From: Adhaeribacter pallidiroseus
Lineage (GTDB): Bacteria > Bacteroidota > Bacteroidia > Cytophagales > Hymenobacteraceae
Reading direction: 5' to 3'
Assembly (NCBI RefSeq): GCF_003340495.1
Contig: NZ_QASA01000001.1
Span: 3,100,001-3,164,000 of the forward strand
Length of the DNA stretch: 64,000 nt
This document shows, piece by piece, positions 1 through 64,000 of the stretch (position 1 is the first letter of the stretch; the number at the start of each line of letters is the position of its first letter). A program made the translations under genes and the position numbers. Below the pieces are notes generated by a model. The model was not told the origin of the DNA. It did not search any database and saw only the letters and a program-made list of their open reading frames with translations.

Positions 1-54
1 TCTTATGTGGGTATCCGCGAGTTTGTGAATCAAAAAACCATTTGGGTAGCGTAA
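1..54 (+). CDS. 3' end of an unidentified gene
   Basis: The first 54 bases read as an open frame of 17 codons ending in TAA at 52-54, with C-terminal residues GIREFVNQKTIWVA. A strong hairpin follows 20 bases later, which supports this being a true gene end. Too little is visible to name a family. Confidence 0.5.
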   Translation, partial: SYVGIREFVNQKTIWVA

Positions 55-72
55 TTTTTAAATTTAAAAATA

Positions 73-109
73 AAAAAGCGGGATGAAAGCAACCTCCATC
101 CCGCTTTTT
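73..109. terminator. Bidirectional intrinsic terminator
   Basis: A perfect 13-base inverted repeat (AAAAAGCGGGATG at 73-85 and its complement at 97-109) has an 11-base loop and A/T tracts on both sides. It lies between the convergent ends of the partial gene at the window edge and the leftward gene ending at 124, so it can serve both. Confidence 0.85.
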
Positions 110-123
110 GAAAACAAGCTTTC

Positions 124-2028
124 TTACTGTTTTACAATTTTACTAAAGTTAACTTGGTTGCCTGTTTGTAAGCGGTAGATATACACTCCTTTCGCTAACG
201 AAGAACCATTTAAAGGTACGGCATGTACCCCAGCGGATTGTTTCTCATCAACTAATACTTTTAACTGCTGACCTTGTAAAGAATAAAGAGCCAACTTTAC
301 GGGTACCTCTTCGGCTAGCGTATACGAAATGGTAGTAAAGTCGGCAAAAGGGTTCGGATAGGCTATATGCTCTTTCACGGAGTTAACTGCTTTTTCCTGA
401 TGGTTAGCAAAAGCACCCGCCGTTCCAGTTCTGGCAAGTAAAGGTTCCGGAGCCGCGGAGAGGTAACTAAGCGATAGATAATCCACGTTAGGACCACTTT
501 GTCCTATGGCAGTTGCCCGGATTAAATGGGTACCCGGCGTAAGAAAAACCTTTGCGCCCCCAAAAAACGACCACAATTCCCAAGTGCCACTGGGAGTAAA
601 TGAATGCGTGGCAACGCCTACTCCATCTACAGTAATATGCAAAGCTCGATTAGACTCGACACCTAACGAATAAACTAATCCTAAGCTGTATGAACCAGGG
701 GTTTGAATTTTCACCGTCCATTCAATGTAATCACCGGAAGGATTGATAAAATCTACAAAACCAGCGCCGCTATACCCCATATGATTAATAGCAACCTGAG
801 CTCCTTTTAAAGTAGCATATTCGGCTTCGTACCTAGCGGGGGCTGGTACCTCTACGGCAGCAATGAGATAATTGGAACGAGCACCCATTGCCGGAATGGC
901 CATATTACCACCTATCTGAAAAGGTTCTGGATAGATATAAGGATCTTCAACTAATTTACTGTAAACATTTAAATAGCTGTTGGCCGGATCGTTGGTTTCA
1001 ATAATGTCACCGGTTTTTTTCCAGTCGCTGAGCCATGCTGGTAAACTAGTAGCTTTGGGATCATAAGCTACATAAACCACAACTGCTTTTTTCTTCAAAA
1101 ACATGGTAAGAAAAGTGCGGCTGGTATCTAATCTGTCTTCGGCCGCGGTTTGGATAAAAGAAGCTCCTTTTAAATAATCCGGTACCGACGTAATGGTATA
1201 AAGCTGATCGGCGTACGACTTCTCACCAACTTGTAACTTGGCAACCGTGTAAGAACGGTTACTGGCCGCTGCTACTTGCGTTATTATATCATCCGGGATA
1301 GGCTTCTCCCGCTCGGCTGGTTTTTCCATATCGGGTTTCCGGACTTCGATCCAATCCACGAAAAAGTCTTCGGGGCTGGTTTGGGTATCAATTTGCCAAC
1401 CAAAATAACTAAGCGTTTTGTACGTGTCATCGATGGCTTCCAAAACAGGTACGCTGGGGTAGCCTCTACCCCGGTCTAAGTAAACCTGTATCAGACCACT
1501 TTTATAACGGGCAATCTTAAAACGAGACCACCGGTTAGTTTCTAAATCTGGGTAAATGCTTACCTCATCTAAAACTTCCGGGTAAAAAATGTTATCGGTA
1601 GCTTTTGATAATGTTAACTGGCCTCCCGCGTACGGCGTGTAACTTAATACGTAAGCACTGTCGGTGCCATTGCCTAGAGTCTGGTCTTTTTGCCCAAAAA
1701 TAATCCGGAATTCGCGCTGGTAACTAGAAGTAAATCCCCGAGCAGGGGTTTCCAGGATATACGAAGTCGCGGAATAATTCCGAGACGTTATTAAAGCACC
1801 GTTACTGCCTTCAACAGCATTATAAGCATAGCCGGATTGAATAGACCAGCCATCAGCCTGACCCCAATCATTGCCCAATTCAGATCTATCAAAATCGTCT
1901 CTAAAAATTATGGGGTTGGTTTGCGCTGAAACCGTAGCAACCTGAATAGAAGTAAATAAGAATAAACAAACTCCTAATACTTTAGCTTTAAGTTTATGCT
2001 TAAAAAAAGTGAGTCTAGTTAATTTCAT
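124..2028 (-). CDS. T9SS-exported protein with CBM6-like domain
   Basis: A 634-residue exported protein. The start at 2028 (MKLTRLTFF) is preferred over an in-frame ATG 15 codons upstream because it gives a normal signal peptide ending near VSAQ. Next comes a concanavalin/laminin-G-like region beginning FRDDFDRSELGNDW, then a middle region of unknown type, then a carbohydrate-binding module of CBM6/CBM35 style (YEAEYATLKGAQV, then GYSGAGFVDF, ending in VDYLSLSYL). The last 75 residues are a type IX secretion sorting domain (AYPNPFADFTTISYTL to YRLQTGNQVNFSKIVKQ). This predicts transport across the outer membrane and surface attachment or release. No catalytic motif was recognised, so the role (polysaccharide binding, or an unrecognised hydrolase) is inferred from the binding modules only. 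Confidence 0.85.
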   Translation of the reverse strand: MKLTRLTFFKHKLKAKVLGVCLFLFTSIQVATVSAQTNPIIFRDDFDRSELGNDWGQADGWSIQSGYAYNAVEGSNGALITSRNYSATSYILETPARGFTSSYQREFRIIFGQKDQTLGNGTDSAYVLSYTPYAGGQLTLSKATDNIFYPEVLDEVSIYPDLETNRWSRFKIARYKSGLIQVYLDRGRGYPSVPVLEAIDDTYKTLSYFGWQIDTQTSPEDFFVDWIEVRKPDMEKPAEREKPIPDDIITQVAAASNRSYTVAKLQVGEKSYADQLYTITSVPDYLKGASFIQTAAEDRLDTSRTFLTMFLKKKAVVVYVAYDPKATSLPAWLSDWKKTGDIIETNDPANSYLNVYSKLVEDPYIYPEPFQIGGNMAIPAMGARSNYLIAAVEVPAPARYEAEYATLKGAQVAINHMGYSGAGFVDFINPSGDYIEWTVKIQTPGSYSLGLVYSLGVESNRALHITVDGVGVATHSFTPSGTWELWSFFGGAKVFLTPGTHLIRATAIGQSGPNVDYLSLSYLSAAPEPLLARTGTAGAFANHQEKAVNSVKEHIAYPNPFADFTTISYTLAEEVPVKLALYSLQGQQLKVLVDEKQSAGVHAVPLNGSSLAKGVYIYRLQTGNQVNFSKIVKQ

Positions 2029-2427
2029 AAAAAATGTAAGTTTAATTAGTAGGCATTTAAAAAGAGCGGTCAAAAGATTTTATACATCGTTCAGAAATAA
2101 AACAGGGCATCTAAATTAATTACAATTGAGGTTAATATATTTTAGTTCGTTGCTAGTACGCGGAGATGATAAATCTTTAAAAAAAAACAGTTTTATTCCA
2201 GGAGTTCAATTGCTAAATTAATAATAATATAACAAATAAGCTTTACTTTCTAGTTCTTTATTTATTTAAATACAAGATTAAATTAATAAAATTAAACAAG
2301 TATATCTATAATTATAAAATTTATATGCATTAAATTACATATATAACTTAACCAATAACGTCATTTATCGTTACCTTTTTATTTTTTAAATTAATAATAG
2401 GTTTTAGATCGAGGTTAAAGCCAAAAT
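2029..2427. other. AT-rich intergenic region, no gene seen
   Basis: About 400 bases between two leftward genes, extremely AT-rich with many short A and T runs. No open frame with coding character, no hairpin with a GC-rich stem and no tRNA was found. It probably holds the promoter and leader of the T9SS gene to its left. Confidence 0.5.
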
Positions 2428-3192
2428 TTAACAGTAGCCTAAAACTTTATATGTTATAAAGCCTAGAATCTCGTGTAAAAGCAGGTGCCAGTTAGCAAAA
2501 GCTTTGGCGGAGGGCACAATCAGGTTTAAAGGCATATACGCGCGATCAGTAGAATAGAAATCAGCGGGAAAAATTACGGGGTTTTCACCAACTACCCGAA
2601 AACAAGCTGCTGCCCGCCGCATGTGAAAAGCGGAAGTAATGAGTACCAGCGATTTAATTTCGGGATGTTTTTGCAGCAGCTGCGCCGTAAATAGCGCATT
2701 TTCGTGCGTGTTATGACTTTTATTTTCTAATAAAATACGATCCTCCGGAACACCAGCTTGCAGTAGTATTCTTTTAAGTTCGGCCGCCTCGGTGGAGTAC
2801 ACTGCTTTTATACTACCCGAACCACCCGAAATAATAATTAAACGAATCCTTTTATTCCGAAATAACCAAAGCGTGTGCAAAATCCGGTCTGCCCCACGCT
2901 CCAGATATACCCGGTCGTGGGGCGACTTTTCGAGGGAAGTAATACCGGTAAGTATTATTCCAGCATCCGAAACCGGAACCTGGGCCAGCGTTCTTGGAGG
3001 AATCTCCCAAGCCAATAAAGCTTCGTTTATGAGAAAAGGATTGGTAAGTACCACTATTAAAATAGTGGCAACCTGTAAAACTAGCTTTCGCCAACGCTTT
3101 CTTTTAGTAAAAACAGCATAAAGTAAGAGCCCAACCAACCAAACTACCGGCAAGGCAATGTAAAACAAAATTTTAGATAATATAAAAAACAT
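2428..3192 (-). CDS. YdcF/SanA family (DUF218) membrane protein
   Basis: 254 residues. Two hydrophobic segments at the N-terminus (about residues 3-26 and 36-56) anchor it in the inner membrane. The DUF218 domain follows, with the family signatures GIILTG (about 78-83), IIISGGSG (about 119-126), SHNTHENA (about 159-166) and ITSAFHMRRA (about 185-194). E. coli relatives (SanA, ElyC, YdcF) act in envelope integrity or lipid-carrier and peptidoglycan metabolism; the reaction is not established for this branch. It stands alone, about 170 bases downstream of the DUF885 gene. Confidence 0.85.
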   Translation of the reverse strand: MFFILSKILFYIALPVVWLVGLLLYAVFTKRKRWRKLVLQVATILIVVLTNPFLINEALLAWEIPPRTLAQVPVSDAGIILTGITSLEKSPHDRVYLERGADRILHTLWLFRNKRIRLIIISGGSGSIKAVYSTEAAELKRILLQAGVPEDRILLENKSHNTHENALFTAQLLQKHPEIKSLVLITSAFHMRRAAACFRVVGENPVIFPADFYSTDRAYMPLNLIVPSAKAFANWHLLLHEILGFITYKVLGYC

Positions 3193-3365
3193 GTTGAAGA
3201 AAAGCCGTAAGGCTAAACAGATACCACAGCAATACCGCTGAAGTGCTGGCGAAATTTATTTTTTTAAATTTAATCAGGTTTTATGACACAAATTTGCTAA
3301 AAATCTTGATTTCAAAAATATTTAAAACCAAGTATGAAAAGGAATACCCCCGTATTTTACCAATG

Positions 3366-5135
3366 TTACGGTTGCAGCATTAATGCTCGAATATAGCGTA
3401 CGGGCGCACTGCCAAAACTTAAAAATTTTTCATGAAAGGGCCTTAGCTGAAATTTCTGGCCTTGTTTTTTCCGGAATTCCTCTCGTAGATCGTATATCTC
3501 GGTATAACCGGTAAAATAGCTTGACAGTTGTACTTGTGAGAGCGTAGCACGTTTCCACTTTTCACGCGCTTCAGTTTCTTCCTGAAAGCCTTCTTGGGTT
3601 AATAACGCAATAGCTTCTTTTTCTTTCATGCCCAGCACATGTACACTATAATCCAGGATAGCATTTAACGTTACTCTTAAATTCCATTTGTACCAGGTAA
3701 GCCACATTTCCGGAGCGTTATTGCCATAGCCTTGCTCCAGCATCATTCGTTCGGCGTAAACGGCCCAGCCTTCTACCATGGCGCCATTACCTAAAATGGC
3801 TTTTACCAGAGAAGGTGATTTGTTGGAGTATATTAATTGGGTATAATGCCCCGGAATAGCTTCGTGAATATTTAAAATCTGTAACTGGTATTTATTGTAT
3901 TCCCGTAAATAACTCTCGGCTTCGGCGGTGGAGTACTTAGTTAAAGGAGTAACATTGTAATACGTGTTGGCAGTTTGGTCGTACGGACCAGGTGCCGAAA
4001 CGGAAGCACCAGCCACTCCTCGCATGTATTCCGGAGTAGGCCGCACCACTAAGGGTTTAGAGGCATCCTGGGTTAGTAGTTTTTTGCTATTTACAAAAGC
4101 TACTAACTGCGGAATTTGGGCGCGAATGGCCGTCAGAAAAGAATCGCGCGGTACGTGTTCCTCCGCTAATTTGCCTAGTAACTGTTTTACACCGGGTAAA
4201 CCAGTAAGTAAGGGTTTTTCGGGAAAATATACCGGCCAAAGCTTTTGGGTCAAAGCCAGCATTTGCTGGTGCAGTTCTTCTTTGTGTTTCAAGGCTTTTT
4301 GGTAAACTTGTTCCGCCGTATAACCAGATTGAATATCGTGTTTAAACTTTTGCGTAAAAAGCTCTTTACCAATCCGAAAACTACGGGCTTTTCCTTTGCG
4401 CAAAACGGGCAATTGTTCTTCCTGTAAGAAAGTTATATAACTGTTAATCTCGTTTTTAGCGGCCGCAATCCGAAAATTTAAAAAATCCTTTTCAAAAGGC
4501 TTTAATGGTGCTTTTTTTACGGAATCGGCTAAATCATTAATTACAGTTAAAGCGCCTTTATTTTGCAAAATGGCTAATTGCGTATGCTCCAGGGTAGGTT
4601 TTTTAATATTATTTTTAGCGGCTTCGTAGTAAGGCACTACTTGCTCTATTTTTAACGAAATACTTCGTAATCGATTGGTTAGGCTATCGTAACGACCATT
4701 TAGTATTTCGGCTACCCCACTGCCAATGTTATATTCGGCAGGGTTCCATTCGGCGGTTTTTAGAACTGTAAGATACCAGATACGACCATTAAAAAAATCT
4801 TCGAGCATCCGGTAGTCGGTTTGGTTGTTCAGCGATAAAGTAGTCTGTTTTAACACGTGCAGATCATGCAGCATGGAGCGGTAAGAGTTTACCTCATCGG
4901 TTAGGCGTTCGGGAGTGGGAATTACCAGTTGATTATCGTATTTATGATAACCCACGGAAGTAGCCCATTCCGGATTGAGTCGCCAGATTTTTTCCAATAA
5001 TACGGGCTTTAGATCGTCAAATTGCTGATCCGATGTCATGACATCACCCGATTCTTTAACTTTTTGCCGATCGCAGGCAACCAATAACACGGTAATTAGC
5101 AATACCAGAAACAGGCGAATACCACCTAACATCAT
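3366..5135 (-). CDS. DUF885 family lipoprotein (putative metallopeptidase)
   Basis: 589 residues. The N-terminus (LFLVLLITVLLVACDRQ) is a lipoprotein signal with the lipobox Cys near residue 21. The rest is full-length DUF885, a helical family related to gluzincin peptidases. The zinc-binding-like motif HEAIPGHYTQ lies in the C-terminal half, followed by EGWAVYAERMMLEQG, which supplies the downstream glutamate. Members occur widely in Bacteroidota as cell-surface or periplasmic lipoproteins; peptidase activity is predicted for the family from the motif, and the substrate is unknown. Two adjacent ATG codons (5135 and 5132) are possible starts. Monocistronic by spacing. Confidence 0.88.
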   Translation of the reverse strand: MMLGGIRLFLVLLITVLLVACDRQKVKESGDVMTSDQQFDDLKPVLLEKIWRLNPEWATSVGYHKYDNQLVIPTPERLTDEVNSYRSMLHDLHVLKQTTLSLNNQTDYRMLEDFFNGRIWYLTVLKTAEWNPAEYNIGSGVAEILNGRYDSLTNRLRSISLKIEQVVPYYEAAKNNIKKPTLEHTQLAILQNKGALTVINDLADSVKKAPLKPFEKDFLNFRIAAAKNEINSYITFLQEEQLPVLRKGKARSFRIGKELFTQKFKHDIQSGYTAEQVYQKALKHKEELHQQMLALTQKLWPVYFPEKPLLTGLPGVKQLLGKLAEEHVPRDSFLTAIRAQIPQLVAFVNSKKLLTQDASKPLVVRPTPEYMRGVAGASVSAPGPYDQTANTYYNVTPLTKYSTAEAESYLREYNKYQLQILNIHEAIPGHYTQLIYSNKSPSLVKAILGNGAMVEGWAVYAERMMLEQGYGNNAPEMWLTWYKWNLRVTLNAILDYSVHVLGMKEKEAIALLTQEGFQEETEAREKWKRATLSQVQLSSYFTGYTEIYDLREEFRKKQGQKFQLRPFHEKFLSFGSAPVRYIRALMLQP

Positions 5136-5254
5136 ATACGTTTATGAAAGTAGAAATTGAATTTATAAGAAAGTTATTGATTTTAACGTGCTGCCGACAT
5201 TTCTAAATGAATGTAATATCTGCCTTGTTTTTACTTAACCAGTTAAGATAAAAT

Positions 5255-5476
5255 TTAAAAAAAACGCCGCACAAGCCACATAATAAAACTAAATAAAATA
5301 CTTATCAGGAGCATACTGGTAAGTGGGGCATAAAATTTAAAATTTGGCTTTTCAATACGTATATCTCCCGGTAAATGCCCAAACCAATTAAAACGATTAC
5401 CGGCCAGCCAAAAAAGTAAGCCCACCCCCACCAGAATTAAACCTAAAAAAACAAGGTATTTACCTACGGGCTGCAT
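5255..5476 (-). CDS. DUF2905 family small membrane protein
   Basis: 73 residues. It fits DUF2905 over its whole length: a first membrane segment (about residues 8-26), the family core GRFNW-type sequence NRFNWFGHLPGDIRIEK (about 27-43), and a second membrane segment (about 50-69) ending in basic residues RR. Function is unknown; members are common, short and usually lie alone. The gene is 119 bases beyond the DUF885 start and about 90 bases before the next leftward gene end. Confidence 0.85.
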   Translation of the reverse strand: MQPVGKYLVFLGLILVGVGLLFWLAGNRFNWFGHLPGDIRIEKPNFKFYAPLTSMLLISILFSFIMWLVRRFF

Positions 5477-5566
5477 GGAACAGAAAACTTTATCAATTTA
5501 AGTTAAAAATCATTTTTTTTGACATACGCTAAACTTTCCCAAATAGCTGTTCAGCAATATAAATAT

Positions 5567-6184
5567 TTAAAACATAAATTTAGAACCAACTGCAAACGAA
5601 ACTATGTCCCAGGGATTGAGGGCTTTATTTGTTACAATACTTAAAACGGCTAAATCGTGAGTCCCGACTTCCAGGTATGCTTTAACCCTTTTAATGCCAG
5701 TTTCTGCTAACTTCCCACTGGTGGTTTTACCAAGAGCGGTACTCATAAAAGGAACTAACCGAAAACTGGTCGTCCAGAAATAATAACCATCCGGATAGTG
5801 TTTAGGCAAAGCCGTATAAAACTGCGGCCCAAAAGAATAACTGATGCTGCTTCCAAATTGCAGGATTTCCCAATTGTAACCAGAGGTATACTGCTTGTTC
5901 CAGGCAGTATAAGTAAATTTTCCGGTTAAGGTATGAATGCTCGTTTGGGCTTCAAAGCCGGGAGTAAACCCGTACAAAAAGTCGAGGTTTATTTTATCTT
6001 GCCGAAGTGAATAGCCCAAACCAGCAGATACGAAACCTATATTACCGGCAAATTGAAGGGTTGCTTGGTTGGGTATGTACCATTTTCTTTTTACAGCAAT
6101 GAGTTGCGTATCTTGGGCCCAGGCGGTACCATTAATGCTTACCAGCAAAGTAAACCAAGTCCAGATCAGATAAATTATCTTCAT
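5567..6184 (-). CDS. Predicted outer-membrane beta-barrel protein
   Basis: 205 residues with a signal peptide ending near AWAQ (about residue 24). The mature part alternates polar and hydrophobic/aromatic residues (FAGNIGFVSAGLGYSL, ILQFGSSISYSFGPQF) and ends in a phenylalanine (FAVGSKFMF), typical of an outer-membrane barrel with a terminal beta signal. Family not recognised. The gene starts two bases after the stop of the phosphoesterase gene, so the two are almost certainly co-transcribed and translationally coupled; a joint role in envelope or extracytoplasmic phosphate-ester metabolism is only a guess. Confidence 0.7.
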   Translation of the reverse strand: MKIIYLIWTWFTLLVSINGTAWAQDTQLIAVKRKWYIPNQATLQFAGNIGFVSAGLGYSLRQDKINLDFLYGFTPGFEAQTSIHTLTGKFTYTAWNKQYTSGYNWEILQFGSSISYSFGPQFYTALPKHYPDGYYFWTTSFRLVPFMSTALGKTTSGKLAETGIKRVKAYLEVGTHDLAVLSIVTNKALNPWDIVSFAVGSKFMF

Positions 6185-6186
6185 TT

Positions 6187-7014
6187 TTAAAATTTAATCC
6201 GTTCAAAACTTACCTGCTTGCCTATTACCGTAACCACAATAAAACTGCGGTTTTGAATGGTATCTACTACTAAATAATTTTGCCCATCGTTAAATGGCTG
6301 ACCATAACGAAAGCTATGCTGGTGCCCGTGAATAGAATAAGTAACTTTATTGGAATGAATAATTTGCGCATACTCCGGTGTTAAATTTTTGTCGAAGTCT
6401 GTATCAAACGGGGGCACGTGGCTGATTACAAAAGTATTTTGATATTCCGAGTTACCGCTAATAGCCTCTCGCAGATAATTCATGTCCGGCACAGGGTAAT
6501 CAAACTCTAATGCATTCGTATTTAAAAAAATAAACTTATTACCAGCTACTACAAAAGAAAAATCCATTGGCCCGTACATGGCTTCGTAAATTTTTACCCC
6601 ATTGGCTACACAATCATGATTGCCGATTACGGGCAAGTAAGGCATTTTAAGCTTTTGAGTTCGGTTTAACTGCCAAACATATTCTTCTTGTAAACCAAAA
6701 TCTGTTAAATCGCCGCAGTTAAAAGCAAAACTAATCGGGTTAACTTGGTCGGAGTAAGTATTAATTGCTTTTACAACATCTTCCAGCTCGTCGTAAAAGC
6801 GTTGATTATCCGAAATAAGAGCAAACCGTAGAGTATCTTCAGGTTGCAGTTTTAAAGCGGCAATGCGGTCTAAATTCTTTTTATTTAAATTTCGTTGCTC
6901 TTCTTTTAAATTAACCTGGTAGGGACTAAAATCAAAATAATCGCAGCTAGTGAGTAGCAGGCAGCAGAAACTTAGCAAAAAAATCCTGCGCCAATAAGAA
7001 ATCAAACGGCTCAT
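6187..7014 (-). CDS. Calcineurin-like metallophosphoesterase, lipoprotein
   Basis: 275 residues. A lipoprotein signal (LLSFCCLLLTSCDY, lipobox Cys24) puts it in the cell envelope. The metal-binding motifs of the calcineurin-like fold are in order: SDNQ (D69; the usual DxH histidine is a Gln), GDLTD (D102), GNHD (N132, H133), SHVPP and GHQH near residue 230. The fold cleaves phosphomono- or diesters with a two-metal centre; the substrate cannot be told from sequence. It is the first gene of a two-gene unit with the beta-barrel protein immediately downstream. The DNQ variant of the first motif is the one unusual feature. Confidence 0.85.
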   Translation of the reverse strand: MSRLISYWRRIFLLSFCCLLLTSCDYFDFSPYQVNLKEEQRNLNKKNLDRIAALKLQPEDTLRFALISDNQRFYDELEDVVKAINTYSDQVNPISFAFNCGDLTDFGLQEEYVWQLNRTQKLKMPYLPVIGNHDCVANGVKIYEAMYGPMDFSFVVAGNKFIFLNTNALEFDYPVPDMNYLREAISGNSEYQNTFVISHVPPFDTDFDKNLTPEYAQIIHSNKVTYSIHGHQHSFRYGQPFNDGQNYLVVDTIQNRSFIVVTVIGKQVSFERIKF

Positions 7015-7122
7015 AATAGTAGTAGCAAAAAAGCCAGAGCAATAAGGTTATTACAACCTCTTATAAGCAAACCATTATTTAATTTTTTGTTATTAAATAT
7101 AATCTTAGAAAATTAATCTTAT

Positions 7123-9564
7123 TTAATCAAATTGAAAAATAACTTTTCCTTCTTCGTTTACTTTTAAGATTGCTTCGAATTTATTGCCCGTTTTTGCAGA
7201 TACAAAGCCTTTCATCTTTGGCGTTTTGCCCTTCGTTAAAAGATCGGTAATATTCTTTTCTGTTAATGTTTTGCTCGCAATAACAAAGGGTAATAAAAAA
7301 GAGCACCCATCCCGAAAACGGCTACAACCATAAGCTGAGTTACCTTTTAAAATTTCCCCTTGTTTGCACTTGGGGCATTGTGCAAACGGATCTGCTAAGG
7401 GCTTTTTGTCAGCGAGCTGGGGTTGCAAAGTTAAATTTTCATCCAGCGTTAATATAGCATCGGTTTTATCGGAGTTACCTGGCAAGTGCAACCCTTTAAT
7501 TACCGGTGTTTTACCTTTTTTAAATAAAGCTAATACTGCCTTTTGCGGAATTGTTTTTCCTCCGTAATGCACGGGTAAGCGAAAGCCACAACCTTCTTTC
7601 CAACGCGAACAGCCGTAAGCCTGCGAACCTTTTAGAATATGCCCGCTTTTACATGCCGGACAAGTTCCATAAGAAGAATGTGGCTCCGGATCAGGTTTAC
7701 TTTTATTTTTTTTCTCTTCTTTTTTAGCTGGTTTTGTAATGGCCGCAGTTGGTTTAGGTTCCAGGGTAAGTACCGTTCGATCGCTTTTTACCTCTTGCAC
7801 CATGTCCAGCACCAGGTGCTTTAACTCCGCTAAAAAAGCATCCGGCGAAAAACTGCCGCTTTCAATCTGGCGTAATTTCTTTTCCCACTGTCCGGTTAGT
7901 TCCGGCGATTTTAGGGTTGGGGTTTTAATTAAATTAATTAAGTCAATTCCCATGGGCGTGGGCACAATTTTTTTCTTTTCCTTCCGGATGTATTCTCTTT
8001 TGTATAATGTTTCGATAATTGCGGCTCGGGTAGAAGGCCGACCAATGCCGTTTTCTTTTAAAGCTTCTTTTAATTCTTCATCTTCAATTTGCCGACCAGC
8101 CGTTTCCATAGTGCGCAGCAATGTAGCTTCGGTATAGTCTTTGGGTGGACTGGTCATTTTTTTATCTAGCAGCGGTTGGTGCGGCCCATGCTCGCCTTTC
8201 ACAAAAACCGGTAAGATGGCATTTTCCTCTTCTTTGTCGTCGGTGTTGTTTTCTGAACTATTTTTTTTTAAATTTTCTTCTTTTTCGTAAATAACGCGCC
8301 AGCCTGGCTCCAGTATTTGCCGGCCTTTTGCCCGAAACGTATGCCCCGCGATTTCGGCGGTTACAGTCGTATTACTTACAATGCAATCTGGGTAAAAAGC
8401 GGCCAGAAAACGCCGCACAATAAGATCGTAAACGCTGGCTTCCGGGCCGTACAAACTGCCGGAGCTTGCACCCGTGGGAATAATGGCGTGGTGGTCGGTA
8501 ACTTTATTATTATTAAAATTTTTACTGCTTTTGCGTATTTTAGACTGCAATAAAGGCGCGGTTAACGCTTGATAAGCGGTTAAGCCTTTTAAAATGCCGG
8601 GTATTTTGGGATACATGTCGTCCGGTAAAAAAGTAGTATCCACGCGCGGGTAGGTAACTACTTTTTTCTCGTATAAGCTTTGTACGGTTTTTAAGGTTTC
8701 ATCGGCGGATAAGCCTATTTTGTTATTACACTCAATTTGCAGCGAGGTTAAATCAAACAAACGCGGCGGACTTTCTACTCCTTTCTTCGTTTCAATATCC
8801 GTAATAGTCAGCTCTTCTGGTAGAATAGCTTCCAGAATAATTCTTCCTTTGGCTTCCTCTAAAAACTTACCGTTGGTACTGGAAAAAGTAGTGTCGCGGT
8901 AAATAGTTTTTAATTCCCAGAAAGGCTCGGGCTTAAAATTTTGAATTTCGTGGTAGCGGTTTACAATCATGGCCAAAGTAGGCGTTTGCACTCTACCCAA
9001 AGATAAGAGTTGCCGACCCTGCGCATATTTTATGGTAAACAACCGAGTGGCATTAATACCCAGTAACCAATCGCCAATGGCGCGGCTTTTACCCGCCTGG
9101 TACAATAAATCAAACTCGGAGCCTTCTTTTAAATTCTGAAAACCTTGCCGGATGGCTTCCTCGGTTAACGAAGAAATCCAAAGACGTTTAAAAGGTTTTC
9201 GAAATTTAGCTTCGGTTAGCACCCAGCGTTGAATAACTTCTCCCTCCTGCCCGGCATCGCCGCAATTAATTACCAAGGTGGCGTGTTCCAGTAATTTTTT
9301 GATTACTTTAAACTGTTGCTCCACGCCTTTGTTCTGCAATAACTTAATGCCAAAGGTATCGGGCACCATCGGCAGCTCGTGAATACTCCAGCGTTTCCAT
9401 TCGGGCCGGTAATCTTCGGGTTCGCGCAACTGGCAAAAATGACCAAAAGTCCAGGTTACCTGGTACCCGTTGCCTTCGTAATAACCGTCTTTTTTACTTT
9501 TAGCGCCAATTACCTGCGCAATTTCGCGGGCAACACTGGGCTTTTCTGCAATACAAACTTTCAA
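7123..9564 (-). CDS. topB: DNA topoisomerase III (type IA)
   Basis: 813 residues. A type IA topoisomerase that passes single strands to resolve recombination and replication intermediates. The Toprim domain is N-terminal (E7 in CIAEKPSVA; D103 and E107/E109 in CGDAGQEGEV, where the usual DxD is DAG). SLGRVQTPTLAMI (about 188-200) is the family core signature and the catalytic tyrosine is Y305 in VTYPRVDTTFL. The C-terminal part carries two repeats, each with a CPxCKxGxILKG zinc-ribbon-like start (about residues 640 and 750) and a KGKTPxxKG end. The length and two C-terminal repeats suit the chromosomal Bacteroidota type rather than E. coli TopB (about 650 residues). It stands alone, with no conjugation genes nearby. 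Confidence 0.95.
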   Translation of the reverse strand: MKVCIAEKPSVAREIAQVIGAKSKKDGYYEGNGYQVTWTFGHFCQLREPEDYRPEWKRWSIHELPMVPDTFGIKLLQNKGVEQQFKVIKKLLEHATLVINCGDAGQEGEVIQRWVLTEAKFRKPFKRLWISSLTEEAIRQGFQNLKEGSEFDLLYQAGKSRAIGDWLLGINATRLFTIKYAQGRQLLSLGRVQTPTLAMIVNRYHEIQNFKPEPFWELKTIYRDTTFSSTNGKFLEEAKGRIILEAILPEELTITDIETKKGVESPPRLFDLTSLQIECNNKIGLSADETLKTVQSLYEKKVVTYPRVDTTFLPDDMYPKIPGILKGLTAYQALTAPLLQSKIRKSSKNFNNNKVTDHHAIIPTGASSGSLYGPEASVYDLIVRRFLAAFYPDCIVSNTTVTAEIAGHTFRAKGRQILEPGWRVIYEKEENLKKNSSENNTDDKEEENAILPVFVKGEHGPHQPLLDKKMTSPPKDYTEATLLRTMETAGRQIEDEELKEALKENGIGRPSTRAAIIETLYKREYIRKEKKKIVPTPMGIDLINLIKTPTLKSPELTGQWEKKLRQIESGSFSPDAFLAELKHLVLDMVQEVKSDRTVLTLEPKPTAAITKPAKKEEKKNKSKPDPEPHSSYGTCPACKSGHILKGSQAYGCSRWKEGCGFRLPVHYGGKTIPQKAVLALFKKGKTPVIKGLHLPGNSDKTDAILTLDENLTLQPQLADKKPLADPFAQCPKCKQGEILKGNSAYGCSRFRDGCSFLLPFVIASKTLTEKNITDLLTKGKTPKMKGFVSAKTGNKFEAILKVNEEGKVIFQFD

Positions 9565-9676
9565 TTTCTAGCGGGTTCGTCTAAGGCAATGAGCCACTAC
9601 CTTTTTTCAAAATTACGCTTTCTATTACTAATAACAGTATGTCATTGAAGAATATCTACTTTGGCAGTAAATACAA

Positions 9677-9704
9677 AAAGGGCATCTGCGCTAGATGCCC
9701 CTTT
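9677..9704 (-). terminator. Intrinsic terminator after the TPR gene
   Basis: An inverted repeat (GGGCATCT at 9680-9687, AGATGCCC at 9693-9700) with a five-base loop. Read on the minus strand it is followed by a T-run. It lies about 90 bases downstream of the leftward TPR gene and before the topoisomerase gene, separating the two units. Confidence 0.75.
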
Positions 9705-9795
9705 AATATGTCTACGAGAAAAATAAATATTTAAAATTTAAACTTATTTTAATCAGCTATAAACTTTTAGCACATTATAGCAATATGTATTAACT

Positions 9796-10767
9796 CTATT
9801 TATAGACTAATTTACCTTCCTTAAAAAAGTTAATCCACTTTTCTTTTAAATCGTCTGGAATACTAGATTGCTTTACAGCTCTAAAATTGGTGTAAAGTGA
9901 TGTTTCGCCTTGAACAACGTACCAGAGCTGTGATTCTGGCTTTTTATCATTTTTAAAGTTAGGAGCTTCAATCATAAATAGAATCCAAGGATTTTTGACA
10001 GCTTCATTCTTTTCTATGAAAGTTAATTTTGCCTTAGAAGAATTTTGCTTCGTTTGTTGAAACATCAGGTTCATGGCTTTATCCATAGGAACATTAGTGA
10101 CTCCTTTTATGGAACTCATGTATCCAAATTCAGTCCAGTTATCTAGCTTTTCGTTAGTATGTATAAGTTCGATGACTGCCATTTCCTCATTTTCCTGACT
10201 GTTTCCAATCTTCCAGTTTTCCTTTTCCGGCCAGTTCAGTACAAGAGATTCACCAGTTAATTGCTCATTACCACAAAACTGATTTAAATACTTACTCGCC
10301 TGAGGATCACCATTAGTTTTTGCCTTGGTAAAATCCTCGCATGCTCCAGACTTATTTCCTGACTGGGCTCGAATTTGTCCTCTTAGAGTTAAAGCATTGG
10401 GAAAATTAGTATCGAGTTCAATTACTTTATCTAGATCAGGTAAAGATTCCAGGTACTTTTCCTGACTCGCGTAAACAGTAGCTCGGCTATAATATGCCTT
10501 TATATACTTAGGATCAAGTTCAATGGCTTTAGTAAAATCTTGAAGGGCAGAATTATAATTCTTTATGGCTAACTCACATGTTCCCCGGTTGAAGTAAGCA
10601 TCTTTTAAGTCTCTATCAGTTTTTAGGGCTTTGTCATATTCTTTTATCGCACCTTTAAAATCTTGTTGTTTATGTTTAACAATACCATTTTGTAAATGTT
10701 CTTGAGCCGTCTGACCGAATACTGCTAATGCAAAAAAAGTTAAAACGACAGTAAATATGTTCTTCAT
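9796..10767 (-). CDS. Exported TPR-repeat protein
   Basis: 323 residues. A signal peptide (MKNIFTVVLTFFALAVFGQT) is followed by at least three tetratricopeptide repeats between about residues 21 and 135, each with the NRGTCELAIKNYNSAL or SRATVYASQEKYLES pattern. The C-terminal half (about 165-323) is a globular domain of unknown type. TPRs are protein-protein interaction scaffolds; partner unknown. It starts 17 bases after the lipoprotein gene upstream, so they form an operon. Confidence 0.8.
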   Translation of the reverse strand: MKNIFTVVLTFFALAVFGQTAQEHLQNGIVKHKQQDFKGAIKEYDKALKTDRDLKDAYFNRGTCELAIKNYNSALQDFTKAIELDPKYIKAYYSRATVYASQEKYLESLPDLDKVIELDTNFPNALTLRGQIRAQSGNKSGACEDFTKAKTNGDPQASKYLNQFCGNEQLTGESLVLNWPEKENWKIGNSQENEEMAVIELIHTNEKLDNWTEFGYMSSIKGVTNVPMDKAMNLMFQQTKQNSSKAKLTFIEKNEAVKNPWILFMIEAPNFKNDKKPESQLWYVVQGETSLYTNFRAVKQSSIPDDLKEKWINFFKEGKLVYK

Positions 10768-10784
10768 TATTGTTAAGTTGGTTG

Positions 10785-11204
10785 TTACCGGATTAAAAAA
10801 TGTACTTCTTTCACCTGGGCATTGGTGCGGGTATCCACCAGGTTAAAGCGAACCATGTAATGCCCCGAGGTTAGCCCAGTGGTATTCATGCTGGTATCCA
10901 CAATTACCGGGTTAGTAGTTGGAAATTTTTTGTACCCCCAAATAGCTTCGGAAGTACTACCTTGGATAACCTTAACGACCTGCACTTCCATTTCTTTAAT
11001 CCGGTCTTTGTCGCTAATTGTTGATTTAATGGATATAGTGTTGCCCGAAGTAAATATACTGTTATCCGTAGGAGCTTGTAATTGGATAACCGGCAGCGAG
11101 CCATCCGGAGCAGTTTCGGAATCTTTGTTTAATTCAGCGCATCCACTTAAAACACCTACCCAAACTAAAGTAATAAAACTTGCAAGTACATTTTTGTAAA
11201 GCAT
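10785..11204 (-). CDS. Ig-like lipoprotein, DUF4625-like
   Basis: 139 residues. The lipoprotein signal ends at LSGCAE (Cys22). The mature part is one beta-rich domain (PVIQLQAPTDNSIFTSGNTI, then a DKDRIKEMEVQV stretch, ending VKEVHFLIR) resembling the Ig-like/cadherin-type DUF4625 domains of Bacteroidota surface lipoproteins. First gene of a two-gene leftward operon with the TPR protein. Role unknown; family assignment is tentative. Confidence 0.6.
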   Translation of the reverse strand: MLYKNVLASFITLVWVGVLSGCAELNKDSETAPDGSLPVIQLQAPTDNSIFTSGNTISIKSTISDKDRIKEMEVQVVKVIQGSTSEAIWGYKKFPTTNPVIVDTSMNTTGLTSGHYMVRFNLVDTRTNAQVKEVHFLIR

Positions 11205-11585
11205 AGTAAGTTATTTTTAGGTTTAAAATTTAAAAAATTGCATTTAAAAAGTTAAGAAAGTCTGTTTTCCAAAATCACCTATATAGAACTATTAGTAGTT
11301 TCAGTTAAGAGCCGAGTCATTTGTATTGTTAATTCTAAATACTACTTGACTTGGTAAAAAAATAAATAATATTAATAATCGTGCAAAAAACGCCATAATT
11401 AGGATTAATCTCTTTAATCAGGCTCTTAATACTTTGCAAATTATTTTTGATTATACCGTTTTCTTTAGATATTCCTATAAACCTTCGTTTTAAGTTAGTT
11501 GAACATTTCTAATTTTCTTGTCGTACAAAGTAATCTAATTAGGGTACTACTGATTCATTAATTAATTGAACTATCAACTAAATAC
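11205..11585. other. Divergent intergenic region, AT-rich
   Basis: About 380 bases between the divergent lipoprotein gene and the Asn-rich gene, so it must hold promoters in both directions. It is AT-rich, with no GC-rich hairpin and no coding frame with family resemblance. No specific promoter boxes are claimed. Confidence 0.5.
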
Positions 11586-12494
11586 ATGTCAATTATGAGA
11601 ACTTACGAAGATTCTGATCCATCCTCCTTTAATAGTTTCCGTACCGGGAATGAGAACCCTAGACGTGATTTTTCATCCCGCAATGAATTTAACTCCAATG
11701 AGAATGTTATGCGGCCTGGTTCTAACGAAGGCACTGCCGATCACCGTTCTAATTCTGGTCCGAACCAATATTCGGCTTACCAGCCTTTTAATCGCCAAAA
11801 TGATCAGCACCATGACCATTGGTCGCAAAATAATCAGGGGCGAAACAATGATCAGTTCCACAATAACCGATCATTTAACCAAGGCCGTTTCTCTAATTTT
11901 AACGATCAGTCGTTTGACCACCGGAACAATAATCGGTTTAACCAACATAATAATGAACAGCATGACTGGCAACGGTCCCAAAACAACCGCCCTAACGATG
12001 ACCGCAATTTTGTAGAAAGAGCCGGTGATCGGGTTCAGGATACCTGGAACCGCTGGACCCACGATGATGATAACGGTAACTTTAATCGCGGTTCGCAGCA
12101 GTTTAGAAATCAAAACCAATTTAATCAATCGCGGAACAATAATTTTGATCAGCAAAATAATCGCTTTCACTCGGATTATAGTAATCAAAACAACTTTAAC
12201 CAAGGCCGGAACTTTGATTCAGACCGGTTTCAAAATCGGCGGAACCAACACGAAGACGAAGGTTTTTTCGACCGAATGGGTAACAAGATAAGCCAGGCTT
12301 GGAACCAATTTACCGGCGATGATGAAGAACGACGCTATCAGGAAAGAGGCAAAATGAACAGCCAGCACCGTTGGGATAATTCGTTTAACGAAAACCGCGG
12401 ACACCAGGAAGACAATCCGCGCCGAAATTTTAACCGGAACGATGGACCTCCCTATAACTACGGTTCCTCCTCGGAACGTGATTATGAGTGGTAA
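11586..12494 (+). CDS. Asn-rich disordered protein with paired helices
   Basis: 302 residues, no signal peptide and no recognised family. The composition is extreme: Asn, Gln, Arg, Asp, Ser, His and Phe make up nearly all of it, in spaced FN/NRF/NQ motifs (NNFNQGRNF, NQHNNEQHDW), as in intrinsically disordered prion-like or phase-separating proteins. Two short segments break the pattern and match each other: FVERAGDRVQDTWNRWT (142-158) and FFDRMGNKISQAWNQFT (227-243), each followed by acidic DD/DDE. They look like amphipathic helices that could bind a partner or membrane. ATG codons at 11586 and 11595 are both possible starts. A terminator follows. The regular frame, lack of internal stops and tandem helical motifs support a real gene; function is unknown. 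Confidence 0.75.
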   Translation: MSIMRTYEDSDPSSFNSFRTGNENPRRDFSSRNEFNSNENVMRPGSNEGTADHRSNSGPNQYSAYQPFNRQNDQHHDHWSQNNQGRNNDQFHNNRSFNQGRFSNFNDQSFDHRNNNRFNQHNNEQHDWQRSQNNRPNDDRNFVERAGDRVQDTWNRWTHDDDNGNFNRGSQQFRNQNQFNQSRNNNFDQQNNRFHSDYSNQNNFNQGRNFDSDRFQNRRNQHEDEGFFDRMGNKISQAWNQFTGDDEERRYQERGKMNSQHRWDNSFNENRGHQEDNPRRNFNRNDGPPYNYGSSSERDYEW

Positions 12495-12505
12495 AATTTA
12501 AAAAT

Positions 12506-12538
12506 AAAAAGCCTTGCATTAACCATGCAAGGCTTTTT
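12506..12538. terminator. Intrinsic terminator
   Basis: A 14-base perfect inverted repeat (AAAAAGCCTTGCAT at 12506-12519, complement at 12525-12538) with a five-base loop and a T-run, 11 bases after the Asn-rich gene. It could also end the leftward carbonic anhydrase unit. Confidence 0.85.
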
Positions 12539-12618
12539 TGTTTACTTCCACAAGAGTGGAAACAACTAATGGGAAAGTGCTTTGATCAGTAAAGAATTTA
12601 TTTTAAGTTTTTTAGATA

Positions 12619-13263
12619 TTAAGATTGTTCTACTTCGGTACCAATCGGTAAATGGTAACTAGCCGCGTATTGCTTAAAATCTTCGGTAGACCATTTTACG
12701 TCTTTTAAAACACCATTGGCAATATCGTACACCAAACCATGCAGGCGAAGCGGTTTACCAGCATTTAAAGCATTTTGTACAATAGTAGTTTTATATAAAT
12801 TATTTACTTGCTCAATTACATTTAACTCTACCGTACGTCGGAACCGGGTTTCTAAGTCGGTAATCGAATTTAACTCGTCTTGGTGCAGGCTGATTACATC
12901 TTTAATGTTTCGCAACCAATTATCAATTAATCCGAATTGCTGATCGCCCATGGCGGCATGTACTCCACCGCAACCATAATGACCGCAAACAATTACATCC
13001 TGTACGCCCAAAACTTCTACGGCGTATTGTAGCACCGAAAGCAAGTTTAAATCCGTATGCACTACCACATTCGCGATGTTGCGGTGCACAAACATTTCGC
13101 CGGGTTGGGTACCCGAAATTCCGCTTGCCGGAACCCGGCTATCGGAGCAACCAATAAATAAATAACGCGGTTTTTGGCCAAGTGCTAGTTTTTTAAAATA
13201 ATCGGGGTCTTGCTTTACTTTTTCCGCCACCCAGGCGCGGTTATTTTTAAATATGTCTTCCAT
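12619..13263 (-). CDS. can: Beta-class carbonic anhydrase
   Basis: 214 residues, a full-length beta-carbonic anhydrase interconverting CO2 and bicarbonate in the cytoplasm. The zinc ligands C39 (in CSDSR), H95 and C98 (in CGHYGCGGV) and the D41/R43 dyad are all present, with GEMFVHRNIAN between them. There is no signal peptide. It lies 25 bases downstream of a SulP anion transporter in the same direction, so the pair probably supplies and interconverts bicarbonate. The gene symbol follows E. coli usage. Confidence 0.93.
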   Translation of the reverse strand: MEDIFKNNRAWVAEKVKQDPDYFKKLALGQKPRYLFIGCSDSRVPASGISGTQPGEMFVHRNIANVVVHTDLNLLSVLQYAVEVLGVQDVIVCGHYGCGGVHAAMGDQQFGLIDNWLRNIKDVISLHQDELNSITDLETRFRRTVELNVIEQVNNLYKTTIVQNALNAGKPLRLHGLVYDIANGVLKDVKWSTEDFKQYAASYHLPIGTEVEQS

Positions 13264-13288
13264 TTTATAATTTTATTGAGGTGTGTTT

Positions 13289-14893
13289 TTAATGAGCATT
13301 TGTAGAAATTACTTCCGGTATATCTTGTAAATGCACGCGAATGTTACGCTCTTTAGCATTTACTTTAAAACTTTGAATAGCATCCAGCACATCGTAATCG
13401 ATAAAGGTAGATTTTGAGCCATCCACGATTACTTCGGTATTATCAGGTAAATGGTGCAGCGTTAGTAAAATACTGGCTTTATTTAAAAAGGTAACGTTTT
13501 CACTTAATTGCAACCGAATTACCTCGCCTTGCTTGTGCTTTTCGGTATGAAAAAAATAAGGTGTTTTATAGTTTGCTTTTAATATAAAGAATACGCCAAT
13601 CGCCAAGCCAATTGAAATACCCACCAGTAAATCGGTGAACAAGATAGCCACTACAGTTACAAAAAAAGGTATAAATTGCTCCCACCCTAGTTTAAATTGA
13701 TTTAAGTATAAACTTGGTTTAGTCAATTTAAAACCAACTACTAATAATATGGCGGCTAAGGCCGAAAGGGGTATTTGATTCAGGAAAGGCGACAAAAATA
13801 AAACACTAAACAGCAGTAACACACCGTGCGTAAAAGCCGAAGCCTTGGTTTTGCCACCCGCATTTATATTGGCCGAACTGCGCACAATTACCGCCGTCAT
13901 GGGTAATCCGCCCAGCATGCCACTTATGAAATTTCCTACTCCTTGTGCCTTAAGCTCCCGGTTAGTGGGAGTTACCCGTTTTAAAGGATCGATCCGGTCT
14001 ACGGCTTCTACGCTTAACAAGGTTTCCAGGGAGGCAATAATGGCAATGGTAACCGCTAAAATATAAACATCCGGATTTTGCAAGGCCCGCCAATCTGGTA
14101 AACTCAGCTGATTTACTAATTTTTGCCAGGTATCCATTTGGGGCAATTGTACTAAATGTTCTTGGCCTACGGTAAGAGCAGGTAAGTTAAGTTTAAAAAA
14201 ATAATTTAATCCTAACGCTACCAACACGGCAATCAAGGCCGATGGTACAAATTTAAAAAAAGCAAATCTTTTCAGACGAGGATTATCCCACCCCATAATA
14301 AGGAGCAAAGACAAAACGCCAATTATTAAAGCTCCCTTTTCAATATGTTGAAAGGCATACGCCATTTCGGAAAAAGTATTACGGCCATCAAACTGAAAAA
14401 ACTCCATTTCTCCGAAAAAATCTTTATCGGCACCGAGAAAGTGCGGTATTTGTTTTAGAATTAACGTTAAACCAATGGCCGCTAACATCCCTTTAATTAC
14501 GCCCGACGGAAAGTAGTGCCCGATAATGCCCGCTTTTAAAAAACCTAAAACTAATTGCAAAATTCCCGCTAGAACTACGGCTAACTGAAAAGCCTGGAAA
14601 GTTTCTACTTTGGCAATCCCGTTTAAAACAATAACCGTTAAACCAGCCGCCGGCCCACTTACACTTAATTGCGAACCACTTAACACCGATACAACCAGAC
14701 CACCCACTACGCCGGCAATAATGCCGGCTAATAAAGGAGCTCCGGAAGCTAGGGAAATACCTAAACACAAAGGCAAAGCCACTAAAAATACCACGAGCCC
14801 CGAGGGAAGGTCACTGGAGAGATTTTTAAAAACAGGAGCGCTTTCGGGCTTCATACTGTATTTATGCGTCTGCTTTTGGTCAAGAACTGACAT
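13289..14893 (-). CDS. SulP family anion (bicarbonate) transporter
   Basis: 534 residues. The SulP core of about 12-14 membrane segments runs from about residue 28 to 420, with the family signatures GLVVFLVALPLCLGI, GPAAGLTVIVLNG and NFISGMLGGLPMTAVIVRSSA. The C-terminal 90 residues are a STAS domain (EVIVDGSKSTFIDYDVLDAI). SulP members carry sulfate, bicarbonate or other anions. The carbonic anhydrase gene just downstream argues for bicarbonate (compare cyanobacterial BicA), but substrate is inferred from context. An in-frame ATG 13 codons in (MKPESAP) is an alternative start. Confidence 0.9.
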   Translation of the reverse strand: MSVLDQKQTHKYSMKPESAPVFKNLSSDLPSGLVVFLVALPLCLGISLASGAPLLAGIIAGVVGGLVVSVLSGSQLSVSGPAAGLTVIVLNGIAKVETFQAFQLAVVLAGILQLVLGFLKAGIIGHYFPSGVIKGMLAAIGLTLILKQIPHFLGADKDFFGEMEFFQFDGRNTFSEMAYAFQHIEKGALIIGVLSLLLIMGWDNPRLKRFAFFKFVPSALIAVLVALGLNYFFKLNLPALTVGQEHLVQLPQMDTWQKLVNQLSLPDWRALQNPDVYILAVTIAIIASLETLLSVEAVDRIDPLKRVTPTNRELKAQGVGNFISGMLGGLPMTAVIVRSSANINAGGKTKASAFTHGVLLLFSVLFLSPFLNQIPLSALAAILLVVGFKLTKPSLYLNQFKLGWEQFIPFFVTVVAILFTDLLVGISIGLAIGVFFILKANYKTPYFFHTEKHKQGEVIRLQLSENVTFLNKASILLTLHHLPDNTEVIVDGSKSTFIDYDVLDAIQSFKVNAKERNIRVHLQDIPEVISTNAH

Positions 14894-14975
14894 CGTACGA
14901 TTAAGGTTTATATTTTACGGCTACAAACGTACGGATGCCACATTAACCTGGAATTAAAAGCAGATTAAAATAAGA

Positions 14976-16352
14976 TTAAAAAATTGTGGGTAAAGAGATA
15001 AAAACTTCGGTACCTACATGCAGCGACGAATAAACTTTAATGGATCCTTGGTGCAATTTAATTATTTTTTCGGCGAGGGGCAGACCAATGCCGTGCCCGG
15101 AAATATCGCGCACGTTATCGGCCCGGAAAAACGGAACAAATACATGCTTAATATCTTCTTCTTTAATGCCTACTCCCCGATCGATTACCCGTAATTGCAG
15201 CTCTCTGTTAGTAATATTAATAATAGCCGAAATTAAACCTTGATCCGGCGAAAACTTGCAGGCGTTTTCAAAAACATTAATAAAAGCAATGAGCAACAGC
15301 GATTCGTTAGCTAAACAAAAAAGCTTGTTCTCATCTTCGGGTAAATTTTCAAAATTAATTTCCAAGTTAGCCTGAGGATGCCTTTTCCGCATTTCTTCGC
15401 TGGCCTGATAAACTATTTCGTCGAAGCGAACCTTGTTTAACCTAATTTTGGAGATGTCGAAACTAGCCTGCGCAATTTGCAGCAAGCCATTCGATAGTTG
15501 CGTTAACAGCTTGGCTTCCCGGAGAGTGGCCTGCAATACCCGCTCGTATTCGTGAGTAGTACGGGGTTTCATTAAAGCTACTTCCAACTCCCCAATAATA
15601 GCGGTTAGTGGTGTCCGGAGTTCGTGCGACGCATTCGAAATAAAGGTTTTCTGCATTTCGAAGGCTTGCTCCAGCCGGTCCAGCATTTTATTAAAAGTAT
15701 GCGCCAAATGCGACAGTTCGTCTTTGCCGTTGGCATCGGTTAAGCGCAAGTGCAAATCGGAGGCGCTGATATTTTCAACTTCCTGCACTACTTTAGTAAT
15801 AGGGCGCAAAGCTTGCTGGGCAAATAACCAACCCGCCGCCAAAACGATAAAGGCCGCTACTAAACAGCCAATAAACAAGATCAGGCGTAGCTCGTGCAGT
15901 TGTTGCCGGCTATTTACATCAATGGAAGAAGCAATTACTAAATATAATTTTTGATTTTTATTATCGCGGTATTGAATGCCGACAAGTTGCCGCCCATGTT
16001 TTAGTTGCATGACCTCCCGCCCCTGCTGCAAGTTAGTTAGTAAGGTTTTTTCGACGGTTAAATCTTTTTCGCCTTCTTTAAATACCAGCTTCCCGGTTGC
16101 ATCGAACACGTGCACAATTTCGTGCGGTAAAGTTTGATTGTATTGCCGTAATATGCGCCGGTACGTATCCTGACTCACGCGATTGGCATCGAGGTACACG
16201 TGGGCAACAATATTAGCGCGGTTTTTTAAATTTTGCCGGAAATCCTTTTCCTGATACAGCGCTACGAACACGTAAATAAAGATGGAGAAAAGTACCAGTA
16301 TAAAAGAAAAAATACCCGCAAACTGAAGCGTTAATTTCGTACGGATAGTCAT
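14976..16352 (-). CDS. Sensor histidine kinase (HAMP-HisKA-HATPase)
   Basis: 458 residues. Membrane segments at about 10-32 and 156-178 flank an extracytoplasmic sensor region of about 120 residues. HAMP follows (about 179-232), then HisKA with phospho-acceptor H243 in SNASHELRTPL, then the ATPase domain with N box (NVFENACKFSP), G1 (DRGVGI), F box (FVPFFRADN) and G2 (GHGIGLPLAEK). The layout matches the CusS/ArlS-like group of OmpR-type systems. It lies five bases downstream of its response regulator. The signal cannot be read from the sequence. Confidence 0.93.
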   Translation of the reverse strand: MTIRTKLTLQFAGIFSFILVLFSIFIYVFVALYQEKDFRQNLKNRANIVAHVYLDANRVSQDTYRRILRQYNQTLPHEIVHVFDATGKLVFKEGEKDLTVEKTLLTNLQQGREVMQLKHGRQLVGIQYRDNKNQKLYLVIASSIDVNSRQQLHELRLILFIGCLVAAFIVLAAGWLFAQQALRPITKVVQEVENISASDLHLRLTDANGKDELSHLAHTFNKMLDRLEQAFEMQKTFISNASHELRTPLTAIIGELEVALMKPRTTHEYERVLQATLREAKLLTQLSNGLLQIAQASFDISKIRLNKVRFDEIVYQASEEMRKRHPQANLEINFENLPEDENKLFCLANESLLLIAFINVFENACKFSPDQGLISAIINITNRELQLRVIDRGVGIKEEDIKHVFVPFFRADNVRDISGHGIGLPLAEKIIKLHQGSIKVYSSLHVGTEVFISLPTIF

Positions 16353-16357
16353 TTCGT

Positions 16358-17032
16358 TCAGGCTTCTTTTATAACATACCCCATTCCTACCAGCGTATGA
16401 ATAAGCTTGGTAGCGTAGTCTTTATCAATTTTCTTGCGTAAAAAATTAATGTATACGTCAATTACATTGCTGCCGGTATCAAAAGAGGTTTCCCAAACGT
16501 GTTCAATAATATCTACCCGCGAAACCACACGCCCTTTGTTGCGCAATAAGTACGAGAGCAAAGCAAATTCGCGGGCGGTTAAAGTAATGGGTTGGCCATG
16601 GCGCGTAACGGTTTTTCGGGCACTATCTAACTCCAGATCCGCAATGCGCAACACTTCGGCCATTGGATAGTCGCTTTTACGCCGACTTAGCGCCCGAATC
16701 CGGGCTAATAGCTCCTGGAATTCAAACGGTTTTACCAAATAATCATCGGCACCGGCATCCAGGCCTTCTATTTTATCCGTGGTATTGCCTAGGGCCGTTA
16801 ACATTAAAATAGATACCGAGGAATTATGCTGCCGGATAGCTTTACATACTTCCAAACCGTTTAATTGCGGTAAGATAATGTCCAGAATAATTAAATCGTA
16901 AGGTTTTTCGAGAGCTAGCCGCTTGCCTAAGAAACCATCGTAAGCCTGGTCTACGTCGTAAGATTGCTCTTCTAAACCTTTTTTTATAAAAGAAGCTACT
17001 TTGGGTTCATCTTCGATCAAGAGTATTTTCAT
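16358..17032 (-). CDS. OmpR/PhoB-family response regulator
   Basis: 224 residues. The receiver domain has the acidic pair E7/D8, phospho-acceptor D51 (LIILDIILP), a conserved Thr in MLTALG and a Lys in LVKPFEF. The winged-helix DNA-binding domain occupies about 127-224 (LTAREFALLSYLLRNKGRVV, then VDVYINFLRKKID, ending GVGYVIKE-like GMGYVIKEA). It is the first gene of a two-gene operon with the histidine kinase, which presumably phosphorylates it. Target genes are unknown. Confidence 0.94.
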   Translation of the reverse strand: MKILLIEDEPKVASFIKKGLEEQSYDVDQAYDGFLGKRLALEKPYDLIILDIILPQLNGLEVCKAIRQHNSSVSILMLTALGNTTDKIEGLDAGADDYLVKPFEFQELLARIRALSRRKSDYPMAEVLRIADLELDSARKTVTRHGQPITLTAREFALLSYLLRNKGRVVSRVDIIEHVWETSFDTGSNVIDVYINFLRKKIDKDYATKLIHTLVGMGYVIKEA

Positions 17033-17266
17033 CGGCTGGGACTTTGCTGCGTTACAATAAAATTAAAAATTTAATTTTAGGTAAAGAAACCGCCAATGTA
17101 CCGGAAATGTTGCCAGTTTATTTATAATCGATCATTCGCAAAGCTTATTCAAATAGATTACTCGGCATCCGAATACATGCACAAAGCTGAATACGATTGC
17201 TAGGCATCGAGCATTTTTATATGAATTTCACGTTTTTAGCAAACGACAAAGCCATCGAACTAAATT

Positions 17267-17986
17267 CTACAGCTCAAAAGTAAAGCCTTTTTCTTTTAAT
17301 TTCTGGTAAATATTCGGGTTAAAGCGATACAAGCGGGCGGCCCGGTGCGCTACCCCAATTTGCGTTTCGTCGAGTTGTTCGAGCAGGTTCATCTTCAGCA
17401 GCTTTTTCCGGAAATTGCGGGTGTCGAAAGTAGTGCGCAATACGGCTTCGTAAAGCTCCTGGAGTTGGGTTAAGGTAAATTTAGGCGGCAATAATTCAAA
17501 ACCGATGGGTTCACTGCGTACTTTATTTTGTAAATGCTGTAAGGTAACCGTTAAAATGTGCTTATGATCGAACACCAGTTCGGGCAAATCCGCCATTTCG
17601 AACCAATTAATTTCGCTGGCATCGGGACCGGCTCTTAAATCATCGGTGCGGTATTTTATTAAGGCATAATAAACCACCGTAATTACCCGTCGCCACGGGA
17701 AGCGATGCACCTGCCCAAAGGCCTGCACTTGCTCCATAAAAACGTTCGACATACCCGTAGTATCGTGCAAAGTGCGCATTGCCGACATTTCTAATTCCTC
17801 AAAATCCAATACAAATCCGCCGGGTAAGGCCCATAATCCCCGGGAAGGCTCAATATCCCGTTTGAGTAGTAATACTTTCAGTTTGCCATTATCTAAACCA
17901 AAAATAACGCAATCCGTGGAAACAGAAGGTAAAATATCTTCGGGTTTAAAGTGCAGATTAGAGCCGGCAAATTTGGTTTGTACCAT
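17267..17986 (-). CDS. Nudix-type transcriptional regulator of xylose genes
   Basis: 239 residues. An N-terminal Nudix-fold domain (about 22-150) is joined to a C-terminal winged-helix domain (about 160-239, LTQLQELYEAVLRTTFDTRN then KLKEKGFTFEL), the architecture of the NrtR/AraR-type regulators. The Nudix box is degenerate: GGFVLDFEELEMSAMRTLHD lacks the REUxEE glutamates, so it is a ligand-binding sensor rather than a hydrolase. It is divergent from xylB-xylA-transporter, the same arrangement I know from the Bacteroides xylose locus, so it most likely represses or controls this cluster in response to a xylose-pathway sugar or sugar phosphate. Effector not shown by the sequence. Confidence 0.85.
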   Translation of the reverse strand: MVQTKFAGSNLHFKPEDILPSVSTDCVIFGLDNGKLKVLLLKRDIEPSRGLWALPGGFVLDFEELEMSAMRTLHDTTGMSNVFMEQVQAFGQVHRFPWRRVITVVYYALIKYRTDDLRAGPDASEINWFEMADLPELVFDHKHILTVTLQHLQNKVRSEPIGFELLPPKFTLTQLQELYEAVLRTTFDTRNFRKKLLKMNLLEQLDETQIGVAHRAARLYRFNPNIYQKLKEKGFTFEL

Positions 17987-18375
17987 AGTTCTGTTTGGAG
18001 ATTAATAGCCTAAACACCATTAAGCCAGTTTTGTTTATTCTGACATAACAGCCAAAAAACGAAGCTTGTAAATTATTATATTTTTAAAACAATCACGCAT
18101 GAACGGCCTAAAATAAATACTTTTATATTGGAATGTTTCGGAATTAATTTTAATATTGTACTTTTTACAATAAGTATCAGGCTTTAAATAGGCCTCTCTT
18201 ATTTCTTTTAGACTGCTATTACCGTTATTTTTAAAAATTTGCCACTTTCCCGGCGAGAACTTAACCCTAATGGTGGGTAAGCTTAAACTTAGGGCAAGTA
18301 AATATTAGCTTAATTCTCCGGACCTCTTAAATTGCAAGCCGGTTTTTACAAATGATATTTGATTAAACAAGCACC
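17987..18375. other. Divergent xyl control region
   Basis: About 390 bases between the Nudix regulator and xylB, transcribed away from each other. It must contain promoters for both and it contains one clear 19-base palindrome (listed separately). Nothing else with coding or RNA character was seen. Confidence 0.6.
18154..18172. promoter_or_regulatory. Candidate operator palindrome for xyl regulator
   Basis: TATTGTACTTTTTACAATA is a perfect 7-base inverted repeat with a five-base spacer, typical of a dimeric winged-helix regulator site. It lies in the divergent region, 204 bases before xylB and 168 bases before the regulator gene. I found no second copy before xylA or the transporter. Assignment to the Nudix regulator is inference from position. 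Confidence 0.45.
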
Positions 18376-19890
18376 ATGTATTTACTAGGATATGATATTG
18401 GCTCTTCTTCGGTAAAAGCAACTTTAATAGATGCCGCTACCGGGGTAGTTTTAGTTTCGGCTTTTGCGCCGGCCCAGGAAATGGGGATGATTGTAAAACA
18501 AGAAGGCTGGGCCGAACAAGATCCGGAGCGCTGGTGGTATTATTTGCGCGAAGTGACCCATCGCGTAATCCAGGATAGTCGCATTCAGGCACCGGATATT
18601 AAGGCCGTTGGCATTGCTTACCAAATGCACGGCTTGGTAGTAGTAGATAAAAAGCAACAAGTACTCCGGCCGTCCATTATTTGGTGCGACAGCCGGGCGG
18701 TACGTTACGGAGATAAAGCTTTTCAGGAAATGGGTGCAGAAACCTGTTTATCCTGTTATTTAAATTCGCCGGGTAATTTTACAGCTTCCAAGCTTAAATG
18801 GGTAAAAGAAAACGAACCTGATATTTTCCAGCAAATCGATAAATTTATGCTGCCCGGCGACTATATCGCGATGAAGTTATCGGGCAAAGTGCAAACCACC
18901 GCCTCGGGTTTATCGGAAGGAATTTTGTGGGATTTTCAAAAAAATGCACCCGCTTACGATTTATTAGACTATTACGGCATTCCGGCCGAGCTGATTCCGG
19001 AGATTGTGCCCAGCTTTGGTATCCAGTCGGAAGTTTCCGCCGAAGCTGCTGCTGAACTAGGTTTAGCGACCGGTACCCCCATTGCTTACCGCGCCGGCGA
19101 CCAGCCCAACAACGCTTTTTCTTTAAATGTACTGCACCCCGGTGAAATTGCCGCTACGGCGGGTACTTCCGGCGTAATTTATGGCGTAAACAACCAATTT
19201 ACCTACGACCCGGAATCGCGGGTGAATACTTTTTTGCACGTAAACCATACCCCCGAACAAACTTCAACGGGTACTTTACTTTGCGTAAACGGCACCGGCA
19301 TTCTAAATTCCTGGCTGCGCAAAACCTTATTTACCTCCGAAAAAGCCAATGCCAGTTATACCTACGAAGAAATAAACGACTTAGCCCAAGCTGTACCGGC
19401 CGGGGCAGAAGGTTTACTGATTTTGCCTTTTGGGAACGGTGCCGAACGTTTTTTAAAAAATAAACAAGTAGGAGCCCACATTGCCGGCTTATCTTTTAAC
19501 CAGCATACGCCGGCGCATTTAGCCCGCGCCGCCCAGGAAGGAATTATTTTCGCATTGCGTTATGGGTTCGATATCATGAAAAACATGCAAATTAATGCCC
19601 GCACCGTTAAAGCCGGCGATGCTAATATGTTTTTGAGTCCTTTGTTCGCGCAAACTTTTGCCACTGTTACCAACACCACTGTAGAACTATACAATACCGA
19701 TGGGTCGCAGGGAGCCGCCCGGGGAGCCGGCGTGGGAGCCGGTATTTACCCGGATTATACGCAAGCCTTTACGGGATTGCGCCGTACCCGGGCCGTAGAA
19801 CCCGAAACTGCTTTACAAGACCAGTACGAAACCATCTACCAAAGCTGGCTCGCAGAATTACAGGTACAGTTAAACCGGAAAGAAATTTAA
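18376..19890 (+). CDS. xylB: Xylulokinase
   Basis: 504 residues of the FGGY carbohydrate kinase family, which phosphorylates D-xylulose to xylulose 5-phosphate with ATP. The ATPase phosphate-1 motif is GYDIGSSSVKATLID at the N-terminus, WCDSRA (about 97-102) is in the substrate region and GTSGVIYGV lies in the C-terminal domain. It lies next to xylose isomerase and a sugar symporter, with a divergent xylose-type regulator, which makes xylulose the likely substrate. It is separated from xylA by about 380 bases, so xylA may have its own promoter. Confidence 0.93.
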   Translation: MYLLGYDIGSSSVKATLIDAATGVVLVSAFAPAQEMGMIVKQEGWAEQDPERWWYYLREVTHRVIQDSRIQAPDIKAVGIAYQMHGLVVVDKKQQVLRPSIIWCDSRAVRYGDKAFQEMGAETCLSCYLNSPGNFTASKLKWVKENEPDIFQQIDKFMLPGDYIAMKLSGKVQTTASGLSEGILWDFQKNAPAYDLLDYYGIPAELIPEIVPSFGIQSEVSAEAAAELGLATGTPIAYRAGDQPNNAFSLNVLHPGEIAATAGTSGVIYGVNNQFTYDPESRVNTFLHVNHTPEQTSTGTLLCVNGTGILNSWLRKTLFTSEKANASYTYEEINDLAQAVPAGAEGLLILPFGNGAERFLKNKQVGAHIAGLSFNQHTPAHLARAAQEGIIFALRYGFDIMKNMQINARTVKAGDANMFLSPLFAQTFATVTNTTVELYNTDGSQGAARGAGVGAGIYPDYTQAFTGLRRTRAVEPETALQDQYETIYQSWLAELQVQLNRKEI

Positions 19891-20269
19891 AATTTTCGTT
19901 CGTTAAGTAACAGTTTAGCGTAGAAGAATACGGCTAGTGCTTAGGAGAATTATAAATAGATGAAAAATAGAAGACGACTACTTTTTGCACGGCTTCATCC
20001 CGAAAACTTGTTCTAATTTTTGCTTTGATTGAACCTTAGGCCTTATAATTTGAAGATAGTAATCTGTTTCCTGATACGCTAACCAAGAGCAAAAAATTTA
20101 AAAATACAGTATTCCGGAGTGTTTAGTTTCAACTATCATTTCAAATTATTTACCTCGTACCAAAGTTTTTTAAATCGAACAACGAGCAACCAATTACGAA
20201 CCAGGAACAACTATTTTCTTCAAGCAAATTCAATATAAATAAATATAAAACTTAACCCCAGCAAAAAAC
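19891..20269. other. xylB-xylA intergenic region
   Basis: About 380 bases with no coding frame. It holds a short heptad-repeat array (listed separately) about 50 bases before xylA and no clear terminator, so read-through from xylB and an additional xylA promoter are both possible. Confidence 0.5.
20176..20217. repeat. Heptad repeat array, six units
   Basis: Six consecutive 7-base units of the pattern NGAACAA: CGAACAA, CGAGCAA, CCAATTA, CGAACCA, GGAACAA, CTATTTT (the last degenerate). The spacing is exactly 7. Related arrays occur at 52398-52471 and 58590-58641 in this window. Confidence 0.55.
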
Positions 20270-21604
20270 ATGGCAGTTAAAGTAGTTACAGGAGCGAAAG
20301 AATACTTCCCGAATATTTCGCAGATTGCTTACGAAGGTAAAGAATCGACCAACCCTTTTGCGTTTAAATACTACGACGAAAACAAAGTAGTGGCGGGTAA
20401 ACCCATGAAAGACCATTTTAAGTTTTCGGTAGCTTATTGGCATTCTTTTACCGGTACCGGCGGCGATCCGTTTGGGCCGGGTACCCGCGAATTTCCGTGG
20501 TCTACCAGTTCGGATGCGATTACCTGCGCCAAAGAAAAAATGGATGCGGCGTTTGAATTTACTTCCAAGTTAGGTCTTGGCTATTACTGCTTCCACGATT
20601 TTGATGTGGTAGCCGAAGGTAAATCGATAATCGAATCGGAACGCAACCTGCAAACCATGGTGGATTATGCCAAACAAAAGCAACAGGAATCTGGCGTGGG
20701 CTTACTGTGGGGAACGGCTAACTTGTTTTCGCACCCGCGTTACATGAACGGAGCGGCTACTAACCCTGATTTTAACGTTTTACCGTATGCGGCGGCACAG
20801 GTAAAAGCGGCTATAGATGCCACAATTGCTTTAGGCGGACAAAATTACGTATTCTGGGGTGGTCGCGAAGGTTATATGTCGTTGCTCAACACCAACACCA
20901 AGCGCGAAATTGAACACATGGGTCGCTTTTTAGCCATGGCCCGCGATTACGGCCGCAAAGCTGGTTTTACCGGTACGTTCCTCATCGAGCCAAAGCCCAT
21001 GGAACCAACCAAGCACCAGTATGATTTTGATGCCGCTACCGTAATCGGATTTTTAAATAAATTTAATTTACAGGAGGATTTTAAGCTAAACCTGGAAACC
21101 AACCACGCTACTTTGGCGCAGCACACTTTTGCCCACGAGTTGCAAATTGCCGCCGATGCTGGTTTATTAGGCAGCATTGATGCCAACCGCGGCGATTACC
21201 AAAACGGCTGGGATACCGACCAGTTCCCGGTTGATTTATACGAGCTAACCGAAGCCATGCTGGTAATTTTGGAAGCAGGTGGTTTAGGATCCGGTGGCGT
21301 AAACTTCGATGCCAAGCTGCGTCGTAATTCTACCGACCTGGAAGATTTATTCTTAGCGCATATTGGCGGAATCGATGCCTTTGCCCGGGGTTTATTAATT
21401 GCCGATAATATCCTACAGAAATCAGATTATAAGAAACTGCGCCAGAACCGCTATGCCTCTTTCGACAGCGGCGAAGGGCAGCGTTTTGAACAAGGCGCCT
21501 TGTCGTTGGAAGATTTGCGGGAACTAGCCCTGAAAAACGGGGAACCGCAGCAAATAAGCGGCAAACAAGAGCTGTTCGAAAACTTAATTAACCAATATAT
21601 TTAA
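20270..21604 (+). CDS. xylA: Xylose isomerase
   Basis: 444 residues, the usual length of the class II enzyme that interconverts D-xylose and D-xylulose. Family signatures include YYCFHDFDV (catalytic His), the metal-ligand glutamate in [26 protein letters not shown], the [17 protein letters not shown] loop and FDAKLRR. Cytoplasmic, metal-dependent TIM barrel. Second enzyme gene of the xylose cluster, followed by a terminator and the symporter gene. Confidence 0.97.
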
Positions 21605-21646
21605 CGCCAATACTACCTTAAACGGTAATTGATTACTTCATAACGG

Positions 21647-21687
21647 AAAGCTCCGCTTGGTAAAATCCAGCCGGAGCTTTTTTTTTT
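21647..21687 (+). terminator. Intrinsic terminator after xylA
   Basis: AAAGCTCCG (21647-21655) pairs with CGGAGCTTT (21672-21680) and is followed by a run of eight or more T, 43 bases after the xylA stop. A second small hairpin (TTCCCG at 21703-21708, CGGGAA at 21716-21721) follows in the gap before the symporter gene. Confidence 0.85.
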
Positions 21688-21854
21688 AAATATTTAAGCA
21701 AGTTCCCGGTCTTCACGGGAAGGTCCAGTCTATTCTTGCTAAATTTTTAAAAAACTTCCTGTCAGCGGCAAAATTATCTATTGCAAAATAGGCTTAGTTT
21801 TAATTAAAACATATCTTTAACCCACAACGAAATTTACTCCTGAACCAATCATCT

Positions 21855-23486
21855 ATGAAATCAATTGACTACATCGTTTTCCTGGTGTACTTTATAATTG
21901 TATCTGGCTACGGCTACTGGATTTACCGAAAAAACAAAACTGTCACGGCCGATTCCAAAGATTACTTCTTGGCCGAAGGCTCTTTAACCTGGTGGGCCAT
22001 AGGCTCTTCCCTGATTGCCTCTAACATTTCGGCGGAACAATTTATTGGCATGTCGGGTTCGGGTTTTGCCATGGGTTTGGCTATTTCTACTTACGAATGG
22101 ATGGCGGCGGCCACCTTAATGGTAGTAGCTGTTTTCTTTATACCCATTTATCTTAAAAATAAGATTTACACCATGCCGCAGTTTTTATCGCAGCGTTACA
22201 ACGATGCGGTAAGTACCATTATGGCTATATTCTGGTTGCTGGTTTACGTATTTGTGAACTTGTCTTCGATCCTTTATCTGGGTGCCTTGGCGGTGCAAAC
22301 GGTATCGGGCCTCGACTTTTTCTACTGCATGTACGGTCTGGCTATTTTCGCCATTTTCATTACCCTGGGCGGCATGAAAGTAATTGGGTATACCGATGTT
22401 ATTCAGGTGTTTGTACTGGTGCTGGGCGGTTTAGCGACTACTTACTTAGCCTTGGATTTAGTGGCCACTACTTTGGGCGATGGTGGTGCCTGGGAAGGCT
22501 TAGGCTATTTGCGCAAAGAAGCCGCCGACCACTTTAGTATGATTTTAGACAAAGGTGAGATCCTGATTCCGAACGGAGAAGGCGGTACCCGCGATGCATA
22601 CATGGATTTACCGGGCCTTTCGGTATTAATTGGCGGTATGTGGATTATTAACTTAAACTACTGGGGTTGTAATCAATATATTACCCAACGGGCTTTAGGG
22701 GCCGATTTAAAAACTGCCCGCAGTGGTTTGTTGTTTGCTGCTTTTTTAAAATTAATGATGCCGATTATCGTGGTATTGCCGGGTATTGCGGCTTACGTGC
22801 TTTTCAAAAACGGCCAGTTCCAGACCGAAATGGCTAATGAGGCCGGTAATGTAATTCCGGATCATGCTTACCCCGTTTTGTTAAATTTACTACCAGCGGG
22901 TTTAAAAGGTTTATCGTTTGCGGCGCTTACGGCGGCTATTGTGGCTTCGCTGGCCGGTAAAGCCAACAGCATTTCTACCATTTTTACCCTGGATATTTAT
23001 CGTAAATTCTTTAACCGTAATGCTTCCGAGCAACGTTTGGTTACCTTTGGCAAACTAGTAGTGGTAGTAGCTTTTATCATTGCTTTGTTTGTAGCTCCTG
23101 TTTTACGTAATCTCGACCAGGCATTTCAATATATTCAGGAATATACCGGCTTTATTTCGCCGGGAGTATTTGCCATTTTTGCGCTGGGATTTTTCTGGAA
23201 ACGTACTACCGCTCCGGCGGCTTTAGTAGCCGCCGTTTTAACCATTCCGTTGTCTACTTATTTAAAATTTCAATTCCCCGAAATTCCTTTTATCGACCGG
23301 ATGGGCATTGTGTTTGTGATTTTAGTGGCCTTAATGGTTATTATTACTTTATTTGATCCAAAAAGCAAGAACAATCCCAAAGGCTTGGAAATTGATGCTT
23401 CCATGTTTAAAACCTCTACTTCGTTTGCCGTAGGAGCGGTGATCATTTGCGGTGTAATTGCGGCTTTGTACACCATATTCTGGTAA
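21855..23486 (+). CDS. Sodium/solute symporter, probable xylose uptake
   Basis: 543 residues with about 13-14 hydrophobic segments, a sodium:solute symporter (SSS) family protein. Recognisable parts are DYFLAEGSLTWWAIGSSLIA and SNISAEQFIGMSGSGFA near the N-terminus and SFAALTAAIVASLAGKANSI in the sodium-site region. SSS sugar symporters of Bacteroidota often lie beside the catabolic genes for their sugar; here xylose isomerase and xylulokinase are directly upstream, so xylose is the likely substrate. It lies about 250 bases beyond xylA past a terminator, so it probably has its own promoter. Confidence 0.9.
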   Translation: MKSIDYIVFLVYFIIVSGYGYWIYRKNKTVTADSKDYFLAEGSLTWWAIGSSLIASNISAEQFIGMSGSGFAMGLAISTYEWMAAATLMVVAVFFIPIYLKNKIYTMPQFLSQRYNDAVSTIMAIFWLLVYVFVNLSSILYLGALAVQTVSGLDFFYCMYGLAIFAIFITLGGMKVIGYTDVIQVFVLVLGGLATTYLALDLVATTLGDGGAWEGLGYLRKEAADHFSMILDKGEILIPNGEGGTRDAYMDLPGLSVLIGGMWIINLNYWGCNQYITQRALGADLKTARSGLLFAAFLKLMMPIIVVLPGIAAYVLFKNGQFQTEMANEAGNVIPDHAYPVLLNLLPAGLKGLSFAALTAAIVASLAGKANSISTIFTLDIYRKFFNRNASEQRLVTFGKLVVVVAFIIALFVAPVLRNLDQAFQYIQEYTGFISPGVFAIFALGFFWKRTTAPAALVAAVLTIPLSTYLKFQFPEIPFIDRMGIVFVILVALMVIITLFDPKSKNNPKGLEIDASMFKTSTSFAVGAVIICGVIAALYTIFW

Positions 23487-23504
23487 AAATTTAAAAAATT
23501 CTTT

Positions 23505-23550
23505 AACAGCAAAAGAGCGCGGCTACCATTAGCCGCGCTCTTTTGCTGTT
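23505..23550. terminator. Strong bidirectional terminator hairpin
   Basis: A 21-base perfect inverted repeat, arms 23505-23525 and 23530-23550 with a four-base loop, core AGAGCGCGGCTA. It separates the rightward symporter gene from the leftward decayed metalloprotease gene. Its core recurs at 27688-27717. Confidence 0.9.
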
Positions 23551-23570
23551 TGTACTTGGATATTAATAAA

Positions 23571-26079
23571 TTAATGGCTTATAGCTATTTGGTGCTTACT
23601 AACTTTTCCATTCTTATCTGTAATATGTAAGTAGTATAAACCATTTTTTAGAGCTTTCGTGTTTAAAGTAGATTTTTGTTTTTTACCTTTCTGTGATAGA
23701 ACAACTTCATTTAATTGATTATAGATTTTTATATTAACTTCTTCTTTTGCGTTTGTCTCGGATTCTTCTGTGCTTTCAATTGTTAATTGCTCGTCAGCAG
23801 GGTTAGGATAAACGGCAAACGTAGAACCACAAGAAGAATTATAGGCATAGCCTCTGTAAATGGCTGTTCCGCAAGCAGTAGTTACCCGTAGCTGGTATTT
23901 TATATTGGAGCAGGGTGCGATAGGTAACTTATTTAAAGTTAAACCAGTTGTAATAACGCTTCCAGGATTACCATTCGCATCTTCATAATACCAAGTATAG
24001 GCGCTAGGGCTAGTACCTGGAACTTGCTGTGCAGTAGCAGTGTGATATTGATAACCCGATGATTGTGGTGTTCGGTCGTCGGATGTTGTTACTGTTAAAG
24101 ATGGAATTCAAACCGACACCTTTTTAGCTGCTATCTGTTGGGTACCACAAGTTGCTGTTACCACATTTAAATTAACGTATTGATCTCCGTTGCCTATTAC
24201 CTTAATAGAAACAGAATTACCGGTAGTAGCACCTACTATCTGAAGACCACTGGTAACCGACCAGCTATAACTTAAGCCCGCTACGGGCGCGCCAACCAGA
24301 AAAGTTTGCGTACTACCAGAACAGCTAAGAGCAGGAAAATCTCCAGTGATAGATTCGGTAGGATAAGCAGCACCTACTCCAACTGCAAACCAAGCATTTG
24401 TTACGGCTCTTTCTTCTAAACTACCGGTACAATATAGTTCTCTGGTAGATAAGATAGATTGGGTCCGTGTAGTCGAAAAATTACTTGTAGGAGTTAATTT
24501 AGTAGTTAAAGTACGATAGGCAATCGCAGCGGCTCTGTCAATAGTTATTGCCGAAACATTATAGTTTGAACCAATGTCGTTCCTACCCGAACCTCCATAA
24601 GTTAAGAGATAAAACCAATAATTTGATACACCATTATTCGAATGAGTTCCGCCTCTATCATTATTTAAATCAGCAGGGTTAATCTAAAAGGTTCCGCCAT
24701 AAGTATCTGGATGACTATAAGCATTTGGGTTTGATAGAGAGCGAAATATTAATCCTGTATTCTCACCTACTGTCCAGTTAAAATTATAACCTTTAGCATA
24801 ATTTTCAATCGCAGTACCAAATATATCACTGAAGCTTTCGTTTAATACTCCTGCTTCACCACTATTACCTAAAGCTGCTGTAAATTGAGTAAGCCCATGC
24901 GTAATTTCATGCCCTACAATATCTACTGCAGTTAAAGGCCTTACTTGTACGTTGTTTTGGGTTCCACCATCACCATATAACATTTTGTCTGTATCCCAAA
25001 ATGCGTTCACATTATTAGGTATACCATACATGGACACTAAATTTGCATGTACATAACCACGTAAAAGATAACCTTGGTTATTTATACTATTTCGATTAAA
25101 GCGATTTCTGTAATAATCATATGTCTTCTCTTGTCCCCAATAAGCATCAGTAGCAAATTGATCCAAATTTGTATTAACATTGTTCCAATTGTTGTCTATA
25201 TCGGTAAAGTCAGAGGCTGAACCTAAATTACCAACAGTAGTTATTCCTCTAGCATTAAGAACTTGAATGCCTTGGCCTCTGCCAGTTTGCCTCAATCTAA
25301 ACTAATTGAGAGCAGTATTATCGGTAGTGGATACTTTGTGCACCACTATAAACAGTTGTAGCCGTTCCGACAGCATCTATTGTATGAAGCAGGTTCTCGC
25401 TATCTAATATATTTCCATTTATCACATCTACAAATATTAAATTCCTACTACCAGGGTCATGCGCATATATATTAAATTTATATGCCAGTCGTAAATTAGC
25501 TGGAATAAGTTCTGATCTACCTCCAAAATAAACCAGTTCTCCTTTTGGATAATAAGTAGCATTGTCATCATTCTTTATTTCTTGAAGAACTTTTTCTTCT
25601 TCGGGTATTTCCCATTTGTATTTTTTAGCATTTACAAAATTTAATGCCTTTTGTAAAGCGTTGGCCGCCGATAATGCGGCGGTTTTTGGAATAGCTGGTA
25701 TATCTTTGATCCATAGACCATTTTGGCTTAGAACTTTCCCATTCTTTGTATGTTGTATATAAATCGCACCTTCAACCGGTATCCCATTAATAGTTTGCTG
25801 CCATTTATAATGCTTATAACCTATTTCATCTTTCTCTTGAGATTTAAGTAAATTAGGTTTAACAATAATGGAATGGACACTATCTGAATAGAATTGAATT
25901 TGGCCTCTAATAAAAGCAGGAGCCTGATCCGGTACATTCATAAAATCCACATGATTCGCAAATAAACTTTTTTTCTCTTTTTCGATATTAATTCTTCCAT
26001 TCTGGGCCCATAATAAACCAGGGGTCAGAAAAAATAATAAAAGAAAAGTTCGGTAAAAATTTTTAGTAAAGTTTTTCAT
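23571..26079 (-). pseudogene. Decayed M4 (thermolysin-like) metalloprotease, T9SS type
   Basis: A secreted M4 protease gene of about 836 codons, broken in four places. Starting at 26079: signal peptide, FTP/PepSY propeptide (QTINGIPVEGAIYIQH), then a frameshift near 25329-25333 and a TAG at 25302-25304. The catalytic domain resumes with FRLRQTGRGQGIQ, HEITHGLTQ and NESFSD. TAG at 24684-24686 replaces the Trp of GGTFWINP; the active-site His region THSNNGVSNYWFYLL follows. TGA at 24108-24110 replaces another probable Trp. A PKD/Ig-like region and a T9SS sorting domain (FAVYPNPADEQLTIE) end at a TAA at 23571-23573. All pieces after the shift share one frame, so the decay is recent. Only fragments of about 253 and 203 residues stay open. 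Confidence 0.9.
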
Positions 26080-26108
26080 AAGTATACATCTGTTTAAGGT
26101 TAAATATG

Positions 26109-27110
26109 TTATTTTCTTTTTAATAGTAATCCATCTCTCCCCACCGCAAAAATTTTATTATCAGGCGTGCTGTACAGTTTCAATATATCTTGTTGCTCAT
26201 TATAATAATCTTTTTTTAGTGTTTTTCCCCCATCTTCGGTTCGAAAGATAGTTTTACCCGATCTTAAAAAGCCGGTATCTTTATTAATAAAAAGGGGAAT
26301 GGCATACGAATCAACAAAGTCTTTATCATTATTAATGATCTCCCAGGTACTGCCACCATCAGTAGTTCTTAAAAGTTCATTCTCAATGGTGGATAAATAG
26401 CCATAGTTTGTATCAATAAATTGCATGCCCGTTATTTTTTTTAAATTTTGGGTTTTGGTGCTCCAGTCTCCTTTATCTAAATTTATCCACGTTTCGCCTC
26501 CGTCTTTGGTTCTGGCTAGAAATCCGTAAGTAGCTATTATCTTACTAGCATTGTATTCTACTAAACCCCCACCGCTGATAAAACCATTCTGTGCATCCAG
26601 AAATTGAATAGCATCGTAGGCAAGGCTTTTCTGTTTCACTAGGCGCCAACTGTTGCCGGTATCAGTTGTTTTATACACACCATTACCGGTACAGGCATAG
26701 CCTACAGTAGCACTAGTAAACTCAAACTGCCGGATGCTTGTACTATCAAGGGCAGAAAGCTTCGTCCAGGTACGGCCTCCATCCATAGAACGGTAGGGTA
26801 TATAGCGTCCTGCCAGAATAATTTTGCTAGTTATTGGATAAAAACTTGTAAACATATCTGAAGCAGAAGATGGAAAAGGTAATGCTTCCCAAGAATTGCC
26901 ACCATCAGTTGTTTTCAATAGAATATTAGGGTCATTTCCAAAAGTGTATCCCGTATCGACTGACACGAATTTTATATCAGTCAATGTTCCTTGGTAATTA
27001 ATATTAACTGTTTGCCAATTGTTATTATTCACTAGAGGATCAACATTCTGCTGATTACAAGAGAAAAGAAAGCATATAATAAATAAATAAAACATCTTTG
27101 AATTGTTCAT
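26109..27110 (-). CDS. Ycf48/BNR-type beta-propeller lipoprotein
   Basis: 333 residues. A lipoprotein signal (YLFIICFLFSCNQQ) precedes a repeat protein with Asp-box motifs: LLKTTDGGNSWEALPF, RSMDGGRTWTKLSA, YKTTDTGNSWRLVK, ARTKDGGETWINLD, LRTTDGGSTWEIIN and FRTEDGGKTLKKD, about six to seven blades. It resembles Ycf48-like/sialidase-fold proteins, which in non-photosynthetic Bacteroidota are common envelope proteins of unknown role. The stop is 30 bases before the start of the decayed protease gene, so they were probably co-transcribed. Confidence 0.82.
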   Translation of the reverse strand: MNNSKMFYLFIICFLFSCNQQNVDPLVNNNNWQTVNINYQGTLTDIKFVSVDTGYTFGNDPNILLKTTDGGNSWEALPFPSSASDMFTSFYPITSKIILAGRYIPYRSMDGGRTWTKLSALDSTSIRQFEFTSATVGYACTGNGVYKTTDTGNSWRLVKQKSLAYDAIQFLDAQNGFISGGGLVEYNASKIIATYGFLARTKDGGETWINLDKGDWSTKTQNLKKITGMQFIDTNYGYLSTIENELLRTTDGGSTWEIINNDKDFVDSYAIPLFINKDTGFLRSGKTIFRTEDGGKTLKKDYYNEQQDILKLYSTPDNKIFAVGRDGLLLKRK

Positions 27111-27415
27111 ATAAGTATTATTTTAAAGGTAACCTACCCAATAGCAAGAGCCATAAAATGCACTATTGGTTGCTTACCTTATGCAATACTAATCGAAATA
27201 AAAGGAGCTATTTTAATTAGAAGTATTATTGAAAAGAGAATAAAATTTATTAAATAATTCTCCTTACACAAACGAAACTATTAGTATAAAAGTAACATAG
27301 TTTTTTTACATAAAAGAGATGAAATGTTGCGAATCTAAGTAACCAATAGACATTATTTATCAGAAAGCAGAAAGAAATTGTTTGATAAGTAACACTACTA
27401 AAATATTTTAGGCCT

Positions 27416-27633
27416 TTATTTCTTATTACCAACTAAATACTTATTTTGGTTAAAGTTGTAATTAAACCCTAACACCAGTTGGCTCGCGTTGGCTGGGTGG
27501 CCGGTATCTTTTTCATGAGTAGATGATTAAAAAGCCAGATTTATTCCAGTGCTTTCATAACAAGTATTCAAACCTAAACGAAGCAAAGCATTGTTCATCC
27601 GGTTTTGCTTTTAGTTTATTCGTAAAAGCACTG
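27416..27633 (-). pseudogene. Remnant of a second copy of the outer-membrane protein
   Basis: Read on the minus strand this stretch gives QCFYE, a stop, then after a shift MNNALLRLGLNTCYES, GINLAF, a TAA, then EKDTGHPANASQLVLGFNYN ending NQNKYLVGNKK. This aligns with the C-terminus of the intact protein encoded at 29247-30239 (MNNALLGPGLDIYYKN, GVNLAF, EEDTGHPASAGRLVLGFSYN). At least two stops and a shortened linker show it is dead. It marks an older duplication of the copper-operon outer-membrane gene; the rest of that copy is gone. Confidence 0.85.
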
Positions 27634-27687
27634 CATTAAATAATTTAAACTGTAGTTCTTATTGACGTTATAGCTACACAGCAGCAC

Positions 27688-27717
27688 AAGAGCGCGGTTA
27701 CTACTAGCCGCGCTCTT
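27688..27717. terminator. Terminator-like hairpin, copy of the one at 23505
   Basis: AAGAGCGCGG (27688-27697) pairs with CCGCGCTCTT (27708-27717), with further pairing into the loop. The T-run lies on the plus-strand side, although no rightward gene precedes it. It lies 31 bases past the leftward cytochrome c gene. The core and T-run are nearly the same as the terminator at 23505-23550. Confidence 0.7.
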
Positions 27718-27747
27718 TTACTTTTATCTGATACACAATCTTATCTA

Positions 27748-28164
27748 CTAGTGGTTATGTGCGGCACAAGCGTCGAGCAGAGCAGAAACCTCCGGTATCG
27801 TAAATCTTTCGTTATTATTACCAAAGTTGGTTTGCACAAAATTTAGAAGATTCGTAATTTGATCCGGAGTTAAATCTTCGGCCCCCGGCATTTTTTGCTG
27901 GTAGTGCAGTCCATTTACCGTTATGTTTCCCTCCTGGCCGTGCTTCATGATACAAGCTAAATCCTGACGGTGTTTTACTAGATAATCGGCGTTGGCCAGC
28001 GGCGGAATTAGCCGCTTTAAACCACGGCCATCCTCCATGTGGCAACTGGCGCAATGCTGCACGTACAATTGTTCTCCGCTATCGTTTACCGCCGGCGAAC
28101 AACGGAGCCAGGAAAATACAACCAGTGGTATTAAAAGCAAGAGCGAATTTTTATTTTTGAGCAT
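27748..28164 (-). CDS. Cytochrome c lipoprotein
   Basis: 138 residues from the start at 28164 (MLKNKNSLLLLIPLVV), chosen because it gives a clean lipoprotein signal ending WLRCS; an upstream in-frame ATG would add 12 residues. One c-type haem site CASCH lies near mature residue 30, with a probable axial Met in QKMPGAE. Class I cytochrome c, anchored in the periplasm. It overlaps the end of the SCO gene by 14 bases and is the last gene of the operon, so it is a likely electron carrier or donor for copper-enzyme assembly or a terminal oxidase. Confidence 0.88.
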   Translation of the reverse strand: MLKNKNSLLLLIPLVVFSWLRCSPAVNDSGEQLYVQHCASCHMEDGRGLKRLIPPLANADYLVKHRQDLACIMKHGQEGNITVNGLHYQQKMPGAEDLTPDQITNLLNFVQTNFGNNNERFTIPEVSALLDACAAHNH

Positions 28165-28840
28165 GTTGTTGCTTCTCGGCCAACAAAAGCAAAATGTCAT
28201 TCATTAACTGATCTACTTGTTCCGGAACAGTGCCGTCGTAAATGCCCCGTACATGCCGGTTAGTGTCTGTTAAAATAAAAGCGCCACTGTGCACAAAGCC
28301 GCCCGGTTCCTTTTCATCTTCCGCCGCCGAAACCATGTATTGAGCCGCGATAGCATAAATACTGTCTTTGGCCCCGGTCACAAATTGCCATTTACTGCTG
28401 CTTACGCCTAAACGCCCCGCATAGTCCCGGAGAACTGCTACTGAATCGTGCTGCGGGTCAATGGTATGCGACAACAATACCACCTGGTCATTATTTTTAA
28501 ATTTTTCGTAAACGCGCAGCAGTTGGCTCTTCATCTTTGGGCATATGGTAGGGCAAGTGGTAAAAAAGAAGTCCGTTACGTAGATTTTACCGGCTAAAGT
28601 TTGACTGGTTACCCGCTGACTATCCTGGTTTATGAAACTAAAATCCGGAATCTGGTGATAGATTGTATCGGTTATGGTTTGGCCGTTAACTATGCGTTGT
28701 TCCGTTTCTCTTTCTCCCAAAATGGGCAAACGGTTTGAGGTAGTATGTGTTTGGGAACAGCTGAAAAGTAGCCCAGCCCAAAGCAAAAAGCAGGCTGGGT
28801 TCCTCAAAAATTTTAATTTATGTTTTACGTGTTGTTGCAT
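28151..28840 (-). CDS. SCO1/SenC family copper chaperone
   Basis: 229 residues. The lipoprotein signal ends at LLFSCSQ. The thioredoxin-fold domain carries the copper motif CPTICPK and the third copper ligand His in FVHSGAFIL. SCO proteins deliver copper to, or keep reduced the thiols of, the CuA centre of cytochrome c oxidase. It shares a base with the preceding gene's stop and overlaps the cytochrome c gene, an operon in which nearly every member fits a role in copper or haem redox chemistry. Confidence 0.93.
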   Translation of the reverse strand: MQQHVKHKLKFLRNPACFLLWAGLLFSCSQTHTTSNRLPILGERETEQRIVNGQTITDTIYHQIPDFSFINQDSQRVTSQTLAGKIYVTDFFFTTCPTICPKMKSQLLRVYEKFKNNDQVVLLSHTIDPQHDSVAVLRDYAGRLGVSSSKWQFVTGAKDSIYAIAAQYMVSAAEDEKEPGGFVHSGAFILTDTNRHVRGIYDGTVPEQVDQLMNDILLLLAEKQQHAQK

Positions 28841-29241
28841 TACTTGAATGTATTTTTTTCCGTGTTGGCCAAGGCGCTGGTTACTTGTTTTTTTACTTGG
28901 TTAATTTTAAATAATTGATCCTCTAAATAAATACTGGCATTTTCAGGTGATAAATCCGCCGGATTTTTATACTGATGCATCCAATTCATCATGGCTGCAT
29001 CGGCCTTCCTTAAATCGGTAATTTGATTTTGAATAAGCTTTGTATCCATGTGCGTAGAATCAGCTTTTTGGAGATAAGCTTTTAATTTACGCTGCCTTTG
29101 GTTTATTTTATCCATTTGGCTCATGACTGCATCGTGCTGGGTGAGAACTTGTTCTTCCAGTTGTTTGAGTTTTTCTTTTTCAGATAAGGAGCAAGAAAAA
29201 AAACTTATCAGGAATATTAAACTAAAGGCGTAATGCTTCAT
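28840..29241 (-). CDS. Small coiled-coil lipoprotein of unknown function
   Basis: 133 residues from 29241 (MKHYAFSLIFLISFFSCSLS, lipobox Cys). An ATG two codons upstream at 29247 is the alternative. The mature part is almost entirely helical and charged (EKEKLKQLEEQVLTQHDAVM, RKLKAYLQKADSTHMD), predicting a coiled coil, with a Met/His-containing segment AAMMNWMHQY. No family recognised. Fixed position between the outer-membrane protein and SCO in a tight operon suggests a part in the same copper/haem pathway. Confidence 0.75.
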   Translation of the reverse strand: MKHYAFSLIFLISFFSCSLSEKEKLKQLEEQVLTQHDAVMSQMDKINQRQRKLKAYLQKADSTHMDTKLIQNQITDLRKADAAMMNWMHQYKNPADLSPENASIYLEDQLFKINQVKKQVTSALANTEKNTFK

Positions 29242-29246
29242 AACCA

Positions 29247-30239
29247 TTACTTACTTTTAATTAAATACTTGGTCTGGTTAAAGTTATAACTAAACCCAAG
29301 TACTAAACGGCCGGCACTAGCCGGATGACCTGTATCTTCTTCGTAAATCGGAAGCTGAAAAGCTAGATTTACGCCAGCGTTTTTGTAATAAATATCCAGG
29401 CCCGGACCCAGTAAAGCATTATTCATTTTGTGTTCGCCAGTGAGTTCGCCGTTAAATTTTTCCCCTTGGGTATACTCGTAAAAAAATTGCACCGAAGGAT
29501 TCATGTTCCAGTTTGGGTTGACATTGTAGCGGTAAAATAAATTGGCAAAGTGAGCCGAACTGTTGGCAATACTTTCCTTATAATAATTTTGGCCGTTTAG
29601 TTTATAACTGGAGTTAATGCTTAAGCCAAATTTCTTGTAGCCGGCAATGTAGTTCACATACCCAAAATAATCGACGCTACCCGTACCGGTTTGGTACAAC
29701 AAAGGTTGCCGGGAACCTTCGGCGTTGGTACGGTAATAATGGCCGGTGGGTAGTTTTAAACCACCCCCGAGTACTAAACGCTGCTGCACGCCGGCTACTT
29801 CAATTTTACGTAACACATGCACGCCCGCAAATAAATTAATATCGCCTAAACCAGCCAAAGTAGTGCGGCTTTGGTTGTACTGCGTAGTATTCTGCACGTA
29901 TGGCACAAAGGCATTTAACTCTACTCGCTGATGAATAAAATATTTCGCCCGGATTTCCGTAGCCCGGTACACTTCAAAATCCGTTGGATTGCCATTGTGG
30001 CTGTGCGAGCCAGAACCACTATCCGGTCCGCCAGTTAAAATACCAGCGCCTTTCGGAAAAAAGTGGGAGCTCTGATTAGCGCTTTGGTACCCATTAAAGC
30101 TTCGGTAGCGGTGCAATACGCCCAGGCTGCTTTGATTATCGTAAGGCGTGATGCCCATAAAACAACCGCATATATCGCAAGCCCAACTGACCGAATTTTT
30201 TAAAATTAAAAGGAGGAACAGGTAAATAATTTTCTTCAT
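29247..30239 (-). CDS. Outer-membrane transporter-like protein of copper operon
   Basis: 330 residues from 30239 (MKKIIYLFLLLILK); an ATG two codons earlier is possible. The signal peptide ends near SWA and the mature N-terminus is CDICGCFMGI, a CxxCxC cluster that could bind metal. The remaining sequence is a predicted outer-membrane barrel (LGGGLKLPTGHYYR, VDYFGYVNYIAGYKKFGLSI, ending LGFSYNFNQTKYLIKSK) with a His-rich loop SGSHSHNG. It lies one base beyond the MauG-like gene. Similar proteins accompany MbnP/MbnH-type genes in Bacteroidota as far as I know. A decayed paralogue lies at 27416-27633. Confidence 0.78.
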   Translation of the reverse strand: MKKIIYLFLLLILKNSVSWACDICGCFMGITPYDNQSSLGVLHRYRSFNGYQSANQSSHFFPKGAGILTGGPDSGSGSHSHNGNPTDFEVYRATEIRAKYFIHQRVELNAFVPYVQNTTQYNQSRTTLAGLGDINLFAGVHVLRKIEVAGVQQRLVLGGGLKLPTGHYYRTNAEGSRQPLLYQTGTGSVDYFGYVNYIAGYKKFGLSINSSYKLNGQNYYKESIANSSAHFANLFYRYNVNPNWNMNPSVQFFYEYTQGEKFNGELTGEHKMNNALLGPGLDIYYKNAGVNLAFQLPIYEEDTGHPASAGRLVLGFSYNFNQTKYLIKSK

Positions 30240-30246
30240 AATCAAC

Positions 30247-31302
30247 TTAAAAAGGATCCGTAAAACGGGAATCAGTGATAAACTTTTTATCGGTTAACGC
30301 TTCCAGAAAGCTTAGCAACGCCTGCTTTTCTGCCTCCGAAAGCGAGATACCTGGTTGCGCCTTTGCCAGAACCGGATCCAGAGTAGCCGATTTTTTTACG
30401 CCTTGCCGGTAATGATCTAATACCTGACTTAAAGTTCGGAACCGGCCATCGTGCATGTAGGGCGCACTTAGGGCAACGTTGCGTAAACTGGGTACTTTAA
30501 ACTTACCCGCATCCGCCGCCTCTTGGGTAATCATTTGCCGGCCCGCATCTTTCTTAAAATCTGTATCTAACCCGTTGTTGCGGAACGAGAGGTCGGTAAA
30601 TAAACCAGGAGTATGGCAGGTAGCGCATTTATTTTGAAAAACGACTAAACCTTGTACCTGTAAAGTTGAAAGCACATCGGTTTTACCTTGCACGTAATAA
30701 TCGTAAGGCGCGGAAACGGAAACAAACTGCCCCATAAACTGCGCCATAGCCCGGAATAATTGCTGACTGTTAATGCTATCCTGGTGAAAAACCTTGTTAA
30801 AAGCGGTTACATATTGCGGATTACGGTTTAGTTTCCGGATAACGTTACTTAAACTTTCGCCCATTTCAATTGGGTTCGTTATAGGAGATAGCGGTACCAG
30901 TTCCAGGTGCGTAACTCCCCCATCCCAGAAAAAAGATTTATCCCACCGCAGATTAGTTAAACTCGGGGTGTTGCGCGTCCCCAATTGGTCCTGAATGCCG
31001 TGGCTTACGGTATGATCCAAGTCGGCAAAGCCGGCAAATTGCTTATGGCAGCTCCCACACGAAACAGTTCCATCGCGGGAAAGCAAGGGATCATAAAATA
31101 ACTGTCGTCCCAACTCAAATCCAGCTTGCGTCGGTTCGTTCTCGGTAAACAAGTAAACCGGCGGTGGAAAATGAACTGGGTTTTTCTGCAAGTCAACGGC
31201 AGTGGGCACCTCCGGATCGGGGTAGCAACCCGCTAAAAAATTTAAAAAAATAGCCAGCAGAACAATGCAGCGCTTTTTGTTAAGTCCTAAAATTTCCGGC
31301 AT
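30247..31302 (-). CDS. MbnH/MauG-like dihaem enzyme (cytochrome c peroxidase family)
   Basis: 351 residues. A lipoprotein signal (LNFLAGCY, Cys26) places it in the periplasm. Two c-haem sites: C82-x-x-C85-H86 (SCGSCHKQ) and C226-x-x-C229-H230 (KCATCHTP), plus the family motifs SLTNLRWDKSFFWDGG, NPIEMGES and SLRNVALSAPYMHDGRF. It belongs to the bacterial cytochrome c peroxidase/MauG family. It starts two bases after the MbnP-like gene, the pairing typical of MbnH, which oxidises a Trp of MbnP to kynurenine; a plain H2O2-reducing role is the alternative. Confidence 0.88.
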   Translation of the reverse strand: MPEILGLNKKRCIVLLAIFLNFLAGCYPDPEVPTAVDLQKNPVHFPPPVYLFTENEPTQAGFELGRQLFYDPLLSRDGTVSCGSCHKQFAGFADLDHTVSHGIQDQLGTRNTPSLTNLRWDKSFFWDGGVTHLELVPLSPITNPIEMGESLSNVIRKLNRNPQYVTAFNKVFHQDSINSQQLFRAMAQFMGQFVSVSAPYDYYVQGKTDVLSTLQVQGLVVFQNKCATCHTPGLFTDLSFRNNGLDTDFKKDAGRQMITQEAADAGKFKVPSLRNVALSAPYMHDGRFRTLSQVLDHYRQGVKKSATLDPVLAKAQPGISLSEAEKQALLSFLEALTDKKFITDSRFTDPF

Positions 31303-31304
31303 GG

Positions 31305-32066
31305 TTAATTATGGATATGATCCACCCGGAACATGTCGCGGTAATTATCGGCAACCGTTACCGAAGCCGGGCCACCCATAGTTGTGCTTAAATCGGCAAA
31401 CTTAATCAGCCGCGGCGATTGAAACATTTCCAGCACATTTACTTTTAAATGCACCTGCGGTGCTTTCCCGGCCGCTACCAGCATTTTATTGCCATTTAAA
31501 TCAGGCGAAACCGTGCGAATGGTGTTATTAGGAGCTTTAAAACCACCAATGTGAAAAGTTAAGCCGCCTTTTTCGGATTGGGGCGAGTAACCTTCGAGTT
31601 TCAGGAAAATATAACCGGTGTTCCAGCTCCAGAACATGCCCTGGGCCGGATCTAAGGCACCAGTTTGAGCTCCGGATACATTCCGGACACTATCTACACC
31701 TACCGTAAAGGTTAAACCCGTGTACTCGCCCGAAGGCACGTTGTTAAGGGTAAGTAATTTGGAATCCGGCTTTTCCTGGTCAATCAAATAATAACTATCG
31801 GGTTGTTTGTAAGTAGAGCCATCGGCTTTAATTAAAACAATATTGCTGATGTAGTATTTAAAAGTAGTAATCTGAAATTGATCGCCGTTGGCATTGGTGT
31901 ATTGCTGGGGGTTTAAAGCCAGTTCTTCGTTGCCCACCACGTGTTCGAACTCCAGATTTACCTGCCCCATAGTAATAGCTTCGGTTTCGGGATCTTTTTT
32001 ACAAGCGGTAAATAAGGTAGTAACAGTAAAAAGAACGAAGGTATATTTTAAGAATAAAGATTTCAT
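31305..32066 (-). CDS. MbnP-like copper-binding lipoprotein
   Basis: 253 residues. The lipoprotein signal ends at TLFTACKK. The MbnP domain spans the rest: GQVNLEFEHVVGNEEL, QITTFKYYISNIVL, the signature MFWSWNTGYIFLKLEG, GGLTFHIGGF and terminal HIHN. In characterised MbnP a Trp is converted by its partner MbnH into kynurenine to complete a high-affinity copper site; the WSW motif here offers candidate residues. First gene of the leftward operon, so copper binding probably sets the theme for the rest. Confidence 0.88.
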   Translation of the reverse strand: MKSLFLKYTFVLFTVTTLFTACKKDPETEAITMGQVNLEFEHVVGNEELALNPQQYTNANGDQFQITTFKYYISNIVLIKADGSTYKQPDSYYLIDQEKPDSKLLTLNNVPSGEYTGLTFTVGVDSVRNVSGAQTGALDPAQGMFWSWNTGYIFLKLEGYSPQSEKGGLTFHIGGFKAPNNTIRTVSPDLNGNKMLVAAGKAPQVHLKVNVLEMFQSPRLIKFADLSTTMGGPASVTVADNYRDMFRVDHIHN

Positions 32067-32270
32067 GAGCTCGTTTTAAAAGTAAATACAAAAGATTGTT
32101 CGCCAAGCTTACAGCCTTACTTTGGCTTAAACCAGGACGCCCCTTTAATCAGAAAATTTAAAAAATTTTATTACAGACTAGCCTCTTACGACTTTTACGC
32201 CCCAGAAATGACGCTTAAACGCAAGAAGTTTAAGAATGCAGCGAAGCTATTTAGGAATTAGCTCCTGGAT

Positions 32271-32642
32271 TTAAACTTGCGGTGGATGAAAAATGAAAGA
32301 AAGATTAGCTACCGTTACTCCCGGCAGGTAATTAAAACAATGTTGCAAGAATGCATTGCGGGCAGTAAATGGAAGCACAAGAAGAGTCTGGCAAAACAAG
32401 GTAATTTCCGGAACCAGTTTAGACTTTGGGGTTGAAGATTGATTTTCTGGCTGCTCGGCTTTTTGCAATTGTTTTTTTAAGTAGCAATGGCCATTACAAT
32501 GCATTTCCGGCTTTTTCTTGTTCACGCACAAATATTCGGCAATGTAATTTTTATTGGCTTGATAATCGAGAACAATAAATACCTTGCTGAAGCTTTGCAC
32601 CAGCATTACCAATAAGAGCACTATGGTAACGGCACTTTTCAA
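32271..32642 (-). CDS. Small Cys/His-rich membrane or exported protein
   Basis: 123 residues. An N-terminal hydrophobic segment (residues 4-22) precedes a conserved-looking metal-binding-type motif C-V-N-K-K-K-P-E-M-H-C-N-G-H-C-Y-L (residues about 39-55), then a low-complexity linker and a C-terminus with FLQHCFNYLP. I know similar short proteins in Bacteroidota near copper or TonB-dependent receptor genes, but no family name or function. It is just upstream of the MbnP operon and downstream of a second MauG-type gene, which fits metal handling. Confidence 0.65.
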   Translation of the reverse strand: MKSAVTIVLLLVMLVQSFSKVFIVLDYQANKNYIAEYLCVNKKKPEMHCNGHCYLKKQLQKAEQPENQSSTPKSKLVPEITLFCQTLLVLPFTARNAFLQHCFNYLPGVTVANLSFIFHPPQV

Positions 32643-32720
32643 GTTGTTTTCGTTGCGGAGTAAAAGTAGAACCAGAATTTTTTGAAAAAAAGCATTCTTT
32701 CTGTTTTTACCAAGCTTATT

Positions 32721-33823
32721 TTAAGGAGTTGTAATTTCCGAAAAACGCTCGTCTTGCAAAAACGTCTCATCCGTAAGCGTTTTTAGAAACGTGATAATCT
32801 TGGTTTTTTCTTGGGGCGTAAGTTCCAGCGATTTGCCTTTTACCTGGTTCGACGCCTCTAAAATCAAAGGGTCCAGATTAGGGCTGGCATAGTTGATGTG
32901 GTCGTTGTAATGATCCAGCACTTCTTCCAGGGATTTAAAACGGCCGTCGTGCATGTAAGGGGCCGTAACGGCAATATTCCGTAAAGAAGGCGCTTTAAAC
33001 TTACCATCGTCGGTGGCTTTGCCGGTAACGGCTCCGCGACCTTTATCGGCAAAAGTGGCATCTAAGCCATTGTTATGAAATTGTTGCAAAGTAAAAAAAT
33101 CACTGCCGTGGCAATCGCCGCAATTGCCGCCCCGCAGGTTTCGGCCGGGGTCGGGATGCGTGATAAACAACTGCATGCCTTCCAGTTCTTCTACCGTTAA
33201 ATTAGCCTGTCCCGCCCGAAATTTATCATAAGGCGAGTTCGTAGAAACCAAGGTGCGGGTAAACTGGGCCAAGGCTTTCAGCATTAAATCCGCAGTTATA
33301 GTACTGGTGCCAAAGGTTTTTTTAAAAAGATCTGGGTACGTTCCGGTGTTTTGGAGTTCACGAACGGCTTCGTCCAGGTTCTGGTGCATTTCCAGGGGTT
33401 CTCTATTGGAATACGCGCTTGCGCTTCTAAAGAATTTGCTTCGCCGGCCCAGTTGAATGTTTTGTTCCAGGCCAGATTCACCAGACTCATGGAGCTGCGG
33501 TTAGTACTTTGCCCGTTAATGCCGGTACTCAGGGCTTTGCCGTCGGTAAAAGCCAATTTTTGCTGATGACAACTGCCGCAGGAAATAGTATTATCGCCGG
33601 ATAATTTTTTTTCATAAAACAAGCGCCGGCCCAACAAAACGCCTTCTTCGGTTAAAGGATTATCGGCCGGAATGGTAGGTGGTTGAAATCGTTCGGAGAA
33701 TGAAAGGGTATAAGGTGTTGGTTGAGGTACCGGTATTTCTTCTTGCTTATCCTCATCATCCGTAGAGGAGCAAGAAAAGGCTAGTAAACAACAAAATAAA
33801 GCAAAAGAGTAAAGTGGTTTCAC
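32721..33823 (-). pseudogene. Frameshifted MauG/cytochrome c peroxidase paralogue
   Basis: A second dihaem peroxidase-family gene, broken by one base. From 33823: lipoprotein signal ending LAFSCSST, haem site 1 (SCGSCHQQ), NRSSMSLVNLAWNKTFNW, then IENP. Here, in a run of four C (complement of G at 33395-33398), the frame breaks; restoring a fifth C gives IENPLEMHQNLDEAV, matching NPIEMGESL of the intact paralogue at 30247-31302. The second frame holds haem site 2 (NCGDCHGS) and SLRNIAVTAPYMHDGRF and runs to 32721. Everything else is intact, so it is either a very recent pseudogene, a phase-variable gene or a sequencing error in the homopolymer. Confidence 0.85.
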
Positions 33824-34367
33824 TGATTTTTTAAATTACTGATAACAAACAAGTATCGCTAAACACACATTAACCAGAACGCACCCCCCGACCCAATAAT
33901 CATGCAAATTGCTAATTAGCTAACGCAAGCAAATCCTTTAATATTTCAATACAGGATAAGTTAAGTCATAAACATCTGAAACTAGAAACCAGTTCTTTGC
34001 TGCACATATAAACTCCAACAATTTTTATAATTGGTATTAATGCCGCTAGTAGGAGCTTGTAGTTCGTATTTTGGTTTACTTTATTTATAGTACGAGCGGC
34101 AAGCTTGCCTTGGCGATTACCTGTTTTAAGAGGTGCTTACCGAGTTAATAGCGGTGGTACTTACTTTTCTGTTTTGATTTTGCTGCTTTAGCACGCGGTA
34201 ATAAAATAAAAAAAGCAACTTTATTGTTTCTTGCTACCGGCTGAATAAAGAACTACCGCCAAGAACCTGTTACAAAGCTTAACAAGTTTCTGGCGGTAAG
34301 TCCGTTTAAAATTTTATCTACAACGAGCTACTAAAAACCATTTATAAAAGCGGCATTTTTTTAAATT
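33824..34367. other. Intergenic region, no gene seen
   Basis: About 540 bases between two leftward genes. It contains one imperfect inverted repeat near its left gene's end (listed separately) and otherwise AT-rich sequence with no credible frame or RNA. Confidence 0.5.
34254..34298. terminator. Imperfect inverted repeat, possible terminator
   Basis: TACCGCCAAGAAC (34254-34266) faces GTTTCTGGCGGTA (34286-34298), pairing at 11 or more positions. It lies about 70 bases beyond the leftward oxidoreductase stop. The T-run in that direction is weak, so terminator function is uncertain. Confidence 0.4.
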
Positions 34368-35795
34368 TTACTTTTTCTTCCGAGCCAATTCCAAAGCTTT
34401 GGTAGTGGTGTAATATTTAGCCAGCATATTCGGCACTTCCCATTCCGGCATTTTACCCGATGCTAAAAACTCCAGGTATTTTTCGGTAACCTGGCCAAAG
34501 TGGGCTTCGTGGCCGTTGTGGTATTTTTCAGGAGCTGTTACGGTCCAGATTTTGCCGGTTTTCTCAACAGTTACACCCGGGAAAATAGCTTGCACAGTAG
34601 CTAAACCAGTTTTTAAAGTTTCTTCGAAAGCGTTTAAATCCGTACCCGCAGCCGGCTCGATGTACAAAACCGGTTTGTAGTTTTGCTCCTTGCCCTGCCG
34701 GATAATCAAATTAGCTTTGGTGCCTTTCATAATAGAGAAATGCGTATCGCCAGCACCTTCGGGGGCTTCAAAATTCCAGATTACCGACACCTTGGCATGC
34801 GTGCCTTTTAACTGGTAATTAATTTCGCCGTTCGAGTAAACGCCTAATAACGAATCACTAACCACGTCTTTTTTTAAAAAATCCGGGTAAGAATCTAGCT
34901 GAGTAACGGTTTTAAACTGCGTTGGGGTAAGTTTGGTTTGCCAATGGCGGGCACTGGTTAATTTTACATCTTTGGTATAGTCAATGGTTTGTTCCGGATA
35001 CGCTTCCCATTGCACTAAATCTACGAGGTGCGTAGTTACATCCACAATGCCTTCACCTTGTTGGCGCACATCAAAAAACCAGGCAGGGCGTTTTAACGGC
35101 GAACCGGATACATATTTAAAAAAATGATGGACGCTTTCTTTGGTAATGGCCGGGTCAGCGGCAGTTCCTTTTTGCAAAGTGCCAAACACGTCGGGCAATC
35201 TAGAAAACTCGCGTTGCAACATGGTGGTTATCTCGTAACGCTCCGTCATGATATCGTACAACATCACCTTATTTTTTTCCGCGGAGGCAAAAGCTTCTTT
35301 TAGCAAATCAAAATTCTGGGTGGTAATGGCCATGGGTTTGTCGGCCAACACGTTTAAGCCGGCATCTACAGCGGCTTTCATGTACTCGGTTTTTTTCTGG
35401 TTATTGCCCGACATTACGACCATATTGCCGGGTTTGGTCTGGAGCATTTTTTCAAGGAAATCCGGTCCGGTATACACATCTTCCTGCCATTGCGTTGGAT
35501 TTTCGGCGCGGGAGTTATACTGGCTGATTCTTTTTAAATGCTCGTCTATGTCCTGGCCGGCGGGAGCATACACGTGCACCAAGGGATCTACGTTGGGGTA
35601 CATGGATTTCTGCACCAAAGCCGCATGAAAATGGCCCGGATCAAGCGTCATTAATTTAATTTTACCATTAGTAGCAGCTGCTGCAGAATTGGCTTCGGTT
35701 TTATTTTCCGTGGTAATTTCTTTTTTATTATTAGAACAGCTTAAAAAAGTGCTGATGAGTAAAACAGGTAAAGCGGGGAAAAACAGTTTTTTCAT
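34368..35795 (-). CDS. Gfo/Idh/MocA-like oxidoreductase, lipoprotein
   Basis: 475 residues from the start at 35795 (MKKLFFPALPVLLISTFLSC), chosen because it gives a lipoprotein signal; the open frame extends 21 codons upstream. The Rossmann part (KIKLMTLDPGHFHAALVQKS, then MVVMSGNNQKKTEYMKAAVD, NVLADKPMA) fits Gfo/Idh/MocA, although the classical GxGxxG is replaced by LDPGHFHAA. The C-terminal region carries family-specific sequence with FDVRQQGEGIVDVTTHLVDL. An exported NAD(P)-type fold probably carries its own cofactor or acts on keto-sugars; reaction unknown. It is near a second Tat-exported family member and a GMC dehydrogenase. Confidence 0.82.
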   Translation of the reverse strand: MKKLFFPALPVLLISTFLSCSNNKKEITTENKTEANSAAAATNGKIKLMTLDPGHFHAALVQKSMYPNVDPLVHVYAPAGQDIDEHLKRISQYNSRAENPTQWQEDVYTGPDFLEKMLQTKPGNMVVMSGNNQKKTEYMKAAVDAGLNVLADKPMAITTQNFDLLKEAFASAEKNKVMLYDIMTERYEITTMLQREFSRLPDVFGTLQKGTAADPAITKESVHHFFKYVSGSPLKRPAWFFDVRQQGEGIVDVTTHLVDLVQWEAYPEQTIDYTKDVKLTSARHWQTKLTPTQFKTVTQLDSYPDFLKKDVVSDSLLGVYSNGEINYQLKGTHAKVSVIWNFEAPEGAGDTHFSIMKGTKANLIIRQGKEQNYKPVLYIEPAAGTDLNAFEETLKTGLATVQAIFPGVTVEKTGKIWTVTAPEKYHNGHEAHFGQVTEKYLEFLASGKMPEWEVPNMLAKYYTTTKALELARKKK

Positions 35796-36018
35796 AGGTT
35801 GGAGTTTATTGCCAGAATACGAACGGGTAAATAAAAAACTTAAACTGGAGCAAATCAAATTTAGCTAAAATTTAAATTCCGGGAACGTAGCCGAAGCAAA
35901 GTATACCGGAATCTTCTTTTCTTCATTATATTTTTACTGTCTTTTTTTGGGTGTAGTTTCTTGATTACATCTTACTATATTCTTAATTACTTGTAATCTG
36001 TTTTAAGTGATAAATAAA

Positions 36019-36042
36019 AGGTGTAGTTTAAAAACTACACCT
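36019..36042 (-). terminator. Intrinsic terminator
   Basis: AGGTGTAGTTT (36019-36029) and its exact complement (36032-36042) form a hairpin. On the minus strand it is followed by a T-rich tract (TTTTATTTATC). It lies about 130 bases beyond the leftward Tat-exported oxidoreductase gene. Confidence 0.65.
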
Positions 36043-36170
36043 AGATTTTAGAACTGGTTTTGCGTGTATCAGTTCTTCAACAAAATTAATTTAAAACAGC
36101 ATTTGCTAGAAACCCATAAACATCACTTAGAAACTGAACATATTAATAACTAATCGTTCCTTTAATTAAC

Positions 36171-37562
36171 CTACCAGGTACGGGTATCGTTGCGATCGCG
36201 ACAACATGCTATTGGCTTCGTCGTCGTTTTTAAATTTTCCTTAGCCGGATCCCAGTAAACCTTCCGTTTCAGCTTCATGGCAATCTGGTGAATCAGGCAG
36301 GTAGAGCAGGAACGGTGGCCCACTTCCACGGGCGCAATCGGTGGCTGGCGCGATTTTACGGATTCCAGCCAATTGCCGTGATGGTCCTGGCTTTCGTACA
36401 AATGAATTTCTTCGGGGCCAATTTTTGAAATTAATATTTTGGGGTTACTCGCTTCTAAAGCTTTAGTACCGGTTTTTTTAGCTACCGGGTCACTGGCTGT
36501 TACCGAATAATCGCCGCGGGTTACAAAAATCCATCCCTCGGTACCTTCAAACCGGATGCCATTGGGCAAATCATTGCTCACGATCATTTTAACGCCGTTG
36601 GCATAAAGCGCTTCGGTGCGAAACTTACCGTGCACATCCCACAAACCTTTGGCCGGATATTCGGCCTGTCCCCACACTTCAATGGGTCCGGTATATTCGG
36701 TATCCATAGCCCAATGCGCACAATCTACGTGGTGTGAGCCCCAACCCGTGATCATGCCGGCACCAAACTGCTCGCAACGCAGCCAGCCCGGCCGGCTGTA
36801 ATCATTTTGCGGATGTACCCGCTTTTCGGTGTAATACACGTAAGGCGTAGACCCTAGCCAGGCATCGTAGTTTAAATTTTTCGGAATGGGCATTTCCGGT
36901 TCTTCTTCGCCGGCCGGATCGCCGGGCAAACCTACTTGTACCGTTTTTAGTTGGCCAATCCGGCCGTTGCGCACCAATTCGGCGGCGTATCTAAACTGGG
37001 CCGACGAGCGCTGCTGGCTGCCAATTTGCAAAATCCGGCCCGTCCGGTGAACGGCATTACTCAAGGCCCGACCTTCGGCAATGGTGAGAGAAGCTGGTTT
37101 TTGCAGGTACACATCTTTACCGGCTTCTACCGCGTGAATGCCAATGTAAGAGTGCTGATGATCCGGGGTACTAATCACAACTGCGTCGATATCTTTATTA
37201 GCCAGTAATTCCTGATGGTCGAAGTACACTTTAATGCCATCGTAAGGCTGGTTATTTTTCTTGCTGTAATAGGCATTCACCAATTGCTTGGCTTCGTTGG
37301 CGCGCTTTTGATCCAGGTCGCAGACGGCCATGATACGAGCCTGGTTATGCTTCCAGATGCCGGGCAGGTCGTGGTCGCGCGAAATGCGGCCGGTACCAAT
37401 GGCACCTACGTTAATTTGATTGCTGGGCGCATTTTTGCCAAAAACCGAGGCTGGTACAATGGTCGGAAAGCCAATACTAGCCAATGAAGTAGCTACCGTT
37501 CCGGTTATTGCTTTCTTAAGAAAGCCGCGCCGCGATAATTCAGAAAAGTCGTTCGTTGCCAT
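36171..37562 (-). CDS. Tat-exported Gfo/Idh/MocA oxidoreductase
   Basis: 463 residues. A twin-arginine signal SRRGFLKKAITG (about 9-20) with a hydrophobic stretch predicts export of the folded, cofactor-loaded enzyme. The Rossmann motif is VGAIGTGRISRDHD (about 52-65), followed by VISTPDHQHSYIGIHA, DVYLQKPASLTIAEGR and, in the second domain, GWGSHHVDCAHWAMD. The family oxidises or reduces sugars and cyclitols with NAD(P). Together with the lipoprotein relative downstream and the divergent GMC/gluconate-dehydrogenase-type pair, it suggests periplasmic oxidation to keto-sugars and subsequent processing; this pathway is inferred. Confidence 0.88.
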   Translation of the reverse strand: MATNDFSELSRRGFLKKAITGTVATSLASIGFPTIVPASVFGKNAPSNQINVGAIGTGRISRDHDLPGIWKHNQARIMAVCDLDQKRANEAKQLVNAYYSKKNNQPYDGIKVYFDHQELLANKDIDAVVISTPDHQHSYIGIHAVEAGKDVYLQKPASLTIAEGRALSNAVHRTGRILQIGSQQRSSAQFRYAAELVRNGRIGQLKTVQVGLPGDPAGEEEPEMPIPKNLNYDAWLGSTPYVYYTEKRVHPQNDYSRPGWLRCEQFGAGMITGWGSHHVDCAHWAMDTEYTGPIEVWGQAEYPAKGLWDVHGKFRTEALYANGVKMIVSNDLPNGIRFEGTEGWIFVTRGDYSVTASDPVAKKTGTKALEASNPKILISKIGPEEIHLYESQDHHGNWLESVKSRQPPIAPVEVGHRSCSTCLIHQIAMKLKRKVYWDPAKENLKTTTKPIACCRDRNDTRTW

Positions 37563-38210
37563 AAGCGATTTCGTTAATTTATCAAATTACTAAACCAGCC
37601 GGAAAATGGCAGCATTTAGTTGATAAATTTTTAAAATTTTGTCGTGAACCGACTATTAATTTTTAGCTAAATTAACATTTATAAAAGTAAAATGAGAAAC
37701 TACCTGAACTTGAACTATGAGTGTTACCCCTTCCCCTCCGGGACCTCCCCTAAAAACAGGGAAGAAATTGCCGATATTATTTCTTCTTATTTAAGTGCAA
37801 GGGTTAATATTACACTGTTTTATAAGTCAGAGCGTTTTAGCTCGCTTGATATTCTTTGATTTTAGGAGTAGCCGCCTCTCCTTCCCTGTTTTCAGGAAAG
37901 GTTTCCGCAGAGCGGAAGGGTTAAATACACCACCGATGAAACAGCTTAATTAGCAGCCTATACGAACACCTCAGTTATGCAAACGTTGACCATATAAATA
38001 TAAGCAAACCTCTATACAGTAGTAAATTTTAAAAAACCGGCCATTAAGCAAACTTTTGGTTAGCAGTATTTAAATAAGGTACTAGTAAAAATTAAAACAA
38101 ATAAATATATTTCTATGCTAAAGAATGCAAGGTAGCTTAAACCTGAAGGATATTTTATTAGCTAAAGCTACCTTACTCCAAATGTGCTTGTTGTTTTAAA
38201 TCACTTACCC
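37563..38210. other. Divergent intergenic region with MITE-like element
   Basis: About 650 bases between the leftward oxidoreductase and the rightward GMC gene. Its middle is taken up by a roughly 200-base inverted-repeat element (listed separately). The rest is AT-rich and must include promoters for both directions. No coding frame found. Confidence 0.55.
37726..37925. repeat. MITE-like inverted-repeat element
   Basis: Two arms of about 37-40 bases, at 37728-37764 and 37881-37920, are inverted and imperfect copies: left CCCTTCC...CCTAAAAACAGGGAAG, right its reverse complement with CCTGAAAACAGGGAAG at the inner end and CCCTTCCGC at the outer. Spacer about 116 bases with no coding frame. GC-rich arms stand out against the AT-rich surroundings. 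The layout matches a miniature inverted-repeat or dispersed palindromic element; no target duplication was identified. Confidence 0.6.
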
Positions 38211-39890
38211 ATGGCTAAACAAACCTACGATGCAATTGTAATTGGCTCCGGCGTGAGCGGTGGCTGGGCCGCCAAGGAATTAACCGAAAAAGGCCTGAAA
38301 GTTTTAATGCTGGAACGCGGCCACAATGTGGTGCACGTAAAAGATTATGTAAACGCCACCCGAGCCCCCTGGGATAACAAGTACCGGGGTTATCAACCTC
38401 AGCAAGCCATTATGGAAGCCGCCATTGCCGCGAACGATAAATCGGTCTACTCGCCGGGTAAGTTTACGGTTTCTACCGAAATTAAGGAAGCCCCTTATAC
38501 CCAAACCAAACCCTTTAACTGGTACCGGAGCTATAATGTAGGGGGCAAATCGCTGATGTGGGGCCGCCAGAGTTACCGGTTCAGCGAAATGGATTTTGAA
38601 GCCAACGCGAAAGAAGGTATTGCCATTGATTGGCCCATCCGGTACAAAGACCTGGCTCCGTGGTACAGTTACGTCGAAAAATTTGCCGGAATCAGCGGCA
38701 ACCGCGATGGTTTAGCCCAATTACCCGACGGCGAGTTTATGCCTCCTATTAAATTAAACTGCGTAGAGCAGGACATCTCTACCAAAATGACGGCGCATTT
38801 CAAAGGAAAGCGCACCATGATCAGTGGCCGTACCGCCAACTTAACCCAACCCTTAGGCGACCGCAATTGCTTAAGCCGCAGTAAATGCGCTTTGGGTTGC
38901 CCGTACGGGGGTTATTTCAGCACCCAGTCTTCTACTCTGCCCGCCGCCATGAAAACCGGCCGTTTAACTTTACGGCCACTTTCTATTGTAACCCGCCTTT
39001 TGTACGACCGCGATAAAAAGAAAGCCACGGGCGTAGAAATCATCGATGCCGAAAATAACCAGACTTACCAGTTTTATTCTAAAATTGTTTTTGTCTGCGC
39101 CTCTACTTTAAATTCTACCTGGGTGTTAATGAATTCGGCCACGGATGTTTGGCCCGATGGTTTGGGCAGCAGCAGCGGCGAGCTAGGATATAACTTAATG
39201 GATCACCACCTGGGGGTAAATGTAAGTGGTTTGGCCGAAGGCTTTGATGATAAGTATGTATATGGCCGCAATCCGTCGGGTATTTACGTGCCGCGCTTCC
39301 GGAATATCAATGGCGAAAAAAGTGATTTTTTGCGCGGTTACGGATACCAAGGCTCCGCCAATCGGGGCAATTGGGCGCGTAACGTAGCCGAATACAGCAT
39401 CGGGGTTGATTTAATGGAAGCTATTACCGAACCGGGTAAATGGTACTTTGGCATGGGCGCTTTCGGCGAAATGCTGCCTTACCACGAAAACAAGGTTACC
39501 CTAAATAAAAAAGACCTGGATAAATGGGGGCTGCCCACCTTATCCATTGATTGCGAATTAAAAGAAAACGAGAAAAAAATGCGCCTCGATATGCTGGAGG
39601 CGGGTAAAGAAATACTGGAGGCGGGCGGTTTAAAAAACGTAAACGGTAACGATCCGGGTTACAAACCCGGGGGCGCCATTCACGAAGTGGGTACGGCCCG
39701 CATGGGCCACGACCCTAAAACTTCCGTGTTGAATAAATACAACCAGGTTTGGGATGCCAAAAATGTTTTCGTAACCGATGGTTCTTGTTTTACTTCTTCG
39801 GCCTGCCAGAATCCTTCGCTAACGTTTATGGCCATGACCGCCCGGGCCGCCGATTTTGCCGTGAGCGAGTTAAAAAAACAAAATATTTAA
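38211..39890 (+). CDS. GMC-family oxidoreductase (dehydrogenase large subunit)
   Basis: 559 residues from ATG 38211 (MAKQTYDAIVIGSGVSGGWA); a GTG nine codons earlier is less likely. FAD-binding GSGVSGG near residue 12, then the GMC layout GGKSLMWGRQSYRF, CALGCPYGGYFSTQ and, at the C-terminus, HEVGTARMGHDP and CQNPSLTFMAM. It has no signal peptide of its own; the partner encoded 26 bases downstream has a Tat-like one, so the two likely cross the membrane together. Related complexes oxidise gluconate, glucosides or other sugars, often at C3. Substrate inferred only as a sugar. Confidence 0.9.
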   Translation: MAKQTYDAIVIGSGVSGGWAAKELTEKGLKVLMLERGHNVVHVKDYVNATRAPWDNKYRGYQPQQAIMEAAIAANDKSVYSPGKFTVSTEIKEAPYTQTKPFNWYRSYNVGGKSLMWGRQSYRFSEMDFEANAKEGIAIDWPIRYKDLAPWYSYVEKFAGISGNRDGLAQLPDGEFMPPIKLNCVEQDISTKMTAHFKGKRTMISGRTANLTQPLGDRNCLSRSKCALGCPYGGYFSTQSSTLPAAMKTGRLTLRPLSIVTRLLYDRDKKKATGVEIIDAENNQTYQFYSKIVFVCASTLNSTWVLMNSATDVWPDGLGSSSGELGYNLMDHHLGVNVSGLAEGFDDKYVYGRNPSGIYVPRFRNINGEKSDFLRGYGYQGSANRGNWARNVAEYSIGVDLMEAITEPGKWYFGMGAFGEMLPYHENKVTLNKKDLDKWGLPTLSIDCELKENEKKMRLDMLEAGKEILEAGGLKNVNGNDPGYKPGGAIHEVGTARMGHDPKTSVLNKYNQVWDAKNVFVTDGSCFTSSACQNPSLTFMAMTARAADFAVSELKKQNI

Positions 39891-39916
39891 AAAACACTTA
39901 GATAAACGGCACCAAC

Positions 39917-40516
39917 ATGAACAGAAGAGAAGCAATTGCTAGAGTAGCCTTGTTACTGGGCGGCACCGTAGTAGGCGGCGAGGCATTTGCCGCCGGATTT
40001 CAACTTAATTCCAACAACCAGGCTAGTACCCTTTTTTCCGCCGAAGACATCAAGCTGCTCCACGAAATTGGGGGTATTATATTACCGGGCCTTAATGGGA
40101 AACCGGGCGCCAAAGATGCCGATATTGGCGCTTTTATGGCTATGATGGTATCGGATTGTTATAATCCCGAACAGCAAAAAGTATTTACCACCGGCCTGCA
40201 AAAAATTAAAACCGACTTTAAAGCCACTTACGGCAAAGATTTTCCGCAAGGAAATGCCCCCGACCAATTGGAATTTTTAAAAAAATTAGATGCCGGGCAG
40301 CGGGCAACTCCCGTACCCGTAAAAACCGGTCGCCGGGATTACTTAAATACAGACGGACCGCCTGTGCATTATTTTTTAATGATGCGCCAGTTAACCATAC
40401 TCGGGTTTTGTACTTCCGAAATTGGGGCCACCAAAGCCTTGCGCTACGTAGAAGCACCCGGCCGTTACGACGGCAACGTGCCTTATAAAAAAGGAGAAGG
40501 TGCCTGGGCTATTTAG
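39917..40516 (+). CDS. Gluconate 2-dehydrogenase subunit 3-like protein
   Basis: 199 residues. The N-terminus MNRREAIARVALLLGGTVVG is a twin-arginine-like signal. The domain is the small subunit of FAD-dependent sugar dehydrogenases (LLHEIGGIILPGLNGKPGAK, AFMAMMVSDCYNPEQQ, HYFLMMRQLTILGFCTSEIG, EAPGRYDG). It serves as the export escort and partner of the GMC subunit encoded just upstream. No cytochrome subunit is adjacent, so the electron acceptor must be encoded elsewhere. Confidence 0.9.
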   Translation: MNRREAIARVALLLGGTVVGGEAFAAGFQLNSNNQASTLFSAEDIKLLHEIGGIILPGLNGKPGAKDADIGAFMAMMVSDCYNPEQQKVFTTGLQKIKTDFKATYGKDFPQGNAPDQLEFLKKLDAGQRATPVPVKTGRRDYLNTDGPPVHYFLMMRQLTILGFCTSEIGATKALRYVEAPGRYDGNVPYKKGEGAWAI

Positions 40517-40959
40517 TTTTAAATACGTAACATAAGACGCTAGCAGTTAGTCTACAGATAAACTGTAGCGTACCATTGTAGACGTTATTTTTCTTACGGG
40601 GAATGTAAGTAACTTTTTAATTATTTACTTTCCTCCGCAACACCCATCACTATCCTGCCAATTTTGTTTCTCCTGAATTTATTATAAAACTAATCTGTTT
40701 ACCTTATGTAATGGTTAACAAGCCTCGCTTTCAGGTTGCTGAGTAAGAAACAAGCTTTAAATTTTCTGGTGATTGTACTGTTGCTAGAATCAAAAGCGTG
40801 AATTTTTGCGCAGAAATTCTGATTGCTTCTGACTTCTGACTGTTAAGATATATTTTAAGAAGAGAATAAAAGAACAGTTTATTTTCTATCTTTACTCATA
40901 ATCTCCGCCGGCCGTATGATGCACATATGGCCTAAGCACAAAACCTAATCCGCAACAGC
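40517..40959. other. Intergenic region, no gene seen
   Basis: About 440 bases between two rightward genes. A short self-complementary stretch near the sugar-dehydrogenase end is too weak to call. No coding frame or RNA was recognised. The right end presumably holds the cold-shock protein promoter and a leader of the kind common for such genes. Confidence 0.45.
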
Positions 40960-41415
40960 ATGGGCAGATCACAAGAAACTTTCAATAAAAAAGAAAACGA
41001 AAAGAAAAAACAAAAAAAACGGCAGGATAAAGAAGAAAAAAAAGAAGAGCGAAAAGCGAATGCCAATAAAGGCCAAAGTTTAGACTCCATGCTCGCCTAC
41101 GTGGATGAGTTTGGTAATTTTTCTTCTACCCCACCAGATCCTAAACAAAGAGTAGAAATTCCTTTAGAAAACATTCGGATAGGTATTGCTAAACAAGAAG
41201 ATATTCCGGCAGAAACTACCCGTACCGGCATTGTTGCTTTCTTTAACGAATCCAAGGGCTACGGATTTATCAAAGATCAGCAATCGCAGGAAAGCATATT
41301 TGTGCACGTGAACGGACTAGTTGATCCGATCAAAGAAAATAATTTGGTAACTTTTGAAGTAGAAAGTACTCCCAAAGGGTTAACCGCCGTAAACGTTAAA
41401 AAATCGACGAAGTAA
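40960..41415 (+). CDS. Cold-shock-domain protein with basic N-terminal extension
   Basis: 151 residues. The first 35 residues are nearly all Lys, Glu, Arg and Gln (NKKENEKKKQKKRQDKEEKK), a charged single-helix or RNA-binding tail. The C-terminal 65 residues are a cold-shock domain with RNP1-like KGYGFIKDQ and RNP2-like SIFVHVNGL. It probably binds single-stranded RNA as a chaperone. The tail makes it longer than the roughly 70-residue CspA type; such tailed forms occur in Bacteroidota. Confidence 0.88.
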   Translation: MGRSQETFNKKENEKKKQKKRQDKEEKKEERKANANKGQSLDSMLAYVDEFGNFSSTPPDPKQRVEIPLENIRIGIAKQEDIPAETTRTGIVAFFNESKGYGFIKDQQSQESIFVHVNGLVDPIKENNLVTFEVESTPKGLTAVNVKKSTK

Positions 41416-41475
41416 ATACCGGAGCCTGTTGTAAAAACCCGCTAAGCTAAAGTTTACACCAGGCATTTTCTTCTT

Positions 41476-41571
41476 TTAAGCTTTATTCCGGATTAAACGC
41501 GTAATCCGGATTCCTAATACTACTACCGCTGCTGGTAATGCCAAAGCGGTTATTATTTTCATTGGATCCAT
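41476..41571 (-). CDS. Possible 31-residue membrane microprotein
   Basis: A 32-codon frame on the minus strand from ATG 41571 to TAA 41476 encodes MDPMKIITALALPAAVVVLG followed by IRITRLIRNKA: one hydrophobic helix and a basic tail, a common small membrane-protein design. It lies alone between the cold-shock gene and the HNH gene. A second ATG at 41562 is possible. Evidence is only composition and a clean frame, so it may be chance. Confidence 0.35.
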   Translation of the reverse strand: MDPMKIITALALPAAVVVLGIRITRLIRNKA

Positions 41572-41773
41572 TTTCTTATTCTTTTTAAATTCTCCTACGG
41601 TAAAACTTCTGTATTAGGTTCGTTTTTTGAAGCGATTATAGTTTTGCTTTAGCCTGAATTTTTACGTAAATTTTTAAATTTTATTAAATTTTCAATCCTT
41701 TTCCGGAAAGCTGCTTGCTTCCTGTTTTTTTTGAGAGCAGTTTTTTATGTCTGTGTCTGAAAGATTTTAGAAC

Positions 41774-42325
41774 TTGACCGAACCCCAAACACCAGCCTTT
41801 CCTACCGCAACAAAGTCCAATAGTTTCTTTTTAGAGGCTTTACCATTTAAAAAGCTGAAGTTAAAATATGAATGGCAAAGCCGGGTTATATTCTTTGATC
41901 CGAGCTTGATTTATTCTCGCCTTTCGATTAATTGTTACCGAAGAAATCAAAGGCATTTAACTTTCAAGGACTTGTTCCCGGACTACCAAAACGGTATTTG
42001 TTCCTGTGGCTGCGGGCAAGCTCTTTGGGGAAGGCGAAAACGCTGGGCTTCAGATGATTGCACGGCGTTTGCGCTCGCTATTTGGGCCATTATTGATGGA
42101 CAAGTAGGTAAATTTGAGTACTTCGTGACCAAATACAATAGTAAAAAATGCGCTGTTTGCGGATCCAGGCGCCATTTAAAAGTAGATCATATTGTGCCCG
42201 TAAAACACGGTGGCGGTGGTTGCTGGCTCTCTAACTACCAATTGCTCTGCCATAGCTGCCACGTTATTAAAACCAACAAAGATTTTGGCTGGAAACAGCA
42301 ATCCGCTGACACCTTAACTACTTAA
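41774..42325 (+). CDS. HNH endonuclease-type protein
   Basis: 183 residues if started at TTG 41774. The C-terminal third is an HNH domain: CAVCGSRRHLKVDHIVPVKH (zinc Cys pair and the DH of the first motif), GGGCWLSNYQLLC, and CHSCHVIKTNKD. The upstream part has another Cys cluster (CSCGCGQALWG). The frame has no ATG at all; one lies at 41747 in frame but a TAG at 41768 separates it, so the gene either uses a rare TTG start or has been truncated by a stop. No phage or restriction genes are nearby. Target unknown. Confidence 0.7.
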   Translation: MTEPQTPAFPTATKSNSFFLEALPFKKLKLKYEWQSRVIFFDPSLIYSRLSINCYRRNQRHLTFKDLFPDYQNGICSCGCGQALWGRRKRWASDDCTAFALAIWAIIDGQVGKFEYFVTKYNSKKCAVCGSRRHLKVDHIVPVKHGGGGCWLSNYQLLCHSCHVIKTNKDFGWKQQSADTLTT

Positions 42326-42480
42326 ATTAAGCCAAAAACTTAGCTAAATTTAAAAATTCGAGCTGGGCTGGTACTACCTAGCTGTTTGAAGTAATAGTCC
42401 TAGTCTAGCTTAGTGGGTACCAAGGCTTTGATCATTAAAATAAAGGCCCAGGCTAATAAATAATTTAAAATTTAAAAAAA

Positions 42481-42515
42481 TCCGGTAAGATGCCTTGTGT
42501 AAGCATCTTACCGGA
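42481..42515 (-). terminator. Intrinsic terminator of the HtrA gene
   Basis: TCCGGTAAGATGC (42481-42493) and its exact complement (42503-42515) with a nine-base loop. On the minus strand a run of seven T follows. It lies 25 bases past the leftward HtrA stop. Confidence 0.9.
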
Positions 42516-42540
42516 AAATTAGATTCTATCTTTTATACTC

Positions 42541-44049
42541 CTAGGCCCCCAATGGGAAATTAAACACGAAACCAGTACCATCGGGAGTAACACCATCTAA
42601 GCGCACCGTGCTACTCCGGGAAGATTGCAGGGCTTCGTCTAAGTCGGCTACGTTGTTAACCGGGCGGCCATTTACGTTCGTAATAATAGTACCCCGCGGA
42701 ATACCGGCACTTTCAAAAAAGCCACCTTCCTGCAATTCGGTAATCATTACCCCGGAGCGTAAGCGATACTGTTGTTTCACCCGGTCGGGTACCGGCGCAA
42801 AGGAAGCCCCAAATTTACTGTTCAGACCCCGTCCGGAATTAGTACCGGCTACTGCTCCCGCCGATTCAGCACCTTTTAGGGTTACCGAGGCATTAGTCGA
42901 TTTTTTGCCGCGCATGTACACCAGTTCTACTTTATCGCCCGGCCGGTGACGCGCAATTCTTTCGGAAAACTCCGCCGAGGAACCTACTTTTACCCCGTCG
43001 ATACTCGTAATGATATCGCCTTCTTTTAAGCCAGCGGCCGCCGCGCCACTACCGGCTTGTACACCGGTAATGTACACCCCTTTCACCGAGGCCGGATTAA
43101 TGCCTTGTTCGCGTAGCATTTGATCCTCAACGGATGGTGCCGGGAAGCTTACGCCCAGGTAACCGCGCCGTACTTCGCCGTATTTGCGAAAATCACTCAC
43201 TACTTTCTTAACTAAGTTCACCGGAATGGCAAAACCGTAGCCCGCGTAACTCCCTGTTTGCGAAGCAATAGCGGCATTAATACCGATGAGCTGTCCGGAG
43301 GCACTTACCAAAGCTCCGCCACTGTTACCGGGGTTAATAGCCGCATCGGTTTGAATAAACGACTCAATGGCCGAACCAGCCGCCCGTGATCGGCCCTGGT
43401 AATTTTCCCGGCTGGGCTGGTCCAGTATCCCGATACTCCGGCCCTTCGCGCTCACAATTCCGGCGGTAACCGTAGAATTTAAAGAAAGCGGATAACCTAC
43501 TGCCAGTACCCATTCGCCTACCTGCACGTTATCGGAATTTCCTAACTCCACAATGGGCAGATTGGTACCCTCTACTTTTACCAAAGCTAAGTCGGTGCTC
43601 GGGTCGCGGCCCACTAATTTCGCTTTAAACGATCGTTTATCCGGCAGAATAACTTCTATTTGGGAGGCATTTTCGATCACGTGGTTATTGGTAACAATAA
43701 ACCCATCGGGCGTAATTAAAACGCCGGACCCGGAAGCCATGGCTTGTTCCCCAGACTGCGGAGAGCCAAAAAAATCATCGAGAGAACTGCTGGCTCCGCC
43801 GCCGGAATAAGTAGTTTTTATGTGCACCACCGCCGGCGAGACCAGACTGGCGGCTGGCACAAAATCGGGGTTATTGGCCGAAGAATTAGGCGCAGCCCGT
43901 TCACTCACTAAATTTATAGGAGGCGTCTCGGCTTGGTAGTAGTAGGCACTTTCCCGGTTATCGAAACGCTTATCAAAAAATCGATAACCAGCTATAGCCA
44001 TAACTGCTGAAATCAGGGCAATTAATACAACGGAGAATCCTTTTTTCAT
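42541..44049 (-). CDS. HtrA/DegP-family periplasmic serine protease
   Basis: 502 residues. An uncleaved or cleavable N-terminal hydrophobic segment (about 4-22) sends it to the periplasm. The trypsin-like domain has the triad H123 (TNNHVIENA), D153 (STDLALVKVE) and S243 (NPGNSGGALV). Two PDZ domains follow (about 290-380 and 410-500; GYLGVSFPAP and KSGxMI-like SGVMITELQEGG). It degrades or refolds damaged envelope proteins. The two-PDZ form is the typical Do type. It is monocistronic with a strong terminator. Confidence 0.94.
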   Translation of the reverse strand: MKKGFSVVLIALISAVMAIAGYRFFDKRFDNRESAYYYQAETPPINLVSERAAPNSSANNPDFVPAASLVSPAVVHIKTTYSGGGASSSLDDFFGSPQSGEQAMASGSGVLITPDGFIVTNNHVIENASQIEVILPDKRSFKAKLVGRDPSTDLALVKVEGTNLPIVELGNSDNVQVGEWVLAVGYPLSLNSTVTAGIVSAKGRSIGILDQPSRENYQGRSRAAGSAIESFIQTDAAINPGNSGGALVSASGQLIGINAAIASQTGSYAGYGFAIPVNLVKKVVSDFRKYGEVRRGYLGVSFPAPSVEDQMLREQGINPASVKGVYITGVQAGSGAAAAGLKEGDIITSIDGVKVGSSAEFSERIARHRPGDKVELVYMRGKKSTNASVTLKGAESAGAVAGTNSGRGLNSKFGASFAPVPDRVKQQYRLRSGVMITELQEGGFFESAGIPRGTIITNVNGRPVNNVADLDEALQSSRSSTVRLDGVTPDGTGFVFNFPLGA

Positions 44050-44576
44050 AGCGGTTTAATATTTTTAAATAATAGTGATGCCGGTTACTTTACCGAACAA
44101 TTAATAATGTTATCCCTGCAAAAATAATAACTGCTTCAACAATTTTAAATCTGTTAGCATTTATTCACGCCTTGGTTTTAAGGAGAGTTGGCTATTTTGG
44201 ATCTATTTGAAGGAGCTTAGCCGGTGATACCGGGTAAAGAAAAAAACTTTGAAAATTCATTCAGACAGGTAACAAGCCTAAAAAATTGCGGCGTTCGCAT
44301 TCTGAACCGCCGGGAAAGGCTTTGCTTGAACTGGAGTAATGCTTTTTTAAATATTTTATTTACCAGTACTTTTATCCTTATTCGCTTTTTCTGTTTTCCT
44401 GAACCAGGCAAATAGTTTTTACTTACCTATTAGGGTACTACGTTGGGGCAAAAAAGTTTATCTAACAAGAGGATATTTTAAGGTATCCGGTAGTTCCGGG
44501 GCTATTTTAAATTCTGCCTGTAGCCACCCGCAAAAAAAAGCAATGGCATTATTATAAAGCAAAAAAGCCAACGGAA
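44050..44576. other. Intergenic region, no gene seen
   Basis: About 530 bases between the starts and ends of leftward genes. Two overlapping short frames on opposite strands near 44217-44415 show no family resemblance and were not called. No terminator for the HtrA upstream side or RNA gene is evident. Confidence 0.5.
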
Positions 44577-45029
44577 TTACTTTTCGGGATCCTTGCGGAC
44601 TAAACTTGCGGAATTAATGCAATAACGCAATCCGGTTGGCTCCGGCCCATCCGGAAATACATGGCCCAAATGGCCATCACAAACATTACAACGTACTTCG
44701 ATGCGTTGCAGGTGGTAGCTATCGTCGAATAAATAGCGTAAGGCACTTTTGCTAACAGGTTGTTTAAAACTGGGCCAGCCCGAAATAGCGTGGTATTTTT
44801 CTCCTGAATCAAATAAACGGCTGCGGCAACCAGCGCATACGTACGCACCGGGTTCATACGAGCGGCAATAAGCGTTGCGGTAAGGAGGTTCGGTGGCGTG
44901 TTGCCGTAAAACTTGGAATTGAGCTGGCGTTAACTGCTGGCGCCATGCATCCTCTGTTTTTTCTACCCGTTGGGGCGGCTCCGGATTACTGTATTTGGCA
45001 TATTTGAGTACATCTATCCAACGCAACAT
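44577..45029 (-). CDS. msrB: Peptide-methionine (R)-S-oxide reductase
   Basis: 150 residues from ATG 45029 (MLRWIDVLKYAKYSNPEPP); an ATG two codons earlier exists. MsrB reduces methionine-R-sulfoxide in proteins. Zinc Cys pairs are CAGC and CNVC, with GWPSFKQPV between them, and the catalytic Cys lies in RYCINSASL. No signal peptide, so cytoplasmic. It stands alone, with no msrA nearby. Confidence 0.94.
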   Translation of the reverse strand: MLRWIDVLKYAKYSNPEPPQRVEKTEDAWRQQLTPAQFQVLRQHATEPPYRNAYCRSYEPGAYVCAGCRSRLFDSGEKYHAISGWPSFKQPVSKSALRYLFDDSYHLQRIEVRCNVCDGHLGHVFPDGPEPTGLRYCINSASLVRKDPEK

Positions 45030-45154
45030 AAGCAAGCACTTTTTTTAAAAAAACAGAGTGGTTTCCAGCAGTTTCCTTAGTTTATTAGTAATAACAAGTA
45101 TCTGGGAGCGGGCAAAAACATCCCACCTTGTTTTGCGTTTAGTTTTTTTTATAG

Positions 45155-46213
45155 ATGGATACGAAACAAATAAATTTAGGTCGGCTTAATAAAATACTAC
45201 TCGCGGTATTCCTGGTATCGTTGATGCTTTATTTAGGGAAAACTTTTTTCATTCCGCTGGCTATAGCGGCTTTTTTTGCCATGCTGTTGTATCCGGTTGT
45301 TTTAAAGCTACAACAATACGGTTTTAAAAAGGCCATGGCGGCTACGTTAGCTATCTTGCTATTATTAGCCTCGCTCAGTCTGTTGAGTACCCTGCTGTAT
45401 TTTACTATTTCGGATTTACAAAAGGATTTACCCCAAATGGAGGAAAAAATAAAGGAAAAAACCGACCGGCTGCAATGGTTACTTTCCCGAACCACCGATA
45501 TTTCGGAATATGAACAAGAAGCCATTCTTAAAAAAGAAAAGCCGAGCATTATAAAAGCCATTGGTAAATCCATTAAAAACTTTCTGATTAATAGCCTGTA
45601 TCTGTTGCTGGCCGTTTTCATTGTATTAACTTATACTTTCTTTTTGTTAGTGTACCGGCATAGAATTCACCATTTTTTCATTAAGATAAATCTGTTTCAT
45701 AATCGCGAAGAATCCCAGGAAGTACTTTACCGGATTACGCATGTGGTGCATGATTACCTCAAAGGCACCTTTCTGGTGATCTCGGTCTTAGCGGTAGTTT
45801 ACGCGTTAGGTTTTTGGGCCATTGGCCTGGAACACGTTATCCTTTTCGCGTTAATTACGGCTTTGCTGCGTTTGGTCCCTTATTTTGGTTCGTTTTTAGG
45901 CATTGCTTTCCCGATTGGGTTTGCTTTTCTCACCCAAGAATCTGTTTGGCCTCCCGTACTGGTACTCTTGTTTTTTATGGTAACCCAACTCCTCGAAGCC
46001 AACTTGCTAACACCTTACATTACCGGCTCGCGGGTAAAACTAAATCCCTTGGCAACCATTGTAGCTATTTTATTCGGTAACTTAATTTGGGGAGTGCCCG
46101 GCATGATCTTGTTCGTGCCTTTTTTGGCCATTTTAAAAATTATCTGCAACGAAATAACGGCCTTACAACCCTACGGCTACATTCTGGGAACGGAAGAGGA
46201 GAAAATAACATGA
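45155..46213 (+). CDS. AI-2E family transporter
   Basis: 352 residues with about seven or eight membrane segments in the usual family pattern: two N-terminal pairs, a soluble helical insert (about 85-130, KDLPQMEEKIKEKTDRLQWL), then a cluster ending with FGNLIWGVPGMILFVPFLAI. Members include the AI-2 exporter TqsA and Na+/H+ antiporters, so substrate cannot be told. Its stop overlaps the start of the VLRF1-type gene (ATGA), implying translational coupling. Confidence 0.9.
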   Translation: MDTKQINLGRLNKILLAVFLVSLMLYLGKTFFIPLAIAAFFAMLLYPVVLKLQQYGFKKAMAATLAILLLLASLSLLSTLLYFTISDLQKDLPQMEEKIKEKTDRLQWLLSRTTDISEYEQEAILKKEKPSIIKAIGKSIKNFLINSLYLLLAVFIVLTYTFFLLVYRHRIHHFFIKINLFHNREESQEVLYRITHVVHDYLKGTFLVISVLAVVYALGFWAIGLEHVILFALITALLRLVPYFGSFLGIAFPIGFAFLTQESVWPPVLVLLFFMVTQLLEANLLTPYITGSRVKLNPLATIVAILFGNLIWGVPGMILFVPFLAILKIICNEITALQPYGYILGTEEEKIT

Positions 46214-46899
46214 ACCGGTATTTATCCCAAGCTACTACCCGGGCAGTCGTAAAACAAATCCAGCAAGGTGCTTATCTTTACCAATACGATCACGAAAAAC
46301 ACCGGATTATTCTTCTGGATTCTTTTCAAAACGAATTGGTTTACTTGCGGCTCCCGATAGTAGTTCCGCCGCCCCAGGAGTTAGTAGCTGAAGCAGAAAA
46401 GCCGGTAAACTACATAATGTTGCTCATCCAATCCGGCAATTGCGCCATGGGTTATTTCGAAAACGGGCAAAATATAAATCATAAGGTTTTCCGGTCGTAC
46501 ATGGTCCGGAAAAAGCAAGGCACCAGCCAGATTAAATATTTAAAAACCAAAGGCAAATCGCGGGCGGGTTCGCGGGTACGGTTAGCCGAAACCAACGAGT
46601 TTTTTGAAAATATTAACGAACGGTTGCAAGAATACTTTGCGGCGCACCCAATACACCGCATTGCGCTGAGCTGCTCTAAAATTCTAATTCCGTATTTATT
46701 TAATTCTAAAGTAACTACACCTTTTGATAAACGCGACGAACGGATATATAAAATACCTAAACACGTTCCAACTCCTATTTACGAAGTAATGATGGATACG
46801 CACCAGTTTTTACTAAAAGGCGAACTTATTTACGAAGAAATCTACCAGCCCTTGGTGGATGAATTGCTAGGCTCCGCAACAGCCGAAACAACAGAGTAA
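46210..46899 (+). CDS. Vms1/ANKZF1-like peptide release factor (VLRF1)
   Basis: 229 residues from ATG 46210, which overlaps the transporter stop by four bases. The central region matches the catalytic segment of eukaryotic Vms1/ANKZF1: HKVFRSYMVRKKQGTSQ (91-107, compare HKTFHRYTVRKKQG and the GxxQ loop with its catalytic Gln) followed by SRAGSRVRLAETNEFFENI (117-135, compare SAGSSLRRYNE). VLRF1 proteins cleave peptidyl-tRNA on stalled ribosomal subunits using a GGQ-like Gln, here Q107. The Bacteroidota branch of this domain is known from sequence surveys but not, as far as I know, from function. N-terminal 60 and C-terminal 80 residues are extra. The link with a membrane transporter is unexplained. 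Confidence 0.85.
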   Translation: MNRYLSQATTRAVVKQIQQGAYLYQYDHEKHRIILLDSFQNELVYLRLPIVVPPPQELVAEAEKPVNYIMLLIQSGNCAMGYFENGQNINHKVFRSYMVRKKQGTSQIKYLKTKGKSRAGSRVRLAETNEFFENINERLQEYFAAHPIHRIALSCSKILIPYLFNSKVTTPFDKRDERIYKIPKHVPTPIYEVMMDTHQFLLKGELIYEEIYQPLVDELLGSATAETTE

Positions 46900-47375
46900 T
46901 TAAAATTTCGCAAAAATTGCCTACGCGGACACGGTACCTGGGCGGTGCCGTTGTTTGTAACTGCACAAACGACCGTAAGTGTTTTTCTTGCGAAAGTTTT
47001 ACTAAGTTAATTGCAAACAACTCTACTCCGACAAATTTCCCCTTAGTCAAATTCTGCTCCTTCGAGCAATTAAAGCAACTAGTCGCCCTTATAGAAACTT
47101 TTTTAAATTTTTGGCGGTAAGCCAACTCGTTCTAGAAGATACGAAGCTGATTATAGCCCAGGAGAGTTGTGCTATAACCGGACAATACCGGAACCGCGAT
47201 GTTCATTAACGAACAATTTTATCTACATAATCCCTTTAAAACGACTGTTCTGGGCCTTTTTTAGGTGTTTATTCGGGTTGGCACGCGCGTTGCAAATTTA
47301 TTTAACAGAATCAGTAATCAAAACTTCAAATTCTGTTAATACAAGCTATCTAAAAAACTAAAAATTTAAAAAACT
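46900..47375. other. Intergenic region, no confident gene
   Basis: About 475 bases between two rightward genes. Short frames exist on both strands but lack family resemblance or good starts. The right end contains a 10-base inverted repeat (listed separately). Confidence 0.5.
47302..47339. promoter_or_regulatory. Inverted repeat before the SH3-like gene
   Basis: TTAACAGAAT (47302-47311) and its exact complement ATTCTGTTAA (47330-47339), 18 bases apart, end 36 bases before the SH3-like gene. It could form a leader hairpin or be a two-site operator. No regulator is suggested. Confidence 0.35.
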
Positions 47376-47675
47376 ATGAAAAAGCTCCTTCTTTCTTTCG
47401 CCTTATTAGTACAAGTAGGTTTCGCTATGGCCGCGGATAAAAATCCGTATATGGTGGTTCAGGTACGAAACGATCAGGTTAAAATGTTTCAGCAACCAGG
47501 TACATCTACGCCTATTGTTGAAACGCTTACTACCGCCGACCGGGTAGAATTAGTTCGTAAATGGAATGCCCATTGGGCCTTAGTAAAAGTAAACGCTAAA
47601 GTAGGCTACATTTTATTTTCTGAATTAACTTACCTCCAAAATGCACCACAGGAGAAAACGTTAGCCAAACGCTAA
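47376..47675 (+). CDS. Small exported SH3-like protein
   Basis: 99 residues with a signal peptide (MKKLLLSFALLVQVGFAMAA). The mature part is one bacterial SH3-like domain: VRNDQVKMFQQPGTSTPIVE, TADRVELVRKWNAHWALVKV and KVGYILFSELTYL. Such domains bind peptidoglycan or proteins. No catalytic domain is attached. A terminator follows. Confidence 0.8.
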   Translation: MKKLLLSFALLVQVGFAMAADKNPYMVVQVRNDQVKMFQQPGTSTPIVETLTTADRVELVRKWNAHWALVKVNAKVGYILFSELTYLQNAPQEKTLAKR

Positions 47676-47700
47676 CCCTACTTTTTAATTACCATTGATA

Positions 47701-47730
47701 AAAAGGGAAACGAACGGGTTTCCCTTTTTT
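47701..47730 (+). terminator. Intrinsic terminator
   Basis: AAAAGGGAAAC (47701-47711) pairs with GTTTCCCTTTT (47718-47728) followed by TT, 26 bases after the SH3-like gene stop. Confidence 0.85.
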
Positions 47731-47877
47731 ATGTTAATACCAGTTGCAACGGAAAACCGTAATTCGAGTAATATTCCGTTACTTTTTTAAAAATTTTGTA
47801 TTCCCGCTCTAAAAGCCGGCCTTACCTTTCTGCCGATAAAAGGTTAGTGCTAAAAATATTTGTTTACTTATTAGCAA

Positions 47878-48337
47878 TTACGGCTTTCCAAGGGGCTTCC
47901 ATTTGGCCCGGCTACCATCCATGGCGCATTGGTAATGCAGCGGTTCAATTAATTGCACTTCCGAGCCATCGGCTTTCATGAGCCAAACCGGACGTTTGTC
48001 ACTGGCTTTTCCTCGTACGTTTTAGCGCGTTTGGCAGCATCGCGCCAGTAAGCTTCGTTGGTTACCCAGAAAGTGATATATTGGTTATCCTGAAAAAAAG
48101 CCGGCGAACTGCTTATTTGCTTTAATTGGGTAACCAGGCCGGGTATTGTTCTTCGGAGAACGGCGCATGGGTTAGATTAATACTGGTACCAATAACCGGG
48201 TCCGTGGCGAATATCTCGGCATCGCCGGTTTTTACCGAAGTTATCAGTACAGTATAACCCGCCGGCAGCGATATTTATTGAGCCCAGGCCGGCACACTCC
48301 ACATCATAATTAGCACTAAGAATACATTATTTTTCAT
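47878..48337 (-). pseudogene. TolB-like propeller gene remnant
   Basis: A dead leftward gene. From ATG 48337 a signal peptide MKNNVFLVLIMMWSVPAWAQ is followed at once by a TAA, then TSVKTGDAEIFATDPVIGTS, INLTHAPFSEEQYPA. The reading then continues in other frames: LVTQLKQISSSPAFFQDNQY, TFWVTNEAYWRDAAKRAKTY, and after another shift RPVWLMKADGSEVQLIEPLH and YQCAMDGSRAKW. The pieces DAEIFATDP and WLMKADGSEVQ resemble TolB/PD40 beta-propeller repeats. One stop and at least two frameshifts; only a few repeats of a longer protein remain. Confidence 0.7.
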
Positions 48338-48819
48338 AAGCAACAATACGAGGTGTTTAACTTTTATTATCGGAAATTAAGCAGATACGCTAAAAATACG
48401 CATTTAAATAGTTGAATTTCACCGCTTAGAATGCTGCGCATTTTTCTTAAAATTGGGAGCTAATGATCAGGTACAATCAACAGCCTCTCCTGAATAGCTA
48501 TTTTCAATTTCGAATTTTAAAAATTGCAGCCTGCCGGAAAAAATTGGCTAAAACTAAACGCAAGCGCTTATCTTTATAAAATAAGCAAATGAGCTAAAAG
48601 TACACGCCCTTGTTCCGTAATTGGTCTTTCATAGAAAACTGGTTAACTGGCTAGTCATTTGCTTTCATTCTCGAAGACAAAATAATTGAGCCTATTTTGT
48701 TCAGATATTTGTCCTTTGGTTTATTAAATTAATTACTGCTAAGTACTTCATTTAAATTAGCTTAGAGCCTAAATCATTTACTTTTCATTATTTATTTTCT
48801 GAACAACGCACAACTAGTT
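48338..48819. other. Intergenic region, no gene seen
   Basis: About 480 AT-rich bases upstream of the conserved hypothetical gene and the pseudogene. No frame, hairpin or RNA could be supported. Confidence 0.45.
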
Positions 48820-49209
48820 ATGATGCCCGAGAACCAATCCCGCCCTTCCCAAGTAAAAACCATCGAAGAATTTCTCTGGGGCAAGTCGGCCCACACCACG
48901 GACTTGTTTCATTATTTCGTAACGCAGTACCAATTATTAGCCGATATTACCGTGCGCCCGGCCAAAACCATGATTGGTATTGCTACGCCCCGCAAACGCA
49001 TTGCGTATATAACCCAATTAGGCCGCAACTTTATACACGTGTATTTCCCCTTTGAAAAGCCGTACCCCGATAATTTGTGTTTTCAGAAAATTGCCCAAGT
49101 GCCCGGCGATAGTCGTCAATTTAACCACCATCTGCGCTTGTTTTTTAAAGAAGACTTAAACGAAGAAGTGCAACAATTTATGTTACTGGCTTACCAATTA
49201 GGTTGTTGA
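48820..49209 (+). CDS. Conserved protein, DUF5655-like
   Basis: 129 residues without signal or membrane segment. TIEEFLWGKSAHTTDLFHYF, VRPAKTMIGIATPRKRIAYI, NFIHVYFPFEKPYPDNLCF and FNHHLRLFFKEDLNEEVQQF follow the general shape of DUF5655-type proteins (an acyl-CoA-binding-like or YdhG-like small fold; function unknown). An ATG at either codon 1 or 2 may start it. It stands alone. Confidence 0.65.
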   Translation: MMPENQSRPSQVKTIEEFLWGKSAHTTDLFHYFVTQYQLLADITVRPAKTMIGIATPRKRIAYITQLGRNFIHVYFPFEKPYPDNLCFQKIAQVPGDSRQFNHHLRLFFKEDLNEEVQQFMLLAYQLGC

Positions 49210-49409
49210 ATGCTACCAACCCCTATTTTTAAATTTTTACTTCTCTACCAGCTTCTGTTTATTTAAATTTAAAAATTTTTGTAGTCTGTAATCCGAACAA
49301 CAGCTCACCGAAATAATCCGGAACTATTTAGTATTACCTAAAAAATTATCTTTATTATTATCCTGGATTAATGACGTCTTTATTTTATAACCTTTTATTT
49401 TTCTTCTTT

Positions 49410-51059
49410 ATGCGCGTAGTAAACAGATTATTCTGGGCCGGCATTCTGACAGTCGCTTTTCTGTCGGTGAGCCTGGCTCAAACAAAACAAACGAGTAAAG
49501 CAACCTTAAACCAAGTTAAAACAGCCAATGGCTTACTCGCAGGCATTACCGAAAAAAGCGGTATACAAGCCTTTAAGGGAATACCGTTTGCTGCTCCGCC
49601 CGTTGGGGACTTGCGCTGGCGGGAACCGCAACCCGTCAAAAATTGGTCAGGCGTACGTTCGGCAAAACAGTTTGGCCCTAGAGCCATGCAATTACCCATT
49701 TTTGGCGACATGAACTTTCGCTCCGATGGAGTAAGTGAAGATTGTTTGTATTTAAACGTGTGGACGCCTGCTAAAACCGGCAAAGAGCGCCTGCCGGTGT
49801 TGGTTTACTTCTACGGCGGCGGCTTTGTGGCCGGCGATGGCTCGGAACCCCGCTACGATGGCGAACGCATGGCCCAACGGGGTATGGTGGCCATCACCGT
49901 AAATTACCGGTTGGGGGTTTTTGGCTTTATGGCGCATCCGGAACTAACCAAAGAGTCACCGCATCAAGCTTCCGGCAATTACGGCCTCCTGGATCAAAGT
50001 GCCGCTTTGCAATGGGTTAAAAAGAACATTGCGGCCTTTGGCGGCGACCCGAACAAAGTAACGATTGCCGGTGAATCGGCCGGTTCATATTCGGTTAGTG
50101 CCCAAATGGCTAGTCCTTTATCTAAAAACCTGATAGCCGGCGCCATTGGCGAAAGTGGCTCTTTGCTATCCTTGCGGCCTACTTCTACCTTAGCCGAGGT
50201 TGAAAATAATGGGGTAAGTTTTGCCACTAGCCTGGGAGCTAATTCTCTGGCAGCTTTGCGGGCTATGCCGGCACAACAACTGCTGGAAGCCAGCGGTAAA
50301 CCCGGAGTTCCCCGCTTTTCGGTAACGGTAGATGGTTATTTCTTCCCGAAAGCTCCGAACGAAATTTTTGCGGCCGGCGAGCAAGCGCATGTTCCCTTAC
50401 TGGCTGGCTGGAACTCCGAAGAATCCGGCTACCAAAGCATAGTGGGGCAGGAAGCGCCCACTCCGGAAAATTACACTAAAGCCGTACAAAAACTATATCC
50501 AGAGCAAGCCGGTGAAATTTTAAAATTATACCCCGCCACTACCGAAGAAGAAGTTATACAAGCCGCTACCGCCTTAGGCAGCGACCGATTTATTGGTTAT
50601 AGCACCTGGAAGTGGATTGACATGCACGCGCAAACCGGAGGCAAACCCGTATACCGTTATTTTTATTTACGTCCACGGCCCGAAATGACGCCCGAAATGG
50701 GTAATGCCGTAGCCGGTTTAGCCGGTGGAGTTATTAAAAATCCGGATGCGGCTACTAAAAAAGCGCCACCGGCCCGGGGTGCTTCCCATTCTGCGGAAAT
50801 TGAATATGCCATGGGTAATCTGGCTACCAACAAAGTGTACGCCTGGAAACCCGAGGATTATAAAGTATCTGAGATCATGCAAACCTATTTTGCTAATTTT
50901 ATTAAAACCGGTAACCCCAATGGCAAGAATTTACCGAACTGGCCAGCTCTTACCGCGGGTAAAGCCGCTCCGGTAATGCATATTGATGTAAATACCCGCC
51001 TGGAAACCGATAAAACGCGCGAACGTTACTTACTGCTGGAAAAAATCCCAGCGAAATAA
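49410..51059 (+). CDS. Secreted type B carboxylesterase
   Basis: 549 residues from ATG 49410 (MRVVNRLFWAGILTVAFLSV), chosen for its signal peptide ending SLAQ; the frame extends 13 codons upstream. Alpha/beta hydrolase of the carboxylesterase/para-nitrobenzyl esterase group: FKGIPFAAPPVGDLRW, EDCLYLNVWTP, oxyanion region YFYGGGFVAGDG, nucleophile in GESAGSYSV, acid region WNSEESGYQ and His in GASHSAEIEYAMG. Probably periplasmic or outer-surface esterase; substrate unknown. It is followed by a terminator shared with the convergent START gene. Confidence 0.92.
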   Translation: MRVVNRLFWAGILTVAFLSVSLAQTKQTSKATLNQVKTANGLLAGITEKSGIQAFKGIPFAAPPVGDLRWREPQPVKNWSGVRSAKQFGPRAMQLPIFGDMNFRSDGVSEDCLYLNVWTPAKTGKERLPVLVYFYGGGFVAGDGSEPRYDGERMAQRGMVAITVNYRLGVFGFMAHPELTKESPHQASGNYGLLDQSAALQWVKKNIAAFGGDPNKVTIAGESAGSYSVSAQMASPLSKNLIAGAIGESGSLLSLRPTSTLAEVENNGVSFATSLGANSLAALRAMPAQQLLEASGKPGVPRFSVTVDGYFFPKAPNEIFAAGEQAHVPLLAGWNSEESGYQSIVGQEAPTPENYTKAVQKLYPEQAGEILKLYPATTEEEVIQAATALGSDRFIGYSTWKWIDMHAQTGGKPVYRYFYLRPRPEMTPEMGNAVAGLAGGVIKNPDAATKKAPPARGASHSAEIEYAMGNLATNKVYAWKPEDYKVSEIMQTYFANFIKTGNPNGKNLPNWPALTAGKAAPVMHIDVNTRLETDKTRERYLLLEKIPAK

Positions 51060-51093
51060 TTTTACGCTGCTTTCTTCTCTAAAATTTAAAAAG

Positions 51094-51128
51094 AGGGCCG
51101 CTTACAATGTAAGCGGCCCTTTTTTTTA
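51094..51128. terminator. Intrinsic terminator between convergent genes
   Basis: AGGGCCGCTTAC (51094-51105) pairs exactly with GTAAGCGGCCCT (51109-51120), followed by eight T. It overlaps the last bases of the leftward START gene. Confidence 0.9.
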
Positions 51129-51737
51129 CAAATTGCTTTTATTTAGTATCTCCCGCAACTTCATAAAACTGTTGTAAGGTCCGGTAGCAATGGTAGCGTT
51201 TACCAGCCACGCCGGAATAGCTCCTCCCGGATCTACCCGGAAAATATACGTGATTTTTGTTTTATTATTAGGCAAAGGTAAAATATCCCAACTCGCTTCG
51301 GAGTAAGGCACCCGCACATAACCTTGTTTTTCCGGCAGGTAATCTTTCAGGCTATGAACTTCAATCGTTACTTGGCCATTTTCCGCCACTGAATGAATTT
51401 TATTCTCGGCTACCAAGTCCCGATCGGTTACGGGCCAAGGCATATCGGATTCGGTATGATAGATAAAATTAGTATCTGATTTCTTTTTTAATACCGTCGC
51501 TTTTTTAACCCCATAAACCCAATCCGGATGGTGGGCTACATCTTTTATAATCCGAACGAGCTGGGCGGGAGTACCACGCAACTCACATTCTACCTTTATT
51601 TCTTTAAAAGAAACATTGGTCACTTTCCGGCTGTAGACGGCTATTTCGTTTTCGTTGCGCCGCAGCTCCCAATTATTCTGAGGAAAGGTAGAGGCTATTT
51701 TAATGATATAAACAAAGATAAAAATCAGAAATGGCAT
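51126..51737 (-). CDS. START-domain lipid-binding protein
   Basis: 203 residues from 51737 (MPFLIFIFVYIIKIASTFPQ), giving a signal or anchor sequence; the frame extends 13 codons upstream to another ATG. The START-type domain runs from about 22 to 200: WELRRNENEIAVYSRKV, VKKATVLKKKSDTNFIYHTE, WPVTDRDLV, and IPAWLVNATIATGPYNSF at the end. START domains hold a hydrophobic ligand in a deep pocket; in Bacteroidota such exported singletons are of unknown ligand. Convergent with the esterase gene. Confidence 0.88.
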   Translation of the reverse strand: MPFLIFIFVYIIKIASTFPQNNWELRRNENEIAVYSRKVTNVSFKEIKVECELRGTPAQLVRIIKDVAHHPDWVYGVKKATVLKKKSDTNFIYHTESDMPWPVTDRDLVAENKIHSVAENGQVTIEVHSLKDYLPEKQGYVRVPYSEASWDILPLPNNKTKITYIFRVDPGGAIPAWLVNATIATGPYNSFMKLREILNKSNL

Positions 51738-51776
51738 GAAGTAAACTTGCTTAAATAATACCGCGTTGGTAAGCAA

Positions 51777-52089
51777 AAGCTACTACAAAAGATTCTTAAT
51801 CGCAAAAACCAAGTAATTCTTAGGTTAACGCGGCTTGCTTATTTAAAAAATTTAAAAATTTTCTGGTTTAGGTGCGGCACAATTTAAAAAAGCGGAGCAA
51901 GCTTCATGCTTTGTTATGCCTAAAATTGTGACAGATTATTAACCACTTCAACTTTGCCCGGCGATCCGGCTGAGAAAAAAACCGGAAATCGACTTTATCT
52001 TTTGCCACTTTTTTAAATTTTAAATGCCCTTGTTGTTATGGAACCAAGATGCACCAACGCAGGAGCATTAAGCAGGAAAATAACAAAAA
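51777..52089. other. Intergenic region, no gene seen
   Basis: About 310 bases between the START gene start and the ATP synthase terminator. No frame or RNA recognised. Confidence 0.4.
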
Positions 52090-52121
52090 TAAAAAAGCCT
52101 TCTTCTTTAGGAAAAAGGCTC
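52090..52121 (-). terminator. Intrinsic terminator of atpD-atpC
   Basis: On the minus strand AGCCTTTTTCC and GAAGAAGGCT pair across a short loop and a T-run follows. It lies about 22 bases past the atpC stop. Confidence 0.8.
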
Positions 52122-52142
52122 TGTTGGGTAAATATTTTGTTA

Positions 52143-52388
52143 TTAAGCCGAAATAGATTCGGCCAATACGATAATCCGATTGTTTAGCACTTCCACTACG
52201 CCGCCATCTACCTGAAAAAATTGGGCCCCGGTCGCGGTGGTTATGCGAATCTCGCCATTTTCCAGGGTGCTGATAATAGGAGCATGGTTATTTAGTACTT
52301 CGAAAGAGCCGAGGGTACCCGGAAATTTAGCGCCGGCAACTTCTCCTTCAAATACTTTTTTGTCAGGGGTAATAATTTCTAAATGCAT
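52143..52388 (-). CDS. atpC: ATP synthase F1 epsilon subunit
   Basis: 81 residues, the short form without the C-terminal helical hairpin, as is usual in Bacteroidota. It fits the epsilon beta-sandwich (LEIITPDKKVFEGEVAGAKF, GSFEVLNNHAPIISTLENG, VVEVLNNRIIVLAE). Part of the central rotor stalk at the cytoplasmic membrane. It lies downstream of atpD; the other ATP synthase genes are not in the window. Confidence 0.95.
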   Translation of the reverse strand: MHLEIITPDKKVFEGEVAGAKFPGTLGSFEVLNNHAPIISTLENGEIRITTATGAQFFQVDGGVVEVLNNRIIVLAESISA

Positions 52389-52397
52389 TCCTTTTTA

Positions 52398-52471
52398 GTT
52401 ATTCGTTGTTCGTTATTCGTTGCTAGTTATTTGTTGCTTAATCGAACAACGAATAACTAACAACAAACAAC
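52398..52471. repeat. Heptad repeat array forming a 17-base inverted repeat
   Basis: Six 7-base units GTTATTC, GTTGTTC, GTTATTC, GTTGCTA, GTTATTT, GTTGCTT (52398-52439) are followed by four complementary units GAACAAC, GAATAAC, TAACAAC, AAACAAC (52444-52471). TAGTTATTCGTTGTTCG at 52396-52412 is exactly repeated inverted at 52443-52459, so the transcript would fold. It lies between atpD and atpC. Confidence 0.75.
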
Positions 52472-52475
52472 TAAA

Positions 52476-53981
<1,506 letters not shown>

Positions 53982-54380
53982 TTAGTTTATATTAAGATAG
54001 ATAGAATCAGATAGATCTGTTTTCAAGCCGCAAAACTAACGCTTATTTCTCTTAATTCAAATTACTGTATTCTAAAAGTTTTGCCATTCAAAACAGAACT
54101 GCTGAATATCGGATTTTATTTTAAATTAGCCCGGTAAAGGCATTAGTATTATGATGAACTACTCCGGCACCTTCCGAATCAGGGAATAGCCGGAACCTCC
54201 CAACACCTGGTACTTAACCAAAGTATTTTTTAAATTTTATTGCAACTTAGTAAAAACTTTAGATCAGATTAGCCGATTTTATTGCAGCCCAAAACTAAAT
54301 TTTCGCAGAAGCCTGCATTTTTTTCAGTTATTCCTATTTTTGCACCGCAACAGCATTACTCGCCATTTTTAATTAATCCT
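53982..54380. other. Divergent intergenic region
   Basis: About 400 bases between leftward atpD and rightward barrel gene, so it contains promoters both ways. A weak hairpin (CCGGC and GCCGG around 54160-54195) is present. No gene seen. Confidence 0.45.
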
Positions 54381-54962
54381 ATGAAAAAAATTCTTATTCT
54401 GGTTATTGTTTTGTTTTCTTTTTTAGAAGTACAAGCGCAAAGTATTCGGGCCGGTTTTAAAATTGGCGGTAACCTGGCTTCTCTCCGCAAAACCGGCACC
54501 AACAACGATTTTTCGTATAAACTAAAGTTTCACGGGGGTTTAATTTTTAACTACGGCTTATCCGACCTGCTTTCGCTGCAGCCGGAAGTGGTTTATTCGC
54601 AGAAAGGCTTTGAGTACAAAAACGCCAGCGTAAGTGCCGAAGGCAAGGTTAATTACATTGATGTGCCATTTCTATTAAAAATTGATACTGGTACCTTATT
54701 TTTTGAAGGGGGCCCGCAGATTTCTTTTTTAACGGCTTCTAAATTAAAAAGCGGCAGCACCGAAACCGACACGAAGAACTGGACCAAAAGTACCGCTTTT
54801 GGCTTAGCCGTTGGCGTGGGAGCCCATGTGGGTACCGGCACGTTCGTGAGTTTGCGGTATCAAACAGATATATCGGAGCCTTATGCCCGCGTATTAAACC
54901 AACCTACCGAAGCCCGCAACGTGGTTTTTCAATTGTCGTTAGGTTATCTGTTGAACCGGTAA
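54381..54962 (+). CDS. PorT-family outer-membrane beta-barrel protein
   Basis: 193 residues from ATG 54381 (MKKILILVIVLFSFLEVQAQ), chosen for its signal peptide; the frame extends 33 codons further upstream without a signal. An eight-stranded barrel of the PorT/OmpW-like type: IRAGFKIGGNLASL, FHGGLIFNYGLSDLLSLQPE, VVYSQKGFEY, IDVPFLLKI, FFEGGPQISFL, FGLAVGVGAHVG, ending FQLSLGYLLNR. Members are common in Bacteroidota; one (PorT) serves T9SS assembly, but this one cannot be assigned to that job. Confidence 0.85.
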   Translation: MKKILILVIVLFSFLEVQAQSIRAGFKIGGNLASLRKTGTNNDFSYKLKFHGGLIFNYGLSDLLSLQPEVVYSQKGFEYKNASVSAEGKVNYIDVPFLLKIDTGTLFFEGGPQISFLTASKLKSGSTETDTKNWTKSTAFGLAVGVGAHVGTGTFVSLRYQTDISEPYARVLNQPTEARNVVFQLSLGYLLNR

Positions 54963-55105
54963 TTACAGGTAAAATCTAAAATTTTTAAATTTTCCAGGAT
55001 AACGGGCAATAGGCAACCTCCTTTACGGTTCGCGTAAATTATTACGTTTTATAGAGTCCGTGAAAGAGAATTTCCTAATTTTGCGGCAAATCAAAACCGC
55101 AACCC

Positions 55106-57331
55106 GTGGAACAATCGCTCCCAACATTCGAGACGGCCAAAAAGCTTGGTCTGCTAGAAGAAGAATTTGAAAAAATTAAATCTATCCTGGGCCGCACGCC
55201 CAACTTTACGGAATTAAGTATTTTTTCGGTCATGTGGTCGGAGCATTGCTCTTATAAAAACTCCATTGTTTGGCTGAAAACTTTACCCAAAAGCTCCCCT
55301 CGCATGCTGGCCGAAGCCGGTGAAGAAAACGCGGGTTTGGTAGATATTGGCAACGGGCTGGCCTGTTCTTTTAAAATTGAGTCCCACAATCACCCGTCGG
55401 CCATTGAGCCTTACCAAGGCGCTGCTACCGGCGTAGGTGGTATTAACCGCGATATTTTTACCATGGGCGCCCGCCCCATTGCGCAATTAAACTCCTTGCG
55501 CTTTGGTAATTTAAACAGTGATAAAACCAAAAGACTTTTGCGCGGAGTAGTAAAAGGCATTGGCGACTACGGCAATGCTTTTGGTATTCCAACGGTAGGC
55601 GGCGAATTGTATTTTGATGATTGCTATAACGTTAATCCGCTGGTAAATGCATTTTCGGCGGGCATAGTGGAAGTAGGCAAAACCGCTTCGGCCACCGCCC
55701 ACGGTGTAGGTAATCCGGTATTTATTATTGGTTCGGCTACGGGTAAAGACGGTATCCACGGAGCGACTTTTGCTTCCGAAGATATCAGTGAAGCTTCCGC
55801 CGAAAAACTGCCATCGGTGCAGGTGGGTGATCCTTTCCAGGAAAAACTATTATTAGAAGCTACCCTGGAAGTATTAGCTACCGGTAAAGTAATAGGCATG
55901 CAGGATATGGGAGCGGCCGGTATTACCTGTTCTACTTCCGAAATGAGCGCGAAAGGCGAAAGTGGCATGGACGTATGGCTCGACAAAGTACCTACCCGCC
56001 AGGCCAATATGCAGCCTTTCGAGATTTTACTGTCCGAAAGCCAGGAACGCATGCTGGTGGTAATGGAAAAAGGTTCGGAAGATTTAATTTACCAGATCTG
56101 CGATAAGTGGGACTTGTATTGCGCGCAAATTGCCAAAGTTACCGACACCAAGCGTTTACGCTATTACCTCAACGGTGAACTGGTGGCCGATGTACCCGCC
56201 GACGATTTAGTGCTGGGTGGTGGCGCTCCCGTGTATCACCGCGAATACCGCGAACCGGCTTATTTCCAGGAAACTTTAAAATTTAACATTGATCAGGTAG
56301 CCGAACCCACTTCTTTTGAGGAATTAAAGCAGATTGCCGAACACCTGGTACAACACCCTAATATTTGTTCCCGCCGCTGGGTGTCGCAGCAGTACGATTC
56401 CATGGTTGGCACGGCCACCATGACCACCAATGCGCCCAGCGATGCGGCGTTAGTAAAAGTAAAAGGATCCGATAAGGCCATTGCCATTACCGTAGATTGT
56501 AATAGCCGCTACGTAAACGCCAACCCCGAAGAAGGCTGTGCCATTGCCGTAGCCGAAGCGGCTCGTAATATTGTGTGCTCCGGCGGCGAACCATTGGCCA
56601 TAACTAATTGCTTGAATTTTGGCAACCCCTACGTGCCGGAAGTTTACTGGCAATTTGTGGGTGCCATTAAAGGCATGAAAAAAGCCTGTGAAAAATTCGG
56701 CACGCCGGTTACGGGCGGTAACGTGAGTTTCTATAACCAATCCTCCGACGAAGGACCGGTATTCCCTACTCCTACCATTGGTATGTTAGGTTTACTGGAA
56801 CAAAAAGAAAATGCCACTACCCTGGCGTTCCAAAAAGCGGGCGATTTAATTTATCTAGTTGGTCCGTCTAAAAACGACATTAATTCTTCGGAATATCTGT
56901 ATTCGTTCCGTAACGTAAAACTCTCCCCTACGCCCGCTTTTGACCTGGATGAGGAATATCAAGTACAAGCAACCGTAAAATCGCTGATTCAACAAAATTT
57001 GATTAAATCGGCGCACGACTTAGCCGACGGGGGTTTGTACATTGCCTTGGTAGAATCGGCGATGCCGAACGAATTAGGCTTTAGTATTCACACGAATGGC
57101 GATTTCCGGAAAGACGCGTATTTATTTGGTGAAAGCCAGAGCCGGGTACTTGTTTCCGTGGATCCAAATCAAAAGGAAGATTTTGAAGCATTATTGGCCG
57201 CTCAAAGCACTTCTTTCGAACACCTCGGTACGGTTCATGCACAACTGTGCCGCATCGATGGCGAAACCTTTCATGCTATTACGGAAGTTAAAAACCTGTT
57301 CGATACCGCCTTAGAAAAAATCATGCAGTAA
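55106..57331 (+). CDS. purL: Phosphoribosylformylglycinamidine synthase II
   Basis: 741 residues, the short PurL form that works with PurQ and PurS in the fourth step of purine synthesis. Starts with GTG at 55106 (reads [20 protein letters not shown]). Motifs: [36 protein letters not shown] (substrate and ATP region), [23 protein letters not shown] and, in the second half, [20 protein letters not shown] and [14 protein letters not shown]. Cytoplasmic. No other pur gene is adjacent; the tRNA and prs genes follow. Confidence 0.97.
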
Positions 57332-57414
57332 GATTTAAAAATTTTATTCAGAAGTTTTGAATCTTAAATCTTCACCGTATATTTGTGCTCCCAAACGGTA
57401 AAAGGGTGGGAAAT

Positions 57415-57487
57415 TGTCCGATGGTGTAACTGGCAACACGTCTGATTTTGGTTCAGAAGAGTCCAGGTTCGAAACCTGGTCGGACAA
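57415..57487 (+). tRNA. tRNA-Gln (anticodon TTG)
   Basis: A 73-base cloverleaf: acceptor TGTCCGA (57415-57421) pairs with TCGGACA (57480-57486), discriminator A. D arm with GGTGTAACTGGC, anticodon stem TCTGA/TCAGA around loop TTTTGGT with anticodon TTG at 57448-57450, and T arm CCAGGTTCGAAACCTGG. CCA is not encoded. It lies between purL and prs. Confidence 0.96.
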
Positions 57488-57659
57488 CGAAAATAGAAAT
57501 TAACAATGTGCCAATTTGGTTTTTCCGAACGACGCGCATTGTTAATTTTGTTAATAGCCGGGTTGTAATTAAATAAAAATAGTGCGTACACGATTGTGGT
57601 TTATCCTGTACTTTTGTCGCTCCATCGTACATCTTAATTATAATCCTTAGTTTTTAAAA

Positions 57660-58586
57660 ATGGCGCAGGTCAAAATTTTTTCAGGTTCGCAATCGGTCCA
57701 ACTGGCCGAAAAAATTGCCGCCGCCTACGGCACTACGCTGGGAGACATCAGCTTACAAAAATTTAGCGACGGAGAAATCTCGGCCAGCTTCAACGAATCG
57801 GTGCGCGGTTGCCACGTTTTCCTGATTCAGTCTACTTTTCCGCCTTCCGATAATCTAATGGAATTAATGCTGATGGTAGACGCTGCTAAGCGGGCATCGG
57901 CCACGCAGGTAGCGGTAGTGGTGCCTTATTACGGCTACGCCCGCCAGGACCGGAAAGATAAACCCCGGGTAGCCATTGGGGCTAAAGTAGTAGCCGATGC
58001 GATACAAGCCGCCGGTGCCGATCGGTTAATGACCTGCGATTTACACGCTGGCCAAATTCAAGGCTTCTTCGATATTCCCGTAGATCACCTGGATGGTTCC
58101 GCTATTTTTGTGCCCTACATTAAAAACCTGAATCTGGATAATTTAATTTTTGCTTCCCCAGATGTGGGCGGTTTAGTGCGCGCCCGTACCTTTGCGAAGC
58201 GTTTTGGAGCCGAATTGGTCGTGTGCGACAAACACCGCGCCCGCGCCAACGAAGTAGCCAGCATGCAGGTAATCGGGAATGTGGAAGGCATGGACGTTAT
58301 TCTGGTGGATGATATGGTAGATACTGCCGGTACGATTACGTTGGCCGCTAATTTATTAAAAGAGAAAGGAGCCAAAAGCGTACGGGCCATCGCTACGCAT
58401 GCCGTTTTATCGGGTCCGGCTTACGAGCGCGTCGAAAACTCCGTATTAGAGGAATTAGTAGTTTCCAACACGATTCCTTTACGCCAGGAGTCGTCGAAAA
58501 TTAAAGTTTTATCGTTCGCCGATTTATTTGCCCGGGCTATTAGCAACGTGGTCACCCACGAATCTATCAGTTCACTGTTTTTGTAA
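57660..58586 (+). CDS. prs: Ribose-phosphate pyrophosphokinase
   Basis: 308 residues. Makes PRPP from ribose 5-phosphate and ATP. Signatures: KFSDGEISASFNESVRG (substrate and regulatory region), YYGYARQDRKDKPR (flexible ATP loop), CDLHAGQIQGFFDIPVDHL and the PRPP-binding loop VDDMVDTAGT. PRPP feeds the purine pathway that includes purL just upstream. It has the length of the class I bacterial enzyme. Confidence 0.97.
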   Translation: MAQVKIFSGSQSVQLAEKIAAAYGTTLGDISLQKFSDGEISASFNESVRGCHVFLIQSTFPPSDNLMELMLMVDAAKRASATQVAVVVPYYGYARQDRKDKPRVAIGAKVVADAIQAAGADRLMTCDLHAGQIQGFFDIPVDHLDGSAIFVPYIKNLNLDNLIFASPDVGGLVRARTFAKRFGAELVVCDKHRARANEVASMQVIGNVEGMDVILVDDMVDTAGTITLAANLLKEKGAKSVRAIATHAVLSGPAYERVENSVLEELVVSNTIPLRQESSKIKVLSFADLFARAISNVVTHESISSLFL

Positions 58587-58589
58587 ATG

Positions 58590-58641
58590 GTTGCTGCAGG
58601 TTGCAGGTTGCAAGTTATAGGTTACAAGTTGGAAGCTTGAA
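58590..58641. repeat. Heptad repeat array
   Basis: From 58600: GTTGCAG, GTTGCAA, GTTATAG, GTTACAA, GTTGGAA, GCTTGAA, six exact 7-base steps of the pattern GTTNNAN. Preceded by GTTGCTG at 58590 and continuing in degraded form to about 58665. It lies directly after prs and before rplY. Confidence 0.65.
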
Positions 58642-58708
58642 AAGTTAGAAGGTTGGAAAATTAATTATCTGAGATTTTTTAGCCATTTAACAATAAAACA
58701 ATTTAACT

Positions 58709-58736
58709 GTGGTCTATTTGCTGTGGACTATGGACT
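58709..58736. repeat. Short heptad repeat array
   Basis: Four 7-base units GTGGTCT, ATTTGCT, GTGGACT, ATGGACT, about 70 bases before rplY. The period again is 7, but the unit differs from the array at 58590. Confidence 0.45.
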
Positions 58737-58801
58737 AAAAATAAACATGGAAAGTCGACCATGATTTTTCGACTACATACAAACAAATAATTTATTTATT
58801 A

Positions 58802-59371
58802 ATGAAAACTTTAGAGATTATAGGGTTTAAAAGAGCAAATCTCGGTAAAAAAGATTCCAAGGATCTGCGCGCCGAAGCAAATGTACCGTGTGTATTGTAC
58901 GGGGGTTCGGAGCAAGTTACTTTTTATTCACCGGCTATTTTATTTCGCGATTTAGTGTATTCTCCGGAAGTACACATCGTGGATTTAAATATAGAAGGCG
59001 CGCATTACCGGGCCGTGATGCAAGACCTTCAGTTTCATCCAGTAAACGAAATGTTGCTACACGTAGATTTTCTGGAACTGAACGACGAAAAAGAAGTGAA
59101 AATTGATGTTCCGGTTCGTTTTACCGGCGTTTCGCCAGGTGTATTAGCCGGGGGTAAACTGGTTACTAAACTGCGGAAGCTTAAAATTAAAGCTTTACCG
59201 GCTAACTTGCCCGATTATATTGACGTGGATATTTCGGATTTAGAATTAGGTCGTTCGGTAAAGGTTAACAAAATTCAGCCGGCGAACTATACGATTTTAT
59301 CTAACCCGGCTTCCCCGGTAGCTACCGTAGCCATTCCACGGGCGCTCAAGCAACAGGTAAACGAGAAATAA
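58802..59371 (+). CDS. rplY: Ribosomal protein L25 (Ctc form)
   Basis: 189 residues, the two-domain Ctc/TL5 form. The N-terminal L25 domain (KTLEIIGFKRANLGKKDSKD, VPCVLYGGSEQVTFYSPAIL) binds 5S rRNA; the C-terminal beta domain follows (KIDVPVRFTGVSPGVLAGGK, LPANLPDYIDVDISDLELG). General-stress ribosomal protein in many bacteria. It lies after prs and before pth, a common order. Confidence 0.95.
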   Translation: MKTLEIIGFKRANLGKKDSKDLRAEANVPCVLYGGSEQVTFYSPAILFRDLVYSPEVHIVDLNIEGAHYRAVMQDLQFHPVNEMLLHVDFLELNDEKEVKIDVPVRFTGVSPGVLAGGKLVTKLRKLKIKALPANLPDYIDVDISDLELGRSVKVNKIQPANYTILSNPASPVATVAIPRALKQQVNEK

Positions 59372-59393
59372 TTTATTATTCATCTGTTTTTTT

Positions 59394-59426
59394 AAATCCC
59401 ATCTGTGTTCTGCCGATGGGATTTTT
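59394..59426 (+). terminator. Intrinsic terminator after rplY
   Basis: AAATCCCATC (59394-59403) pairs with GATGGGATTT (59415-59424) and T-run follows. 23 bases after the rplY stop. Confidence 0.85.
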
Positions 59427-59599
59427 GCTTTAATATTTGTTGGTAAAGGGCCGGTAATACTTTTTTACATTATAAGCATTTTCTAATTCGTATTCCAAAA
59501 ATAGCATTTGCACTTTTGATTAATTTTTTAAAAAATTTACTACATCTGTTGGCTGGCTCCTCAACCAAGCCTTTTGTTGGTAATGAAGTAACCTTAGAT

Positions 59600-60163
59600 A
59601 TGAAATACTTACTCGTTGGCTTAGGTAATATTGGCCCCGAATACGCCAACACGCGCCACAACATTGGTTTTATGGTACTGGATTACCTGGCAAAAAAAAA
59701 CGAGGCTACCTTTGATACCGGACGGCACTCCTTTGTGACGGAAATAAAAACGAAAGGCCGCTCTTTTACCTTAGTAAAACCCACTACTTACATGAATTTA
59801 AGCGGCAAAGCCGTAAGTCATTGGTTGAATATTTTAAAAATTCCAGCTAACCAGATGCTCGTTATCACCGATGATTTGGCTTTACCATTTGGCAAATTGC
59901 GTATGCGGGCCAAAGGATCCGCCGGTGGGCATAACGGTCTGAAACACATTGAGGAAACGCTCGGCAGTAATGAATACCCGCGGTTGCGTTTTGGCGTGGA
60001 TGCCCAATTCGCCAAAGGCCGGCAGGTAGATTATGTTTTAAGTCCGTTTACCGCGGATGAACAAGTGGAATTGTCTCTCTTAATAGAAAAAGCGGCCGAC
60101 ATGAGTATCTCTTTTGGCACGATTGGTCTGGAACGCACCATGAACTTCTATAATACGAAGTAA
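59600..60163 (+). CDS. pth: Peptidyl-tRNA hydrolase
   Basis: 187 residues from ATG 59600 (MKYLLVGLGNIGPEYANTRH). The upstream in-frame extension of 28 codons lacks similarity, so this start is chosen. Catalytic H20 in NTRHNIGF and N10, plus KPTTYMNLSGKAV (Asn for tRNA 3' end) and DDLALPFGKLRMRAKGSAGG. It frees peptides from dropped-off peptidyl-tRNA. This window therefore also encodes a second peptidyl-tRNA-cleaving candidate, the VLRF1-type protein. Confidence 0.96.
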   Translation: MKYLLVGLGNIGPEYANTRHNIGFMVLDYLAKKNEATFDTGRHSFVTEIKTKGRSFTLVKPTTYMNLSGKAVSHWLNILKIPANQMLVITDDLALPFGKLRMRAKGSAGGHNGLKHIEETLGSNEYPRLRFGVDAQFAKGRQVDYVLSPFTADEQVELSLLIEKAADMSISFGTIGLERTMNFYNTK

Positions 60164-60550
60164 TTGAACAATTCTTCGGCTGGCGATTTAATTAAACCGG
60201 AATTTTTAAATTTTTACGTTTCTGCTCTAGGCAAAAGGAAAGCAGGAACCAGTAAGTCTGGTTCGGAAGAGAGCTAAAGTGTTAATAGTCTTATATTCAA
60301 AACAGACCAGCTTTTAAAAATCAGGAATTTCTAAAATTGCCTCCTGAAGCCGTTTGTAAAGACACAAACGTTGGCATGGTCGGCACCAATCATTACCATT
60401 GCCATTCTAAAAGTTTAAAATTTTAAAAATTTCGGTGTTTCTACTGTTTTCCAATTGCTAGTATTGCTTGGTAAATCTGGTTAGTCAGAAAGAATTATTT
60501 TTTTTAAATTTCCTGATTAAAATCAAAGCAAGATAGAATAATTCCAAAGT
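60164..60550. other. Intergenic region between convergent genes
   Basis: About 390 AT-rich bases. No clear terminator hairpin, frame or RNA was identified. Confidence 0.45.
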
Positions 60551-61048
60551 TTACTTGGGCGGAATGGCTTGCATGTCGCAGTTTTCGCGGCGCATGTTAT
60601 AAGCCAGATTCACAATTTTCCACCCTTGGGAGGAGCGGTACAACTGAAACACGTCTACGCCGCAATGGCTGAATTTACCGGCATTAAAGAAAGCATACTC
60701 GCACCAGAACGAAGCCAGATCGCCGTTAATTTGCACCTGGCTATCCCAGTAACGTTCATCCATGGTTTGGGCCGGTTGGGAAGCCAGCGTAGCTAAAAAC
60801 TGCTTGCCGGTAGTTTCGCGGGTAGTTACGGCTCCTTCCGGACTTTTCCCAATAACAATTATGCGCAAATTAGGAGCCATCACGGACCTAGCTTTAACGG
60901 TATCGCTGGCCAGCATGCTATCAAATAAAGTTTTGACCGCTGCCTCTATAGCTTTTTTATCGACAGCTATATTCGGGGCTGTTTTCGTTTGGGCGCTTGC
61001 TTGCCAGAAAGTCAATAAGGCTAAGAAGAACAAAGTAAATTTCTTCAT
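60551..61048 (-). CDS. Exported NTF2-like (DUF4440-type) protein
   Basis: 165 residues. The signal peptide MKKFTLFFLALLTFWQASAQ ends near residue 20. The rest is an NTF2-like/SnoaL-type cone fold: KKAIEAAVKTLFDSMLASDT, GKQFLATLA, DSQVQINGDLASFWCEYAFF, FSHCGVDVFQLYRSSQGWKI. Such exported singletons have no known reaction. It stands alone. Confidence 0.8.
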   Translation of the reverse strand: MKKFTLFFLALLTFWQASAQTKTAPNIAVDKKAIEAAVKTLFDSMLASDTVKARSVMAPNLRIIVIGKSPEGAVTTRETTGKQFLATLASQPAQTMDERYWDSQVQINGDLASFWCEYAFFNAGKFSHCGVDVFQLYRSSQGWKIVNLAYNMRRENCDMQAIPPK

Positions 61049-61266
61049 TGGTTAGAACAGTAAAATAGCAAGTTGTGGTGGTTTAACCACTTTAAGATTA
61101 AATATAAACAAACGCCCTTGATTTAAAATACTTTCCTGTTTCGCGTAAAAAGTGCTTACAAAAGATGCAGCAAGCTTAAAATTTAAAAAAAGAACTAAAA
61201 ATCTACAACCTGGCAAATTTATCCTGCCATCTTTAAAAGTTTTAACCGGGTAAAATCCACTAGATA

Positions 61267-62199
61267 CTAAGCCGGATTCTGGTGAAATATGGTACACAGG
61301 TATTGATACAGCTCCGGATGCGCCGCTTCCATTTTCTCGGGATTATCAAAAAAGTATTCGCTTACTACCGCCAAAAACTCGGCGTTGTTGGTTAAGCCAT
61401 AAGGGTTAATATCCGATTTACCTTTCCGGATTTTTCTAACTTCCGCTTGTATTACCTGAAGCCAGGGAACCGCGTAACTATGCGCTAAAAATATCTCCGG
61501 CAAACCATCTACGGCGCCATCGGCCATATCCAATAAATGCACAAACTCGTGAATGCCTACATTATGCAGGTTCTTGCCTTTAAACCCCGCTACTAAATCG
61601 GGCTTCGATAAAAGCAGAGTGCCATTCAGGAAACCATTGCCAACCATACCCGCGATGTTCCGGTTTTCTCCGGCGGCGTTTTCTGTATCAAAACTTTGAT
61701 TGAAAGAATTTGAATAAAGGAGCACTTGCCGGAGGTTAGAATAATCGTAAAACGGAAAAGCAAACGTGGGTATAATAGCACTAGCCGCCACGAGCAACCG
61801 GATTTCGTCGTTTATACTGGTTTCAATGCCTTCTATCTTTTTCTCCGCCAAGAAAAACTGTACCCTCGTTTGAAATTGTTGCTTTTGAACTTGGTTTAAT
61901 TGCGCGTAAAAAGTTGCGTTGCTTTCTAAATATTGATGCCAATTGTCCGGAAAAGATTTACCGATTAAAGCCAATCGCCGGAAATACTTTCGGGTATAAT
62001 GCCGGTACACCATAAAAATTAACAGCAAACCAATGGCTCCCAAGATAAAAGCCGGTAAGGCTTTACTAAAAATTCCTATGCTCAGCATAAAAAGCATTAA
62101 TCCGCCCGCCAATAACAAAGCAGTTTTTTGCTGTTGTTTTATTACCTGTTGGTAGTAAGACGTAAAATCTGCTTGTTTATCTGAATGCATTATAGCCAT
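61267..62199 (-). CDS. MtfA-like zinc peptidase (M90)
   Basis: 310 residues. Two N-terminal membrane segments (about 28-68) anchor it; the soluble domain follows. The zinc motif is HEFVHLLDMADGAVDGLP (about 225-245), with NPYGLTNNAEFLAVVSEYFF further on, matching the MtfA/M90 family (HExxH plus downstream Glu). E. coli MtfA titrates Mlc and has peptidase activity; the target here is unknown. The membrane anchor is typical of Bacteroidota members. Confidence 0.85.
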   Translation of the reverse strand: MAIMHSDKQADFTSYYQQVIKQQQKTALLLAGGLMLFMLSIGIFSKALPAFILGAIGLLLIFMVYRHYTRKYFRRLALIGKSFPDNWHQYLESNATFYAQLNQVQKQQFQTRVQFFLAEKKIEGIETSINDEIRLLVAASAIIPTFAFPFYDYSNLRQVLLYSNSFNQSFDTENAAGENRNIAGMVGNGFLNGTLLLSKPDLVAGFKGKNLHNVGIHEFVHLLDMADGAVDGLPEIFLAHSYAVPWLQVIQAEVRKIRKGKSDINPYGLTNNAEFLAVVSEYFFDNPEKMEAAHPELYQYLCTIFHQNPA

Positions 62200-62394
62200 T
62201 AATGTCTGAGGTGGGTAGCTAAATAATTTTAATTCTAAAAAATTTAAATTTCCGGTAAGCCGAACATTTTAATAAATTACAAAACATTCCGGCGTACTGT
62301 CGAAACTTATTTACAGCTTTAACGAAATATAAAAACAGGCTTTTAATCAGCGGCTTACCTCTACAGTTTCGTAAAAATTTAAAAATGTACCGCC

Positions 62395-62841
62395 ATGAAA
62401 AACAAAGAACTTTTTGACCACACTGTTAAGATACTGGTGAATGCGTATCTAGATAATTCGCTGGTACAAGGAAACTGCCACGCTTGTGCGGTTGGCAACA
62501 TAATAGCCGCCAATATGCACCTAAAATACGATAAAAATTTAAAATGGATCGGCAAGCAAGTGGCCTGGCCCCAGGTATTTGTGACGGTAAGCTTTGAAAT
62601 TGCCCAGGTAAGACGTCCCTGGAACTACAGTGGTCCGGCTAAAGAACAGATAAATGCCACCGGCTATACTTGGCAAGAACTGGCCCGGATCGAATATGCT
62701 TTTGAAAGAGCCAGGTTTGCCAAAACCCAAGAGGAACGCATGTTTAACGGATTAATGGCGGTCATAGAAGTACTTAGCCAGATCCACGAAATGGACGAAA
62801 CTACCAAAATCGCAACGCAAGGATTGTTTACCAAAGATTAA
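62395..62841 (+). CDS. Conserved protein with CxxC motif, unknown function
   Basis: 148 residues, no signal. It begins KNKELFDHTVKILVNAYLD, then CHACAVGNIIAAN (CxxC) and continues with ARIEYAFERARFAKTQEERM and a helical C-terminus. I have seen similar short proteins across Bacteroidota, often also in mobile or phage-related settings, but know no function. Metal or redox role of the CxxC pair is speculation. Confidence 0.65.
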   Translation: MKNKELFDHTVKILVNAYLDNSLVQGNCHACAVGNIIAANMHLKYDKNLKWIGKQVAWPQVFVTVSFEIAQVRRPWNYSGPAKEQINATGYTWQELARIEYAFERARFAKTQEERMFNGLMAVIEVLSQIHEMDETTKIATQGLFTKD

Positions 62842-62961
62842 AAAAATACGGCTACTTGGCAGTTATTTAAACCCGGTTTCCCGTTTATCGTCTTCAAAAA
62901 CCTGAAAGATGCTATTCCCAAGTACGAATTTTTAAATTTTTAAGAGTATTCGCTTTACTAA

Positions 62962-63999
62962 TTACCCGGAAAATAAACGTGGCAGTTGACTCCAAAAAAC
63001 GTGTCCGCTCATCCAGGCCATTATTAGAACCACGGCTACGCCAAAAATAGTGAGCCAGGTGGGATGGCGGTAATTACCCACTACGCTGCTGCGGTATGCG
63101 GCTACTAATATAATCCCTAAAGTTATAGGTAAAATAAACCCATTAAGCGCCCCGGCCAAAATAAGCAACATAACCGGTTTACCTACCGAAATAAATATAA
63201 GTGTAGAAACCAGAATAAACCCAATAATAACTTTATTCTCATGTTGGGGAATAGCGGGATGAAAAAATTTTATAAAAGATACGGAAGTATAAGCTGAGCC
63301 AACAACGGAGGTAATAGCCGCTGCAAACATGACTATCCCGAACAGTTTATAGCCGATTTGGCCGGCGGCTAAAGCAAAAACCGAGGCCGGCGGATTAGCC
63401 GCATCTATCACTAAACCTTGCGCCACTACTCCTAGCGAAGCTAAAAATAACAATATACGAATGAACGAAGCAACGGCAATTCCCGAAATAGCACTGGTTA
63501 TAACCTGGGGCAACGCCTGGCTGCCCTTTACGCCGGCATCCAGTAAACGATGGCCGCCGGCAAAGGTAATATAGCCACCCACTGTACCTCCTACCAAGGT
63601 AATAATGGTTATTACCTCTACTTTATCGGGCAATAAGGTTTTAACCACAGCTTCCTGTAGCGGGGGCTTGGCGGTAAAAACCACGTACAAGATCAACAGG
63701 ATCATGAGCAAACCTAAAAGTTGGGCGAGTCTATCCATGGCTTTGCCGGCTTCTTTCACCATAAAAATACCAATGGCTGCCCCGGCCGATACAACAGCTC
63801 CCAACTCCGGCGAGATGCCCGTTAAAACCTGCAAACCTAATCCGGCCCCCGCCACATTGCCAATGTTGAAAGCCAATCCACCGGTTACAATTAAAATGGA
63901 AATAAAAACACCTAAACCCGGCAACACGGCATTAGCAATTTCCGGGGCCCTCTGCTGGGCCACCGCTATTACACGCCAAATGTTGAGCTGCACTCCCAC
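62962..63999 (-). CDS. Nramp-type divalent metal transporter, 5' end cut
   Basis: 345 residues are visible; the gene runs off the right edge, so the N-terminus with the first metal-binding helix is missing. About ten membrane segments remain. GGLAFNIGNVAGAGLGLQVL matches Nramp helix 3. The sixth-helix region reads GGTVGGYITFAGGHRLLDAG instead of the classical MPH-containing sequence, so metal selectivity may differ from MntH (perhaps as in Nramp-related Mg2+ transporters). Ends at FWSQLPRLFSG. Confidence 0.8.
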   Translation of the reverse strand: MGVQLNIWRVIAVAQQRAPEIANAVLPGLGVFISILIVTGGLAFNIGNVAGAGLGLQVLTGISPELGAVVSAGAAIGIFMVKEAGKAMDRLAQLLGLLMILLILYVVFTAKPPLQEAVVKTLLPDKVEVITIITLVGGTVGGYITFAGGHRLLDAGVKGSQALPQVITSAISGIAVASFIRILLFLASLGVVAQGLVIDAANPPASVFALAAGQIGYKLFGIVMFAAAITSVVGSAYTSVSFIKFFHPAIPQHENKVIIGFILVSTLIFISVGKPVMLLILAGALNGFILPITLGIILVAAYRSSVVGNYRHPTWLTIFGVAVVLIMAWMSGHVFWSQLPRLFSG

Positions 64000-64000
64000 A

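Follow-up and report, generated by a model that had tools for sequence, protein, structure and literature searches.

The window, a stretch of 64,000 nucleotides of the Adhaeribacter pallidiroseus genome, contains a gene for a 229-aa protein that is assigned by its sequence to the bVLRF1 family, immediately downstream of a gene for an AI-2E family transporter (Table 1). As the first-pass annotation had stated, the stop codon of the transporter gene (TGA) overlaps the start codon of the bVLRF1 gene (ATG) as ATGA, and a classical peptidyl-tRNA hydrolase gene, pth, is found elsewhere in the window, apart from these two genes. The two motifs quoted in that annotation are both present in the translation: residues 91-107 read HKVFRSYMVRKKQGTSQ and residues 117-135 read SRAGSRVRLAETNEFFENI. 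A longer reading of the bVLRF1 gene would begin at a TTG codon at 46087; the ATG at 46210 was preferred and is taken as the start throughout. Farther downstream, a 129-aa ORF (48820-49209) has no Pfam match at E 0.001.

Table 1. Features of the bVLRF1 locus and the pth gene, in window coordinates
Feature	Position	Strand	Basis
AI-2E family transporter gene, 352 aa	45155..46213	+	PF01594, E 1.3e-55; adjacency survey
ATGA stop-start overlap, AI-2E gene / bVLRF1 gene	46210..46213	+	same overlap in 6/6 adjacent pairs
bVLRF1 gene, 229 aa plus stop	46210..46899	+	translation; Pfam PF18826, E 3.1e-29
Catalytic VLRF1 (eRF1 domain 2-like) domain, residues 68-203	46411..46818	+	Pfam match; same bases in whole-genome match; fold
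Codons R100 to G104 (Vms1 R288 to G292), catalytic loop	46507..46521	+	R100 and G104 invariant in 87/87; Vms1 mutants (PMC5989216)
Q107 codon, predicted catalytic Gln (Vms1 Q295)	46528..46530	+	alignments; invariant in 87/87 distinct sequences
Classical peptidyl-tRNA hydrolase gene (pth), separate locus	59516..60163	+	PF01195, E 1.9e-63, ORF residues 32-213

Family assignment and predicted structure

In a Pfam scan, the 229-aa protein matched bVLRF1 (PF18826) with an E-value of 3.1e-29 and 102.2 bits, against a gathering cut-off of 27. Both other listed families fell below their own cut-offs, and the weak second match was to baeRF family 10 (E 0.019, below cut-off). Given this E-value and the recurrence of the frame and the motif in 87 distinct sequences, the bVLRF1 match is not due to chance. 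The same scan of the protein detected neither the eRF1 codon-reading domain nor a Pelota-type domain, and neither a Rei1-type zinc finger nor ankyrin repeats above cut-off. The NCBIfam scan yielded weak matches only, including acVLRF1 (NF041024; E 0.065, 12.9 of 125 bits). The resemblance to the catalytic region of Vms1/ANKZF1, first proposed from the sequence alone, was recovered at the profile level: a single-sequence search against PDB placed Vms1 at the top with a non-significant E-value of 0.046, and a profile of 42 sequences matched Vms1 best (5whg, E 3.1e-10) over the catalytic region, with nothing besides Vms1 entries below E 0.5. Judged by sequence, the window protein is a member of bVLRF1, a VLRF1 family published in 2019.

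The AlphaFold model, built on the same 42 sequences, has a mean pLDDT of 91.1 and a pTM of 0.85; its least certain part is the catalytic loop (residues 101-120, pLDDT 55-59), and one helix spans residues 116-145. In a Foldseek search against PDB, four Vms1 entries lead (E 1.2e-5 to 3.9e-5), followed by eRF1 and Balon, and the Vms1 matches are partial (TM by query 0.43-0.53, rmsd 12-22 A). The predicted fold is that of Vms1 and eRF1 domain 2, as anticipated by the first-pass annotation.

The protein is not new as a kind, because Burroughs and Aravind had already named the family and predicted its role in 2019. They defined bVLRF-1 as mostly present in Bacteroidetes, plus certain Heimdallarchaeota, and described prokaryotic members as standalone proteins occurring independently of other RQC components (PMC6514570). 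The terms AI-2E and RqcH do not appear in the main text of that article. The activity of the family is only predicted; no experimental study of bVLRF1 was found in the open-licence literature, with few subscription papers covered. What is new here is the distribution of bVLRF1 in the order and its separability from RqcH. The family matters also as the one from which eukaryotic Vms1 was proposed to descend (PMC6514570).

Conservation of the catalytic residues

Conservation was assessed in 87 distinct sequences, including that of the window, drawn from 114 loci with a match; the other members of the set are 32-74% identical to the window protein. Alignment with Vms1 equates R288, G292, Q295, H279 and Y285 with R100, G104, Q107, H91 and Y97, respectively, so that Q107 indeed occupies the position of the catalytic Gln, as had been suggested. 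All five of these residues are invariant (87/87), along with L111, G115, K116, S117, G120, S121, R122, R124, L125 and F131. The GxuQ motif, defined by its invariant Gly and Gln (PMC6514570), is present in the window protein as GTSQ. A stricter loop pattern, with S or A preceding the Gln, fits 84 of the 87 sequences, the exceptions being two with GKFQ and one (L075) in which the loop is one residue shorter. The conserved Arg in the post-loop helix that marks bVLRF1 has its counterparts in R122 and R124.

In yeast Vms1, according to PMC5989216, hydrolysis activity is lost in R288A and in the G292A/G293A double mutant and is strongly impaired by Q295L, G292A or deletion of S294; H279A, H283A, R284A and T286A grow like wild type, and Y285A is partly sensitive. 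Invariance alone is no proof of a catalytic role, because H91 is invariant and yet its yeast counterpart can be replaced (H279A) with growth like that of the wild type.

Distribution among Bacteroidota

Genome searches were performed on samples of the window's family (120 genomes), order (271 genomes) and phylum (395 genomes). bVLRF1 was detected in 68 of the 120 family genomes, from four of the six genera (g1, g2, g3 and g6; none in g4 and g5), and in 68 of the 271 order genomes, spread over 29 of 110 genera. The phylum sample yielded six positive genomes (6/395), all from the window's own order. A separate scan of named species genomes returned 248 relatives; among the 80 of these that were listed are representatives of Adhaeribacter, Pontibacter, Rufibacter, Botryobacter, Sabulibacter, Marivirga, Fulvivirga, Nafulsella, Roseivirga, Echinicola and Litoribacter, and one metagenome bin labelled Flavobacteriaceae.

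Genomic neighbourhood

Wide flanks were examined at 61 loci, out of about 127 bVLRF1-positive genomes in the family, phylum and order samples. One locus (L113) begins at bVLRF1, so that its upstream neighbour is not in view, and contig ends truncate a few others. An AI-2E gene lies directly upstream of bVLRF1 in 6 of the 60 loci where an upstream gene can be seen, all in the window's GTDB genus, g1, where the adjacency occurs in six of the seven bVLRF1-positive genomes (the exception is G029). A. soli and A. terrigena (G007 and G001) belong to a different genus code, g2, and lack the pairing. The coupling to the transporter reported in the first-pass annotation is thus real within g1 but is not general, and the survey of the gene pair revealed no conservation across genera. 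Because the ATGA overlap is retained in all six adjacent pairs, even though the bVLRF1 proteins differ from that of the window by 26-34%, translational coupling of the two genes is likely in g1, but as a matter of local history. A role of AI-2E as a general functional partner was rejected, adjacency being limited to this genus; we regard the transporter gene as standing outside the mechanism, a neighbour in one genus that is probably translated together with bVLRF1.

AI-2E orthologues with 60% identity or more are present in at least 16 of the 120 family genomes. Among these 16, the gene adjoins bVLRF1 in six, shares its contig and strand in six genomes of genus g3, and is far from it in three; the remaining genome has no bVLRF1 match. 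In the six g3 genomes (G104, G088, G078, G057, G023 and G114), the distance is 3-32 kb, and AI-2E lies on the downstream side of bVLRF1 in five of the six, an arrangement that suggests an old shared neighbourhood.

Clustering of the neighbours was performed for 41 of the 61 loci, the other 20 being left out. The widest cluster is represented in just 12 of the 41 loci, so there is no general operon partner, and no conserved neighbour pointing to the ribosome was found among the clustered loci. In eight loci of family f2 (L067, L073, L078, L086, L088, L089, L094 and L095), three shared genes precede bVLRF1, encoding a putative HEAT-like protein, a protein of ~206 aa and a putative helicase-like protein of ~828 aa.

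Relationship to RqcH and other rescue factors

The NFACT_N domain of RqcH was matched in all 120 family genomes, including the 52 without bVLRF1, in 212 of the 271 order genomes and in 289 of the 395 genomes of the phylum sample. For comparison, rqcH was reported in 404 of 1,956 FCB-group genomes (Callan 2024, PMC11633108). Within the order, RqcH is present in 61 of the 68 bVLRF1-positive genomes and in 151 of the 203 others (Fisher P 0.007, ignoring phylogeny), a weak co-occurrence; the RqcH-negative order genomes listed include many of 0.7-1.9 Mb.

Seven bVLRF1-positive genomes of the order lack an NFACT_N match, and NFACT-R, sought in all seven, was not matched in any of them. Three are fragmented drafts (G630, G641 and G656); the other four (G437, G666, G722 and G726) are about 99% complete and belong to a single genus, g13, probably Roseivirga, in which two further genomes (G622 and G712) do have NFACT_N. 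In G622, rqcH is flanked on one side by an MBL-hydrolase gene and on the other by a convergent gene for a 478-aa protein. These two flanking genes directly adjoin each other in the four genomes, their aligned ends lying 14-70 bases apart, and rqcH is absent from the syntenic site (L204 compared with L228, L229, L231 and L238). bVLRF1 is intact in these genomes: three of the four are represented in the alignment set (L025/L079, L085 and L087), and the frame of the fourth is open, with no stops. Because bVLRF1 occurs without rqcH in four genomes and RqcH without bVLRF1 in 52 of 120, the two are separable in both directions, which suggests that bVLRF1 need not follow RqcH.

These observations bear on the possibility that bVLRF1 is a strict RQC factor, namely, a dedicated terminator of RqcH-driven Ala-tailing. 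Vms1 does the same for RQC in yeast (PMC5989216), RqcH accompanies bVLRF1 in most of the positive order genomes, and bVLRF1 was detected, in the phylum sample, only in the window's order, where RqcH is common. However, a factor of this kind would be present only together with RqcH, whereas the four near-complete genomes of g13 retain bVLRF1 after the loss of rqcH; moreover, all 52 bVLRF1-negative family genomes encode NFACT_N, and RqcH matches are also common elsewhere in the phylum sample, in classes that gave no bVLRF1. We therefore consider a strict RQC role unlikely. Of the first-pass proposal of a bacterial ribosome quality control factor, the VLRF1 membership and the predicted fold stand, and the strict RQC role is weakened.

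MutS2 was matched over nearly the whole model in all 10 chosen bVLRF1-positive genomes, and it remains where rqcH was lost and bVLRF1 was kept. An anticorrelation of ArfB with bVLRF1 was sought and rejected (ArfB in 40/68 versus 98/203 genomes; Fisher P 0.16, ignoring phylogeny). The window's genome encodes Pth and ArfB as well, so that a dedicated release factor is not obviously needed.

Several features of the rqcH loci were observed in passing. In the window's genome, an apparent frameshift close to a T6-A6 run divides rqcH (L060 1608-3313; G000:C1 about 3409107-3410812), with the NFACT_N and NFACT-R parts in different frames; the same-genus genomes listed have one open frame, and the split may reflect sequencing error, decay or frameshifting. 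At 12 of 23 rqcH loci, a gene for a PhnP-like MBL hydrolase is found nearby (an example is L060 69-1492), in one case with an intervening ORF; this gene persists where rqcH was lost. It is often preceded by genes for a 91-aa protein without a family match and a response regulator.

Proposed mechanism and alternatives

Because the predicted fold and the invariant loop occur together with the absence of a codon-reading domain, a release factor of the large-subunit A site fits best. We consider it probable, with some reserve, that stand-alone bVLRF1, as a bacterial relative of Vms1/ANKZF1, releases nascent chains from 50S-peptidyl-tRNA complexes. The protein would enter the vacant A site of a 50S subunit still holding peptidyl-tRNA, a complex that MutS2 may produce, for example, by splitting a stalled ribosome, and would bring the GxSQ loop, which contains Q107, into the peptidyl transferase centre. 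The nascent chain would then be freed without codon reading and without a GTPase, either by ester hydrolysis or by cutting of the tRNA 3'-end, the latter as reported for Vms1/ANKZF1. Family membership, the predicted fold, the conserved residues, the distribution in the samples and the occurrence without rqcH in some genomes are shown here; binding to 50S, the release activity and action after MutS2 are inferred.

The choice between the two chemistries defines another alternative, in which bVLRF1 acts not by ester hydrolysis but as a nuclease of the tRNA 3' end, and the released tRNAs need repair. Vms1/ANKZF1 has been described as cleaving the CCA end (PMC11317155), and the loop residues are shared with the window protein, but Burroughs and Aravind argue for hydrolysis (PMC6514570). 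The candidate repair partner lends no support either. ELAC1 has a role in tRNA repair, and the MBL-fold hydrolase was considered as an ELAC1-like partner and rejected, because all 16 chosen genomes have it whether or not they have RqcH, five of them being without an NFACT match. A nuclease of this kind appears improbable. The least probable alternative, which we rate as very unlikely, is a Balon-like role in hibernation or in blocking the A site, with no hydrolase activity: Balon belongs to the same superfamily and its entries are among the Foldseek matches, and baeRF family 10 is a sub-threshold Pfam match, but Balon has no GGQ motif and relies on N- and C-terminal domains to engage the decoding centre and EF-Tu (PMC10901736), whereas the window protein keeps the catalytic Gln, conserved in all 87 sequences, and has neither flanking domain by Pfam.

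A broader proposition can be put forward tentatively: in some Bacteroidota, a dedicated Vms1-type factor could clear MutS2-split 50S-peptidyl-tRNA without RqcH, constituting a tail-free branch of bacterial RQC. The genus in which some species lost rqcH, probably Roseivirga, would then supply natural rqcH knockouts as a test case. Its sister species, some of which have rqcH while others lack it, all keep the bVLRF1 frame open, so that the question can be tested directly.

Comparison with known systems

Balon and the baeRF hibernation factors appear to share the eRF1 domain 2 fold with the window protein, as judged from the model. Balon consists of three domains and has no GGQ motif (PMC10901736); the loss of the GGQ-type Gln and the presence of flanking domains, which characterize this type, are not seen in the window protein. 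Bacterial Pth, as a peptidyl-tRNA hydrolase, has a role like that predicted for bVLRF1 and, according to work cited in PMC11317155, frees Ala-tailed chains in B. subtilis; it belongs to a different Pfam family and is encoded by a separate gene in the window. acVLRF1 (NF041024) is placed in the same VLRF clade, with the motif GGxSQ, in PMC6514570, but the window protein matches it only weakly, far below its cut-off.

Closer similarity is found to Vms1/ANKZF1 (eVLRF1), with which the window protein has in common the predicted fold, the H-K-Y-R-KQG-x-S-Q loop and, within the eRF1-like domain, the catalytic Gln, Arg and Gly equivalent to Q295, R288 and G292; Vms1/ANKZF1 differs in having a Rei1-type zinc finger and ankyrin repeats, both absent from the window protein by Pfam. 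The closest known system is bVLRF1 (PF18826) itself: the score above the cut-off, the GxuQ motif, the post-loop Arg, the stand-alone gene and the occurrence in Bacteroidota all agree, and nothing essential sets the window member apart, its one peculiarity being the overlap with the AI-2E transporter gene.
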